Below the pieces are notes generated by a model, which did not search any database, was not told the DNA's origin, and worked only from the letters and a program-made list of their open reading frames with translations. Positions 1 through 53,801 of a stretch of DNA of 53,801 bases are shown piece after piece (positions within the stretch are counted from its first letter, which is position 1; each line of letters opens with the position of its first letter). The DNA is from Oligoflexia bacterium. Lineage in GTDB: Bacteria; Bdellovibrionota; UBA1018; CAIMNF01. The stretch spans positions 1 through 53,801 of the forward strand of contig CAIMWN010000030.1 of assembly GCA_903845155.1 (NCBI GenBank). Direction: 5' to 3'. Position numbers and translations under genes: made by a program.

Positions 1-966
1 AGGAACATCGCCATTGAAAAACGTGGCCAAATCATCGTCACGCCAGTTCGTTTCAAATCGATCGATGACCTCAATCGCGTCGTCAGAGCGCTTCTTGAAC
101 CCACAGGACGCGCGCTCACTCCAGATCAACCGCTAGCAATGGCTTCACTTCCCGATGGATCGCGCGTCCATATCGCCGCACCTCCCGTTACCGAATATGG
201 CCCCTGTATTACTATTCGTCGCTTTCCGAAGCGTTACAACATCGAAAACTTTATTACGAATGAAAGCCTTGATGAGCGCATGGCCTATTTCCTGAATGCC
301 TGCATCTTAGGTAAACAAAATATTTTAATCAGCGGTGGTACCGGTACCGGTAAAACAACATTACTCAACGCGCTTTTAGCGCTCGTGCCTCCGCACGAAA
401 GAATTGTGACCATCGAAGACACCGCCGAGATCCCAGTCATTCTTCCCAATCAGGTGAAGTTAATGAGTAAACCTAAAAGTTTAGGCGGTGACGCCATCAC
501 CGCTCGTGACTTGGTAGCAAATGCGCTTCGCATGCGCCCCGATCGCATTATTGTGGGTGAGTGCCGAGGCCCTGAAGCGATGGACATGATTCAAGCAATG
601 AATACCGGCCACCAAGGCTCCATGACTACTATCCATGCAAATTCGGCACGGGACGCACTATTTCGCTTGGAAACGCTCATGATGTCAGCCGGATTAGATA
701 TGCCCCTTGCTGCCATCCGTAGACAAATCGCCAGCGCAATTCAAATGATCGTCCAAATTCGAAGATTCAGATCGGGCAATCGAAAAGTGGTGTCCATTCA
801 AGAAGTCACCGGAACCGAGCAAGATACACTTCTGCTTCAGGAAATATTTTCTTTTGAAGTTAAAAACACGAGCGATCAAAGTTCAGATGTCGGAAGTTTT
901 AGATTTAATGTTTCGGCGAAAGTAATTGAGAATTTGAAGGCGCAAGGAATCAAGGCGCTGCCGTAG
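1..966 (+). CDS. cpaF: CpaF/TadA-type Flp pilus assembly ATPase, C-terminal part
   Basis: The frame is open from base 1, so the gene begins upstream and only about 321 C-terminal residues are present. It belongs to the secretion ATPases that power Flp/Tad pilus assembly at the cytoplasmic face of the inner membrane. Visible motifs are Walker A GGTGTGKTT (about residues 112-120 of the visible part), the Asp box TIEDTAEI, a Walker B-like IIVGECRG and a His box around TTIHANSARDALFRLETL. The upstream GSRVHIAAPP and GPCITIRRF match the CpaF N-terminal/ATPase linker. The first in-frame ATG at 139 is internal, not the start. The C-terminal RFRSGNRKVVSIQEVTG is typical of CpaF. The next gene starts about 160 bases downstream, so this may be the last gene of a pilus operon. 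A TadG-like gene lies at 11860. Assignment to the family is firm; the exact subfamily is less so. Confidence 0.93.
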   Translation, partial: RNIAIEKRGQIIVTPVRFKSIDDLNRVVRALLEPTGRALTPDQPLAMASLPDGSRVHIAAPPVTEYGPCITIRRFPKRYNIENFITNESLDERMAYFLNACILGKQNILISGGTGTGKTTLLNALLALVPPHERIVTIEDTAEIPVILPNQVKLMSKPKSLGGDAITARDLVANALRMRPDRIIVGECRGPEAMDMIQAMNTGHQGSMTTIHANSARDALFRLETLMMSAGLDMPLAAIRRQIASAIQMIVQIRRFRSGNRKVVSIQEVTGTEQDTLLLQEIFSFEVKNTSDQSSDVGSFRFNVSAKVIENLKAQGIKALP

Positions 967-1106
967 TGTTTCTTCGTGAAGTAACGCTTGCAACTGCTCA
1001 ATCAGTATCTGCTATTATGTTCAACAAATTGAATTGAACTCGCTTGGTTCATTGTTTTATTTTTTAAATTAAATTCATATAAAATAAAACTCAACTAAAA
1101 GGAACT

Positions 1107-1121
1107 GGATCAAAATGATCC
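1107..1121 (+). promoter_or_regulatory. Small perfect hairpin just upstream of a gene start
   Basis: GGATCA and TGATCC form a 6-bp perfect stem with an AAA loop, four bases before the ATG at 1125. A purine-rich AAAAGGA at 1097-1103 lies just before it. An out-of-frame ATG at 1115 sits at the loop edge and opens a 14-codon frame that ends at 1159, overlapping the start of the next gene. It may modulate translation; this is inference from position only. Confidence 0.3.
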
Positions 1122-1124
1122 ATT

Positions 1125-2132
1125 ATGCTATTCTCCCGCTTTATGAAGTTCCGAATTAACGTAATATTTTTTCAGTTTTTTACTTTATTGATGTCACCCG
1201 TTTTATTCGCGCAAACTGATTGCAACCATATTATTACCACACCTACTACTCTTGATCGCGTTTTGCTTGCTGCTGAAAACTACAAAGAAGAATCAATACT
1301 CGGGAACCATTCTTACCATAAAACCGCAATGAAGCAGCTAGGCATCACCAATGCCGAAGACTTAGCCGTGCTTTCAAATGCCTTAACAGTAAAACCGATC
1401 ATTGATTCTGGCATATTATATGAGGCTATTGTGGCCGAGGGTTGGTTGCGAGATTACAAGGGTGGTAACAAAGTAAAGACCCTCATCAATAATTTTTCCA
1501 TCCTTTTGCCGTCTGAAAAAATACTCATTGTAGACGGAATACTAGCAAATATGCTCTATGCCTTCGGAAATTCCAATACCGTCAGCGCTTCCAATCTAGA
1601 TGCAATTTCGACTTACGCCAAACGCTTTCAAATGTCGAATGATGAAGTTTCTACTTACCTCAAAACAATGAGGGATTTGGAAAAATCAAATTACGAGGAA
1701 GTAAAAATCATCATCTTTGATTTACTCAGAAAACCTAGCGCCCAGCTGATTGAAAATGTTCTCAAATTTAAAGACCATTTCTCTGGGACCTTCCTCAGAA
1801 CTCATTATGCATTAAGGCCACCTCAACCGAGCATCCCGCTAACAGCTGACGGAAAATATGAAAGTGAGGCCTTCCGTGTTTATATGCGGTCTTTAATTCC
1901 ACGTGAAAGGGTTCGCTTTTTAAGCAATCATTGGGACAAACTTTATTTGCAACCACTCGAAATGTATCGAAATGATTTTAAAAGCGACCTCATTCCAGAA
2001 GTATTACAACAGATGGACTATAAAATTGAATTATTAATTACGCAACATTATCTAAAAATCCACCAAGACCAAGTAGCCACATTTGAAGCAAGGATCGCTC
2101 ATCTTCATAAAAAATTGAATCCGGAGCATTAA
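1125..2132 (+). CDS. Secreted protein of unknown function
   Basis: This 335-residue protein has a cleavable signal peptide: basic residues, then a hydrophobic stretch ending near PVLFAQ (about residues 1-30). The rest is mainly helical-looking with no cysteine pairs beyond one near the mature N-terminus, and no catalytic motif I recognise. I therefore expect a periplasmic or exported protein. The start is uncertain. ATG 1125 lacks a well-spaced ribosome binding site, and ATG 1143 (MKFRINV) would give a more ordinary signal peptide. The best Shine-Dalgarno-like stretch (AAAAGGA, 1097-1103) is spaced for an out-of-frame ATG at 1115. The gene is followed 33 bases later by another secreted-protein gene, so the two may be cotranscribed. 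No family assignment is offered. Confidence 0.7.
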   Translation: MLFSRFMKFRINVIFFQFFTLLMSPVLFAQTDCNHIITTPTTLDRVLLAAENYKEESILGNHSYHKTAMKQLGITNAEDLAVLSNALTVKPIIDSGILYEAIVAEGWLRDYKGGNKVKTLINNFSILLPSEKILIVDGILANMLYAFGNSNTVSASNLDAISTYAKRFQMSNDEVSTYLKTMRDLEKSNYEEVKIIIFDLLRKPSAQLIENVLKFKDHFSGTFLRTHYALRPPQPSIPLTADGKYESEAFRVYMRSLIPRERVRFLSNHWDKLYLQPLEMYRNDFKSDLIPEVLQQMDYKIELLITQHYLKIHQDQVATFEARIAHLHKKLNPEH

Positions 2133-2165
2133 AATTGTCCAAATACAAACTCAGGGCAGGAAGTT

Positions 2166-3995
2166 ATGAATAAACTCATTTTAATTCTTGCTCTCTTCAT
2201 GCACTTTTTTCAAGCGACTGCTTCAGCAGACAACAAGTCATTCAATAATTACGCAAATCTTCCACTCCCTGATGCCAACCAAATCGAATCGCTTGCCCGC
2301 TCGGCTCGGCTACCGCAACCTGAAATCGACAAACTATCCGGCGATCAAAGAGACCGTTTCTTTAAATTGCTTGGTCTTGCAAAGTGGATCGGCGTGGCCG
2401 CACTTCCAAACTGGCAAGGCGGAGCGACCGCCAGTATTCTTTCTCCTTTTCAATACCTCCTCGATCTTTCAAACGCTACTGCTTTCGATCTCACTCAAGC
2501 AACCACCATTGCCTACAATAGTAATCGTGATATCTTTTTTGGAGCACGCTTTCTCACTGATCCACCTCTTGAAAGCATTTCGACTTTAGTGCACGAAGCG
2601 CATCATTCTGAACCAAAGGCAGCAAATCACGTCTCTTGCCGTCAGGGTGACATCCCTCTTTCCCGAGATGGCTGCGATGAAACACTCAAGATCGACGATG
2701 CCACCAGTGGCGCTTATGCTTATGAAATTAGTTTCGATATTGGCCTTCCTGAGAATCAGCCCAATCTCCCTGCCTCTGATCGGCTCTTTTTAGAGTCTGC
2801 TGCGGTCATGAGAGCTGGAACTCGCATCAATACTCTTCCATCCGATCTCGCCACACCTCACGACTTAGTTGCCGTTCTCGATCGTCAAGGTAAAGTTTTC
2901 TTCCTACACCCTTTTAATCATACCTTAATAGACTCGGGCATTCACATTCCCGGAGAGATCATCATCCGTATCGAATTTAATTGGCGCACGAACGCACTCA
3001 ATCTCTACACGCAAAGCAAGAAAATTTACTCTTGGGATTTTGATGGAAGCCTGACAGAAAATGCGCCCACAATATTTAAGGATCCCGGGATTCACGTCAT
3101 CGACGTTTCAGTCATGTACAATGGAGAAACTCCACTTACTTACTATCTAAACGATCAAAATCAGCTCTTTTATGTTCACTTCGACACTAAAACGGACGAA
3201 AAAATAGTTACGCTTTCCCAATTTCAGCCCAGTGGATTTCAGGCAGTGAAAACCTTAATGGGCCCGGAAAAAAATCGTTACATGCTAGGCAGCACAGGCA
3301 AGCTCTATGCATTTGATGACGATCATAACAACCTCCACCCTTCGATACTACAAGCGCCAGGAGGAGACGGATGGGTCTTTGTTACCTCAGGTCGTTTTAG
3401 CGACACACTTTATTTAATCGCCCATGATGGACACTTATTTTTCTCTGACGGCCAAGCAGATGCTCAAAATAACTATTTTGCAAAAGAATCTGATTTCCAA
3501 GTAGACGCAGGCATGAAGGCCATTAAATATGTAGAGGGGACCAACATTCGAGCACTCCTCGATCAGCAAGGGACGCTTTACTTTAAGCCTTATACGAATA
3601 CTAAAGTGACGTCTTTTCCAAATCTCTCTCCGTCTATCCATAATATTGTGGATTTTACTATGGTGAGACCTCACGAACTTCATGGCCCGCTCTCGATACA
3701 AAAATCCATCGCAAGCAAAAAATTCATTTCCCACTGTGGAATCTCAAGTACCACATTTAAACCCGCCGTCGACCCCTGGCTTCATCGCGGCTTCGGCATC
3801 AATAATAATGGGGCGATCACATTTGAAGGTGACACTGCTCACCCTTGCCTCCATTTGAAGAACTCAATCCATCAGATTTCTAATCTTAAAATCATCGATC
3901 AAGAAGCAGACCCAAAGTCGTCCTATCCCAAAAGCGCACTTCAAGTTTTTGAACCAGCAAAAACAACTATCTTGAACCCTTACCTGGAGGACTGA
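2166..3995 (+). CDS. Secreted protein with HEXXH motif and propeller-like repeats
   Basis: The 609-residue product begins with a signal peptide (about residues 1-21, cut near ASA). Residues 130-190 contain HEAHH (143-147), a further His155, Cys158 and Cys170, and Glu187 in GAYAYEISF. This is a plausible zinc site of HEXXH plus downstream Glu type. From about residue 225 onward there are repeated blade-like units with a pattern of hydrophobic residues, then D/N-x-Q/D-G, then LYF or VFF (for example VLDRQGKVFFL, LGSTGKLYAF, LIAHDGHLFF, LLDQQGTLYF), suggesting a beta-propeller. The role is unknown. A secreted metallopeptidase-like or surface-binding protein is an inference. It sits between two other secreted-protein genes, and its stop is immediately followed by the next gene. 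Related HEXXH secreted proteins seem common in Bdellovibrio-like bacteria, but I could not check this. Confidence 0.8.
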   Translation: MNKLILILALFMHFFQATASADNKSFNNYANLPLPDANQIESLARSARLPQPEIDKLSGDQRDRFFKLLGLAKWIGVAALPNWQGGATASILSPFQYLLDLSNATAFDLTQATTIAYNSNRDIFFGARFLTDPPLESISTLVHEAHHSEPKAANHVSCRQGDIPLSRDGCDETLKIDDATSGAYAYEISFDIGLPENQPNLPASDRLFLESAAVMRAGTRINTLPSDLATPHDLVAVLDRQGKVFFLHPFNHTLIDSGIHIPGEIIIRIEFNWRTNALNLYTQSKKIYSWDFDGSLTENAPTIFKDPGIHVIDVSVMYNGETPLTYYLNDQNQLFYVHFDTKTDEKIVTLSQFQPSGFQAVKTLMGPEKNRYMLGSTGKLYAFDDDHNNLHPSILQAPGGDGWVFVTSGRFSDTLYLIAHDGHLFFSDGQADAQNNYFAKESDFQVDAGMKAIKYVEGTNIRALLDQQGTLYFKPYTNTKVTSFPNLSPSIHNIVDFTMVRPHELHGPLSIQKSIASKKFISHCGISSTTFKPAVDPWLHRGFGINNNGAITFEGDTAHPCLHLKNSIHQISNLKIIDQEADPKSSYPKSALQVFEPAKTTILNPYLED

Positions 3996-3998
3996 TTG

Positions 3999-4640
3999 AT
4001 GAGAAAAACAATAATCGTTCTGCTAGTACTTGCATTATTGATCGCCAAAATTTCCACCAAGAATACTACCTCTACAACTACCACCACCATTCTCACCATC
4101 TTGAGTACTTCGCAAGCAGTCGCGGTAATTCCGCCATCCCTTGCTTTACAAAAGAAAACAGAAGGGTCGCATCCCATCCACCCACTTTCTTCGATCGCGC
4201 CTTCCTCTCAGGCACAGGGCCTCACCGCAGAAAAAATCAGCGAGATATTTTCAGAGCTTGCCTCACCGCATTTTGCAGATGAAATACTAAGTTCCCATGG
4301 TTTACCTACTGAACTTCAAAGTTATTTTTTAGAAAACTACACCCGCGAGAGCGCTGAACATCTTTTGATTGTTCGGATCGGCATTTTAAAATCCATTTTA
4401 AAACTCGACTCCAAAAACTGGCCTTTAGAAACTCGTGTTTCGTTGCAAGATTTGCATCTCACCATTCTTCAAAATCCAAGCGAACATTGGATAGTCAAAC
4501 GCCAAGCGCTGCGGAATATGGCCCTCGTCGGCTGGAAAAGTGAAATGGAACGTAATCAGATCTTGGCAAGTCTAGATTCTCGGGCCCTCGCCTTGGCCGC
4601 ATATGACGACCGCGAATTCTTCAGGCGCGCGCTTAAATAA
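3999..4640 (+). CDS. Secreted Thr-rich-leader protein of unknown function
   Basis: This is a 213-residue product starting at ATG 3999, eight bases after a strong GGAGG (3986-3990). A TTG codon directly before it is less well placed. The N-terminus is hydrophobic (IIVLLVLALLIA) and is followed by an unusual low-complexity stretch rich in Thr and Lys (KNTTSTTTTT). The remainder looks helical, with no motif I recognise. The start lies three bases after the stop of the HEXXH protein gene, and the shared ribosome binding site lies inside that gene's end, so the two are probably translated together. Export is likely; function is unknown. Confidence 0.7.
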   Translation: MRKTIIVLLVLALLIAKISTKNTTSTTTTTILTILSTSQAVAVIPPSLALQKKTEGSHPIHPLSSIAPSSQAQGLTAEKISEIFSELASPHFADEILSSHGLPTELQSYFLENYTRESAEHLLIVRIGILKSILKLDSKNWPLETRVSLQDLHLTILQNPSEHWIVKRQALRNMALVGWKSEMERNQILASLDSRALALAAYDDREFFRRALK

Positions 4641-4662
4641 AAACTCACCCCCATCTTTCAAC

Positions 4663-4947
4663 CTATGCCCGCTGCTGGACTTTGACCTCATCACCAGCAA
4701 CTTCACTCTCATCCTGAAAATAGCACTGAACCTCTTCTTGCTCAAACAGCACTAAAACCACGATCCCTATCGGGAAGAATATTGAAAATAAATAAACAAT
4801 GCCTACCGACACCACCAGAAGCCACGCCAAACGCGAGTGCGCATGCAATCCCAGGATGACCGTTTCGGTGAGCAATATACCCATGAACGCAAAACCGAAA
4901 ATAGAGCCCATAGAAACTCCGGCCAAGGAGGCAATATGAAACCTCAT
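4663..4947 (-). CDS. Small membrane protein, two transmembrane segments
   Basis: This is a 94-residue product. Two hydrophobic stretches (about residues 8-34 and 42-68) predict a hairpin membrane protein with an acidic C-terminal tail. No family is recognised. The ATG at 4947 lacks a clear ribosome binding site, and in-frame codons continue 10 codons upstream to a stop without another ATG. It lies 44 bases downstream of the outer-membrane protein gene on the same strand, so it may be a trailing operon member. Its end is 22 bases from the convergent gene on the other strand. The hydrophobic pattern supports a real gene, but evidence is modest. Confidence 0.5.
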   Translation of the reverse strand: MRFHIASLAGVSMGSIFGFAFMGILLTETVILGLHAHSRLAWLLVVSVGIVYLFSIFFPIGIVVLVLFEQEEVQCYFQDESEVAGDEVKVQQRA

Positions 4948-4991
4948 GATCGTAAGCGAGAGAAAAGCGATCAGAATCAGTTAAATAGACT

Positions 4992-6311
4992 TTAGATAGG
5001 GGACTGTGGTGACTTACCTACAGATTTTTTCTTCTTTTTTGCTTTTGTCGACCTAGGTGCATGGCTTGCAGTGGGTGAAGAAAACCTTTCTTCAATGCGA
5101 TTTGGGATGTTTTCAATGATTTGCTGTACCTGTTTTGCACTGACTGGCGATGATGTTTTTTTCTCACCTTCAGTGAAAGAGTCAGGAAGGCCATTTGCAG
5201 AAATTTTAAGCATGGAGGGAAAAGATCCATTGAGCGGTGGCACAGTATCTTTGGGGATGATTTCAAATGTGCGGAAAGTCCGAACAATATCAATTCCAAT
5301 TGAAACGAACCAGTTTTTATATCTTTCGGCAACGTCGGTACCGATACCAGTGTTGATAAACCAAGGATTTACCTCAAATCCGAAAGTTTCGTGGAGACGA
5401 TTACTTTGTCCTGCAATTCTTGAAACCTCAAAGTATGAACCCATCGCTAATTCTACTTTGATGAAATGATAGTCAACCAAGACATAACTTGCCCCAATGC
5501 GCGGTTGAAGTGTGAGGATTTGACCATAGTTAATGGTTTGATCATAAAGTAAGGCCGTATCTGGTGTACCTCCCACCAAAGTGAGTGAGGCGCCTGCCCT
5601 AAAAAAACGATTGGGCATAAACCCAACCCCCACTGAAGTGAGACTTGGAATACGGATCGTTTGATTGAAGCCGAAAGTAGAGGCATCGCTCACATCATCA
5701 GAAGGTGAAATATCAATTGCAGGTGTAAAACTTGCCCCCAAAATCCAGTGATTTTCTAAACGATAAAGGGCGCCGATTTGAAATGAAATATGTGAGGAAC
5801 TAAAATCGTTGCCATCAAAGTGCCTAATGCCTTTATCGTATTGAAGCGCCATTCCGATACTGGTTCGCGGACTCAGGAATCTGGCCACTGAGAAGCGTAA
5901 CTCCCTGACTGAAACTTCGGAATTCATTACGCTTTCAGACGATGGAGCATAGTAAGTAATTCCAAAACCCCAGGGGGGAGTATTCGTGCCCAAGCCCCAC
6001 TGATATTCTTTTAGATCAGTCCCGCTTCGATTTAAGTCCGGGTCTTTTAGCGTGGATGAATTGATTTGTGCGCTCACTCCCCCCAGAGTCATTGCGAATC
6101 CAGCGGGGTTAGCTTCCATCGCAGAGATACTATTGGGGAGTGCGACGGTCGCACCCGCCATACCAATCGTATTAGTATCGCCCTGAATGATGGAAGTCCA
6201 CCCGGAGTAGGGTTGGGTGCGCCTAGGATAGGAAAGACCAGAGTATTGGGCTTCGGCACGAATAGTGAAGAGGCTTAAAAAAGACATGATCAACAACAAG
6301 GAAAGGTGCAC
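4992..6311 (-). CDS. FadL/PorV-like outer-membrane beta-barrel protein
   Basis: This 439-residue protein has a signal peptide ending near RAEAQ (about residue 21). The mature N-terminus includes GMAGATVALPNSISAMEANPAGFA, the hallmark of OMPP1/FadL/TodX and PorV-like barrels (a Gly-x-Ala-Gly-Ala motif followed by Asn-Pro-Ala). Alternating aromatic and polar strands follow up to about residue 350. The last 70 residues are polar and end in a Lys-rich tail (TKAKKKKKS), which is probably periplasmic. The start is GTG 6311, directly after an in-frame stop, with a weak ribosome binding site. An ATG eight codons later would leave a very short signal. The likely role is uptake of hydrophobic compounds or secretion support; the substrate is unknown. 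Its 5' side carries the large palindrome at 6338-6407. Confidence 0.75.
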   Translation of the reverse strand: MHLSLLLIMSFLSLFTIRAEAQYSGLSYPRRTQPYSGWTSIIQGDTNTIGMAGATVALPNSISAMEANPAGFAMTLGGVSAQINSSTLKDPDLNRSGTDLKEYQWGLGTNTPPWGFGITYYAPSSESVMNSEVSVRELRFSVARFLSPRTSIGMALQYDKGIRHFDGNDFSSSHISFQIGALYRLENHWILGASFTPAIDISPSDDVSDASTFGFNQTIRIPSLTSVGVGFMPNRFFRAGASLTLVGGTPDTALLYDQTINYGQILTLQPRIGASYVLVDYHFIKVELAMGSYFEVSRIAGQSNRLHETFGFEVNPWFINTGIGTDVAERYKNWFVSIGIDIVRTFRTFEIIPKDTVPPLNGSFPSMLKISANGLPDSFTEGEKKTSSPVSAKQVQQIIENIPNRIEERFSSPTASHAPRSTKAKKKKKSVGKSPQSPI

Positions 6312-6337
6312 GTCTCAACTCTAACTCGGTTCTAAAA

Positions 6338-6407
6338 GGTCGTCCCGATCTTTATGTTGAGATTTGCGTCATTTGACGCAGAAATCAACATAAAGATCGG
6401 GACGACC
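6338..6407. repeat. 70-nt near-perfect palindrome between two minus-strand genes
   Basis: Two 34-base arms pair about an exact centre at 6372/6373. The outer 23 bases (from GGTCGTCCCGATC) are perfectly complementary, four bases mismatch, then TGCGTCA/TGACGCA pairs around a TT loop. It begins one or two bases after the stop of the lipoprotein gene that ends the BMP operon, and on the minus strand it is followed by TTTT. It could terminate that operon. The arms are, however, much longer than an ordinary intrinsic terminator, so a REP-like or MITE-like palindrome is an alternative. A second small inverted repeat (CGTTATTT/AAATAACG, 6407-6432) overlaps the gene end. Confidence 0.85.
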
Positions 6408-6408
6408 G

Positions 6409-7275
6409 TTATTTCAGGCTGTTTAAATAACGGTGATAGCGATTCAGCACTTCCCACTTCACTCGATCGAGCGCCATGGTTTGAGCGAATTTAAAATGAA
6501 AATCAAAATTAGGATCACTTCTCTGTTTCAGACCAAAATCAACTCCAGCATCACACATTCGGAGAACAAATTTGGCGTACCATTGAGCAAGATCACCAGA
6601 AGAGTCTTTCATCTCATCTAAATGTAGAAGCGACTCTTCGCCCAAAACGCGTTTCAATGTCAGCGTCGATGCGCCCAAGAAAGTCTCAAGCATATTTTGA
6701 AAAATCTCATCTTTCGTTTTCTTTGGTTTTACGACTTGAGAAGGATGCGACGAAATCTCTGAATCGCTCGCTGCTTCAGGAAAATCAATAGTGGGAACTT
6801 TTTTAGCTTCGTCCTTTTGAAACTCAGTTGGATTCTTCATCACCATCTGAAGCTCTGCCATTTCCAGCGCAAATGCCTTTAATACGGTGGGAGACGCAGA
6901 TTGACTTTTTGCCTCGAGAGCGCGGTAGCGGGAGCCCATAATAATCCCACGATAGATTCCTTCAAGAGAGGCTCCTTGATTGAGTGAGTATACGAGTTCG
7001 CCAAAGTTAGATTTGTCTTCCACTTGAGGCTCGTTAAAAATCACGGACATCATTTCAAAAAGAAGCTCAGAATTTGCTTTCGCCAATTCGCCCGCCGACT
7101 TGTTCGATGTTTCATCGGGCGTGGGCTGACTCATTTCACTTTTTACTTCTGATGGTAGCGTTTTTGTTTCTAATCCAAGAGTCTCTTTGACTCTGACCAC
7201 GAATTGTTTTAACAAGGGAGGCGTTTCACACGCCGAAAGCGTGAACAAGGTCAGCAATAATAAAATGCTTTTCAT
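6409..7275 (-). CDS. Lipoprotein linked to the BMP ABC transporter
   Basis: The 288-residue product starts at ATG 7275 (MKSILLLL). Its A overlaps the last base-pair position of the upstream permease stop (TAATG arrangement), which indicates translational coupling. The N-terminus is a lipoprotein signal with lipobox LSAC (Cys at about residue 15). The mature part is helical, polar and rich in Lys/Glu, with no recognised domain. A longer frame reading upstream into the permease gene exists but would destroy the signal peptide, so I rejected it. As the last gene of the importer operon it may be a periplasmic accessory lipoprotein; that role is inferred from context only. The 70-nt palindrome follows directly. 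Confidence 0.8.
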   Translation of the reverse strand: MKSILLLLTLFTLSACETPPLLKQFVVRVKETLGLETKTLPSEVKSEMSQPTPDETSNKSAGELAKANSELLFEMMSVIFNEPQVEDKSNFGELVYSLNQGASLEGIYRGIIMGSRYRALEAKSQSASPTVLKAFALEMAELQMVMKNPTEFQKDEAKKVPTIDFPEAASDSEISSHPSQVVKPKKTKDEIFQNMLETFLGASTLTLKRVLGEESLLHLDEMKDSSGDLAQWYAKFVLRMCDAGVDFGLKQRSDPNFDFHFKFAQTMALDRVKWEVLNRYHRYLNSLK

Positions 7276-8153
7276 TACTCCGCCACCTGTCCTAAACTTT
7301 TTGGCGCATACGAGCGGCCAACAGCTCCAGCCAATACAATCATCGTGATGAGATATGGTAAAATCTGGATCCACTGAACTGGTACCGGCTCGGTCCCCCA
7401 AATTACCACTCCTTGCAAACGAATTTGAATTGCTTCGGTAACACCAAAGAGCAAACAGGCAAGAACGGTAGGGATTGGCTTCCATTTCCCAAGGATCACA
7501 GCGGCAAGTGCGATAAACCCTCGGCCTGCCGACATATTCCGAATAAATGAAGAAGAAAGGTAAATCGAAAGTGTTCCGCCGCCTAGGCCTGCTAAGAATC
7601 CGCTCATCAGTACGCCTTGCCAGCGTTTTGTCTTAATTGAAACACCGGCACTCTCTAGCGCTTTTGGGTGCTCACCTGCGAAACGAAGTCTTAAGCCGAA
7701 ACGAGAGTAATAAAATACGATATGGGTGAGGGCCACAATCATGAGCATGATAAACAGAGGCGCAATCTTAAATTGCGATTCTGTAGGAATGGGCGGAGTA
7801 GAACCGGTAGAGTCATACCAAATCTTAGAGAGAAAAGGAGGGATGCCCATTGCAAACAAATTGAGTGCCGTGCCTGCGACAATTTGATTCGCGCGATAAT
7901 GAAGAACGACCACTCCGTACAATACTGAAAGCACCATGCCAGCAATCCCTGCAAATAAGAAACCCAAGTAAGGATTACTAAAATAGAGAGTAGAGATCGC
8001 ACCAAAAAAAGAACCAATCAGGATAAATCCCTCGAGGCCGATTTGAATGACCCCACTTCGCTCGCACCACATACCACCTAAGGCAGCAAAGATGAGCGGC
8101 GTAGAAACGCGCATTACTGGCAAAAGCCATGACTGTATAAATGAATCGATCAT
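7275..8153 (-). CDS. ABC transporter permease, BMP/nucleoside type (COG1079-like)
   Basis: This is a 292-residue inner-membrane permease with roughly eight hydrophobic segments. The N-terminal half contains LIFAALGGMWCERSGVIQIG and EGFILIG, typical of the second permease of BMP-family importers (YufQ/NupQ class). The C-terminal half has LSAGRGFIALAAVILGKW, also typical. The start ATG 8153 overlaps the preceding gene's TGA (ATGA), with an AGGAAA ribosome binding site inside that gene. An ATG six codons upstream is possible but less well placed. With its neighbours it should form the membrane channel of an importer for purine-type nucleosides or similar ligands; the substrate is inferred from family knowledge. 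Confidence 0.93.
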   Translation of the reverse strand: MIDSFIQSWLLPVMRVSTPLIFAALGGMWCERSGVIQIGLEGFILIGSFFGAISTLYFSNPYLGFLFAGIAGMVLSVLYGVVVLHYRANQIVAGTALNLFAMGIPPFLSKIWYDSTGSTPPIPTESQFKIAPLFIMLMIVALTHIVFYYSRFGLRLRFAGEHPKALESAGVSIKTKRWQGVLMSGFLAGLGGGTLSIYLSSSFIRNMSAGRGFIALAAVILGKWKPIPTVLACLLFGVTEAIQIRLQGVVIWGTEPVPVQWIQILPYLITMIVLAGAVGRSYAPKSLGQVAE

Positions 8154-9193
8154 TTTCGTTTCCTTGTCCACAGACCTTCAGCAGCAACGCCCAAGATGAT
8201 TAAGCCTTGAATGATGTATGATAAATCTCTCGTCACTTTATCGGTTTCAAGATCAAGGCTTCCTGCTCCCTTTTGCAAGATTCCAAATAAAAGCGCTGAA
8301 GGAATGATCCCTAAGATATTTCCGCGAGCAACGAGCGCTACCGCAATCCCTACGAAACCATAATCGGCTGAGAAGCCAATTTTAAAACGGTGTGAGTTAC
8401 CGAGCACTTCAATGATCCCCACCAATCCAGCTACACCACCGGCGAGAAACATGGAGCTCATCCAAATTTTCTGCTTGGATATCCCATACACCCCAGCAGC
8501 CTTTTCGTTTTCGCCTACAGCTTTTAATTCATAACCCCAAACGCTATGCCACATCCAAAAATAAAGAAACACAACGAGGGCGAGGAGCCAAAAAATAAGT
8601 GGCCCCATCGGAGCTCCGTTAAAGCATTCAAATGCTTTCAAATGATAAACACTCGGCAACAATAGGGTTTCCGCTTGTGCGCTGTTTGGATCTTTTAATA
8701 CATATAAAGTAAAATAAGCAGAAACGCCGGCGGCGATGAAGTTCAACATGATGGTCGTGATGACTTCATGGCTTCCCCGCTTCGCTTTTAAAAACCCAGG
8801 AATCGCTCCCCAAATTCCGCCCCCCACAAATGCAAATACCACCGCAAGTGCAATTGCAAGGACAGGCGACTGCACATTGGGCGCAACCACGGCTACTGCA
8901 GAGGCGGCAAGCGCCCCCATCGTCAACTGCCCTTCGGCGCCAATATTAAAAAGGCCCGATTTAAAGGGAATCGCAACGGCAAGACCTGTAAGTAGAAGAG
9001 GTGCGGTATAAAATAGGGTCATTCCAAAATCATAGCCGCTGCCAAAAGCACTCTGAAAAAGTATCTTTAAAATTTTGATCGGGGATTCGCCCGTAAACCA
9101 ACATATCATGAGGCCTAAGAATAAACCGAGCATCGCCCCTAATATCGACTTCACTAAGGCACGCATAGATGCATTCATGGTAATGGCTTTCAT
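8150..9193 (-). CDS. ABC transporter permease, BMP/nucleoside type (COG4603-like)
   Basis: This is a 347-residue permease with multiple hydrophobic segments. GLAVAIPFKSGLFNIGAEGQ (about residues 71-90) and GFVGIAVALVARGN (about 279-292) are characteristic of the first permease of BMP-family importers (YufP/NupP class). The start ATG 9193 overlaps the ATPase gene's TGA by four bases, and its own stop overlaps the next permease in the same way. It pairs with that permease as the heterodimeric membrane domain. The residues around VTRDLSYIIQG near the C-terminus also fit. No anomalies are seen. Confidence 0.94.
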   Translation of the reverse strand: MKAITMNASMRALVKSILGAMLGLFLGLMICWFTGESPIKILKILFQSAFGSGYDFGMTLFYTAPLLLTGLAVAIPFKSGLFNIGAEGQLTMGALAASAVAVVAPNVQSPVLAIALAVVFAFVGGGIWGAIPGFLKAKRGSHEVITTIMLNFIAAGVSAYFTLYVLKDPNSAQAETLLLPSVYHLKAFECFNGAPMGPLIFWLLALVVFLYFWMWHSVWGYELKAVGENEKAAGVYGISKQKIWMSSMFLAGGVAGLVGIIEVLGNSHRFKIGFSADYGFVGIAVALVARGNILGIIPSALLFGILQKGAGSLDLETDKVTRDLSYIIQGLIILGVAAEGLWTRKRK

Positions 9194-10737
9194 TGTTCGC
9201 CCCCTGCTGCTTTATCCCCACCACCCATGGTGCGTCCGATATCCCAGGAATCAAATTCACGACGCGAGAATTCGGCTTGAATCTTACCATCAAAGAAAAC
9301 CAGGATGCGGTCAGAAAGATCCATTAACTCATCTAACTCAGAAGAAAAAAGCATGACCGCTTTGCCTTTGTTACGTTCTTGCATAATCGCATCATGAATT
9401 TTCTCAATTGCACCCACGTCCACCCCACGCGTGGGATGAGCCACAAACAAAATGGAGGGATCAGGATCTAAAGCGCGCGCCATTAAAAGTTTTTGTTGAT
9501 TACCGCCACTCATCTTCCCTGCCCAAACAGTGGTATAGGGAGGCCGAATATCAAACTCTTTAATCTTATTTTGCACTTGGGCAGTCACCGCTTTTCGATT
9601 GATAAATCCTCGGCTGATGTAGCGCGGATCTTCCTGCTGCCCCAGAATGAAATTCTCAGTCATATCTTGTTGAAGTAAAAGGCCTTCTGAGATTCGATCT
9701 TCGGGCACCAAGCCCACACCCTTATTTCTTAACTCCAGTGGCGACGCGTGAGAAACACTTCTGCCTTGAATGTAATATTCGCCATTCGCTTTTGAAGCCA
9801 TCGACGAAGGATGAGAAAGAAAGCGTAAAAGCTCTGATTGGCCATTGCCCTGAACTCCAGCAATACCCAGAATTTCGCCAGGATTGAGTTCAAAACTGAT
9901 ATCCTTGAGAGGTTCATTAGTTTTAACTGTACTTAAATTTTTTACCTGCAGTACTGATTTTGGCTTTACTTGCGATGCTAAGATTTTTCGTTCGCCTTGA
10001 TAAGTGAAAGACACCTTCCGTCCCACCATCATCTCTGCGAGTTCGTCTTCATTGGTATCGCGGGTCACTTTCGTACCCACTACTTTGCCTCTTCTCATCA
10101 CCGTTACTGCGTCGGTATATTCCAGAACCTCTTTTAGCTTATGAGAAATAAGAATGATGGTCTTACCCTCATCCTTTAAGCGCCTGAGATTGGTGAAGAG
10201 CTCTTTCACTTCTTGCGGAATGAGTACTGCTGTGGGTTCATCGAGAATCAGCACTTCCGATTTTTGATAGAGTAACTTAATGATCTCTACCCGTTGCTGC
10301 TCCCCCACCGACAAACGGGATACGGGCTCATTCCATTTTGAAAAATGAAGACCATAACTTTCAGAAATTTTTTGTAATTCTTTTTGAGCGACTTCACGAT
10401 TAATTATTCCAAAAAAGGAAGTGGGTTCGTGGCCAAGTATAATATTATCGAGAACGGTTTCTGTTTCAGCGAGCATGAAATGTTGATGAACCATTCCTAT
10501 CCCCAGACTCATGGCATGAATGGGGTTTTTAATCAGAGAAGGCTTTTCGCTGATCAAAATCTCGCCGCCGTCTAAGGGATAAATGCCGAAAAGCACCTTC
10601 ATTGCTGTGGATTTACCAGCGCCATTCTCGCCAATCAAACCATGAATGGTTCCGCTTTCCACACTAAAGCTCAAATCTTGATTCGCAAAAAATGTCCCAA
10701 ACTGTTTTGAAACATTTTTAAACTCAATAATTTTCAT
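9190..10737 (-). CDS. ABC transporter ATP-binding protein, duplicated domains (BMP type)
   Basis: This 515-residue cytoplasmic ATPase has two nucleotide-binding domains. The first has intact Walker A (GENGAGKST, about 36-44), signature LSVGEQQ and Walker B VLILDEPTAVL. The second has a Gln in place of the Walker A Lys (GNGQSEL), signature MSGGNQQ and a Walker B-like ILFVAHPTRGVDVG. This asymmetry is normal for the sugar/nucleoside-type double ATPases (RbsA/YufO class). It should energise the two permeases encoded next to it. The ATG at 10737 overlaps the TGA of the binding-protein gene, so it is translationally coupled within the operon. Confidence 0.95.
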   Translation of the reverse strand: MKIIEFKNVSKQFGTFFANQDLSFSVESGTIHGLIGENGAGKSTAMKVLFGIYPLDGGEILISEKPSLIKNPIHAMSLGIGMVHQHFMLAETETVLDNIILGHEPTSFFGIINREVAQKELQKISESYGLHFSKWNEPVSRLSVGEQQRVEIIKLLYQKSEVLILDEPTAVLIPQEVKELFTNLRRLKDEGKTIILISHKLKEVLEYTDAVTVMRRGKVVGTKVTRDTNEDELAEMMVGRKVSFTYQGERKILASQVKPKSVLQVKNLSTVKTNEPLKDISFELNPGEILGIAGVQGNGQSELLRFLSHPSSMASKANGEYYIQGRSVSHASPLELRNKGVGLVPEDRISEGLLLQQDMTENFILGQQEDPRYISRGFINRKAVTAQVQNKIKEFDIRPPYTTVWAGKMSGGNQQKLLMARALDPDPSILFVAHPTRGVDVGAIEKIHDAIMQERNKGKAVMLFSSELDELMDLSDRILVFFDGKIQAEFSRREFDSWDIGRTMGGGDKAAGGEQ

Positions 10738-11738
10738 TTTTTCTTTTGGCCATTTTGAATTAAATAATAATCAGGTACTTTGATCTTACCCGTAATAATA
10801 TCTGCACGAAGGGCTTCGAGTTTTTTACGGTCATTGGCAGTCACTAACTTCGCGTTGTTCTCATCCATTGCATAATCAACGCCCTTCGATTGCACTCCGT
10901 AGCGAATAAGACCGGTAGTGAATTTACCTTCTTTGTAAAGCTTGATGGAATCAAACACGGCTTCGTCCACGTGCTTCAACATGCTGGTTAAGACATACCC
11001 AGGCTTCACCCAATTTTGATTGGAATCGACGCCGATCGCGAGTTTGTTTTTTTCTTGAGCGGCATCAAACACACCGAGACCTGAATTCCCTGCAGCGACA
11101 AAGATTACTTCGGCTCCGCGATTGAATTGATCAAAGGCGAGTTCTTTCGCTTTAGGAGGATTATTCCAAGCCTCACCCGTCACACCCAAGTAGTTAGAAA
11201 GAACTTCGGCTTTAGGGTTAATTTTTTTTACACCGGCTTCGTAGCCCAATTGAAAGCGACGAATGAGGGGCACATCCATTCCGCCCATGAAACCCACTTT
11301 TCCGGCTTTAGAATGGAGGGCCGCGAGCGCGCCGACCAAGTAACTCCCTTCTTGTTCTTCGAACATGACCGAGCGAACATTCGGCATCTTTGCATCTTCA
11401 TCGACGAGCACAAATTTTTGATTCGGAAAACGGGCAGCATTATTTCTTACCGACTCCAATTGATGGAAGCCCACTGCCACAATGATATCGAATTTCTTTT
11501 CTGAAAACGCCCGCTGGAGCGATTCATAGGCACTGTTGTCGGGAGCTTCTACAGTTTTGGTCGTTACACCCAATTCTTTTTCGGCGCGTTTGACGCCTTG
11601 ATAAGCAGAGGCGTTAAACGATTTATCATCTTTACCCGACTTTTCAAGCACGAGTCCTACTTTGATCTCGGCCATCGCTGAGTGAGAAAGTACCAATAAA
11701 GAGCCCAAAACTAACGCGAGTTTTTGAATGGATTGCAT
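10734..11738 (-). CDS. BMP-family substrate-binding protein (PnrA-like)
   Basis: This 334-residue periplasmic protein has a type I signal peptide cut near SAMA-E (about residue 23). There is no lipobox cysteine, so it should be soluble, unlike many BMP lipoproteins of Gram-positives and spirochaetes. KVGLVLEKSGKDDKSFN, GVKRAEKELGV, VGFMGGMDVPLIRRFQLGYEAG and GVDSNQNWVKPGYVLTSMLK follow the BMP (PnrA/Med) pattern, a family that binds purine nucleosides in characterised members. It is the first gene of the five-gene importer operon, and its TGA overlaps the ATPase ATG. Ligand identity is inferred from the family. Promoters for it and for the divergent TadG-like gene must lie in 11739-11859, where I see only weak matches. 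Confidence 0.94.
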   Translation of the reverse strand: MQSIQKLALVLGSLLVLSHSAMAEIKVGLVLEKSGKDDKSFNASAYQGVKRAEKELGVTTKTVEAPDNSAYESLQRAFSEKKFDIIVAVGFHQLESVRNNAARFPNQKFVLVDEDAKMPNVRSVMFEEQEGSYLVGALAALHSKAGKVGFMGGMDVPLIRRFQLGYEAGVKKINPKAEVLSNYLGVTGEAWNNPPKAKELAFDQFNRGAEVIFVAAGNSGLGVFDAAQEKNKLAIGVDSNQNWVKPGYVLTSMLKHVDEAVFDSIKLYKEGKFTTGLIRYGVQSKGVDYAMDENNAKLVTANDRKKLEALRADIITGKIKVPDYYLIQNGQKKK

Positions 11739-11859
11739 ACTCTATTTTTACCCATTTTATCCTGCTTAGTCGAATTGATTTTAGGCTTTGCACAAGATAA
11801 GCTCTTGTTATGAATCTTGCGTTTTTTCGACAAAAAAGTGACAGAAGCGGACGTCTTCT

Positions 11860-13992
11860 TTGAAAATCAATCATTACTTACGTTCTGAAAAAGGCCAGTC
11901 CATCATCCTCATGGCAATGATGCTCGTGAGTTTTTTGATGTTCTTTAGCTTTGTTGTCAATACCGGCTTACTCATCGCTGCAAAAATCAGTCTGCAAACA
12001 GCCGCCGATGCTGCTGCCTACGCAGGGGCTGCCACTCAAGCTCGAGAGCTGAATGCCATTTCGTATTTGAATTATGATATGAAGAGGCAGTTTAAGAAGT
12101 TTGCCTATCGTTACACTTTTGTGGGGAATATTGGGAATGATGGGTTTCCTGGCCCACCCACCGTAGGACTTGTTTCAGGCGCTGCCACTACCAAAGCGGG
12201 CTATTACACGTTTTGGAAACATGACTCTTCTCAAACCACAGCGACTTCGAAATTTCTCGCAAACCCCATGAACGTGCCCGTGGTTTGTATCCCACTTACC
12301 ACGAATGGCCAAGCGAATGATAATTGTTTGCAAATCAACATTCCTAATAATGCCGCTACTCTAACAAAAATGTTCCCCAGTGGTGGCTTAACTGCAATCA
12401 CCCAGCAGCTTCTTGACAATGTGATTCAAATTCAGAATATTCAAAACAATCTCTGTCAGGGCCAAAGTGACATGAATCTTTTTGTCCTCTTAAAGTGGCT
12501 TTTTCGGGGAGCAAGCGGCAATAACGACGTCAATCAAGACCTACAAACTTTTTTCAATACGGTCCTGACTTCAACAATGAGCCAATCGGATAAAGATGGC
12601 GCTATGAATACGATCAAAAACCTCGTGAAAGGCTTGGGGCTCTATCCGCGCAATATGATTAATTCCATGCGCATCGAAACGCTTGAGCAATTTTTAAACG
12701 CAATGCCACAACCAAGCGTTACCCAAGATCTAGTAACTGGCTGGGAGGCGTCACCACAAGCCGAAGGCTATGAAAGAACCATTCTTGCCTTTAAATCAGC
12801 ACTTTCAAATTTAAACAACGATGTAATGGCGCATTCAGATGTGACCATGATTGAGCTTCAAAGCCCTCATCAAATTCAACTCGCACCAGTCACGACCAAC
12901 TTCAATGCATATGTTCAAATCATGGCTGCCCAAAACAACCCACCCAGCAGCACAACAAGCGCTACAGTTTGCAACGCTTCCATAGTCCCCTTTCCCGCCT
13001 TAGATGCACCACTCGGCTATATACGTACTGATGGGGGGGTGGTTCACTACGCAGTAAAAATAAAAGCCAAAGCAAGACTCCTTTTTTTACCACTCAAGGA
13101 TGGAATCGATCTTGAAGCGGTCGCAGGTGCCAAGCCTTTCGGAAGCAGAATCGGACCGGCCAACTTGAGCCCGAACGATTTTGTTGAGGCCATTTCAAAT
13201 GTGGGCGTGATTAGCACACAAGCGATTAACGATGGAAGTGGCCCAGCTGGATATAATGTTCCGAACATTAAAATTTCAGGGATGAGTACATTCTTTCAAC
13301 AAACTTATCTGGCGGAACTCAATAATATCGCAACTGGCAATCAACCTGGACATTTCACCATGGACGGAATGTTACTAGCGCAAGACAGTGCTACCGCCCC
13401 CAATCCATATGACGTTGGGCATTATAATATTATCCCACCCACTAAATCAGAAGCCGACATGAAAACAGAATTTATTCGGTATGCAACCAGATCGAGTCCA
13501 TCTGACAAAACTTCTGCCTCCGCAAATCCTACGGTCTATCGCTTTTATGCCCCCCTGTATCAAAACGGCAATGGAAGCTTTAAAACTAAGGCTGCGGCTT
13601 TCATAGAAAAGATGTTTCCCACTGGATTTAGCAGCGGCAGTAACCCCTTTGGCCTAGATTACGTAAAGGTGAAAGCAGTTCTCATCCAAGAATTGAATGA
13701 TTACGATTCAGCCTTACAAAGCAACCTCCAACTCACCGAAAACCAAGAAAGCGAAACCTTTGCGGCCGTTGAGCTCCCCATCCAAAAAGAAGTCCTTCCC
13801 AGTGGAAACCGCTCATGGCTCACCACAGCTGATGAAGTTTTAAGCTCCTGGGGACCCGACAATGTAAGGGGCGACGGCGGGGCATATGGCCTCCATCCGC
13901 GTTTTGGGTATAGCGTTAAATTTGTCACGATGCAAAATCTCATCAAGGCCGGTATGCCGGGGGATGAGGATCTTCAAAAAGTCTCTCATTAA
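11860..13992 (+). CDS. TadE/TadG-like Flp pilus-associated protein
   Basis: This is a 710-residue product. The N-terminus (RSEKGQSIILMAMM, then a hydrophobic segment to about residue 35) followed by LQTAADAAAYAGAATQARELNA is the TadG/TadE-like signature: a pilin-like N-terminal helix anchoring a large extracytoplasmic domain. The remaining 600 residues are polar with no recognised enzyme motif. TTG 11860 is the only usable start, because an in-frame stop lies at 11839-11841 and no ATG or GTG intervenes before the signature. It probably works with the Tad pilus machinery represented by the CpaF gene at the left edge, although that gene is 11 kb away. The upstream neighbour is divergent. Confidence 0.8.
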   Translation: MKINHYLRSEKGQSIILMAMMLVSFLMFFSFVVNTGLLIAAKISLQTAADAAAYAGAATQARELNAISYLNYDMKRQFKKFAYRYTFVGNIGNDGFPGPPTVGLVSGAATTKAGYYTFWKHDSSQTTATSKFLANPMNVPVVCIPLTTNGQANDNCLQINIPNNAATLTKMFPSGGLTAITQQLLDNVIQIQNIQNNLCQGQSDMNLFVLLKWLFRGASGNNDVNQDLQTFFNTVLTSTMSQSDKDGAMNTIKNLVKGLGLYPRNMINSMRIETLEQFLNAMPQPSVTQDLVTGWEASPQAEGYERTILAFKSALSNLNNDVMAHSDVTMIELQSPHQIQLAPVTTNFNAYVQIMAAQNNPPSSTTSATVCNASIVPFPALDAPLGYIRTDGGVVHYAVKIKAKARLLFLPLKDGIDLEAVAGAKPFGSRIGPANLSPNDFVEAISNVGVISTQAINDGSGPAGYNVPNIKISGMSTFFQQTYLAELNNIATGNQPGHFTMDGMLLAQDSATAPNPYDVGHYNIIPPTKSEADMKTEFIRYATRSSPSDKTSASANPTVYRFYAPLYQNGNGSFKTKAAAFIEKMFPTGFSSGSNPFGLDYVKVKAVLIQELNDYDSALQSNLQLTENQESETFAAVELPIQKEVLPSGNRSWLTTADEVLSSWGPDNVRGDGGAYGLHPRFGYSVKFVTMQNLIKAGMPGDEDLQKVSH

Positions 13993-14078
13993 TATTTTAG
14001 TCAATACTCTTGGCAAAACCCTTACTTCTCGCTAGCTTTTTATGACTAACTATTTTTAACTCACGAGGAGAATTCACC

Positions 14079-14750
14079 ATGGCAAAGAAAGCAAAAAAGA
14101 AGCCGGTAAAAAAGGCAGCTGCAAAGACAACTAAGAAACCCGCTAAAAAGGTTGCAGCTAAAAAAGCGGCCCCAAAGAAAGCTAAAAAAGCTGCGGTTAA
14201 AAAACCAGCGACTAAAAAAGCAGCTCCGAAAAAAGTCGCAGCTAAAAAACCAGTGGCTAAAAAAGCGGCCCCGAAAAAAGCTGCGGCTAAAAAGCCAGCT
14301 GCTAAAAAAGTAGCTACCCCAAAAGCAAAGACTTCTAGCAAAGCGGAAACCTCAAAACTCACTAAGAAAGTTGCTGCCGGACTCGTGGGCGCTGTTGCCG
14401 GTGCAACCATTGCATCTGTTATTTCTCACGAACAAAATGAAGACGACGACTTCGAAGAAGGTCAAGCGCACGCAGGTCTTGCTGACGAAGAAGACGACGG
14501 AATGCTTGAGACCCTCATCGATGACGAAGAGTCTCTCAAAGAAGCCGACGAAGAAGACGAAGATGATTATTTCACTCGTGGCTTTGATGATGAAGACGAA
14601 GTACTTGCCGACGATGAAGAAGAAGAAACTGACGATTTAGATGACGACCTCGACGATGATCTAGATGAAGAAGATGATCTAGGCGAAGAGGACGAAGAAG
14701 ACGACCTACTGGATGACGACGAAGACCTCGCAGAAGAAGACGAAGAATAA
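14079..14750 (+). CDS. Histone H1-like basic protein with polyacidic C-terminal tail
   Basis: This 223-residue protein has three parts. Residues 1-97 are a Lys/Ala/Pro repeat (KKAA, KKPA, PKKA units) like eukaryotic H1 tails and bacterial Hc1/AlgP-type proteins. Residues 98-116 are a Gly/Ala hydrophobic stretch (GLVGAVAGATIASVI). Residues 117-223 are almost entirely Asp/Glu. The basic part should bind nucleic acid; the acidic part could self-shield it or recruit basic partners (inference). A clean GAGGAG ribosome binding site precedes the ATG. A strong terminator follows at 14786, so this is a monocistronic unit. The opposite-strand frames here are artefacts of the repeats. The hydrophobic middle might be a membrane segment, which would change the model. 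Confidence 0.85.
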   Translation: MAKKAKKKPVKKAAAKTTKKPAKKVAAKKAAPKKAKKAAVKKPATKKAAPKKVAAKKPVAKKAAPKKAAAKKPAAKKVATPKAKTSSKAETSKLTKKVAAGLVGAVAGATIASVISHEQNEDDDFEEGQAHAGLADEEDDGMLETLIDDEESLKEADEEDEDDYFTRGFDDEDEVLADDEEEETDDLDDDLDDDLDEEDDLGEEDEEDDLLDDDEDLAEEDEE

Positions 14751-14785
14751 ATCAATCCACACGGAGTCACTGATAGTGAAAATTC

Positions 14786-14834
14786 AGAGTGTTGAAGACC
14801 GAAACTATTTCGACGTTTTCAACACTCTTTTTTT
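14786..14834 (+). terminator. Intrinsic terminator after the histone-like gene
   Basis: An 11-bp perfect stem (AGAGTGTTGAA with TTCAACACTCT) encloses a 21-base loop and is followed by a run of seven T. It starts 36 bases after the stop of the basic/acidic protein gene and ends 13 bases before the HD gene start. It should separate the two transcription units. Confidence 0.9.
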
Positions 14835-14846
14835 GGTAAAAAACTT

Positions 14847-15935
14847 ATGGACATAAGAGATACAGTTCACGGTGTAATTCATATTGAAAGCCATGAGCTT
14901 CCTATTATTGATTCGTATGTTTTCCAACGCCTTCGTCAAATCAAACAAACCGGCTTTGCAGAGCACTCCTACCCAGGAGCAACCCATAATCGATATATCC
15001 ATTCATTGGGTGCCCTTCAGACCATCACCGATACCTTTCAATCTATTTTTGCAAAACTCAAAATTAAAAACGAAGATGCATGGTTGCGCTTTCGGGCCCT
15101 TTCCCGATTTGCGGCCCTCCTCCACGACATCGGCCATGGCCCACTCTCTCATACCACTGAATTTGCAATGCCTGAAGTCTCCCAACTCAAAGTGCCAGGA
15201 CAAAAGAAAACACAGAACAGAAAAGCGACTCATGAGGATTACACCTTAAAAATAATCCTCGATTCACCTCTTACTCCCCTTCTTGAAAAAGCTACGAAAG
15301 CATTTGGCTTCAACCCCATTCACATTGCCGCCACCATCGAATCTCATATTGAAGTAAATGATGATTTCTTTTTTGAAAAAATTGATGGTGAGAAAATCAA
15401 CTTTCGCCCCATTCTTCATCAACTCATTTCGAGTGAGCTCGATGCCGACCGGATGGATTACTTGCGCCGGGACAGTTTCTATTGTGGGGTCAGTTACGGA
15501 GTGTTTGATTACTCTTGGATTGTTTCTAATCTTTGCGCTCACATCAAGGATGGGGCTTATTACCTGGGCCTAAATCATCGAGCGCTTTACGCATTTGAAG
15601 ATTTTTTACTTTCCCGCTATCACATGTTCCTCATGGTGTACTTACATCACAAGACGGTCGTTTATGATGAAATGCTTGCCAAATACCTCAATGACCCGAA
15701 GTGTGAGTATTCCCTGCCTGCAGATATCGACCGTTACATTCAATGTACCGATGCCCAACTTTATGCTCACTTGTCTTCATCGCAAAACCAATGGGCAAAA
15801 CGGATTGTAGAACGGCGTCCGCTCCGCATGGTACTGGAGACGCATAGCGGAATCCCTTCCACTGAAAACGCGAAGGAACAACAAGAGAAACTTTTTAAGA
15901 AAGTTTGTGACGAGCTAAAACGCAAAAAAAATTGA
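14847..15935 (+). CDS. HD-domain phosphohydrolase (COG1078, SAMHD1-like), interrupted by frameshift
   Basis: The intact frame gives 362 residues. RDTVHGVI at the N-terminus, RLRQIKQTGFAEHSYPGATHNRYIHSLG, then FAALLHDIGHGPLSH with the HD pair at about 93-94, and SSELDADRMDYLRRDS are the hallmarks of the YwfO/SAMHD1-like HD family, which hydrolyses dNTPs in characterised members. Metal ligands H52, H93 and D94 are present, and an Asp in the ELDAD motif. The frame stops with RKKN right after an A8 run (15924-15931). The +1 frame continues with family-like sequence to 16173, giving about 441 residues if joined, a normal family length. The ATG at 14847 directly follows a terminator. This is either a sequence error, a recent lesion or slippage-dependent expression. 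Confidence 0.9.
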   Translation: MDIRDTVHGVIHIESHELPIIDSYVFQRLRQIKQTGFAEHSYPGATHNRYIHSLGALQTITDTFQSIFAKLKIKNEDAWLRFRALSRFAALLHDIGHGPLSHTTEFAMPEVSQLKVPGQKKTQNRKATHEDYTLKIILDSPLTPLLEKATKAFGFNPIHIAATIESHIEVNDDFFFEKIDGEKINFRPILHQLISSELDADRMDYLRRDSFYCGVSYGVFDYSWIVSNLCAHIKDGAYYLGLNHRALYAFEDFLLSRYHMFLMVYLHHKTVVYDEMLAKYLNDPKCEYSLPADIDRYIQCTDAQLYAHLSSSQNQWAKRIVERRPLRMVLETHSGIPSTENAKEQQEKLFKKVCDELKRKKN

Positions 15936-16173
15936 ATACATCTCCACCAAGTCTACGGGTGAACTGTCAAAATATTTTGGAACATTTGATCACCCTATCT
16001 TTATTAAATACGACAACCTTTACTCTACCCCTAGCTTTATCCCATTGCAAAAATGTACGCCACTCTTCACCCAGTACCCTACGATCCGGTCCATTTCACG
16101 ACTCTTCGTGACGCCAGAAGAGTTTGCAAAAATTAGAACACGCGGACGCGACGAGCAGATGCATTTTGACTAA
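15924..16173 (+). other. Out-of-frame C-terminal extension of the HD phosphohydrolase
   Basis: From 15931 the +1 frame reads IEYISTKSTGELSKYFG and continues through FDHPIFIKYDNLYSTPSF to RTRGRDEQMHFD, ending at TAA 16171-16173. It has no start codon of its own with a ribosome binding site. It reads as coding: no stop for 80 codons, sensible composition, and a stop butting directly against the next ATG at 16174. Joining it to the upstream frame requires skipping one A of the eight-A run or having one A fewer. It was therefore almost certainly part of the same gene. Confidence 0.8.
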
Positions 16174-17052
16174 ATGAAAAACGGAAAGTATCTTCTCTCA
16201 TATCTGCTTTTCCTCACGACTCCTGGCCTCTACGCCTTTGCGCAAACGAGCCCACTCTCAACAGGTGATTTGAAATGGGTCAATCAAACTAAACCAGCAC
16301 AGTCTGCGCCATCTCCGTTTCCTCAAAGCCAAAGTGCTGTCGTAAAAAAAGACCTTACCTTAGAAAACACGGCCACTAATGAAACGATCTTCGGCTTTTA
16401 TTATTTAAATACGATCCTCAACTGCACCGACCTCACCACCTTAAACACTGCCGCTATCGCCACCCAGTATAACTTGGGCCTGTCACTAGACCTCTACCGC
16501 GAGTGGAAGCGAAATCATCAAATTCTTTATCAACTGAAAGGCGGCTTCGCCAACTTTAAGCAAACCGACAGCAGCGAAGAGCAATTAGTCAAAACCCAAG
16601 CCTTTCAATGGCTCATTGCCCTGGGTGATTCATTTACCATTCATCAAAACTTCAGACTTGAGTCTTCCCTTAATTTAAAAAATGAACTCATTTTGGTGCC
16701 TCATACCACCAACGATTTTACGATCGAATCCGTGCTGGTCGCATCACTCAGCGAAAAGCTTCTTCTTGATCTTTGGCAAACTAAAAACTTTAAGCTGGGG
16801 GGTTCGGCCACCCTTGAACTGATTGCCCCCTCACGAAGAGATGATACCGATACCCATACCAGCTTTGCCCTGGGTGGAGCAATTTATGTACAAAACCTGC
16901 CGAAGGATCAGAATCATCTCCGATACCAGGGTGAAATAGGGGTCATGAATACTAACCTCAATACCAGCGTCTATTCCCAATCCGAAATCGACTTCGCATT
17001 TCTATTAAAAGTTTTCTTTAAATCGAGTTCTGAAAAACCTTCAGGATACTGA
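16174..17052 (+). CDS. Secreted barrel-like protein of unknown function
   Basis: This is a 292-residue protein. A signal peptide of about 24 residues ends near YAFAQ. A Pro/Ser/Gln-rich linker (about 30-55) follows, and then a C-terminal region of alternating polar and hydrophobic strands (GLSLDLYREW, LYQLKGGFANF, FRLESSLNL, FKLGGSATLEL, LRYQGEIGV) that resembles an outer-membrane barrel. No family is recognised. Its ATG follows the TAA of the HD gene's out-of-frame tail without a gap (TAAATG), suggesting translational coupling to a full-length HD product. The last 12 bases overlap the convergent hydrolase gene. Confidence 0.7.
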   Translation: MKNGKYLLSYLLFLTTPGLYAFAQTSPLSTGDLKWVNQTKPAQSAPSPFPQSQSAVVKKDLTLENTATNETIFGFYYLNTILNCTDLTTLNTAAIATQYNLGLSLDLYREWKRNHQILYQLKGGFANFKQTDSSEEQLVKTQAFQWLIALGDSFTIHQNFRLESSLNLKNELILVPHTTNDFTIESVLVASLSEKLLLDLWQTKNFKLGGSATLELIAPSRRDDTDTHTSFALGGAIYVQNLPKDQNHLRYQGEIGVMNTNLNTSVYSQSEIDFAFLLKVFFKSSSEKPSGY

Positions 17053-17964
17053 AAAACACAATCCTTGCGCGTTTACTTGTAAATCAATTTTAAGTAGCTC
17101 AAGATCGCTCGCATCAAGGTACCGTCCGTGCTTGGCATGATCGTGAATTAGCCAGGTTTGCAGGATTTCATAAACCTTGGTTTCATCGAGGTTTTCTTCT
17201 TTAATTCTCTTTTGAAGCTCCATTGAGAAGCGTAAATATTCGATGAGCTGAAGTGAAGCAGGGAAAATTTGATCATGCTTTAAGAATCCAAAATGAGTCA
17301 GCGCCACTTGCAAAATATGGCCACTTAACATCAAACCCTGCACCCAAGCTATTGTTTCGATTGCCGCCGGACCATCAAAATCGGTAGGACTAGTGGATGC
17401 TACGATGACTAGCCCGTGTTTGTGATTAATCACAGGATAAGAAACACCAAACGCATCACCAGAGAACAAGGTCTTTGTAACGGGCTCAACCATACAGAGG
17501 TGATGATTCGCATGTCCCCGCGTATGTTTGGTGTCAAACAACAATCCTTGCCATTCAATGCGATCGCCATCATTCAAGGTCTTTACTCTACTTGGGTCGC
17601 AGGGAAGAATTGTTCCATATATTTTACTCATGAACGTTTCACCATATACTTTGGTAGCGCTTGCGATGAGCTTACTCGGATCAATGGCATGACGTGCGGC
17701 CCTGGGATGGGCATAGAGGACTGCCGATGGAAACTCCTTCAAAAATAAACCGGCCCCACCTGCATGATCCAGATGAACATGAGTGATCAAAAGACCATCC
17801 ACTTGTTCAGCCAAAAGACCTGCATCCTCTGCCGCTTTTTTTAGAATAGGAATGGCGTAATTGGTATTACACTCCACAAAAAAGCCCCGCCCCTCATGAA
17901 CCAAGAGGTAGCTCGTCGCAAATTCAGGGGCAACATAATTGCAATCAATTGGAATAATCTTCAT
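17041..17964 (-). CDS. Metallo-beta-lactamase-fold hydrolase
   Basis: This 307-residue cytoplasmic protein carries the binuclear zinc motif THVHLDHAGG (61-70), a further His in RGHANHH, and the Asp in SGDAFG. These are the four core motifs of the glyoxalase II-like MBL family. The N-terminus MKIIPIDCNYV at ATG 17964 is chosen because the family starts at this strand; the 19 codons upstream are unlike the family, and AGGT lies about six bases before this ATG. The substrate is unknown: family members hydrolyse thioesters, lactones or phosphoesters. The C-terminal part (about 215-307) is a helical extension. The gene end overlaps the convergent barrel-like gene by 12 bases. Confidence 0.88.
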   Translation of the reverse strand: MKIIPIDCNYVAPEFATSYLLVHEGRGFFVECNTNYAIPILKKAAEDAGLLAEQVDGLLITHVHLDHAGGAGLFLKEFPSAVLYAHPRAARHAIDPSKLIASATKVYGETFMSKIYGTILPCDPSRVKTLNDGDRIEWQGLLFDTKHTRGHANHHLCMVEPVTKTLFSGDAFGVSYPVINHKHGLVIVASTSPTDFDGPAAIETIAWVQGLMLSGHILQVALTHFGFLKHDQIFPASLQLIEYLRFSMELQKRIKEENLDETKVYEILQTWLIHDHAKHGRYLDASDLELLKIDLQVNAQGLCFSVS

Positions 17965-18038
17965 CGTTTTACCTGTTATGGCCTCCTCAATAAGAGTATA
18001 ACATAGGAAGATACAGAGCATATTGCTCTCCTTAATTT

Positions 18039-18848
18039 ATGAAGCTCAAAATTCTGACATGGAATATCAGTTATGGTTACGGAATGCACTCAGAGGGAAC
18101 TCATGGTTATCGACGCATGCCTAAAGACCATTTTGAATCTTCATTGAGCTCCATCAGCGAACTGATTCGCTTAGAGGATCCCGATATAGTCCTGATGCAA
18201 GAGGTTGATTTTGATTCGAAACGCTCTTATTTTATTCATGAGCTGGATCATCTGGCCCGTAAATCTGGACTCCTCTATCGCGACGAACTCATTTCTTGGA
18301 ATTGCGCCTATGTTCCTTACCCGGGATTAAATCCTCTTAGGCAATTTGGTAAAGTGATTTCGGGGGGCGGAATTCTTTCACGATACCCGCTCCAAATGAT
18401 TCAACACGACCTGCTTCCTAAACCAAAGGAAAATCCTGGAATTTACAATCATTTCTATCTGAGTCGTTTTTTACAAATGGTGAAGCTCCGTTTAGGTGAA
18501 GCCCCAGAGTCTCCGAGGCTCACATTGATGAATCTTCATCTGGAAGCATTCTCAAAAGACAACCGTGAGCTTCATTTGGTAAAACTCCAGGATAGACTAC
18601 GCGATTTTAATGTGGATATTGCGGGTGGTGATTTTAATGGGTCTATTCACTTATTTCCTGAGACCTTGGCCCACTGGCAAGAACTACCCGCTTCAGAGCC
18701 AACGTTCCCCAGCGTGAATCCAACGGAACGACTCGATGGTTTTATCATTAAAAAGTCACGCATTCTTAACTCTAGTGTGAAAACACTCGACACCGGAATT
18801 GTGTCAGATCATTTTCCACTGTTACTTGAATTTGAAGTAGAAGGGTAA
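18039..18848 (+). CDS. Endonuclease/exonuclease/phosphatase (EEP) family protein
   Basis: This is a 269-residue protein without a signal peptide. ILTWNISYG at the N-terminus (Asn9), DIVLMQEVD (Glu55, metal ligand), NLHLEAF, GGDFNGS and the C-terminal SDHFPLLLEF together are the full EEP active-site set. The family hydrolyses phosphodiesters or phosphomonoesters of nucleic acids, lipids or inositols; the substrate here cannot be told. The gene is divergent from the MBL-fold gene (74 bases apart). Its last 40 bases overlap the convergent PLC/P1-like gene, the longest 3' overlap in the window. Confidence 0.88.
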   Translation: MKLKILTWNISYGYGMHSEGTHGYRRMPKDHFESSLSSISELIRLEDPDIVLMQEVDFDSKRSYFIHELDHLARKSGLLYRDELISWNCAYVPYPGLNPLRQFGKVISGGGILSRYPLQMIQHDLLPKPKENPGIYNHFYLSRFLQMVKLRLGEAPESPRLTLMNLHLEAFSKDNRELHLVKLQDRLRDFNVDIAGGDFNGSIHLFPETLAHWQELPASEPTFPSVNPTERLDGFIIKKSRILNSSVKTLDTGIVSDHFPLLLEFEVEG

Positions 18849-19975
18849 TGAAACGCGCGATCGAGCTCACCCCAAGTGTACTCACTCATGGACCGCATGA
18901 GATCGCAGGTAACAAGGCGCAATTGCTTCAGAGCATTGACTCGTTCAAGCTGTTTTTTTATTAAGGCCAATTCGCTTTCCGGCAAATCTTTTGCTTCATC
19001 CTTTTGAAGTTCGAGGTCTTCTTTTGAATGAATCAGGGCATAATAATCCATTTGGCCTTTGTTTTCAGGGAGGTTCACTTCCGGGTTCGTCAACTCATTT
19101 CCAAAAACAGCATAAGTGGCTTGGCCAATTTTTTCTGAATGGGTACGCGTATTCTGAATCACATCTTCAATATGCGCGAGTGGCTTTGCCTCTTTCACTT
19201 CAAAACATTCATGAAAAGAATTAGTGCGCGCTTCTCTTACGTACTCTAAAATAAGACCTTCGTATGCGTAATGATAATTAGCAATGGCTTGAGTGGTCCT
19301 CGCAATAAAGTGACTAAAAAGAGTATGCCAGGGCACCATCTTGAGCGTTGGAATTTGAGTGACATGAAAGGGCTGATGCAAATCTTGCATGATATGCAAA
19401 GACCAGAGCAAGGTTCTCGTTCCCCAAAAAACGTTTCCCTCTTTAAAAAATCGCTGTGAGAGCGCATGAAGTTTCTCGTAGTGTGAAGGGGCCTGACCTA
19501 TGGCATGAAAGGGAATTTGCAAAGTTTGGAGTGGGCTCTGAAATTCCATTCCCGCAAAAAACATATGTCGAAACCCCTGGGACGTGGGCCCCGTTTTGCC
19601 GCCCATCCAGGCACGTTCGTTCTGAGGGTCAGCCGAATCGGGTAAATCTTGATCCATGCCTAAATCGGGTTCATCTATAAAATCGCCTTCAAGCAAGTCT
19701 CTCACTGCCAAGTTGGCACTCACGTGTTCACCCGCAGGCAAACCAGCCTCGGTAAATACCGGTATCTTCGCCTCGTTGAGTTGAAGTTCAGTCGCGATAT
19801 GATGAATCATTTCTTTTTCTTCAAGAGCCGTAGGTATTGCTACCCCTTTACTTAAGTATTCACGCTCGAGTGCAGGCAAGGAATTAATAATATTTTCCAT
19901 CAATGCATGATGATGATCCCATGCCTGTGCCGGAATACTCATGAGCAAAACGCCCAAAGAAAAAGAACGAATCAA
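18809..19975 (-). CDS. PLC/P1-nuclease-like zinc hydrolase, secreted
   Basis: This is a 388-residue protein. The signal peptide (1-18, cut after AQA) would leave Trp19 as the mature N-terminal residue, as in phospholipase C and S1/P1 nucleases, where that Trp chelates zinc. The motif SLHIMQDLHQPFH gives His194, Asp198 and His204 with exactly the spacing of the zinc ligands of those enzymes. His137 and an Asp in GDFIDEPD may supply earlier ligands, and His217 a later one. The last acidic ligand expected four residues after His217 is replaced by Ser221, so the third zinc site may differ. The ATG overlaps the TGA of glutamate dehydrogenase (ATGA), an unexpected coupling. Family placement is good; substrate (phospholipid or nucleic acid) is unknown. 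Confidence 0.72.
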   Translation of the reverse strand: MIRSFSLGVLLMSIPAQAWDHHHALMENIINSLPALEREYLSKGVAIPTALEEKEMIHHIATELQLNEAKIPVFTEAGLPAGEHVSANLAVRDLLEGDFIDEPDLGMDQDLPDSADPQNERAWMGGKTGPTSQGFRHMFFAGMEFQSPLQTLQIPFHAIGQAPSHYEKLHALSQRFFKEGNVFWGTRTLLWSLHIMQDLHQPFHVTQIPTLKMVPWHTLFSHFIARTTQAIANYHYAYEGLILEYVREARTNSFHECFEVKEAKPLAHIEDVIQNTRTHSEKIGQATYAVFGNELTNPEVNLPENKGQMDYYALIHSKEDLELQKDEAKDLPESELALIKKQLERVNALKQLRLVTCDLMRSMSEYTWGELDRAFHYPSTSNSSNSGK

Positions 19976-21294
19976 GGAAACAATCCGCGCAACAACATCG
20001 CCTGACTGAGTCTTTCAACCGAACTGATCAAAGCTGCAGTTTTCATTCCACATTTGTACTTTTCCGCATTGTCAGCAACACGGTTAAAAGAACGAAGCAT
20101 GACTTCCGCCAATTTTTCATTAATTTCTTTTTCGTTCCAGAAAAATTGTTGCATCCCTTGAACCCATTCAAAGTACGACACAATCACCCCGCCGGCATTA
20201 GCTAAAATATCTGGGATAATGGTGACGCCTTGAGATTCCAAATAATGCTGAGCTTCAGAGGTGATCGGTCCGTTAGCGCCTTCTGAAATGATTTTTGCCT
20301 TCACATTTTTCATATTGGCTTTCGTCACTACTCCATCAATCGCTGCTGGAATGAGGATGTCTACTGGCAGACCAATGAGTTGCTCATTCGTAATGACTTC
20401 AGCTTTTGGATATCCTTTTAACGAACGATTTGCAGCCATATACTTCATGACTTCAGGAATGTTTAAGCCGTTTTTGTCATAGATTCCGCCAAAGTAATCG
20501 CTGACTGCCACTACTTTACATCCACGAATAAAGAGTTCGTACGCGGCAACTTGTCCCACTTTACCAAACCCATGCACTACTGCTGAACATTCCTTTAAAA
20601 CAAAATTACCGAGATTCTTTTTCTTTAAAAGTTCGATGGCATGTTCAATTACATAAATCACGCCACGTCCGGTACTTTCCGGACGCCCGAGTGATCCGCC
20701 GATTTCGATAGGTTTTCCGGTAACGACGCCTGGAACCGCATTCCCTTTTGCCATGGAGTAAGTATCCATCATCCATGCCATGTGTTGGCCATCTGTTCCG
20801 ACATCTGGCGCCGGAATATCTTGTTCAGGTCCGATCACATTAATAATTTCCATTGTATAACGACGAGTCAATGCTTGCTGTTCAGCACGTGAAAGCTGAG
20901 AAGGATCGAGACGAATTCCCCCCTTTGCTCCACCGAGTGGCAATCCAACCAAAGAACATTTCATGGTCATGAGCATCGCGAGCGCACTCACTTCAGAAAG
21001 ATTCACTTCCGGATGAAAACGAATTCCGCCTTTACCGGGCCCAAGGGTGGTGTTGTGTTGAACGCGATATCCTTCAAATACCTTAACGGAACCATCATCC
21101 ATACGGACGGGAACATTTACGCAGAGTGCACGCTTCGGTAACTTCAAGCGCTCAAGCACGTTGGGGTCAATGCCCATCGTCGTTCCTGCAAACTCCAAAT
21201 CCATGACGGCGTTTTGATAAAGTGGACTGGTATCATAGATACCGGAACGAAGCGGATTGACTGGTGTGTTACTTGGCGATGTTTGCTCGCTCAT
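19972..21294 (-). CDS. gdhA: Glutamate dehydrogenase
   Basis: This is a 440-residue cytoplasmic enzyme catalysing the reversible oxidative deamination of glutamate to 2-oxoglutarate. LGPGKGGIRFHPEV and MKCSLVGLPLGGAKGGI contain the substrate and catalytic lysines. PAPDVGTDGQHMAWMMDTYS and GGSLGRPESTGRGV follow, then the Rossmann motif HGFGKVGQ with Asp at the end of the second strand (AVSDYFGG). Length and motif order are normal for the hexameric bacterial enzyme. A ribosome binding site (AGGAG) precedes ATG 21294. It is divergent from ddl, and the downstream PLC/P1-like gene overlaps its stop. Whether it uses NAD or NADP cannot be decided here. Confidence 0.96.
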   Translation of the reverse strand: MSEQTSPSNTPVNPLRSGIYDTSPLYQNAVMDLEFAGTTMGIDPNVLERLKLPKRALCVNVPVRMDDGSVKVFEGYRVQHNTTLGPGKGGIRFHPEVNLSEVSALAMLMTMKCSLVGLPLGGAKGGIRLDPSQLSRAEQQALTRRYTMEIINVIGPEQDIPAPDVGTDGQHMAWMMDTYSMAKGNAVPGVVTGKPIEIGGSLGRPESTGRGVIYVIEHAIELLKKKNLGNFVLKECSAVVHGFGKVGQVAAYELFIRGCKVVAVSDYFGGIYDKNGLNIPEVMKYMAANRSLKGYPKAEVITNEQLIGLPVDILIPAAIDGVVTKANMKNVKAKIISEGANGPITSEAQHYLESQGVTIIPDILANAGGVIVSYFEWVQGMQQFFWNEKEINEKLAEVMLRSFNRVADNAEKYKCGMKTAALISSVERLSQAMLLRGLFP

Positions 21295-21367
21295 AGGGGA
21301 CTCCTCTTTGGTGGCTGCAATTAACTTTTAATTTAAAGTAGGCTAACAAAAGTGTTACGATTCTTCC

Positions 21368-22477
21368 ATGAGCAAGATCAAAGTCGGGATTATTTATGGT
21401 GGAAGAAGCAGTGAACACGAGGTCTCACTTCGCTCTGCAGCAAGTGTGTTTAAGCGCCTAGATCGCGCCAAATATGAGGCTTTTACTATTTATATTGATA
21501 AAAAAGGCGCCTTCCATTGGGCCAACATTCCTGAAAGCTTTGCGCAAAGCAACGAAAGTTCACTCCCACTTGCCGGTCAAGCACCCGAAGTCGTCCTACT
21601 CCCCCGCCCTCACCAACACGCGGATGGCAGCCCCAAAGTTGTATTTGCGTACCTCGATCCCGCACATGCAGGCAAGACTGAAGAGGTCGATGTTCTCATT
21701 CCTATGGTCCATGGGACCAATTGTGAAGACGGAACCCTTCAAGGATTATTTGAAAGCGCTGAGGCGCCCTACACCGGAAGCGGCGTACTTGGATCTGCGA
21801 TCGGCATGGACAAAGAGGTCTCTAAACGTTTAGCCGAGCACGCGGGTCTCCCCGTTGTTCCTTACCGGGTGGCAAGAAGCTGGGATTCAGATGCTACACT
21901 TGCTGCACTCCTCGTCGATGCAGAGAAAAGCTTTGGCTTTCCTATTTTCGTCAAGGCTGCCCGAGAAGGGTCGTCGGTTGGGGTCTATAAAGTGAAAACA
22001 CGTGAAGAGTTTTTACCACGATTGAAAGAAGCGTTTCGTTACGACAACAAAGTTCTGATCGAAAAAGGCATTGCTGCCCGGGAAATTGAATTCTCTGTTT
22101 TAGAAAATCCGGATCGTTCCCAAAAACCTCTAGTCAGTACACCTGCCGAAATCATTCCCACACACGAGTTTTATACTTACGATGCGAAATACAACGATGA
22201 AAATGGCGCAATTTTTAAAATTCCTGCCGAAATCACCCCTGAGCAAAAAGTCAAAATGACCAAACTTGCACAAGACATTTTCATTGTGCTTGAGATCGAG
22301 GGTTATGCACGGGTGGACTTATTTTTAGATAAAAACTCGAATGAATATTACTTAAATGAAGTAAATACCTTGCCTGGCTTCACCAGCATCAGCATGTTTC
22401 CCAAACTTTGGGAAGTGAGCGGGATTTCGTATTCTGAACTCCTCACCAAACTAATTGAGCTTGCTCGAAAGCGCTAA
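21368..22477 (+). CDS. ddl: D-alanine--D-alanine ligase
   Basis: This 369-residue cytoplasmic ATP-grasp enzyme makes the D-Ala-D-Ala dipeptide of peptidoglycan. GGRSSEHEVSLRSA at the N-terminus, PMVHGTNCEDGTLQGLFE, PYTGSGVLGSAIGMDK, KAAREGSSVGVYKV, EIEFSVLE and NEVNTLPGFTSISMFPKLW are family signatures covering the substrate loop, ATP and magnesium sites. No obvious Shine-Dalgarno precedes ATG 21368, so a short or leaderless transcript is possible. The gene stands apart from a cell-wall cluster and is divergent from gdhA. Its last 27 bases overlap a convergent gene. Confidence 0.96.
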   Translation: MSKIKVGIIYGGRSSEHEVSLRSAASVFKRLDRAKYEAFTIYIDKKGAFHWANIPESFAQSNESSLPLAGQAPEVVLLPRPHQHADGSPKVVFAYLDPAHAGKTEEVDVLIPMVHGTNCEDGTLQGLFESAEAPYTGSGVLGSAIGMDKEVSKRLAEHAGLPVVPYRVARSWDSDATLAALLVDAEKSFGFPIFVKAAREGSSVGVYKVKTREEFLPRLKEAFRYDNKVLIEKGIAAREIEFSVLENPDRSQKPLVSTPAEIIPTHEFYTYDAKYNDENGAIFKIPAEITPEQKVKMTKLAQDIFIVLEIEGYARVDLFLDKNSNEYYLNEVNTLPGFTSISMFPKLWEVSGISYSELLTKLIELARKR

Positions 22478-23473
22478 AGATCTGATCCATTTTCGAACAG
22501 GTTTCTGTTCAGCAGCGGGAAGCTTCGAGTACTCGTTCAAGTCCAAGAACAATAGATCAGTAAAAGTTTCCAACTCAGAACGCAGCCCCTTACTCTTGCA
22601 ACGAACTAACTCAGATGCGAGATAGTCCTGAAAACTCAAGAGATAGCGGGTCTGATCATCGAATAGGTAGTGACGAATGTTTTGCTCTTTTTCATCACTC
22701 CACTCACAGATTACCCCTATTTTCTTTAACTCGATAGAGATGGCCGCAGTTATTTTGTCGCGGGTGCCTGAATTTGGTTTGATCGAAAAAGTACCTTCTT
22801 TATTAATGAAAGAGTCCTTTCGTAAGTCTGAAAGCAGAGAGATAGGAATATTAGAGATCCAAGCGTTATTGGTAAAGTAACTCAAAATATTGGTCTGATC
22901 AGTTTTCAGATTCACCTCTACTTGTTCTTTTTTATCTATCACCGAATTCAGAAAATCAATACTGCGGACGAAAGTATTGGTTCTTAAAATCGAAAAATTG
23001 ATGACCGATGGATTGGTAAAACGATATTCGTAATCGCGTTCGAGCGTCTTCTGAACAGCATGAATTTGCTCAGGATTCATATTGAGCTTAAAGAGTGTCG
23101 TCAGGTAATTTGTTTTTGCATAGCGATTCAAAAATATAAATGCATCTTCTCTGCTAATGTCGACGTTTACCGATACCCGAGTCAGTTTTGCATAAAGCGC
23201 TCTTAAATACTCGAACTTAGTCTTCGCCTTAATCTTAAGATAATCTGAGGGAAGCCTGGCATTGTACTGATAAACCTTCCCACCTAAAAACTCCTTCGGG
23301 TTTTTGGTCAGAACGATAAAGGTATTTCCAACGTCAGACCGTCCGTTTGCTTCCTCGGAAAACCCAAAATAAACATGCGAAAACGGTGGATCAATTGCAG
23401 CATGCGCAGATGGTGCAAACGAGATGAGGTGGTTACTTTGAACCCCCAGTAAAAGCAGGAGAAACATGATCAT
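22451..23473 (-). CDS. Secreted protein of unknown function
   Basis: From ATG 23473 the product has about 340 residues. AAAGGA lies nine bases upstream, and this start gives a compact signal peptide (MIMFLLLLLG, cut near AHA). An ATG at 23557 would add 28 residues, including a long basic leader, and cannot be excluded. The mature protein begins around DPPFSHVYFGF and contains TFIVLTKNPKEFLGGKVYQYNARLPSDY. That stretch weakly recalls periplasmic Lnb-type domains (DUF4105), but the active-site residues are not convincing. The rest is polar, with a few Cys. It is convergent with ddl (27-base overlap). No function is assigned. Confidence 0.72.
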   Translation of the reverse strand: MIMFLLLLLGVQSNHLISFAPSAHAAIDPPFSHVYFGFSEEANGRSDVGNTFIVLTKNPKEFLGGKVYQYNARLPSDYLKIKAKTKFEYLRALYAKLTRVSVNVDISREDAFIFLNRYAKTNYLTTLFKLNMNPEQIHAVQKTLERDYEYRFTNPSVINFSILRTNTFVRSIDFLNSVIDKKEQVEVNLKTDQTNILSYFTNNAWISNIPISLLSDLRKDSFINKEGTFSIKPNSGTRDKITAAISIELKKIGVICEWSDEKEQNIRHYLFDDQTRYLLSFQDYLASELVRCKSKGLRSELETFTDLLFLDLNEYSKLPAAEQKPVRKWIRSLALSSKLN

Positions 23474-23617
23474 CAACGACTTTCCTTTAAGCGACCGATT
23501 CTTACTGAAAAACGATCTCACCCAAGGTAATGGATTGCATAATTTTTGTAAATACATTATATGTAATAATTACTTTCTCAAGCATTTAACTAAGGCATGT
23601 AAAACGATATTAATTGA

Positions 23618-24904
23618 ATGATACTTAAACAGAAAAACAGCATCGTTGCCGCCCTCCTCGTCTTCTCTTCGTTGTTTTTCAGCGGAGCGAGTTACGCAAC
23701 CTCTCAAAATAATTCCACATGGGAAACGAACGACTGCGAAATGGTCATGGAAGGGTTCCCCACGCGCCTGGACGAAGATGTCTTTCATCAGAGCATGATC
23801 AATTTTCAGAACATCACGGACCCAAACCAATTTCTGGGACGCGCATACTCTTTTGAAGAGATGCTCGCGGTGACGGATCGCCATCTCGAATTGAACCACT
23901 CAGACCAACTCGAAAACTATCGCTCATGGATTCAAACCATTTTCTTTAAAGAGAAAAACGTGGTCATTCGGCAACAATCGGTTGATCTCACCCCGGAAGA
24001 ATGGATGGTGGATTGGAATAAAAACTGGGGCAAACTGAAGCAATTAAAAAATCGCATCCGAAAAATTTTCGTAGATAGTCCAGCTAGGCCGCTGATTCGT
24101 AGCATTGGGAAGGCCTCGAGATTATTTTCGGCAAATGAGTCTTACCGCAAAAGTGATTTCATCATTGATTGGAAGAAAATAAAATTAGCCAATGAGAAAG
24201 AGCTCTTCATCATTGAGGAAGATGTGCTTGAGTTGCTCGCTCGCGCACAATACCACAAGCTCAGGTACTTGGAACCCAGCACCTTTCTAAAACCTGGGCG
24301 TTATTTCAGCAAAAACTTCAAATTGGTTCGAGACAATTATATTCTCCAGTACCAGCTAAACGGTGAATCAGGGGTGGAACCGACCACGCTTGAAGTCGCG
24401 AACGAAAGCCTTGGGCTCATGAAAAATCTCTCCCTCGATATGCTTTGGCCCGCTCCACCTCTCGTGAGCAGAACCAATGCGATGATGTCGTGGATCTACA
24501 AAAACTACGGGCAAAAAGGACTCACTTTCTATCTATACTTCAAGAAGGGGCCCAAAGCTGCGCTCGACTATGGGATTAAAAACATCATCATGATGAACAT
24601 TATTGGCCTCGCCACCATGGCCACTATTTACACCGGCACCATACATCGAATGTACACTTTGTACGCACCTATGGACAAAATGGTAATGCTTGATTCTTCA
24701 TCACCTGGCAAAGCAATCGCACCGGTGATGAGCGATGGTTCAGCAATCCCCATCGAAGAAGAAGAACCAATGACTCTTTCGGATACGATCACTAAAAACA
24801 TTCCCTATACGCATTTCACCGCAGAAGAAAAAAATGAAATAAAGGCCTTGAGCAAGCGCCTGAAACAGGAAGTGAAACTCAAGACCGTAGAGAAATCGAA
24901 CTGA
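23618..24904 (+). CDS. Exported protein of unknown function with one internal membrane segment
   Basis: This is a 428-residue product. A signal peptide of about 27 residues ends near GASYA. The central region is charged and helical (KLKQLKNRIRKIF). A hydrophobic segment at about 325-345 (IKNIIMMNIIGLATMATIYTG) predicts membrane anchoring. The tail after it is acidic, then basic. No family is recognised. It is divergent from the 22451-23473 gene with about 145 bases between, so the two may share regulatory DNA. The ATG at 23618 has no strong ribosome binding site. Confidence 0.7.
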   Translation: MILKQKNSIVAALLVFSSLFFSGASYATSQNNSTWETNDCEMVMEGFPTRLDEDVFHQSMINFQNITDPNQFLGRAYSFEEMLAVTDRHLELNHSDQLENYRSWIQTIFFKEKNVVIRQQSVDLTPEEWMVDWNKNWGKLKQLKNRIRKIFVDSPARPLIRSIGKASRLFSANESYRKSDFIIDWKKIKLANEKELFIIEEDVLELLARAQYHKLRYLEPSTFLKPGRYFSKNFKLVRDNYILQYQLNGESGVEPTTLEVANESLGLMKNLSLDMLWPAPPLVSRTNAMMSWIYKNYGQKGLTFYLYFKKGPKAALDYGIKNIIMMNIIGLATMATIYTGTIHRMYTLYAPMDKMVMLDSSSPGKAIAPVMSDGSAIPIEEEEPMTLSDTITKNIPYTHFTAEEKNEIKALSKRLKQEVKLKTVEKSN

Positions 24905-25096
24905 AATGGAAGCATCGCCACACTGTTAATTATGACGCCTCGCGTGATATTTATTAATCGCCTGTACAAAATTCAAATATTTCTCGGACATGCAGCCGTA
25001 AAATTCAAAATCAAGCGCTTCGGATGCGCCTGCTCAAAAATTGTATTTCTTGACGAAATCACTCGATATTGTCTTACTCCTATATAAGGGGGCTAA

Positions 25097-25132
25097 ATGA
25101 TCTTCTCCCCCACAATATATATAGGACAATAA
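25097..25132 (+). CDS. Possible 11-codon leader ORF overlapping the topA start
   Basis: ATG 25097 follows AAGGGGG (25086-25092) and encodes MIFSPTIYIGQ, ending at TAA 25130-25132. The last A is also the first base of the topA ATG (TAATG), the classical geometry for termination-reinitiation coupling. The GGGGG of its ribosome binding site can pair with CCCCC at 25107-25111 inside the ORF. No similarity can be judged for so short a peptide. It could be a chance frame, but the strong upstream site and exact overlap are suggestive. Confidence 0.35.
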   Translation: MIFSPTIYIGQ

Positions 25133-27885
25133 TGGCAGCCAAAGAATCAACCCAAAATGCATTAGTGATCGTTGAGTCTCCCACCAAAGCAAAAACGATT
25201 CGTAAGTTTTTACCCAAAAACTACGTGGTTGAGGCAAGCATGGGCCACATCCGGGACCTTCCCCAATCCGCAACTGACATTCCTCAAAAGCTAAAGCAGG
25301 AGGAATGGACCAAAATTGGTGTGAACGTCGAACAAGATTTTGAACCCTTATACGTCGTCCCCAAGGGCAAATCAAAAATCATTGCCGACTTAAAAAAGAA
25401 AATTCAAAACGCTGACATTCTCTATCTCGCCACCGATGAGGATCGCGAGGGAGAAAGCATATCTTGGCATTTACTTGAAGTCCTGAAGCCAAAAATTCCC
25501 GTAAAACGAATGGTTTTTCATGAAATCACCAAAAGCGCAATTCAGCATGCACTCGAAGACACACGCGACGTAGACATGCGCCTCGTTCGAGCGCAAGAGA
25601 CCCGCCGTATTTTAGATCGACTGGTGGGATACACCGTTTCGCCACTCATCTGGAAAAAAATTGCCTACGGCTTGTCGGCCGGTCGGGTTCAATCTGCAGG
25701 CTTACGTCTCATCGTCAATCGCGAACGCGAACGCATTCGATTCAAGAGCGCAACCTATTGGGATTTAGAAGCAGAACTCAACAAAGCAGGAGCAGGCGGC
25801 GGAGATTTCACCGCAAAATCTATTTCTTGGAATGGCAAACGCATTGCCACCACTAAAGATTTTGACGAGACCACTGGTAAACTCATCATCAATGAAAAAG
25901 GCGCCGAAAAAGACGTCCTCATCTTAGATGAAAAGGGCGCACAGAAATTGGTAGAAACACTCAAATCAGGCCAATTTAAAGTAAATTCGGTTGAAGAAAA
26001 ACAGTTCACTCAAAAACCCTCTATTCCCTTTATTACGTCCACGCTGCAACAAGAATCCAATCGCAAGCTAGGAATGTCGGCACGCGATACTATGCGGACC
26101 GCTCAGAGTTTATACGAGCAAGGGTTCATTACCTATATGCGTACCGATTCTCCGAACCTTTCTCAAGAAGCAATCACAGGTGCGCGTCGTGCAGTGGAGG
26201 AATTATTTGGTAAAGATTATTTATCGGAAAGCCCTCGCCAATTTACCTCTAAAAATAAAGGCGCTCAAGAAGCCCATGAAGCGATCCGCCCGGCAGGGGC
26301 TGAGTTTCAGCATCCTAAAGAAACAGGCTTAAGTGGCCGCGATTTATCTTTATATGAACTCATCTGGATGAGAACCGTCGCTTCCCAAATGGCTGAAGCT
26401 CAAAAGTTATCACTCAGTATCCGTATTGAAGGAAAATCAGGAAATGAATCCGTGATTTTCGGCGCAAGTGGATCCCGTATTTTATTCCCAGGATTCTTGC
26501 GCGCTTATGTGGAAGGGAGTGATGACCCGGAAGCTGCTCTTGAAGATCGTGAAGTCATCCTTCCCGAAATGAAACAAGGTGATTCCGTCACTTTGACCGG
26601 GATGAACTCGCTTACCCACACTACGAAGCCACCAGCAAGATTCACGGAGGCATCGATCGTTCAGCAATTAGAAAAAGAAGGCATCGGACGCCCGTCTACT
26701 TACGCTTCTATTATTGATACTATTTTGAATCGCGGGTATGTCAGAAAACTAGGCAATGCCCTTGTTCCGACCTATACCGGAATTGCGGTCATTCAATTAC
26801 TCGAAAATTATTTTGAAAACCTTGTCGATTATAAATTTACCTCCTCAATGGAGCAATCGCTCGATGAAATTGCCGAAGGCCGACTAGAATATCTCCCCTA
26901 TTTAAAAGGATTTTATAGCGGCAAGGACGGTCTCGCCGCTCAGGTGATCAAGCAAGAAAAGAAAATTGATCCAAACGAATCCCGCACTGTGAAGCTCGAT
27001 CAGATTACGGATGTAGAAGTGAAAATCGGTCGTTTTGGCGCCTATGTGATTAAACCGGGCACCAAGGGCAAAGACGAAATTCATGCCACCATTCCTGATG
27101 ATATTGCGCCCGGTGATTTAACCTCTCAGCAAGTGGAAGATTTAATCATTATTAGCGAAAAAGGCCCGCAAAGTATGGGGAAACACCCAGAAACGGGCCA
27201 AGACATTTATGTTCTCAGCGGTAGATTTGGCCCATACGTGCAATTAGGTGAAGTGACAGAAGAAAAGCCAAAACCAAAACGCGCATCATTGGCCAAGGGC
27301 ATGGATCCAAAAACCATTACGCTCGACGATGCGGTCACTCTCTTACTCCTTCCTCGTGAAGTCGGCATTCATCCTGTTAAAGATAAACCCATCATTGCAA
27401 ATGTCGGTCGCTTTGGCCCTTACGTGATGTGCGACGGAGATTTCAGATCACTGAAAAAAGAAGATAGCCCCTATACCGTTACCTTTGAGCGCGCGATGCA
27501 ATTGCTGAACGAAGAGAAGAAGTCCCGCAGAGGTGCTCAGGTACTCCGTGAAGTAGGCAAACATGAAGAAGCCACCATTGAAGTAATGGATGGCAAGTTT
27601 GGCGTCTATCTTAAATGGGGCGATGTTAATGCAACGGTTCCGAAAGATGTCGACCAGGAAAAGCTCACTCTTGAGCAAGCGATTGAATTATTGAAAGTCA
27701 GAGCAGAACAAGTGGGTGCCGGCAAAGGCGGCGTCATCGCTAAAAAAGGCCGTGGCGGGAAAGCAGCCGGTGGCACTAAGAAGCCGAAAAAAGCGGTAGC
27801 TCCCGATTCAGACGAGGCTACCATTGCAGATGCTCAGGCACCGAAAACGAAAGCAAAAAAGGCACCGGCTAAAAAGAGAAAATGA
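25132..27885 (+). CDS. topA: DNA topoisomerase I
   Basis: This 917-residue type IA topoisomerase relaxes negative supercoils. The start ATG 25132 is preceded by AGGA six bases upstream, and MAAKESTQNALVIVESPTKAK fits the family N-terminus; an in-frame upstream extension does not. The TOPRIM domain has Glu15 and the DxDxE triad at Asp102, Asp104 and Glu106. The catalytic Tyr is about residue 335 in GFITYMRTDS, and SAGRVQSAGLRLIV is also present. The C-terminus has four short repeats of the GRFGPYV type and a Lys/Ala-rich tail, but only one cysteine. It therefore lacks the Cys4 zinc ribbons of E. coli TopA. A basic tail in their place is known from other bacteria. The stop overlaps the next ATG. 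Confidence 0.97.
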   Translation: MAAKESTQNALVIVESPTKAKTIRKFLPKNYVVEASMGHIRDLPQSATDIPQKLKQEEWTKIGVNVEQDFEPLYVVPKGKSKIIADLKKKIQNADILYLATDEDREGESISWHLLEVLKPKIPVKRMVFHEITKSAIQHALEDTRDVDMRLVRAQETRRILDRLVGYTVSPLIWKKIAYGLSAGRVQSAGLRLIVNRERERIRFKSATYWDLEAELNKAGAGGGDFTAKSISWNGKRIATTKDFDETTGKLIINEKGAEKDVLILDEKGAQKLVETLKSGQFKVNSVEEKQFTQKPSIPFITSTLQQESNRKLGMSARDTMRTAQSLYEQGFITYMRTDSPNLSQEAITGARRAVEELFGKDYLSESPRQFTSKNKGAQEAHEAIRPAGAEFQHPKETGLSGRDLSLYELIWMRTVASQMAEAQKLSLSIRIEGKSGNESVIFGASGSRILFPGFLRAYVEGSDDPEAALEDREVILPEMKQGDSVTLTGMNSLTHTTKPPARFTEASIVQQLEKEGIGRPSTYASIIDTILNRGYVRKLGNALVPTYTGIAVIQLLENYFENLVDYKFTSSMEQSLDEIAEGRLEYLPYLKGFYSGKDGLAAQVIKQEKKIDPNESRTVKLDQITDVEVKIGRFGAYVIKPGTKGKDEIHATIPDDIAPGDLTSQQVEDLIIISEKGPQSMGKHPETGQDIYVLSGRFGPYVQLGEVTEEKPKPKRASLAKGMDPKTITLDDAVTLLLLPREVGIHPVKDKPIIANVGRFGPYVMCDGDFRSLKKEDSPYTVTFERAMQLLNEEKKSRRGAQVLREVGKHEEATIEVMDGKFGVYLKWGDVNATVPKDVDQEKLTLEQAIELLKVRAEQVGAGKGGVIAKKGRGGKAAGGTKKPKKAVAPDSDEATIADAQAPKTKAKKAPAKKRK

Positions 27886-28538
27886 AGAAGGAAATTCAAT
27901 CTCCAGATTCAAAATTGACCAAAGGCACACGCCGTTCATGGCTCATTACTGCATTTACTCCCTTCGACAATCGTGCGGAAAATAATTCCCAAGCGGTGCA
28001 GGAAGAAATTCGTTTAGTATCAACAGAACGGGCCAAATCCGTGAATTGGAATTTTGATTTTTATTACGTGATTCTGCCTACGGAGTACGATCGCTGTTAT
28101 GTAGTGCTCATGGATGAAGTCAAGCGACTGAAGAACGAAGGCATCCATTTAGAGGGCGTGCTCTCATTGGGAGAAGGCGCCGAGGATTTTAAAATCGAAA
28201 CCCAAGCCAACAACCTTGATGATGTCGAACAGATTCCAGACAATAAAGGGGTCATTCGCATTCAACAAAAAATATTTAAAGACTTAAAGGCCGACTTTAT
28301 AAAACTGAGATTCCCGGTCGCGGCCTTTACTAAAATTAGAACTTCCATTAATCCAGGCTTCTTTGTCTGTAATCACCTATGCGCGCGGATGGGCGTAGAA
28401 TTTGCCGATTCATCACACCCTTATTTTGGGTTCATCCATGTACCGCGCACCGGAATGGGCGGAGCATTTACCCCCAATATTTGTGCCGAAATCATCCTCA
28501 ATGGACTGAACCGAATTGAGCTGGCTATTTCTCTTTGA
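27882..28538 (+). CDS. pcp: Pyroglutamyl-peptidase I-like protein (peptidase C15)
   Basis: This 218-residue cytoplasmic cysteine peptidase would remove N-terminal pyroglutamate. ITAFTPFDNRAENNS corresponds to the family's TGFEPFGG start. LPTEYDRC, SLGEGAEDF (Glu98), INPGFFVCNHLCARMG (Cys163) and FGFIHVPRT (His186) give the Glu-Cys-His triad with family-like spacing. The usual GGR after PF is altered to DNR, and the product is otherwise normal in length. ATG overlaps the topA TGA by four bases, so it is coupled to topA. The last 14 bases overlap the convergent photolyase gene. Family confidence is good; true pyroglutamate specificity is not proven. Confidence 0.85.
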   Translation: MKKEIQSPDSKLTKGTRRSWLITAFTPFDNRAENNSQAVQEEIRLVSTERAKSVNWNFDFYYVILPTEYDRCYVVLMDEVKRLKNEGIHLEGVLSLGEGAEDFKIETQANNLDDVEQIPDNKGVIRIQQKIFKDLKADFIKLRFPVAAFTKIRTSINPGFFVCNHLCARMGVEFADSSHPYFGFIHVPRTGMGGAFTPNICAEIILNGLNRIELAISL

Positions 28539-29925
28539 AAAGCTTGAGCGCTTTCTCTCGCTGAACTTTATGCTCGACGATCGGTGCAGGATATCCACCC
28601 ATATCAGTTCGAGACAATCCTCGATCATGTGGCCAATGAATGGAAGCTTGAACTACTTTTTTTAACTCAGGAACAAACTTGCGAATAAAAGTCCCATCCG
28701 GGTCAAACCGCTCACTCTGCGAAACTGGATTCATAATTCGAAAATAGGGTTGAGCATCGCAGCCTGTAGAAGCACTCCACTGCCAACCACCGTTATTGGA
28801 CGCCAAATCAAAATCGAGAAGCTTGAGCGCGAAGTAAGCTTCCCCTTTTCGCCAATCCACCAATAAATCTTTGGTCAGAAACATTGCCGTGATCATTCTT
28901 AGCCGATTATGCATCCAACCGGTTTCATTCAATTGTCTCATAGCGGCGTCGACGATAGGGTAACCAGTACGTCCTTCGCACCAGGCCTTGAAGTGCTCGT
29001 TTTTGCCCGACCACTTCAATGAATCATATTCAGGCCGAAAAGAATGACCCACCACATGCGGGTATTGATCTAAAATCATTTGATAAAATTCGCGCCAAAT
29101 CAGCTCCGTAAGCCACACTTTACTCCCCGCCGAAAAGTTTTCTTTACAAAAACGAACTGCTTGGCGAATAGAAACCGTGCCAAAACGAAAATGAGTGGAG
29201 AGCTGACTCGTGCCATCGAGAGCAGGAAAATCTCGTTGCTGATGATAAGCGGAGATGGATGCAGCAAATGCTTTCAAGGCTTTCTGTGCGGCAACTTCCC
29301 CTGGGGGGATGAGTAAGGCTTGCGGGACAAATCCCAGATCCCAAAATGACGTACTCCGCTCTGAAATTAAGCTCTGCAATCGTTTTTTAGTAATGATGCT
29401 TTTGAGTGGTGACTTGTGCTCTAGTAAGTGAAGCGCAGAATCTGACTCGAGCTTCTTAATCCAAGCACGACTGTAGGGTGTGAATACGCGGTAGGGCTTT
29501 TGAGAGCCGTTCAAAATCTCTTGACGGTCAAAAATGACTTGGTCTTTAAATGAGTGAAACTGAATGCCTGACTTCTGCAATAATTGCGCAATTTTCTGAT
29601 CCCTTGCTTTTGCGTCGGGCTCGTAATCATGATTACAAAATACGGCATCCACCTTAAGCTCAAGCGCGAGCTTCGGTATTAATTTAATCGGATCACCGGC
29701 GAAGACGCCCAATTGCCCACCCGCGTTTTCAAGTTGCTGACTCAATTCATCTAAGCAGCCTTGAATGAAAGAAATACGTCGATCATCTTTGGGAAGATGA
29801 TGAACAATGGTTTCGTCAATGATGAAAACGGGAACCACTTCTTTTACTGAAACGCTTGCACGGGCAAATGCGTGCTGGTCTTTGATGCGTAAGTCACGTC
29901 TGAACCAAACAAGGACTCGATTCAT
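28525..29925 (-). CDS. phrB: Deoxyribodipyrimidine photolyase (class I cryptochrome/photolyase family)
   Basis: This 466-residue flavoprotein repairs UV-induced cyclobutane dimers using light. It has an N-terminal alpha/beta antenna domain (RVLVWFRRDLRIKDQHAF). The FAD-binding C-terminal domain carries WREFYQMIL, GYPIVDAAMRQLNETGWMHNR, DFDLASNNGGWQW, STGCDAQPYFRIMNP and FDPDGTFIRKFVPEL. ATG 29925 is chosen because AGGAGA lies six bases upstream; an upstream ATG at 29955 is weaker. Residues around the flavin and the Asn-Gly-Gly-Trp motif are intact. It is convergent with the pcp-like gene and divergent from the pseudouridine synthase gene. Confidence 0.95.
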   Translation of the reverse strand: MNRVLVWFRRDLRIKDQHAFARASVSVKEVVPVFIIDETIVHHLPKDDRRISFIQGCLDELSQQLENAGGQLGVFAGDPIKLIPKLALELKVDAVFCNHDYEPDAKARDQKIAQLLQKSGIQFHSFKDQVIFDRQEILNGSQKPYRVFTPYSRAWIKKLESDSALHLLEHKSPLKSIITKKRLQSLISERSTSFWDLGFVPQALLIPPGEVAAQKALKAFAASISAYHQQRDFPALDGTSQLSTHFRFGTVSIRQAVRFCKENFSAGSKVWLTELIWREFYQMILDQYPHVVGHSFRPEYDSLKWSGKNEHFKAWCEGRTGYPIVDAAMRQLNETGWMHNRLRMITAMFLTKDLLVDWRKGEAYFALKLLDFDLASNNGGWQWSASTGCDAQPYFRIMNPVSQSERFDPDGTFIRKFVPELKKVVQASIHWPHDRGLSRTDMGGYPAPIVEHKVQREKALKLFKEK

Positions 29926-29992
29926 TAATTTCTCCTCGTAGCTTTTATAGCTCATTTGACCTTATCCGGCAATCAGAGTACGACTAGTATGC

Positions 29993-30646
29993 GTGAATAC
30001 AGAACAGACTGAGCCCAGCATTCTTTTTGAAAATGACGACTACCTTGTCTTAAATAAACCAGCCGGATGGCTGAGTATTCCCGCTCGCAATCCCAAATCT
30101 GAAGACCTCGTGCTCACCGCCTGGATCAGAGCAGAGCGAAACGGCTCCGACCTCATTGAGCCCTTTGTTGTTCATCGCCTCGATCGTTTCACGAGCGGCG
30201 TCATTCTTTTTGCAAAAAACCCTGTGGCTCACCAAAAAGCAAATACTTGGTTTCAGAATCGCGAAGTGAAAAAAATATACCATTTTTTAGCATCGCCCAC
30301 ACCGAGCAAACCTGCGGTTCAAATCAAAACCCCAGTGGAAGGCAAGCCGGCACAAACTTTATTTGAAGTGGTTGCAAAAAGCGGAGCCTTCTTTCATGGC
30401 AAAGCGACCCCTCTCACCGGACGTTTCCACCAAATCAGGGAGCACGCGTCCGATGCGGGTTTTCCCATTCTCGGAGATCGTGCTTTTCGGGGGCTTTTAG
30501 AAATGACCGAAGATGGCACACGTCACTCATTTCCGCGGGTCATGCTACACGCATATGAACTCACCTTGCCCTTCGGCACTATCCAAGCTCCGCTTCCTTC
30601 AGATTTTCAAAAAGTTAAAGCGCTTCTTCATTTTGTGATAAAGTAG
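29993..30646 (+). CDS. RluA-family pseudouridine synthase
   Basis: This 217-residue enzyme isomerises uridine in rRNA or tRNA. ILFENDDYLVLNKPAGW and HRLDRFTSGVILFAKN (catalytic Asp64) mark the family, with GRFHQIREH and GFPILGDRAF towards the C-terminus. There is no N-terminal S4 domain, so it is a short RluA-type enzyme and its RNA target is unknown. The start is GTG 29993; a nearby ATG at 29989 is out of frame and quickly stops. No strong ribosome binding site is seen. The methyltransferase gene follows eight bases later, so RNA modification is a shared theme. Confidence 0.92.
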   Translation: MNTEQTEPSILFENDDYLVLNKPAGWLSIPARNPKSEDLVLTAWIRAERNGSDLIEPFVVHRLDRFTSGVILFAKNPVAHQKANTWFQNREVKKIYHFLASPTPSKPAVQIKTPVEGKPAQTLFEVVAKSGAFFHGKATPLTGRFHQIREHASDAGFPILGDRAFRGLLEMTEDGTRHSFPRVMLHAYELTLPFGTIQAPLPSDFQKVKALLHFVIK

Positions 30647-30654
30647 AACTCATC

Positions 30655-31647
30655 ATGCTGAACGAAACACTTCATTTTGCCTACCAGTGGCGCAAGAAAT
30701 TAGGACTTTTCGAACATTCAGGCCCGCGGGCTACAGAAGCGATTCGTATTTTTTACGGCCCCGGCGAGTCGGCTCATCCTGAGCTGAAACAAATTGCGAT
30801 TGATTTATTTAAAAACCACGCATGGATCACTGTATGGGGAAAAGTGAATGATACTTGTTTGAATCAGGTGGTTTCATTTTTAAATGCGCTTACCCTGAGT
30901 GGCGAAAACACTAAAATTGCCAGTATCGTTTTTATGGACCGCTCGGAAGTTGCGTCTCAAGCGGATGTTAAAACGATCAGCGGAACACCTCCGACCGAAA
31001 AGTTCTCAGTCACTGAATTTGGGGTTCCGTATTTTATTAAATTTTCCGAAACGAAGCATCCCGGTCTTTTTCTAGACCATGCCCCTCTTCGCGCCTGGCT
31101 CAAGGATGCTGGTCGTGATCAATCTGTACTTAATTTATTTTCGTATACCGGTAGTCTCTCTAGCGCTGCGGGAATGGGCGGAGCATCTCGCGTGACCACG
31201 CTTGACTTATCGAAGAGCACCATTGAATGGGCAGAAGAGAATTGGAAACTCGCTGGCCTCGATCCATCCAAAGGCAATTTTATTTATGGTGATGTTTTTG
31301 AATGGCTACCTAGATTTCTAAAGAAGAACGATTCTTACGACATTATTCTTTGTGATCCACCCTCGTTCTCTAGATCGAAGAATGGCACCTTCTCTACCGC
31401 AAAGGACTCCATGCGGCTTCATGAACTCATTTTCCCTCTTCTGAATAAAGGCGGAGTTCTCGTTACTTCCATTAACTCTGAAAACTACCCTGAACATCGC
31501 TTTTTAGCCGACATTCACGCAGCAGCAGAGAATCTGCACACAAAAATTAAAATTTTAAAACGCGTTGACCTTCCTGAGACCTTCCCTACCTCCTCTGAGA
31601 AAATCGCCGAGCGTTACCTCAAAGGGTTTTATATTTTAAAGCTGTAA
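30655..31647 (+). CDS. Class I SAM-dependent (RlmK/RlmI-like) RNA methyltransferase
   Basis: This is a 330-residue protein. GLFLDHAPLRAWL (about 137-149), SAM motif I VLNLFSYTGSLSSAA (158-172), the acidic loop VTTLDLSKSTIEWA, and motif IV DIILCDPPSFSR (229-240) match the RlmI/RlmK group that methylates 23S rRNA. The N-terminal PUA-like region of RlmI is not evident, which points to a shorter RlmK-like module. The target nucleotide cannot be read off. It follows the pseudouridine synthase by eight bases, so they are probably cotranscribed. The last 12 bases overlap a convergent gene. Confidence 0.88.
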   Translation: MLNETLHFAYQWRKKLGLFEHSGPRATEAIRIFYGPGESAHPELKQIAIDLFKNHAWITVWGKVNDTCLNQVVSFLNALTLSGENTKIASIVFMDRSEVASQADVKTISGTPPTEKFSVTEFGVPYFIKFSETKHPGLFLDHAPLRAWLKDAGRDQSVLNLFSYTGSLSSAAGMGGASRVTTLDLSKSTIEWAEENWKLAGLDPSKGNFIYGDVFEWLPRFLKKNDSYDIILCDPPSFSRSKNGTFSTAKDSMRLHELIFPLLNKGGVLVTSINSENYPEHRFLADIHAAAENLHTKIKILKRVDLPETFPTSSEKIAERYLKGFYILKL

Positions 31648-33153
31648 AACCTTTTCAATCTTACTTTTTACATCATACAAATGAATCTCCTCGAGAATGT
31701 CCTTACCTGGAAGTTCTGGAATAAACATGATCAGTGGCACTCTCTGCACGTGTTCCTGCGCCCCACCGTGATCGCCCATCAAATCAAAGCCCACATTGTC
31801 GGCTAGAAGCACCATGAGCGTGGGGGCACTCTCATTGGCCGCGGCATCGACAATGTTCGCATTGTTCCTGAGTGCCCACTGCCTAGCCGGTTTTGGCAAT
31901 TTTTTAAGTGAGGAAAAAATATTCTGATACACCCATTTTTGATCAATGTTTTTTAAGTGATAGATTTCGATGATGCCCGGAACTTTCTTCATTGCTGCAA
32001 CGATATGTTTAAGATCAGCATCGGGTTCGAGCCAGGTTCTGATCGCTGAATCTTCGTAACTAAACTTCACGCCTTTGAATTTGGTAAAAGAACGAACATA
32101 GGCAGGAGTTTCATCTTGCGATTCATCTTTGATCGGCCCCCATTTACTGGTTTTGCCATTCCCTAAGTACTGATAATTCGATTGTCCACCATGATCAGCA
32201 GTGACCACGATCATTGTTCGATCCAGCAAGCGATCTCGTTCGAGTCGGTCTAAGATTCTGCCCAATTGTATATCCGCAATTTGCAAAAGTATGGGCAAGG
32301 TATAAGGGGTCTGCACGTTTTGGGTGGGAGACGGTCTTGCGCCGTCTTGCTCTCCCAGTTGATGGGCAACTTTATCAATGCTTCCAAAAGTTAAAAAAAG
32401 CCCACTCCAATCTTTTTGATCCATCACTTCAAAGGCCATGTCGGCCACCCAAGCGTCCCCGCCGATATGAAGCGGATCATTACCCGGAACGAAGCGATTT
32501 CCGTCATAAGGATAAAAAGTGTTTTCGGTTCCATATTTTTGACTACAGTCGAGATTGAATCGATCCATGGCGGCAAGGCGCGTAGGCACGTGAAGACCAT
32601 CCACTGAACAGCGACCATTCTTTTTCTTGATCGTGATAATCGCGTCAGCTTCGGGAGTACCCATGACGGTGGTCGCATAGTTTTTTTGCCCGATTGCGTA
32701 AACCTTTCCCCCTAATTTTTTCTTCAGTTCAAAAGAAAGGAATTGGCTAGAAGGAAGTGTATTCATCAGTTTCGTCAGCTGATCAAACGACAGATCGCCG
32801 CTTGCATAAAATCGCCCTGGCTCTCCTAAAGCACCCTGCCGATCGAACATCACATCGTCTCCCCACGGAAGGTCTTTGGGTTTGCGACCACTCGGAATCA
32901 CTAGGTGACTCACCACCGTTTCGGCGCCAATATAGCCCACACTTGCTTCACTGTAATTTTGCGAGAGCGATCTTAATTTTTTGAAATTTTTTAAATTGAA
33001 GCGATCAATGTAATCCGGCCTCATGGCATCAAAAACCATCAGAACCAGATGATCAGGAGTGCGGGGCATTGCACTTTGATTGACTGAAGATTGACTGCAA
33101 GCACTCAATGAGGCTGTCACTATGAATAGGAGAATGCGTAAGTTGAATTTCAT
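31636..33153 (-). CDS. Alkaline-phosphatase-superfamily phosphodiesterase-like lipoprotein
   Basis: From ATG 33153 the product has 505 residues with a lipoprotein signal (lipobox around SLSAC, Cys19). Earlier in-frame starts add an extra hydrophobic stretch and are less likely, though ATG 33153 lacks a good ribosome binding site. LVLMVFDAMRPDYIDRF carries the first metal Asp, the ETVVSHLVIPSGRKP segment the probable Thr nucleophile, VVTADHGG the Asp-His pair, and DHGGAQEH further ligands. This is the type I phosphodiesterase/nucleotide pyrophosphatase layout. The product should sit in the envelope facing the periplasm. The substrate is unknown. The gene is convergent with the methyltransferase gene. 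Confidence 0.85.
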   Translation of the reverse strand: MKFNLRILLFIVTASLSACSQSSVNQSAMPRTPDHLVLMVFDAMRPDYIDRFNLKNFKKLRSLSQNYSEASVGYIGAETVVSHLVIPSGRKPKDLPWGDDVMFDRQGALGEPGRFYASGDLSFDQLTKLMNTLPSSQFLSFELKKKLGGKVYAIGQKNYATTVMGTPEADAIITIKKKNGRCSVDGLHVPTRLAAMDRFNLDCSQKYGTENTFYPYDGNRFVPGNDPLHIGGDAWVADMAFEVMDQKDWSGLFLTFGSIDKVAHQLGEQDGARPSPTQNVQTPYTLPILLQIADIQLGRILDRLERDRLLDRTMIVVTADHGGQSNYQYLGNGKTSKWGPIKDESQDETPAYVRSFTKFKGVKFSYEDSAIRTWLEPDADLKHIVAAMKKVPGIIEIYHLKNIDQKWVYQNIFSSLKKLPKPARQWALRNNANIVDAAANESAPTLMVLLADNVGFDLMGDHGGAQEHVQRVPLIMFIPELPGKDILEEIHLYDVKSKIEKVLQL

Positions 33154-33252
33154 ATATTTATGATAAATGAGACTCACTAGCGCAGCCAACACAATGCACA
33201 TGAAAACGATACTTCGCTTCTGCACTGACAAACGGTTGACGAATCCGTTTTT

Positions 33253-33281
33253 TTTACACTGCAAATATTAAATGGTAAACT
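33253..33281 (+). promoter_or_regulatory. Sigma-70-like promoter of the barrel protein gene
   Basis: TTTACA (33253-33258) and TAAACT (33276-33281) are separated by 17 bases. Transcription would start near 33288, about 30 bases before the ATG at 33318, which is preceded by GGAGGAG. The match is five of six and four of six to the consensus boxes. Confidence 0.45.
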
Positions 33282-33317
33282 AAATTTACGATCACATTTT
33301 GATCTGGAGGAGAAACA

Positions 33318-33926
33318 ATGAAAAAACAAAGTATGCTATTTTTATTAATCTTTAGCTTAACTTCAACGATTGCGAATGCGGGAACATGGGGAGTGCTCGG
33401 CGGACTCAATATCGACACCCCTGCAATTAAAGATACAACCGGCGCCTTGAGCTACACATCTAAAGCGAGCTCGGGAATGGGATTCGGTATTTCTCATGAA
33501 TCGAACTTCCTTGGGGTGGTTGGACTAGAAATCGACGCACTCTACATTCAAAATAAATTTGATATTAATATCGTAGGAGTCAGCACTAACACCTACATAC
33601 AAAATGCGCTTCAAATTCCTGTCATCGCTCGATTTTACTTACTGCCCATCTTTGATATCGGCGTAGGTGCTTATTACGAAATCGGTATGCCTGGAGTCAA
33701 CGTCAATGGAGTGGATCACACTTACGGCGATGAAAATATGAAAAATAGAGATTATGGCTTGGTGGGCTCACTTCGGATGAGGTTTCATATAGCACCAAGA
33801 CTGAGACTCGTCATTGATGGTCGCTACAACTATGGCCTCAATGAATTGACTGCCGATACATCCACTAATGTGTCTATCAAGAATAGAAATATTCAGGCAT
33901 TGGCCGGCGTCAGTTTCGCATTATAA
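33318..33926 (+). CDS. Outer-membrane beta-barrel protein, OmpA/porin-like
   Basis: This is a 202-residue protein. Its signal peptide ends near ANA (about residue 21). Amphipathic strands follow: GTWGVLGGLNI, MGFGISHES, LGVVGLEIDALYI, IPVIARFYLLPIFDIGVGAYYEIGM, GLVGSLRMRFHI, LRLVIDGRYNYGL, and a final IQALAGVSFAL ending in a hydrophobic residue. That is an eight-stranded barrel layout (outer-membrane beta-barrel domain family). A strong GGAGG lies before the ATG and a plausible promoter upstream, so it is probably well expressed on its own. A specific role is not known. Confidence 0.82.
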   Translation: MKKQSMLFLLIFSLTSTIANAGTWGVLGGLNIDTPAIKDTTGALSYTSKASSGMGFGISHESNFLGVVGLEIDALYIQNKFDINIVGVSTNTYIQNALQIPVIARFYLLPIFDIGVGAYYEIGMPGVNVNGVDHTYGDENMKNRDYGLVGSLRMRFHIAPRLRLVIDGRYNYGLNELTADTSTNVSIKNRNIQALAGVSFAL

Positions 33927-34055
33927 TGGAATGACCGTCTAAAAACTTTACACACCTCTCAAGCCTTAAACACGCATCGCTAAAAGCCCTTGGAAACTCT
34001 TCGCTTTTTTATGGCATGCCTTTCGCAATACTACCTAGCAAGAGGTAGAGACGTT

Positions 34056-34526
34056 ATGAAAGCATTCAATTTATTTAGTTTAGTGATCATGGTTGCAATG
34101 GCATTGTTTACGTTTAGCGCAATTGCATCACCAGTGCCAGCTCGTAACGTACTTACGGCTTCAAACAAAAAAGTACATCTACTTGAAAACTTAGACGCAG
34201 ACACCTTGGCAGCAGTGCAAAAGATTCTTTCTCAAAAAGGATATCAAGTGAGCTTAAAACCATTATTTACCGAGCACTCCAGAGCAATCATCGTGACACA
34301 AAAGACTGCAAACGAAGTGGAAGCGGCGTCGATTGAAATTGAAATGGTAAAAATGGACAAGGAAATGAATCTTCCTAAAACAGTTTTTAAATATGAAGTG
34401 AATACCATCAAAGCTGAAGAAGCGCTCAGTGCACTCCCCCGCCCCGAAGAAATCTTGGAGAGTGATTTAATCACACCACTCTACATGGAAAAGCTACAAA
34501 TGCTTACTCAGCAGCTGCCTGAGTAG
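34056..34526 (+). CDS. Exported protein of unknown function
   Basis: This is a 156-residue product starting at ATG 34056, with GAGG about ten bases upstream. The signal peptide is clear (hydrophobic core LVIMVAMALFTFSAIA, cut near ASP). A longer frame from a TTG at 33990 would bury the signal. The mature part is small, charged and mixed alpha/beta looking, with no cysteine and no recognised motif. Its last 23 bases overlap the convergent RGG-protein gene. Function is not assigned. Confidence 0.68.
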   Translation: MKAFNLFSLVIMVAMALFTFSAIASPVPARNVLTASNKKVHLLENLDADTLAAVQKILSQKGYQVSLKPLFTEHSRAIIVTQKTANEVEAASIEIEMVKMDKEMNLPKTVFKYEVNTIKAEEALSALPRPEEILESDLITPLYMEKLQMLTQQLPE

Positions 34527-35298
34527 TTTCGCTCGACACCGATGCAGCGGAAGCACCTGCCTCAGCTACACCCGATCCCTGTAAAGTAGTCGTATTCGAC
34601 TGCCCTTTAAATACTAATCGCAATTCACCCGCACCTTTTGGTCCTCGTGGTTCACGAGGAGCAGATGGAGTACGTTCGCGTGGAGCTCTTGCTGGACGTG
34701 CCGCCTTCACGGGCTGATGCACTGATGGCTTGCCTGTGTTAGCAGCAAATGCGCCTCCACCTGGAGCCGGGTTACTTACACCAGTTAAATTAATTGCTGC
34801 AGTCTCTTCTCTTGGATAGCGTGGAGCTCTCGGCTCACTCGCAAAACCGTCCCCGCGGGGAGCGCCTCGCTCATTACTGCCTCGGCCCCGATCATTTCCA
34901 CCGCGACCACGATCTCCGCCGCCTCTACCGCCACGTCCGCGATCGCCGCCTCGGCCACCGCGTTCATCATCGCGACCTTGGCTCATGTGTCCACGAGCAC
35001 CAGCTTGTGGAAAATACTCCACCAAATAAAAATGTCCTTCGCGTTCAATAAAACTAGTAGGAACGACTTCAGTTTCCGTTGCTTTCACGGCAACAACCAC
35101 CCGCTTCACGGTAGGAAGTCTTGAGCTCGTCATGTCGAGTGAGTTTTTATAAAAGGCTACTTTGGATTCATCGAGCTTCAACTGCTCGTTGATTACCGTC
35201 TGCGCTTCTTCTTCTGTTTTTCCTTCAGCGAGAAGTGCCGCTTTTTTTGCAACTGCCTCTTTTAAGACAAATCCTGAGAATTCTGTAATCGTTTTCAT
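34504..35298 (-). CDS. RGG-repeat protein of unknown function
   Basis: This is a 264-residue protein. Residues 1-100 look folded (helical start, then strands VKRVVVAVKATETEVVP and HFYLVEYF). Residues 108-150 are an RGG/RG repeat typical of RNA-binding disordered tails. The rest is Pro/Arg/Ala-rich, ending in an Ala/Ser/Thr tail. Such RGG segments are rare in ordinary bacterial genes and usually signal RNA or DNA contact (inference). No signal peptide is present, so it is cytoplasmic. The ATG at 35298 has only a weak ribosome binding site. It overlaps a convergent gene at its end and follows a barrel gene on the same strand by 26 bases. Confidence 0.75.
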   Translation of the reverse strand: MKTITEFSGFVLKEAVAKKAALLAEGKTEEEAQTVINEQLKLDESKVAFYKNSLDMTSSRLPTVKRVVVAVKATETEVVPTSFIEREGHFYLVEYFPQAGARGHMSQGRDDERGGRGGDRGRGGRGGGDRGRGGNDRGRGSNERGAPRGDGFASEPRAPRYPREETAAINLTGVSNPAPGGGAFAANTGKPSVHQPVKAARPARAPRERTPSAPREPRGPKGAGELRLVFKGQSNTTTLQGSGVAEAGASAASVSSETTQAAAE

Positions 35299-35324
35299 AG
35301 ATCTCAGAGCTTAGGACAAATAGC

Positions 35325-36158
35325 TTAAAACCGCAAGGTCAGGCCTAACCAATGTTGCGGTAATGCCCGATATTGATATTCAACTAGGAGCGCGTTCGTG
35401 ATTTTCAACCCTATTCCGCCCGTGAACCCCGTATTTAAAAAAACATCCTCAGAACCCAACATGCGTGCCCCATAAGCGGCGCTTAACTGAATTCTATTCG
35501 AATGTATACTCAGTCCAGGTTTGATGGTTCCAGCCTTATCCAGTAAATGATAAGCCGCATCTACAACAAAATCGAATCGAGGGCCAAGTAGCCAGGTAAT
35601 TCCACCAGCCGCTATTCGAAGGCCATGATTGAAATTAGGAACCATGGCACCGACACGCATAGTCCTAAATGGCTCAAACAAAGCACCTATGTCATAATTA
35701 CCGGCATTGCTCCAATTGGTACCGCTGGCGGCAACCACTTGGTGACCAGAAACACCGATCGTTGTCTCTAGGGTACTAAACCGACCTGCTACACCCCAGT
35801 CAATTTCTGCGCTGCCATTGGGATAGGGGCTAGAATTAAAGGTGGAATACTCAATTCCCGCTCCCAACATTCCGTTGCCCATTAGAAGCGCTCCGGAACC
35901 TCGAGTGGGGGTACTTAACTCCTGATTGAAGGCCGCGAATCCGCCTTGCAATTTAAAAGACTGATTTGATGCCAATCCGGCTGGATTTTCACCATTTAGG
36001 CCGCCAAAAAAGCTGGGCGAAGACACTCCTTGGCCATTCGCGATCATTTCATTATCTTCGCGGTCAGAGTATCCCCATGCCTGATCGGTAGCATTGGAGC
36101 AAAGACTCAGTACCATGAGAATGAATTGAATTTTTGGACTAAGTATAAAACTTTTCAT
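35325..36158 (-). CDS. Outer-membrane protein, PorV-like barrel
   Basis: This is a 277-residue protein. A signal peptide of about 29 residues ends near QAWG. GGLNGENPAGLASNQ near the mature N-terminus resembles the Asn-Pro-Ala-Gly motif also seen in the 4992-6311 protein. Alternating strands follow to a C-terminal LVEYQYRALPQHWLGLTLRF ending in Phe, as barrel-assembly signals do. It should be an outer-membrane barrel of the FadL/PorV-like or conserved outer-membrane type. AGGGTGG lies seven bases before ATG 36158. It is divergent from the AAA+ gene and upstream of the RGG gene. Confidence 0.72.
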   Translation of the reverse strand: MKSFILSPKIQFILMVLSLCSNATDQAWGYSDREDNEMIANGQGVSSPSFFGGLNGENPAGLASNQSFKLQGGFAAFNQELSTPTRGSGALLMGNGMLGAGIEYSTFNSSPYPNGSAEIDWGVAGRFSTLETTIGVSGHQVVAASGTNWSNAGNYDIGALFEPFRTMRVGAMVPNFNHGLRIAAGGITWLLGPRFDFVVDAAYHLLDKAGTIKPGLSIHSNRIQLSAAYGARMLGSEDVFLNTGFTGGIGLKITNALLVEYQYRALPQHWLGLTLRF

Positions 36159-36279
36159 AACAGACCACCCTGTCTAATAGCATACCGTATCGCTCCCCTG
36201 ATGAGCAGATGTCATGATTTTGACTGCCCTAGAATTCTCTTTCAGAAAACAGATAAACCCACTATTATTATTGAATATT

Positions 36280-37125
36280 ATGAGCATGGTTTATTTTATT
36301 CCTTCATCGCAAAGAAAGATCGCATTGACCGCCGCACAAGCTGATGGTGAGCCCGTTCTCGTCATTGGTGGAACCGGTACTGGTAAAGGCGCTCTCGCAA
36401 AATGGATTCATCAAAATAGTCCGCGGGCAGCACTACCCTGCCTTCTCACTACACGTGAAAGAACGCTGGCAGAACAGATTCGTGAAGCGAATGGTGGAAC
36501 ACTCATCATCGATGACATCACCAACTTTCCCGTTTCAGAACAGCTCGTTCTTCTCAATTTTTTGAAAACCAAAGCAGTACCTCATCCACAAAAAAGCGGT
36601 TCAGTGCCCATGATTGTAAATGTACGGATCATCGCCACTTCTGTGCCTCACGTTGATTCGCGCGCGCGCGCGGGCATGTTCAACGACGAACTACTGCTTC
36701 GCCTCAGTAAAAATAGAATTGAAATGCCTTCACTCGCAGAACGCGCCGACGAGTTCGAAGACATCACGATGGGCATCTTGCAAGAGATTACTCACGAACT
36801 TCACAAAGAATACATTAAAGGTTTTTCTGAGACCAGCTGGCGCAAACTCCGGGATTATGACTGGCCAGGAAATCTTCGCGAATTGAGAAACGTACTCCGG
36901 ATGGCTGCCGTTTCCTGTGAAGGCGAACGAGTCGAAGTAAAAGACCTGCCTGATTTTGGCCACGATAAAATTAACTTTCAAGCGACTCGTTCAGAGTTTG
37001 AAAAAATTTATCTCACCGAGCTGCTCAAGAGCTTTAACCATGACTTAGACAAAGTTGCTCGCGCAGGTCGCATGGAACGTGTGGTGCTCATGGAAAAACT
37101 GAAGCGCCTTGGCCTCATTCATTAA
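36280..37125 (+). CDS. NtrC-type AAA+ protein lacking the GAFTGA loop, with Fis-type HTH
   Basis: From ATG 36280 the product has 281 residues; ATG 36214 and 36286 are alternatives, none with a clear ribosome binding site. It has Walker A GGTGTGKG (30-37), Walker B GGTLIIDD (72-79), sensor-like VRIIAT, the arginine-rich RLSKNRIEMPSLAER, and sensor II DWPGNLRELRN. The C-terminal Fis-like helix-turn-helix is about 240-279. Only about 35 residues separate Walker A from Walker B, where NtrC relatives have about 65. The missing part includes the ELFGHEKGAFTGA loop that contacts sigma-54, so classical sigma-54 activation is unlikely. There is no receiver or GAF domain. A standalone receiver gene converges on it 22 bases away. 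Its exact role is open. Confidence 0.85.
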   Translation: MSMVYFIPSSQRKIALTAAQADGEPVLVIGGTGTGKGALAKWIHQNSPRAALPCLLTTRERTLAEQIREANGGTLIIDDITNFPVSEQLVLLNFLKTKAVPHPQKSGSVPMIVNVRIIATSVPHVDSRARAGMFNDELLLRLSKNRIEMPSLAERADEFEDITMGILQEITHELHKEYIKGFSETSWRKLRDYDWPGNLRELRNVLRMAAVSCEGERVEVKDLPDFGHDKINFQATRSEFEKIYLTELLKSFNHDLDKVARAGRMERVVLMEKLKRLGLIH

Positions 37126-37147
37126 TTTGAATACCTACTCGCTCAAT

Positions 37148-37774
37148 CTAATTTTTTAGACAAACGTTAATTTTAGAGTCGAGTTCTCGCAGCTGCAAGC
37201 TGAGTAGATTTTCGCGCCCTAGCTGCTTACGATGGCACTCCATCGCCTCACCTGACTCAGGATAGGGAACACCAGCCTGAGACAAGGCATTCTCAGCACT
37301 CATATAACGTTGAACACAGAGTGCCGAATACTCATCCGCAAGCACTGTGCGATCTTGATAAAGGGTAAAGGGATCTGTCACGAGTGCATCCTCTTTTAAA
37401 ACTTTCTCAATTAAATGATTGAGCAAATTTAAATGGAAGGGCTTATCTAAATAGCCCTGAATACCGACCATTGCAGCCCTAACCAGTTCATTCTTCTCGG
37501 CGTATCCGGAGATCATAATAGCGGGGACGGGCCGATATTTTTTTTTGATTTCACCAAGAAAGCTGATGCCATCCATAAACGGTAATTTCACGTCAGTAAT
37601 AATTATGGCAGGGCGATCCTCTCCCGACTCGAACTGAGCCAATGCTTCTTTGGCAGTTAAAAACACTTTGGTTTGATATTGAGGACTGAGATATTCGGCG
37701 TAGGTGGTGGCCAGATCCTCTTCGTCTTCAATAATCCAGATCAGGGGCGATGGGTTCATTAGAGCTATACTCAT
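37148..37774 (-). CDS. Response regulator, receiver domain plus short C-terminal extension
   Basis: This is a 208-residue protein. The receiver has the acidic pair Glu16/Asp17, phospho-acceptor Asp61 (TDVKLPFMDG), Ser89 (MISGYA) and Lys111 (YLDKPF). About 85 residues follow without a recognised output domain, so signalling is probably by protein contact. ATG 37774 has GAGGTAG just upstream. No histidine kinase gene is near. It faces the NtrC-like AAA+ gene; functional pairing is a plausible inference but not proven. Confidence 0.9.
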   Translation of the reverse strand: MSIALMNPSPLIWIIEDEEDLATTYAEYLSPQYQTKVFLTAKEALAQFESGEDRPAIIITDVKLPFMDGISFLGEIKKKYRPVPAIMISGYAEKNELVRAAMVGIQGYLDKPFHLNLLNHLIEKVLKEDALVTDPFTLYQDRTVLADEYSALCVQRYMSAENALSQAGVPYPESGEAMECHRKQLGRENLLSLQLRELDSKINVCLKN

Positions 37775-37866
37775 GCAAACTACCTCAGTTCATTAATGCA
37801 ATTATTCCAAACAGAATATTACTATCTCAATGACATCACAAGCACTTTTAAGCATTTTTAATAAAC

Positions 37867-37901
37867 AAAAACCCCGACCAGCGAAGCTAATCGGGGTTTT
37901 T
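37867..37901. terminator. Bidirectional intrinsic terminator
   Basis: A stem AAAAACCCCGA with TCGGGGTTTTT surrounds a 13-base loop. It is flanked by A on the left and T on the right, so it can act in both directions. It lies 23 bases after the stop of the Cys-bracketed repeat protein gene (minus strand). It is upstream of, and not needed by, the receiver gene at 37148-37774. Confidence 0.88.
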
Positions 37902-37923
37902 GATGCTTATTTTTATCTGCCTA

Positions 37924-38751
37924 TTAGTTCAGATTTTCGTCGAAAGTAAGTGGATGATGACCTCCGCCAGGATGCCCACCTCCGGGCGGATGACTAGGTC
38001 CTGGGTTGGGACCAGGATGTTGGCCGCCTGGATGGGGCGGGTAATGCTCTGGTGGCCCTTGATGCCTCGGCGGAGGACAAGGTGGATATCTCGGCGGATA
38101 TCCACGCGGATAATGTGCAGGATAATCCGACGGGTAACCATAGCGACCCGGGTAAGGTCGATGATTTTCACATAGCACGCTGATTTGCCTTCCTTCGTAT
38201 TGTCCGTATCGAATGTAATGTTCATACCCTGAACTGAATTCACCGCGACGAACTGCAGTTGCTACATCAGGATTCAGGAATAAGTAATCGCTCTCATTGT
38301 ATTCACACCAACGACCATCATGAATTCTTCCACAGGAAAGACTGATGCGGCGGTTTTCAAATTGACCTACACGAATGTAGTGATCATATCCCGAGAGGAA
38401 TTCGCCTCTCCGAATGGCTTCAACTACATCGGGGTTCAGAAAAAGGTAATCATGTTCGTTAAATTGACAATTACCAGTCGGATAAGCCGGATAACCATCA
38501 GTACAATTAAAGTTCACCCTACGGCCTTCAAACTGTCCTTTTTTAACGTAATGCTCATATCCTGTTTTATATTCCCCTTGCTCAACCGCAGTGAGGACAT
38601 CTTCGTTCAACGCTAGGTAGTCGTATTCAATAAACTCACAACTCACTGCCTCTTGCGCATGTGCGCGGACCGGATTTACAAACTGACTCACGAGCAACAG
38701 TAAAGTCGCCACGAAAGTGAATGTAAAAAAATGTACAATTCTTGATTTCAT
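37924..38751 (-). CDS. Secreted protein with three Cys-bracketed 46-residue repeats
   Basis: This is a 275-residue protein. The signal peptide ends near AHAQ (about 33). Three repeats occupy residues 38-83, 95-140 and 149-194, each beginning and ending in Cys exactly 45 positions apart. The pattern is C-x-F-x-E-x-DYLxLNxDVxxAVxxGEFxSGYEHYIxxGQxEGRxIxxxC. This matches a short repeat in surface and glycan-related proteins (NPDV...GYxHYxxxGxxEGR), but the Cys bracket is unusual. The last 75 residues are Pro/Gly/His-rich (PPGGGHPGGGHH), a possible metal-binding tail. GGGAG precedes the ATG. Two 54-57-residue offsets show tandem duplication. It is probably an extracellular or periplasmic binding protein; the ligand is unknown. 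Confidence 0.8.
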   Translation of the reverse strand: MKSRIVHFFTFTFVATLLLLVSQFVNPVRAHAQEAVSCEFIEYDYLALNEDVLTAVEQGEYKTGYEHYVKKGQFEGRRVNFNCTDGYPAYPTGNCQFNEHDYLFLNPDVVEAIRRGEFLSGYDHYIRVGQFENRRISLSCGRIHDGRWCEYNESDYLFLNPDVATAVRRGEFSSGYEHYIRYGQYEGRQISVLCENHRPYPGRYGYPSDYPAHYPRGYPPRYPPCPPPRHQGPPEHYPPHPGGQHPGPNPGPSHPPGGGHPGGGHHPLTFDENLN

Positions 38752-39032
38752 TTTTTTCTCCCGTTTTTGGTTTCAAAAATTAAGCGATGCAAACACAATG
38801 CGCCCTACTTCAGCTATTCTCTTTGCTACTCTTAATAGCTATATAATACCAATCATAGCGAATTACATGCCACCTCTTTTATCGTTAAAACACTTTAGGA
38901 TGATCAAAAATTGACGTGAGTGCCACTGTAACATGACTGTGGACTGATTACTTTTTCATTAGATCCATTAAAGTTTGCGAAAAAAATTTTGAAATAACTT
39001 TTATAGAATATATAATATTTTACGAACACTAC

Positions 39033-39689
39033 TTACGTGAACAACTCTGCGCTCACTTGTTCAATCAGGGCCTCTTTGGTAAGAGATTTGCTGAGGTAGC
39101 GATTACAGCCTGATTCAATACTTGATTTCAATTCGGCATCGCTCGGTTCGAGATGGGTGATTGCAAAAATAGGAGTGGTCTTTTCAAACACTCTAATTTG
39201 CTCAGCCATCTGTATGCCACTCATGTCTTTCATCTGAAGATCCATGAGAATGAGATCATAACGCTTGCCCTGATCTTGCAAACTCTGACATCGCTTGACC
39301 GCTTCCACACCACTTGCTGAAAACTCTAGCTTAATGGGAAGGTCTTTAAAATAATGGCTCATTAATACCCGATTGATTTCGGTACTATCAACGATCAACA
39401 CAGACTTCGGGGCACCCTGATGTAACTTTAGTTTTGGAGCGGCTTGTTTTTCGCGGATCGACACACTCAGTGGTTCTTGCTTTTGTTCCCGTTCTTGCTT
39501 CTGCTCAATAGCACTCAAGGTCCCCAGTAATTGCGCAACAAACTCTTGATATGCCGGAAACATTTTCTCGCATTGGCGAAAAAACTCTTCATATTGTTGA
39601 AGTGTCACTTCTTGGGAATCGAGTTTATTTTTCGTCTTAACAATAAACGACTGTAAAGTCTTTTCAAAAGTTTCTAAGAATGGATCCAT
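39033..39689 (-). CDS. Receiver-domain protein with N-terminal helical region
   Basis: This is a 218-residue protein. The N-terminal 90 residues are helical and rich in Gln/Glu/Lys (a possible coiled coil, or Hpt-like). The C-terminal receiver (95-218) has Asp101, phospho-acceptor Asp150 (LILMDLQMKDMSG), Thr178 (AITH) and Lys201 (YLSKSLT). Ser102 replaces one residue of the acidic pair, which can alter magnesium binding. This resembles receiver modules fused to hybrid kinases but is free-standing here. It follows the SprT-like gene by 16 bases on the same strand. Confidence 0.85.
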   Translation of the reverse strand: MDPFLETFEKTLQSFIVKTKNKLDSQEVTLQQYEEFFRQCEKMFPAYQEFVAQLLGTLSAIEQKQEREQKQEPLSVSIREKQAAPKLKLHQGAPKSVLIVDSTEINRVLMSHYFKDLPIKLEFSASGVEAVKRCQSLQDQGKRYDLILMDLQMKDMSGIQMAEQIRVFEKTTPIFAITHLEPSDAELKSSIESGCNRYLSKSLTKEALIEQVSAELFT

Positions 39690-39705
39690 CGTTGCTCAAA
39701 ACGTA

Positions 39706-40218
39706 TCACGCGCGTTTTGGAAGATCAACGGCTGGAATCAGGCCCGGCTCTAGTCTTAATTTAAACTGAGCGTGGTATTTGCCATTACTATGCTGGTTGC
39801 AACAGGCAGCACAAGCAGCGGTTTTGAGGCGCTTTCTCACCAAAATTCGCTGTTCGCAGCGATCGCAAACGTAGCAATGCTTAAACGGCCGGTGTTTCGG
39901 GACCGGATTATAGCGACTCACTCCAATCTCTTGCATTTTCTCATGGAAGAGAGGGGTATGCCCATATGGCTTTTGTTTCATCCACAGCCAGTAATGAATC
40001 ATCTCGTGCCCTAGTGTATCCCTCACGAGAAACTCAGCGTTTTCTTCATCGATTAAATAAGAAGCCACTTCAATCACTGGCCTCTCGGGATCAGGAATAA
40101 ATCGCCCCGCGGTGGTTTGCAGGCGAGAATTCCATCGAAGCTCTAATGCAGGAAGCTTCCCTTGAAACGATCTTAAATTCCATTCTGTGAACATTCTTAT
40201 GAGATCAAAGTGCTTCAT
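39706..40218 (-). CDS. SprT-like zinc metallopeptidase domain protein
   Basis: From ATG 40218 the product has 170 residues. DTLGHEMIHYW supplies the HEXXH zinc site (71-75), PYGHTPLFHEKM the third ligand region, and C-terminal CYVCDRC and CAAC (about Cys119/122 and 137/140) a zinc ribbon. This is the SprT/SPRTN-like layout, a family associated with proteolysis of DNA-bound proteins in eukaryotes; the bacterial role is poorly known. A TTG at 40254 would add 12 residues and cannot be excluded. The ATG chosen has only AAAAGGG immediately before it. The gene stands upstream of the receiver gene. Confidence 0.85.
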   Translation of the reverse strand: MKHFDLIRMFTEWNLRSFQGKLPALELRWNSRLQTTAGRFIPDPERPVIEVASYLIDEENAEFLVRDTLGHEMIHYWLWMKQKPYGHTPLFHEKMQEIGVSRYNPVPKHRPFKHCYVCDRCEQRILVRKRLKTAACAACCNQHSNGKYHAQFKLRLEPGLIPAVDLPKRA

Positions 40219-40286
40219 CCCTTTTAGAATAAGAGAGGAACATTTATTACACAATTCTTGTTTATTTGACGCTGTGTAAAATATAG

Positions 40287-40400
40287 GCGTTCAAAAGGAC
40301 AAAGATGCGAAGTGTGCGGCACGAAAGCGAAGAGGCGTACAGGAGTACGTTGACGAGCTAGAGCGCCAAAAACGCAGCAGATTTGTTTTTTTCAACACCC
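40287..40400 (-). repeat. Interspersed intergenic element resembling a widespread proteobacterial repeat
   Basis: On the minus strand the element runs from GGGTGTTGAAAAAA through AAATCTGCTGCGTTTTTGGC to CTCGTCAACGTACTCCTGTA and CTTCGCATCTTTGTCC. I recall the same layout (GTTGAAAAA, CATCTGCTGCGTT, GTACTC, GTACGCC) from non-coding repeats between genes in many proteobacteria. This is memory, not a search. It begins two bases after the mutS2 stop. A small GTAC...GTAC hairpin sits in the middle. It is not coding in any sensible frame. It might act as a terminator or be a non-autonomous element. Confidence 0.55.
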
Positions 40401-40402
40401 TA

Positions 40403-42850
40403 TTAGCGCGAAAATCGAACGAGGGTGGCGCCGGCTGAACCTGCGTCCTGAACTTGCGCCACATAATTGGTACCTTTTAATAATTTACGAAGCCCCTCTC
40501 GTAAGGCGCCTGTTCCAAGACCGTGAACGATGGTCACTTCACTTTTTCCCGACCTAAAAGCGCGATCCAGGTAATGAGTGGCTTCATTCATTGCATCGTC
40601 AAGCCGCTGACCACGTAAATCAAGTTGGTCAGGGACATGACCTGTGGCTTCGGTTTGAATGGATACTTTAGAACCTTTCGCCTGTGAACCAGATTTCACC
40701 CCCAGCACTTGGCGCTGCTCTCGTTCTGACAGTACTTCCATTTCTACAGCATATACCGTAACCATAAAGGCTTTCCCAAATCCTGAAGCCTGCTGAGCAC
40801 CGAGAGCAACTTTGGCCTTTTTGCCGTCCCACTCTACGATTTCGCCCACATTTTTCCATTTCGGTACCCTGACCCAAATTCCTTTTTCGAATTTGGCATG
40901 AGCCGCTTCAGCCGGTTCAATTTTCTCTAAGGCTTCGGTCAGTTCGGGTGCCGCTTCTGCAACAGATGCTTCAATTCTTTTCTGGCCTGCTTCGAATGAG
41001 TCATTGAGTTCACGCCTTAAATCATCAAGCTGCTTATGCGTTTTTGAAGATTGAATTTTATGAACGGTTTCGCGAACTTCAATTTGCGCCAACTCTAAAA
41101 CATGTTTTAATTTTTGCCGCGCTTTCTCTATCGACTCTTGCACCGTCTTTTGAACTTTTTCTTCCCACTCTGCTTTTAACTTTTCGGCCTCCTCTTTGAG
41201 TTGCGTTGCCTCAAGGCGGGCCTTTTCTACGGTTCCAATTTGGCTTTGAAGGGTCTCAATCACTTGCTCAAAAGCGCGATGCTCGCCACTTAAAAAATTC
41301 TGCGCTGCTTCGAGCACCGAATCGGGCATTCCCAAACGTCGAGCAGTCTCTAGCGCGCGTGACCTGCCGGGCGCACCAAAGATTACTTTATAAGTGGGCT
41401 TCAAACTACCTTCATCGAAGACAATACTCGCACTCATTACTCGTTGATCATTCACGCCCATTACTTTGAGCCGCGGATCATGCGTGGTCGCAATCAAGAT
41501 GGCGCCATCTGTATTTAAAATAGCTTCTACAAATGCGCGGGCAAGAGCAGCGCCCTCCTCTGGGTCAGTGGCAGAATTCATTTCATCAACCAGAATCAAA
41601 CTCTCCGGTCCTAGGCCTTCCAAAATTCGCTTCATTTTCATCACGTGGCCTGAAAACGAAGAAACATGTTCCTCGATCGACTGAGGATCTCCTAAATCGA
41701 CAAAAAATCGATCGAAGAATGGAACACTGAGCTTTCCGGTACCGGGGTAAAAAAAACCGGTTCTCGCAGCAACTGCCGATAAACCCAAAGTTTTCAAAAG
41801 CACTGTTTTTCCGCCCGTATTCGGCCCAGAAAGTAAGATCATCTGCTTGGGCTGAAAGAGTTCGAGAGTATTACGCACCACTTGAGTTTCTTCCATGTTC
41901 CAAAAAAGTATCGGATTTGCAGTATCGTGAAGGATCCATTCGCGCGTAGGGCTCAGTTGTATGGACTTGCCTCCGTAGTTCTTTGCAAGCCTCGCACGCG
42001 CTTGCACCACATCCCAATAAGAAACAATCAACACAGATGCTTCAATCACACCAACAAAGGGTTGAATCTGTTTTGAAACGGCGGTCAAAATAATAAAAAT
42101 TTCTTCTGAGACTTCTGCTTCTTTTCTGCGAAGTTGGGTTTGCAGGAGTTCCACTTCTTTGGGCTCAATAAATACGGTTTGCTTACTCACCGACAATTCT
42201 GCTACTCGGCCTTCTACTTTACTTTGATCAGACACGCGCACAGGAAGCACATACCTGCCATCTCGCACGTCAGAATATTTTTCTTGCAATACGCCTCGTG
42301 CTCCGTATTCACGAGTAAGCGCTTCCATGCGGCTTGAAATCTCCCGCCTCAAGTCTCGCACTTGCGTAAAAATAGAATGAAGCTTGGGGGAGGCCTTTTC
42401 TGACAACTCACCCGTAGGAGTAAGAACCCGTTCGAGCACCCGCAAACATTCGTGCGGATCAAAAATCTGTACCAAGGCCTGTTTAAAAACTTTTCCGGCG
42501 AGTTCCTTTGGAAAGTGATTCCACGAATCAAAACAGTAAAACCAAGCGCGAAGCCTTGCGAGTGCCGCTATTTCAAGAACTCCTGATTTCTGAAGACTCT
42601 CGAGTTCGTCATGTACTTCTTCCAAACCTCTGAGTGGCCCCCAAAGCGCCTCGCGGTCAATAATGGCCGCCACCTCAAGGGTTTCATTTTGTAATTCTTG
42701 CGCACGCTCAAGTGTCGAGGCAAAATTCTCAGGATAATTTAATTCAGATAATTTTTGTTTGCCATAAACGGTACGGGCCTCCAGAGCTGCGAACTCCAAA
42801 AGTTTTGGCCAATCTAGATCATCAAAGGGAAGGCGTTTATCTGCTTGCAT
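40403..42850 (-). CDS. mutS2: MutS2 family ATPase with Smr nuclease domain
   Basis: This is an 815-residue cytoplasmic protein. It has MutS core and clamp-like helices to about 300, a P-loop GPNTGGKT (342-349), Walker B ESLILVDEMNSATDPEEGAAL and ATTHDPRL. A long coiled coil (about 510-640) follows, then a KOW-like region and a C-terminal Smr domain (about 738-815: LDLRGQRLDDAMNEATHYLD, VTIVHGLGTGALREGLRKLL). MutS2 suppresses recombination and, in some bacteria, rescues collided ribosomes. Unlike MutS it lacks the mismatch-recognition domain. ATG 42850 lies four bases after the Nudix gene stop. The product is intact and of normal length. Confidence 0.95.
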   Translation of the reverse strand: MQADKRLPFDDLDWPKLLEFAALEARTVYGKQKLSELNYPENFASTLERAQELQNETLEVAAIIDREALWGPLRGLEEVHDELESLQKSGVLEIAALARLRAWFYCFDSWNHFPKELAGKVFKQALVQIFDPHECLRVLERVLTPTGELSEKASPKLHSIFTQVRDLRREISSRMEALTREYGARGVLQEKYSDVRDGRYVLPVRVSDQSKVEGRVAELSVSKQTVFIEPKEVELLQTQLRRKEAEVSEEIFIILTAVSKQIQPFVGVIEASVLIVSYWDVVQARARLAKNYGGKSIQLSPTREWILHDTANPILFWNMEETQVVRNTLELFQPKQMILLSGPNTGGKTVLLKTLGLSAVAARTGFFYPGTGKLSVPFFDRFFVDLGDPQSIEEHVSSFSGHVMKMKRILEGLGPESLILVDEMNSATDPEEGAALARAFVEAILNTDGAILIATTHDPRLKVMGVNDQRVMSASIVFDEGSLKPTYKVIFGAPGRSRALETARRLGMPDSVLEAAQNFLSGEHRAFEQVIETLQSQIGTVEKARLEATQLKEEAEKLKAEWEEKVQKTVQESIEKARQKLKHVLELAQIEVRETVHKIQSSKTHKQLDDLRRELNDSFEAGQKRIEASVAEAAPELTEALEKIEPAEAAHAKFEKGIWVRVPKWKNVGEIVEWDGKKAKVALGAQQASGFGKAFMVTVYAVEMEVLSEREQRQVLGVKSGSQAKGSKVSIQTEATGHVPDQLDLRGQRLDDAMNEATHYLDRAFRSGKSEVTIVHGLGTGALREGLRKLLKGTNYVAQVQDAGSAGATLVRFSR

Positions 42851-42853
42851 GAC

Positions 42854-43276
42854 CTAGTCAAGATAGCACGAAAATAACTCAAGCGCACGTTTCTGGCTCT
42901 CAAATGACAGGATCTTCATGGCCTGATCCACACCGACCCACTTACAGCTCAAATGCTCTTTGGGGTCGAGTTTAATTTTTGCTTTCATTTCAGGGAAAAT
43001 AACACCAAAGGCATGCTCTTCCGCTTTCCCCCACCGCCCCTCGAAGGAATAAGAAAAGTTCAAATCTTTCCACTGAGAATCAGAAGCAGTGAGTCCTGTT
43101 TCTTCTTCCGTTTCTCTTTTTGCAGCATCAAATAGGGCCTCGCCCTTTTCCACACTACCCGTCACCGGGTGCCACCCACCACCTCGCTCTTGAATGACTT
43201 CAAAAAGGAGCACTTGAGGGGTTTTTCCCGGATAATTTCTTGCGATCCAAACTTGTACTTTCTTATATTTTTTCAA
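42854..43276 (-). CDS. Nudix hydrolase
   Basis: This is a 140-residue cytoplasmic pyrophosphohydrolase. The Nudix box GSVEKGEALFDAAKRE then TEEETGL spans residues 40-62 and matches Gx5Ex7REUxEExGU apart from Thr at one hydrophobic place. The preceding QVLLFEVIQERGGGWHPVTG resembles dATP pyrophosphohydrolases (NudB-like). The substrate is probably a nucleotide triphosphate, by inference. It overlaps the upstream MFS gene by 14 bases and is followed four bases later by mutS2, so all three are likely one operon. Confidence 0.92.
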   Translation of the reverse strand: MKKYKKVQVWIARNYPGKTPQVLLFEVIQERGGGWHPVTGSVEKGEALFDAAKRETEEETGLTASDSQWKDLNFSYSFEGRWGKAEEHAFGVIFPEMKAKIKLDPKEHLSCKWVGVDQAMKILSFESQKRALELFSCYLD

Positions 43277-44498
43277 AGTAGTTCAAATCCTTGCTGTAGG
43301 TTTCCTTTAATTTTGAAGCAGCAATGAAAGCCACTATCGAAACAAAAAGGCTGACGATGAGTGCGGAACCAATTAGACCAAAATATTTTTTAAGGCCGAT
43401 AAAACTTAAACTCATCGGCACCAAAGAAAACCTGATGAAATTTGGTACCGAAGTCGCCACCGTTGCACGCATGTTAGTTCCAAAATGCTCCGCAGCCATC
43501 GTGACGACCACCGCCCAATACCCGGCAGTGGTTCCCACTACTACACAAGCAAAATAAAGCATGCCGGCAGACGTTCCTTTGAGGGCAAACAAATAGGCAA
43601 CACTTGCAACAACGTTCACGACTACAAAAAGTTTTACGGCTTTAATTCTGCTTTTAATGATTTGACTGAAAAAACCTGAAGCAAAATCCCCAAACACGAA
43701 CCCAAGATAGCAAGCCATCACTGCTTTTGCCGTTGATATGGGTTCCGTAATTCCACAGTTTTTCGCAAACTCAGGCGCATAGGTAACCAATATCCCAATT
43801 GTAAACCAAATGGGCACACCCGAAAGAATGCAAAGTGAAAATCTCTGAAACCGATCTTTACTGGTAAAAAGATGAAGAAAATTCCCACGACAGATGTCTT
43901 TGTTTTTCAGGCCGGCACTAAATACTGCCGACTCAGAAACACCAATCCGCAGAACTAATAAAAAGAAACCAAGCATCCCGCCGATTTTGAATGCGAATCG
44001 CCAATCAAAAGTTTGGGCTACCCAACCACCCACAATTGCACCCATCACTCCCACCGTTGCCACCACCATCGTGCCGTAACCGCGTAGCTCCGTTGGCAGC
44101 ACCTCTGCTACCAACGTAATCCCTGCACCGAGTTCGCCCGCAAGGCCTAAGCCTGCAAAAAAACGACAAAAGGCGTATTGAGTAAAATTAATAGCGAATG
44201 CATTACAAAAGTTGGCTACCGAATAAAGAAAAATGGAACCAAATAAAACCGAGAGACGCCCTCTTCTGTCAGCGAGCATCCCCCACGCAATTCCACCCAG
44301 CATGAGGCCCGTCATTTGAATATTGTTGAGGAGCGCTCCGACTTCGAGCTCTCTTCCTTGATAACCAATCGCACGAAGGCTATCTACTCTTACAATACTA
44401 AAGAGGAGCAAGTCGTAGATATCTACGAAATAACCAAGGGCCGCGACAATGACGGCAGCACTACAAATTATTTTAAATTTTTTTATACTTTGAGACAT
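43263..44498 (-). CDS. Major facilitator superfamily transporter
   Basis: This is a 411-residue inner-membrane protein with about twelve hydrophobic segments. GMLADRRGRLS (73-83) between helices 2 and 3 is the MFS signature, and FCRFFAGLGLAGELGAGITLVAEVLP matches the sugar and organic acid branch with an ELR motif in TELRGYG. The substrate is unknown. The N-terminus is cytoplasmic, without a signal peptide. It is the first gene of the MFS-Nudix-mutS2 stretch, overlapping the Nudix gene. It lies 18 bases downstream of the Gly-rich secreted protein gene. Confidence 0.93.
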   Translation of the reverse strand: MSQSIKKFKIICSAAVIVAALGYFVDIYDLLLFSIVRVDSLRAIGYQGRELEVGALLNNIQMTGLMLGGIAWGMLADRRGRLSVLFGSIFLYSVANFCNAFAINFTQYAFCRFFAGLGLAGELGAGITLVAEVLPTELRGYGTMVVATVGVMGAIVGGWVAQTFDWRFAFKIGGMLGFFLLVLRIGVSESAVFSAGLKNKDICRGNFLHLFTSKDRFQRFSLCILSGVPIWFTIGILVTYAPEFAKNCGITEPISTAKAVMACYLGFVFGDFASGFFSQIIKSRIKAVKLFVVVNVVASVAYLFALKGTSAGMLYFACVVVGTTAGYWAVVVTMAAEHFGTNMRATVATSVPNFIRFSLVPMSLSFIGLKKYFGLIGSALIVSLFVSIVAFIAASKLKETYSKDLNYFEKI

Positions 44499-44516
44499 CC
44501 CTTTCAGAATGACTCA

Positions 44517-45398
44517 TTACTGCTTCACTTTCCAGAGTGATTTCTTCTTAAAGTAGCGATTTGAAACGATCTTAAAAAGATTGGTGGAGCGATCGGTTCT
44601 TTTGAAATAGTCGGCAGGGTCGTCCGAAACTCCCACACCATCTTCATCCGCAAGCGAACGCGATTTACCATTTGTTTCGTCACCGAGATTAATGGTGTCT
44701 GCGCCATCTTTAGAAATTCCCGCATCCTTCGAACCAAAGTTGAATCCACCACCACCTGCTTTGTCACCATTCCCTTGCACGTATGCCACTCTTGCGCCGT
44801 CGATGGAATTGCCCGAGTCGGTAATTGCATTTGCTTGATTCGCTGCTGTGTTCGAAGCGGCACCCAAACTTAAACCACCGCCCCCTCCACCTCCGGCCCC
44901 ACCCCCTGCTCCTCCGCTCCCACCAGAACTACTTTGCGTGTTTGCAAGGGTGCCAGAACTCGTGCCACTATTACCATAGCCTGGAACTGCCGCCGTCGCC
45001 CCGAGCGCTTGCACACTGGGAACGGATGCAGTAGCGACCGCTGGGGTCACGGAAGTAACCATATCATTATTGTTAACTGAACCATTCATGTTGTTGGCAG
45101 CAGTTAAAATATTTAGCGCTAGTGTGATGCTTACAGCGGTCCCTTGAACCGCATCAACATTAATGGAATTGAATCCAGCCATACACGTTGGATCAGGAGG
45201 AGATTTGAGTTGCATATTACTGTCGCAACAAAGAGTAGCCATTGAACTTCCGACCGGAATGGGCGCGCCATCAATCCCTACGCAGGCATAGTTAAAGCTC
45301 ACGCTGGAGCTCGATCCTTCCAACGAAATTGCAAACGCAAAGGTTGGTGCTAATATTCCGGTGAAAATATAAATAAATAAATTTTGAATTGTACTCAT
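44517..45398 (-). CDS. Gly/Ser-rich secreted protein of unknown function
   Basis: This is a 293-residue product from ATG 45398 (GGGAG seven bases upstream, overlapping the end of the previous gene). The signal peptide ends near FAFA. The mature N-terminus has a Cys pair and a Cys-Cys (NYACVG, TLCCDS, DPTCMAG), then a polar region. A low-complexity Gly/Ser stretch (about 160-190) follows, then a charged tail. It is preceded by one base and presumably coupled to the 45400-47085 gene. No domain is recognised. It is perhaps a partner of that protein on the surface (inference). Confidence 0.7.
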   Translation of the reverse strand: MSTIQNLFIYIFTGILAPTFAFAISLEGSSSSVSFNYACVGIDGAPIPVGSSMATLCCDSNMQLKSPPDPTCMAGFNSINVDAVQGTAVSITLALNILTAANNMNGSVNNNDMVTSVTPAVATASVPSVQALGATAAVPGYGNSGTSSGTLANTQSSSGGSGGAGGGAGGGGGGGLSLGAASNTAANQANAITDSGNSIDGARVAYVQGNGDKAGGGGFNFGSKDAGISKDGADTINLGDETNGKSRSLADEDGVGVSDDPADYFKRTDRSTNLFKIVSNRYFKKKSLWKVKQ

Positions 45399-45399
45399 A

Positions 45400-47085
45400 C
45401 TAGCTCCCACTCTGCGAAATTACTGCATTAGGATTGGCCTTAGCAGGAGTATCGCCAATTTGCACCGCATCGCAAGGAGACGATTCAGTATAACTCGCCT
45501 TTTGTCCGCAAACTTGACTTCGAATGAGGTACTCGACCCGTCCTGCGAAGCCAAAATTCAAGGTACTCTGTGAATTGGGCCCACCGCCTCCACCACTCAA
45601 GCTGGAGAGCGCATCTGAAGCAACTGTTACATCCGCGCCAACCACTGCCCCCACCGGACCCGCAATAATCCCTCCCGTAATAGCCCCACTCACCACTCCA
45701 CCGACTGCTGCAAAAAATCCCGCACCAGAGCCATTGACGTTAAATTGTGGTGCACCAGTGCTAATTGCATAGGTCACCGGGGACCAACAATTCCTACTAC
45801 TGCTATCGGTGTCTTCAGTTGTCTTATTAGATTTCCAAGTATAAAAATCTCCACCATCAAAAATCCGAGATGCAAGACAGGACTTTTTATATCTACTTGA
45901 ACCACCTTCAACATGCTGAACGGCTCCGATAAATTGATTATAAGAAGCAGTGCCTGAAACCACCAAGCCTTGAAACAATGAATTATATTGGGTTTGTACA
46001 TTCTTAATGATCGTCGCAACGACCATATTCGGAAACGCCCCTTGATTCATCGACAACTGAGCTTGCGCCAAGGTGCAAATTTTAACCCCTGGATTATTAA
46101 TCGCAATCTTGCCTGCTAGACAATCCGCCACGATATCTTGTGAACTATTGCAAACTGACTGGGCTGCCGTTCCCAGCTGTTTGTAAAATGACTGCATGCC
46201 CGACTGAACAATGCTCAACCTTTGCGCAATTTCTGGCGTGGTCACTAACGACCCTATTGAACCGTTGCTAGCGGCAAGACTAGCAAGCACGTTTGCGGCT
46301 TCCGCTCTAATAATCCAAGGATATGCACCCAACATATACGAGGTCCATAAAGCACCATCGCCAGTAAGAGTACCGTTAGCGTTGGGTGTTCCATTCGTTG
46401 AATTAAAACCAAGTGCCATGCTACTTTTTCCGCCCCCCACCGAGGGCCTCAGTCCGCAAGATACAGCCGGGGCTTTCGCTACCCCGGGAGCACTCAATTG
46501 TTGACTGTATTCAATTCCCGCGCTTTCGAAGCTTTGGGTTTGTGCTGGTCGATTCGTCGAAAAATATGCAGGACGAGCCCCTTTATATTGCACGGTCGGA
46601 CCCATGACGTTGCAGACTGGATATGACATTTTTTGCTTATAAATTAAATGGTCTGGCGTACTTTGAAACACATCTAAATCAAGTCCCATTCGGTAGCCAT
46701 AAATTTTCCAAGAAAGTAGGTCTTTTACTCGAGCCGCCACCGTGTTCACCATATCGGTGCACTTTGGCAAGATTGACTTACAAGTAAGAGCTGGATCGCC
46801 CCCCTGAATATTTCCGCTCGCATCAAGACAGGCTACCGAAATATTTCCAGCGGTAGCGGGAGCCGCAACGGTTGCGGTGACTGTTGGTGGAGTGTTCGTA
46901 TCTGTATCAGGATCAGTCGCAGCTGTTTCGTCAGTAGACGTATTCGTTTCACCGTGTGCATTGGTACTGGTATCGGTTTGCGTGGCCGTCGTCGGAGCAG
47001 TAGCGGTTGCGAAGCATGGCACCACTAAAAAAGTGGATAAAGCGAGCAACGCCAAAAATAGAAATGGATAGCTACATCGAAACAT
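45400..47085 (-). CDS. Large Cys-rich secreted protein of unknown function
   Basis: From ATG 47085 the product has 561 residues; GGGGGAA lies five to six bases upstream. The signal peptide ends near CFATA. A Thr/Ala-rich linker is followed by a region with well-spaced cysteines (CLDASG, TCKSILPKC, PVCNVMG, VSCGLRPS, VCNSSQDIVADC and CQKAS-type sites). That pattern implies several disulfides. Towards the C-terminus there is a hydrophobic Gly/Ala stretch (VVSGAITGGIIAGPVGAVVGA) that could insert in a membrane. The short downstream gene is one base away. It is divergent from the small secreted protein at 47152. No family is recognised; a secretion or pilus-related role is only a guess. Confidence 0.7.
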   Translation of the reverse strand: MFRCSYPFLFLALLALSTFLVVPCFATATAPTTATQTDTSTNAHGETNTSTDETAATDPDTDTNTPPTVTATVAAPATAGNISVACLDASGNIQGGDPALTCKSILPKCTDMVNTVAARVKDLLSWKIYGYRMGLDLDVFQSTPDHLIYKQKMSYPVCNVMGPTVQYKGARPAYFSTNRPAQTQSFESAGIEYSQQLSAPGVAKAPAVSCGLRPSVGGGKSSMALGFNSTNGTPNANGTLTGDGALWTSYMLGAYPWIIRAEAANVLASLAASNGSIGSLVTTPEIAQRLSIVQSGMQSFYKQLGTAAQSVCNSSQDIVADCLAGKIAINNPGVKICTLAQAQLSMNQGAFPNMVVATIIKNVQTQYNSLFQGLVVSGTASYNQFIGAVQHVEGGSSRYKKSCLASRIFDGGDFYTWKSNKTTEDTDSSSRNCWSPVTYAISTGAPQFNVNGSGAGFFAAVGGVVSGAITGGIIAGPVGAVVGADVTVASDALSSLSGGGGGPNSQSTLNFGFAGRVEYLIRSQVCGQKASYTESSPCDAVQIGDTPAKANPNAVISQSGS

Positions 47086-47151
47086 ATTTATTCCCCCGAA
47101 TAATTTGTTACACCCTTCCATAATTTTAACTGGATGTGATATTCTAAGCAA

Positions 47152-47631
47152 ATGAATAGATCAGAGATCGCCAGTTTAATGACTATTTTAAACTTGTTTA
47201 ATTTAAATAATGCGAAGGCAGACTCGCTTTTTCATGAACTCAGCACTACTAATGCGCACGACACTAAAACCATTGATAGCTTAACGCAGAATTCAGACGA
47301 CACCGCTAATCGAGTGAAAGCACTAAACGATTTTTCATCTAAAGACAAAACAAGAACCAACAAAATCGCCGTACCTACTCAGGGTTCCGCAAGCGATAAG
47401 AGTCTAGACAAACTTGCCAAGGACGACGACGATGCCGAAGTCCCACCCTCGCAAACCGCAGGCAAGGCACCCAAGAGTTTACCTAAAAACAAATCGAAAA
47501 AATCGGCGGATGCTGCGCCCGAAAAAGTGCAGAGTTTAAACGCAGATAACATTCCTGACGAAATCATCCTGGAAGTGGATGAAACCCCCACTCCCGCACC
47601 GACGCCGGCGCCGATCCCTAAAAAGAAATAA
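47152..47631 (+). CDS. Small Lys/Asp/Pro-rich protein, possibly exported
   Basis: This is a 159-residue product. Residues 1-23 include a weak hydrophobic stretch (SLMTILNLFNLNNAKA) that may be a poor signal peptide. The rest is polar and probably disordered, with a Pro/Thr repeat near the end (TPAPTPAPIPKKK). No ribosome binding site is clear at ATG 47152. It is divergent from the Cys-rich gene by 66 bases. The long inverted repeat at 47665 follows its stop. It is real on composition and frame length, but function is unknown. Confidence 0.55.
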   Translation: MNRSEIASLMTILNLFNLNNAKADSLFHELSTTNAHDTKTIDSLTQNSDDTANRVKALNDFSSKDKTRTNKIAVPTQGSASDKSLDKLAKDDDDAEVPPSQTAGKAPKSLPKNKSKKSADAAPEKVQSLNADNIPDEIILEVDETPTPAPTPAPIPKKK

Positions 47632-47664
47632 AAAAAGCAAGTCACTGAATGGCGAAATTCACCC

Positions 47665-47855
47665 ACTGCCCTTTTCGTTGATAATCACAATCCGTAAAGG
47701 CCGGCAAACTCCCTACTTTTTAAAGCATTTTTTTGGGATCTGAACCGCGGACGGGATCATTAAGACGCCTTGGAAGGCGACTCCAATAAAATGCTTTAAA
47801 AAGTAGGGGATTTGCCAGCCTGTGATCTATGTGATCATCAACAAAAAGGGGCAGT
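47665..47855. repeat. Long imperfect inverted repeat with internal hairpin
   Basis: Two arms of about 68 bases (47665-47731 and 47788-47855) are roughly 85 per cent complementary. The innermost 21 bases pair perfectly (CCCTACTTTTTAAAGCATTTT against its reverse complement). The 56-base loop includes a perfect CGCCTT/AAGGCG hairpin (47766-47779). It lies between the stop of the small secreted protein (+) and the stop of prc (-). It may be a bidirectional terminator or a MITE-like insertion. No target duplication is obvious to me. Confidence 0.85.
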
Positions 47856-47864
47856 AGGTGAACG

Positions 47865-49850
47865 CTACTTCTTCGCAGTAGAAGGCGCTGGCGCATAACT
47901 TAACCAGTCTTCCATAATACTGATCGACTCTTGCACTTGTGGCGTTTTCAACCAAAGTTCTTGTCGGCCTTTTGCAGTGGTCGCTTTCTCTTTACGATCT
48001 TTGCGCTTCTGCTTATCTTTGCCAGATTTTTTCATGATATCGGCAACTTTAATCCAACCTTCATTCTTCTTGGTCTCTTCAAGGTCTTTTTGAATATCTT
48101 TAAACTCTTGATTCGCTTCAACTCGTTTTGAAGATTTATCTTTTAAGAATTTCACTAAGGTATCATTCACTGCGGTCCAAGCTTCTTTTGGATCTTTCGA
48201 CTGAGCAGCTTCCATAGAAATGAACGGCTCTGTTTTAGTAGGAGGTAGCGCGTAATCCATATACTGTTCACCGAGATCATCTAGATCGAGGTAAGAAGGC
48301 ATGGAAATATCAGACACCACCCCACCGAACTGCGTAGAAACACCTGCTGGCAAATAGAACATTTGAGTAGTGAGCTTCATCGCTCCCAGGCCCAAAGGAA
48401 GCGGGTTCAATACCTGAACACTGCCTTTTCCATAAGTATGATCACCGCCCACAATCAGGGCACGATGATAATCCTTCATTGCTCCTGCTAAAATTTCTGA
48501 AGCTGAGGCACTCTGGCGAGTCGTCAGAATCATCAGAGGGCCACTGTAAACCACTTTGGCATCATCATCCGCAAGCACTTCGCGGTTTTTCTTTACGTCC
48601 TGAGTAGCAACTACCGGTCCTGCTTTAATAAATAGCCCGGCAATTTTCACAGCATCCTGAAGAAGACCACCGCCATTAGTAGATAAATCCAAAATCATTC
48701 CGTCCACTTTTTTGGCCGCTGCCTCTTCTACCAACTTTTTGAGATCAGAATAACAATCGCGCGCATTCTTTTCTGATCCACCGTAAAAAGAAGGAAGATC
48801 AATCAGTGCAATTTTATAGCTCTTCGTTCCTACTTTTTTAGTCTCATAGGTTACTTTTGCAGCTTGCTCTTTCATGTCTACCTTGTCGCGAACAAGCATC
48901 ACATTAAAGGTTTCACTTTTCGTGCCCTTTTGTCTGACCACAGTTAAATTTACTTTAGTGCCTTTTTTACCGCGAATCATTTTCACTACATCTGAGAGAT
49001 CCATGTCGACAATATTGACTGATTCCTTTTTATCTTGCGCAACTGCAATGATTTTATCTTTAGGCTGAAGCGCATGGGCACGATCGGCGCTGCCGCCAGT
49101 AATAATTTCTTGAACCACGGTGTATCCATCATCAGAACTGAGAGATACGCCGATCCCTTCTAATGATAGATTCATGCTGATCCGAAATTCATCGAGTTGC
49201 TCAGGCGAGAGATAATCAGAGTGAGGATCGAGTGAGTGCGCGAAGGATTCCGCAAACAGGCTGATCATTTTCGGTTGGGTCATCTCTTTCGCGCGCTTTA
49301 TCGAAAGCTCGTATCGCTTGATCAATTGTTGCTTTGCTTTGTCGAGGGTAACGTCGCCCGCCATAATGGTAGCAATTTGGGTGTAAACAGCTGCATCAAT
49401 GATTGTTTTCTTCCCCTCTAAATCGTTCGGATAATCGCGCTTCTTCGTATCAGTCTGATATTTTACCGTTTCGTCTAATACAAATTTACCTTTGAACTTT
49501 TCATTTACGATTTTTAAATTTTCTTCGGCACGTTCAACTAAAATATTTGAAACCTCTCCTAGGGCGGCGCAATTGCCAGTCTTCATAGAATCAAAAAGAG
49601 CCTCAAGACTCGTTTTGATTTTTTTCTCGTCTGCTTTATAGAGAAGCTGTTTGTTAGGATCAATAAACTTCAAAAATAAAACCACGGTTCGCGTCTTCAC
49701 TTCAGCGTTAAGCTGATTCATGGAAAAGTGATTGTTTAAAAAGACATTCATGAGTGCCGGCACGCTTTGACACTGCAAGGTTTGCGCAAACGATGAGGTG
49801 GAACTAAGAAGAAGGAGGGTCGAAATAAACGCGAAGGTTTTCTGTTTCAT
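47865..49850 (-). CDS. prc: Carboxy-terminal (tail-specific) protease Prc/Tsp family
   Basis: This is a 661-residue periplasmic protease. It has a signal peptide (cut near SFAQ), an N-terminal helical domain with YLSPEQLDEFRISMNLSLEGIGVSL, and a PDZ domain (about 230-320). The S41 catalytic core has LSTNGGGLLQDAVKIAG, QSASASEILAG (nucleophile Ser in 447-451) and HTYGKGSVQ (Lys475). It degrades proteins by their C-termini and in relatives regulates peptidoglycan hydrolases through NlpI. The C-terminal extension (about 560-661) is a coiled, basic region typical of the long Prc class. AAGGGG precedes the ATG. The gene ends near the long inverted repeat. Confidence 0.95.
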   Translation of the reverse strand: MKQKTFAFISTLLLLSSTSSFAQTLQCQSVPALMNVFLNNHFSMNQLNAEVKTRTVVLFLKFIDPNKQLLYKADEKKIKTSLEALFDSMKTGNCAALGEVSNILVERAEENLKIVNEKFKGKFVLDETVKYQTDTKKRDYPNDLEGKKTIIDAAVYTQIATIMAGDVTLDKAKQQLIKRYELSIKRAKEMTQPKMISLFAESFAHSLDPHSDYLSPEQLDEFRISMNLSLEGIGVSLSSDDGYTVVQEIITGGSADRAHALQPKDKIIAVAQDKKESVNIVDMDLSDVVKMIRGKKGTKVNLTVVRQKGTKSETFNVMLVRDKVDMKEQAAKVTYETKKVGTKSYKIALIDLPSFYGGSEKNARDCYSDLKKLVEEAAAKKVDGMILDLSTNGGGLLQDAVKIAGLFIKAGPVVATQDVKKNREVLADDDAKVVYSGPLMILTTRQSASASEILAGAMKDYHRALIVGGDHTYGKGSVQVLNPLPLGLGAMKLTTQMFYLPAGVSTQFGGVVSDISMPSYLDLDDLGEQYMDYALPPTKTEPFISMEAAQSKDPKEAWTAVNDTLVKFLKDKSSKRVEANQEFKDIQKDLEETKKNEGWIKVADIMKKSGKDKQKRKDRKEKATTAKGRQELWLKTPQVQESISIMEDWLSYAPAPSTAKK

Positions 49851-50457
49851 ATTCCCCTTAGTGTCTTCCCTTTTTTTAGTTAGTGCAAGATCTCAGTCAT
49901 GACTCGGCCCTCTCATTCCACGAGTAAAAGCGCCCTATTGCGCGAGTTGTTTGACGAGCCTACTTTATAAATCATTACTATATATAAATGTTTCTTGGCA
50001 GCACCTGGCCAACGCGACTCACTGTTGCGCCTGTGTTGCGCAAGTCCGCTTTTTCGTTGAGAGGATGGTTTTTAACAAAATTAAAAACATACAACTATTT
50101 GTTTTTAAAAGATTTTTAACTTTAACTAATTAAACTAAATAAGTTTAATTAATTCTTGATAAACTTCTAGAACCGAGCTAGAATCACTGAATGAAAACCG
50201 GCACAGATTTGTGACGGGCAAGAGAGAACCGAGAGATTGTTTTTCCCCCTGGTTTTGACCGAGAGAATCAAAACCCGGGGGTTTATAAAACCCCACCTGG
50301 CAAACCATTATTTCAAAAATCGTCAATATTTTATCTGCCGCAACCAGACTAGATCAATATAAATAATAGCCAAGAATCTTCTAAATTCGCGAAATCTGTA
50401 GTTATGTATCTAAACCTCGAAAAGCAATGACGCTGACGGGGATTTCAAGGGGGATAC
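49851..50457. other. 607-base non-coding stretch with hairpins, upstream of a protease gene
   Basis: No convincing gene is present; the short frames have poor composition. A hairpin with one mismatch (CCCCCTGGTTTTGA/TCAAAACCCGGGGG) spans 50245-50281 with a nine-base loop. The same G run can alternatively pair in GGGGTTT/AAACCCC at 50277-50293. ACCGAG occurs three times (about 50171, 50228, 50259). The left half is AT-rich and should carry the promoter of prc on the minus strand; I see no strong match. Confidence 0.6.
50245..50281 (+). promoter_or_regulatory. Candidate leader hairpin with alternative fold
   Basis: A 14-bp stem with one A/C mismatch and a nine-base loop (CCGAGAGAA). The 3' G run can instead pair downstream to 50293. 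It lies about 165-200 bases before the serine protease ATG at 50458. It might be an attenuator or leader switch, or a terminator relic. No ligand class is recognised. Confidence 0.4.
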
Positions 50458-51384
50458 ATGAAATTCAAGGGAAACCTTTCTCTTTTCGCTATACAGCTAC
50501 TATTACTTACTCTCATCACCAGCGGCTGCGGAAGGGCCCAAAACCCCATCACTGTAGAACCGATACTATCTTCGGTAAAAATAAAACAAAGCGAAATAAA
50601 CGAACTCAGCCAACTCTCAGATTCGTTTCCATCAAAAATTATCGGTGAAAATAACCTTGTTCCAGTCAAAGTAGATGGATCAAACCTTGAAGCAAACCTT
50701 CGCAATGTGATCGACGCTTTCGGTCTCATCAACATTAATGGACAGGGCGCTTGCTCTGCTACTCACTTAGGTAATGGTTATGCACTCAGTGCAGGCCACT
50801 GCTTCTTAGATGAAAATAATCCCGCAGCACAAACGGCGACCAATAAAGATTGCACTACCGTGAAAGTATATTGGGGTTATCGCGGCTCTCCTAAGACAGG
50901 AAATGCAAAACCACTCATTACTTTAACCAGTCAATGTCTTAAAGTAGTTTACGCAGAACTTTCTAAGTCTAGAGATTTTGCAATTTTCAAAGTCGATCAA
51001 GCCCCAAAAGCAAAAATTGCAATTTCTACTGATACCAAAAGAACGCCTACTGGCACTAAACTCACTATTTTTGGCTACCCTCAAGCGCGGCCACTCGAAT
51101 GGTCACAGTACTGCGCACTTCAACCGAAGTCAGTTATCGGTGCTGGTGCGGGTGCCGTTGTTTCTGAATTTGCTCATCAATGCGATACAGAACCGGGCAA
51201 TAGCGGAAGCTCAATTCTTTCGATCACTTCAATGGGTACCGTAAAAGTAGTGGGGATTCACGATGGCGCAAGTCCTGCAGATTATAACTACGGAACTTTT
51301 ATGTTTGATGCCCGAGATACTGTAAAAAAGCACGGTGTTGATCTCGATCAGGTTACTGGTGCCGCTTTCAGCAGTTCATTTTAG
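50458..51384 (+). CDS. Trypsin-like serine protease lipoprotein
   Basis: This is a 308-residue protein. The lipobox ITSGC gives lipidated Cys24. The catalytic triad is His114 (ALSAGHC), Asp173 (SRDFAIFKV) and Ser249 (EPGNSGSS). The fold is chymotrypsin/V8-like, and further Cys pairs are likely disulfides. It should act at the envelope, facing the periplasm or outside. A strong AAGGGGG ribosome binding site precedes ATG 50458. It follows the 607-base leader region with alternative hairpins and precedes the GNAT-family gene by 36 bases. The substrate is unknown. Such proteases are plentiful in predatory bacteria, but that link is only contextual. Confidence 0.92.
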   Translation: MKFKGNLSLFAIQLLLLTLITSGCGRAQNPITVEPILSSVKIKQSEINELSQLSDSFPSKIIGENNLVPVKVDGSNLEANLRNVIDAFGLININGQGACSATHLGNGYALSAGHCFLDENNPAAQTATNKDCTTVKVYWGYRGSPKTGNAKPLITLTSQCLKVVYAELSKSRDFAIFKVDQAPKAKIAISTDTKRTPTGTKLTIFGYPQARPLEWSQYCALQPKSVIGAGAGAVVSEFAHQCDTEPGNSGSSILSITSMGTVKVVGIHDGASPADYNYGTFMFDARDTVKKHGVDLDQVTGAAFSSSF

Positions 51385-51420
51385 ATTCACAATTTCAGTA
51401 TTTTGGTCTACCGTGTCTGA

Positions 51421-52557
51421 ATGAGTAACATTACCATTCGCGAAGTTTCAGGCAAAAAGGGCAGAGATCAATTTATTGATGTGATGTGGAAAATTTATAA
51501 TCATCAAGAACATCCGCAATGGGTACCGCCCTTGCGGATGTCGGTTTATGAGCTGATTGATACCGAAAAAAACCCCTTCTATAAACGCGCCACGATTCAA
51601 CTCTATATTGCAGAAAAAGATGGAAAACCCGTTGGTCGTATCGCCGCGATTGAAAATCGTGCGCATAATGAGTTCTATAATGATAAAACTGGCTTCTTTG
51701 GTTTTTTTGAATGCATCGACAATCAAGAAGTGGCGACTTTGCTTTTTCAAACAGCTGAGAAATGGGTAAAGGACCGCGGCCTCGCCAGCATGATGGGCCC
51801 AATGAATCCCTCTACTAATCACGAATGTGGGCTACTGATTCGCGGTCAAAGCCAACACCCAACTATTCAAACCACGTGGAACCCTAAGTACTATGAAGCG
51901 CTTCACGATGCTTACGGCCTCACTAAAGCGAAAGACTTAGTCGCTTACATTGTGGTCAGAGAAAAGGGCGTAGATTTGCCAGAGAAGGTAAAGAAATACG
52001 TTCAAAAATTGCGCGGTGAAAATTCACGAATCAAATTCCGAGACCTCAACGTTAAAAACTTCGCCGGTGAAATCGAAGCCTGCTTTGATATTTACAATGC
52101 TGCCTGGGAAAAAAACTGGGGTTTCTTTCCAATGACTAAGGAAGAATTCGTCTTTGCGGCAAAAGATATGAAAATGATCATGGATCCTCGTATGGCATTC
52201 ATCGCAGAGATCGATGGAAAGCCAGCTGGCTTCATGCTCGCCGTGCCTGACTACAATTATATTTTCAAACACATTAAGAACGGCAGGCTTTTCCCTACCG
52301 GTATTTTCAAGCTTCTCTTTGGTAAAAAATTATTGAAGTCAGTTCGAATTATTACCTTGGGAGTAAAACCCGAATACCGTGGCTCCGGTATTTTCGCTCT
52401 CTTTACCTATGAAGCATTTGAACGCGCACAAAAATTTGGCTATGTTGCAGGTGAAGCATCATGGATTCTTGAAGATAATGTTGCGATGAATAAGCCTTGG
52501 CAGGACTTGGGTGCTCCCCTCTACCGCCGTTGGCGAATTTACGAGAAGCAAGTCTAA
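51421..52557 (+). CDS. GNAT-family acetyltransferase-like protein
   Basis: This is a 378-residue cytoplasmic protein without signal peptide. IQLYIAEKDGKPVGRIAAIENR (N-terminal half) and MAFIAEIDGKPAGFMLAVPDYN with IITLGVKPEYRGSGIFALFTYEAFERAQKFGY (C-terminal half) show GNAT folds, the latter with an R/G-rich acetyl-CoA pocket. The middle and the GPMNPSTNHECGLLIRG segment belong to a large GNAT subfamily of unknown substrate. The length suggests two GNAT-like modules, one probably degenerate. ATG 51421 has no clear ribosome binding site. The mltA ATG follows its stop directly. Confidence 0.88.
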   Translation: MSNITIREVSGKKGRDQFIDVMWKIYNHQEHPQWVPPLRMSVYELIDTEKNPFYKRATIQLYIAEKDGKPVGRIAAIENRAHNEFYNDKTGFFGFFECIDNQEVATLLFQTAEKWVKDRGLASMMGPMNPSTNHECGLLIRGQSQHPTIQTTWNPKYYEALHDAYGLTKAKDLVAYIVVREKGVDLPEKVKKYVQKLRGENSRIKFRDLNVKNFAGEIEACFDIYNAAWEKNWGFFPMTKEEFVFAAKDMKMIMDPRMAFIAEIDGKPAGFMLAVPDYNYIFKHIKNGRLFPTGIFKLLFGKKLLKSVRIITLGVKPEYRGSGIFALFTYEAFERAQKFGYVAGEASWILEDNVAMNKPWQDLGAPLYRRWRIYEKQV

Positions 52558-53733
52558 ATGCGGAAAGTGGTTTTAAGTTTACTTTCACTGAGTGCCGCTT
52601 TTTGTACAAGTATTGGCTGTGCCAGTACTAAACACGCACTGAGTGGTACTAAAAATGAGCCAAGTTTAGTGACGCCCACTCATCTCGTAGACTCAAGCAA
52701 GATTCAGTTTGAAGATGATCTTGATTTCTCGCAATTGAGCATTGCAATTGAACGACAAATAAAAGCCTATGCAGATGGAAGAGTTCCGCTGAACGGCAGC
52801 ATTCAATTTGGTTCCGATATTTTTCCAAAATCGATTCTAAAAGATACACTGATTGAATTTAGAGCGCTTGCTGAGGGCGCGGCGAACTGCATCAGAAACA
52901 CTTCACGAAAAGACTGCATTGCTTCCTTCAGAACAAGCGTCCGAGATCAGTACCTGGTGTACTCTCCAAATCAATCCGAATCTTTTTTTACTGCCTATTA
53001 TAGTCCCGAGTATGAAGGTTCACTGACTCCATCGCCGAAATACGCACTTCCTCTTTACAAAAAACCCGACAGCGCCGGCCTCACTTCACTCACTCGTTCA
53101 CAAATTATTTTCGATGAGCGCTTAAAAGGGAAAAATTTAGAAATTGCATATCTGGATGCCAGCCTTTTCGATCTCTACATGTTGCAAGTCCAAGGCGGCG
53201 GCCGCGTAGACCTCATCGATGAACGACAACAGAAACAAGTGAAGTATATTAGCTACGCTGGGAATAATGGCAAGAAACTCAAATTTCTCGCTAAAATCTT
53301 AATGGAGATGGGCCTCATCACCGAAGCGGATCACTCCTTTGAAGCGCAAAGCGCTGTGCTCGTAGCCCACCCTGAATTACTAAGAACTATTTTTGACCAA
53401 ACACCGAGTTACGTTTACTTCACCTTATCCACCGATGAGCCTGCTGGCGTGGACGGCATACCCCTTACCGAGAACCGCTCGCTCGCCATCGACCTAAAAC
53501 ATTATCCGGTATCAGGCGTCCTTAATTTTATCGAAGCGGCCGAAAAGATCACGTCCCCACAGGGGCCAGCGCTCGCACCTTTTTCGCGTTTTTTTCTCGC
53601 GCAGGATACAGGCAGCGCCATCACCGGCATTGCTCGTTCTGACCTTTACTTTGGCTATGGAAAAAAAGCACTCGATCTCGCAAAGAATCTGAACACGGCC
53701 GGGCAGCAGTATTTCTTAGTAAAAAAACTATAA
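52558..53733 (+). CDS. mltA: Membrane-bound lytic transglycosylase A
   Basis: This is a 391-residue outer-membrane lipoprotein (lipobox SIGC, Cys21). It cleaves peptidoglycan glycan strands with 1,6-anhydro product formation. FFTAYYSPEYEGS, YLDASLFDLYMLQVQGGGRVDL, SYAGNNGKKLKFLAKILMEMG, VYFTLSTDEPAGVDGIPLTENRSLAIDL and the C-terminal 3D domain AQDTGSAITGIARSDLYFGYG are family signatures. Asp350 and Asp362 include the catalytic acid. ATG 52558 follows the GNAT stop with no gap, so they are coupled. The remaining 68 bases to the window end hold no feature that I can see. Confidence 0.95.
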   Translation: MRKVVLSLLSLSAAFCTSIGCASTKHALSGTKNEPSLVTPTHLVDSSKIQFEDDLDFSQLSIAIERQIKAYADGRVPLNGSIQFGSDIFPKSILKDTLIEFRALAEGAANCIRNTSRKDCIASFRTSVRDQYLVYSPNQSESFFTAYYSPEYEGSLTPSPKYALPLYKKPDSAGLTSLTRSQIIFDERLKGKNLEIAYLDASLFDLYMLQVQGGGRVDLIDERQQKQVKYISYAGNNGKKLKFLAKILMEMGLITEADHSFEAQSAVLVAHPELLRTIFDQTPSYVYFTLSTDEPAGVDGIPLTENRSLAIDLKHYPVSGVLNFIEAAEKITSPQGPALAPFSRFFLAQDTGSAITGIARSDLYFGYGKKALDLAKNLNTAGQQYFLVKKL

Positions 53734-53801
53734 TTCATGAATTTCAGATTCTCTAATCGAATGAGAATACAACCAATTCATCCAAAATTTTTTTAAAATA
53801 A

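Follow-up and report, generated by a model that had tools for sequence, protein, structure and literature searches.

A frame break at a run of eight A's in an HD-domain phosphohydrolase gene of an Oligoflexia bacterium: fresh lesion, sequence error or two-form gene?

Introduction

Does a gene that stops right after a run of eight A's, and whose missing end lies open in another frame just downstream, still yield a complete protein? The question arose in a window of 53,801 nucleotides (the whole stretch of DNA analysed here), which is one entire contig (C30) of a 4.29-Mb draft genome in 337 contigs, apparently metagenome-assembled. This genome is larger than those of its congeners, which span 2.1–3.4 Mb. 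The initial annotation proposed that the run splits a single HD phosphohydrolase gene, and left open whether slippage on the run gives two useful protein forms, whether the gene carries a fresh lesion, or whether the sequence is in error. We compared the locus with its homologues, with the rest of its own genome and with known cases of frameshifting.

Results

Reading frames at the run

The DNA around the break reads ...GAGCTAAAACGC-AAAAAAAA-TTGAATAC..., and the locus is present as a single copy in its own genome; the features are collected in Table 1. As the initial annotation had it, the 362-aa frame stops right after the run, and the frame entered at 15925 stays open until a TAA at 16171-16173, which adjoins the ATG of the next gene; peptide YDNLYSTPSFIPLQK is part of the translation of this tail frame. 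Computed read-outs for different run lengths were 362 aa for A8, 441 aa for A7, 442 aa for A10, and for A9 a 421-aa protein that ends in unrelated sequence, so that the joined length, first given as about 441, proved exact for A7. According to these read-outs the frame is repaired by the loss of one A or the gain of two, and both the gain of one A, which is the common slippage product, and a -1 ribosomal shift lead into the unrelated tail. No ATG, GTG or TTG from which the tail could be re-initiated was found in the tail frame near the stop, the TTG at 15932 belonging to the third frame.

Table 1. Features at the split HD-domain gene, in window coordinates.
Feature	Position	Strand	Basis
A8 run, site of the frame break	15924-15931	+	At most A4 at the homologous site in congeners
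HD-domain phosphohydrolase ORF, 362 aa, truncated SAMHD1/EF1143-like dNTPase-family protein	14847..15935	+	Pfam, solved structures
Early TGA stop that results from the shift	15933..15935	+	Sequence
C-terminal coding stretch in the shifted frame (82 codons, then TAA)	15925..16173	+	C-termini of all relatives are homologous
Next gene, 292 aa, signal-peptide-like start, ATG 16174 directly after the TAA of the tail	16174..17052	+	

The product of the 292-aa next gene matched nothing in Pfam or NCBIfam, and no homologue of it was found in the flanks examined in relatives. Directly upstream of the split gene, 14079-14750 encodes a two-part protein, rich in Lys and Ala and histone H1/HC2-like in its first half and strongly acidic, rich in Asp and Glu, in its second, with matches to Pfam HC2 and to the NCBIfam histone-H1-like model below cut-off. 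On the reverse strand, 7278-11738 holds two BPD_transp_2 permeases, an ABC ATPase and a secreted substrate-binding protein resembling a BMP-type lipoprotein, an arrangement that is likely an operon and suggests a nucleoside-type ABC importer. A 358-aa ORF at 6412-7485, also on the reverse strand and without a Pfam match, shares about 200 bases with the permease gene 7278-8171, and its true start probably lies further in.

Homologues and the run

In a search of 97 genomes at an E-value of at most 2e-76, head and tail shared a single open frame in all 63 orthologues, 406-499 codons long from stop to stop, and the window copy was the only short one, with 379 codons. The joined length therefore suits the family, and the idea that homologues might end naturally at this point turned out to be false. 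The named relatives of the gene come from MAGs, most of which carry the label Bdellovibrionales or Oligoflexia bacterium. All 11 congeners were intact, with 438-447 aa from the aligned start, and at the site of the run they read, for example, AAG GGA ATT, AAG AAT ATT or AGA GGG ATT. Comparison of the run across related genomes, which the initial annotation had called for, showed that the longest A-run at the site was A4 in these 11 congeners and A6 in any relative examined; because the run is absent in relatives, it is private to the lineage of the window rather than a conserved recoding site. No other strain of the species was found within the genus, where the best DNA identity was 71%, and a pattern scan of viral contigs that allowed A6-A10 gave no match.

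An open tail frame of 80 codons is by itself weak evidence for coding, as 144 of 796 out-of-frame stretches past ORF stops in the same genome (18%) were that long, although many such stretches run into the next gene. The tail is significant because of its homology, not because of its open length. Along its residues 1-82 it was 54-65% identical to congener C-termini, with E-values down to 2.6e-36, which bears out the conservation first suspected, and tail and congeners share the motif LSKYFG...PIF(V/I).YDN..S.PSFIP..KCT.LFTQYP..RSISR. Differences between tail and congeners by codon position were about 0.2/0.2/0.65, the third positions being the most variable, and it follows that for almost all of its history the tail was coding sequence; it contained no further stop or indel. 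The branch leading to the window was longer in the tail than in the head (0.44 against 0.16, ratio 2.7), and we rejected this as a sign of decay after a lesion, since the branch of an intact congener (L005) showed as much (0.45 against 0.13, ratio 3.4). Taken alone, these selection data would be consistent with a recent lesion, with an error and with a tail that is still made.

Protein and fold

The window head matched PF01966 (HD) with 28.5 bits, over the cut-off, and PF19276 (HD_assoc_2) with 26.8 bits against a cut-off of 23.1, so that the HD-associated helical region is present. The HD metal motifs (H...HD...D) are kept in the 362-aa ORF as ..NRYIHSLG.., ..LLHDIGHG.. and ..LDADRMDYL..; the head matched the solved proteins 2hek, 2o6i and SAMHD1, and the motifs aligned with those of 2hek and 2o6i. 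The model for dGTPase proper, TIGR01353, stayed below its cut-off (29.8 bits against 152.35), and the PADLOC dGTPase model reached 24 bits, confined to the HD segment. A complete C-terminal alpha/beta subdomain in frame is absent from the window copy and present in all relatives. Judged by its sequence, the gene is by descent a member of the HD dNTP triphosphohydrolase superfamily, and its predicted product is incomplete.

The predicted structure of a congener protein (L033; pLDDT 91.4, pTM 0.91) resembled the folds of 4lrl (EF1143 with dGTP and dTTP) and 2hek, with TM scores of 0.69-0.72. Its C-terminal part consists of strand 324-330, helix 337-356 and strands 361-369, 382-385, 393-396 and 410-418, and the window sequence breaks at the counterpart of residue 357, between the helix and strand 361-369. 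On this model the truncated protein loses four of the five strands that make up the C-terminal subdomain and keeps the HD metal motifs; because of this loss the short product would probably fold poorly and be unstable, or be inactive. The tail alone gave no meaningful match among solved structures. A second HD paralogue, 34% identical, is intact in the same genome, and it may or may not stand in for the truncated gene.

Frameshift screen of the genome

About 488 kb of unmasked sequence from the same genome was screened for frameshifts against 1.98 Mb of a congener (G002), which left about 143 kb of coding DNA checked against orthologues. The screen returned four frameshift candidates, one of them real, namely the HD gene, and no other true frameshift was found in these 143 kb. 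Among the candidates rejected as frameshifts, a 1086-aa ORF of the congener (G002:C4:124655-127912, L110) proved to be a Tad-like protein fused to the antisense shadow of a BMP-type lipoprotein gene; window positions 50635-51464 matched a shadow ORF on the strand opposite a forward gene; and the pair at G000:C27 6561-7380 reflected a spurious N-terminal extension. Shadow ORFs of the kind of L110 give false frameshift calls when genomes are screened by comparison. The 143 kb contained eight A/T runs of at least eight bases, seven of which (lengths 8-9) lay in intact frames, together with 66 seven-base A/T runs in intact aligned frames. Since no other frameshift was found and seven of the eight long runs were intact, homopolymers are not a general source of error in this assembly, although a single error may have occurred.

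MutS is intact in this genome, and MutL was seen only as fragments at contig ends. The MutL-like pieces G000:C27:6-893 (L219) and G000:C39:4-1011 (L220, L221) overlap at model positions 167-280, and BLAST detected no similarity between the former and the latter; one of them may stem from a different organism in the bin, or there may be a second MutL-like gene. Elsewhere in the same genome, G000:C11 12321-13486 and 15348-16513 (L087) form a direct repeat of 1.17 kb that is about 85% identical, with weaker copies nearby.

Discussion

In this study, the reading that best fits the locus is a recent insertion of a single A, an ordinary loss-of-function lesion, to which we assign a probability of roughly 0.58. 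Replication slippage would have added one A to a short A-run found only in this lineage, the unbroken state presumably being A7, read as R-K-K-I-E-Y, and the added base would shift the frame of a SAMHD1-like HD dNTPase-family gene, truncating the protein at residue 362 of 441; the lesion may also be polymorphic in the sampled population. We infer the direction of the change, a gain of one A, as well as its effect and its recency, the last because the tail has gathered no further stop or indel and its third codon positions are still the most variable. Three points weigh against a lesion. It is seen in one draft genome, where a single consensus error would look identical; the tail bears no clear mark of decay; and almost every relative retains the family, whose loss should therefore cost something, yet the 34%-identical paralogue is intact.

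The main rival is an error of consensus or assembly, in which the organism would carry A7 and an intact gene; we consider this possible but clearly less probable than a lesion. It would account for a singleton finding in a draft of 337 contigs and for tail decay no greater than in intact relatives, and most homologue-validated frameshifts confined to one genome are either fresh indels or errors of sequencing (PMC3711429). Against it stand the lack of a second frameshift in the orthologue-checked DNA and the intact frames across the other homopolymers there, and, as a weak argument, perfect overlaps of 98-132 bases at contig ends, which resemble short-read graph assembly, a procedure that rarely miscounts A8. 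Fresh lesion and sequence error, both named by the initial annotation, are thus retained, and the genome-wide control leans to the lesion.

Slippage of RNA polymerase on the run would give a mixture of truncated and full-length protein and make the gene a functional 'pseudo-pseudogene'. Such slippage is known elsewhere (tssM, Blochmannia genes, IS elements of Deinococcus and Nostoc), on the IS elements it is thought productive even on A8 (PMC1088944), and the tail of the HD gene keeps its coding constraint. However, the run is kept in no relative examined, and the frame would be restored by -1 or +2 A, while bacterial homopolymer slippage is mostly +1: most indels that arise during transcription of bacterial A/T runs add a single base, and in E. 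coli fewer than 1% of transcription deletions begin inside homopolymeric runs (PMC5574713). The run is also shorter than the usual nine or more A's, the length from which selection against slippage is visible in many genomes (PMC1088944). Coding strands of ORFs in the 488-kb sample held 32 A8 and four A9 runs; A8 being so common, the site in the HD gene is not special, and nothing singles it out. We therefore regard slippage as improbable, and a gene that makes both enzyme forms by -1/+2 transcriptional slippage, with the C-terminal part on some subunits only, as more improbable still; the two purposeful forms first suggested for the run were not borne out. If slippage were nevertheless true, it would be a rare deletion-type rescue on just eight A's in a SAMHD1-like enzyme.

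Phase variation, with A7 and A8 cells coexisting and the enzyme toggled by replication slippage, is very unlikely: a homopolymer within a gene is expected to produce length variants at a low rate, but this tract is short and absent from relatives, no arrangement of the contingency-locus type was seen, and the intact MutS gives no mutator sign from that side. Programmed ribosomal frameshifting that joins both frames, for which an A-rich decoding site just ahead of the stop could speak, is barely conceivable, because a -1 shift on A AAA AAA enters the A9 frame whereas the tail needs +1 or -2, the site is missing in all relatives, there is no prfB-like +1 context, and the codon before the stop, AAT, re-pairs poorly one base on (ATT), unlike in prfB-type shifts.

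Returning to the lesion, we see at this locus a conserved gene with an ordinary indel of one base in a homopolymer rather than a designed switch, and a purposeful two-form system is unlikely. Annotators should flag the gene as frameshifted, through either a recent indel or an error, and should not treat it as recoded or as encoding an enzyme that is short by nature; beyond annotation the finding has little importance.

Compared with EF1143 of Enterococcus faecalis (2o6i, 3irh, 4lrl), O67745 of Aquifex aeolicus (2hek) and SAMHD1, the protein shares the HD motif and the HD-associated region, but against this superfamily (COG1078-like) the window copy is without the roughly 80 C-terminal residues of its relatives, and its dNTPase role is putative. 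In tssM (tssM1) of Citrobacter rodentium, transcriptional frameshifting takes place on A11 (PMC4256274); as there, the stop follows the A-run directly and the missing C-terminal domain lies just downstream in another frame, whereas here the run is A8, a change of -1 or +2 is needed, the run is not conserved and the case is known from DNA alone. The frameshifted genes of Blochmannia and Buchnera likewise have a single poly-A indel with the remaining gene intact, but those genomes have many tracts of at least nine and several such genes, in contrast to one gene with A8 in a genome of 45% GC (PMC3017870). The closest likeness is to the singletons of the GeneTack survey, which occur in one genome, are validated by homologues, have no recoding motif and are classed as 'indel mutation or sequencing error' (PMC3711429), and from these we saw no difference.
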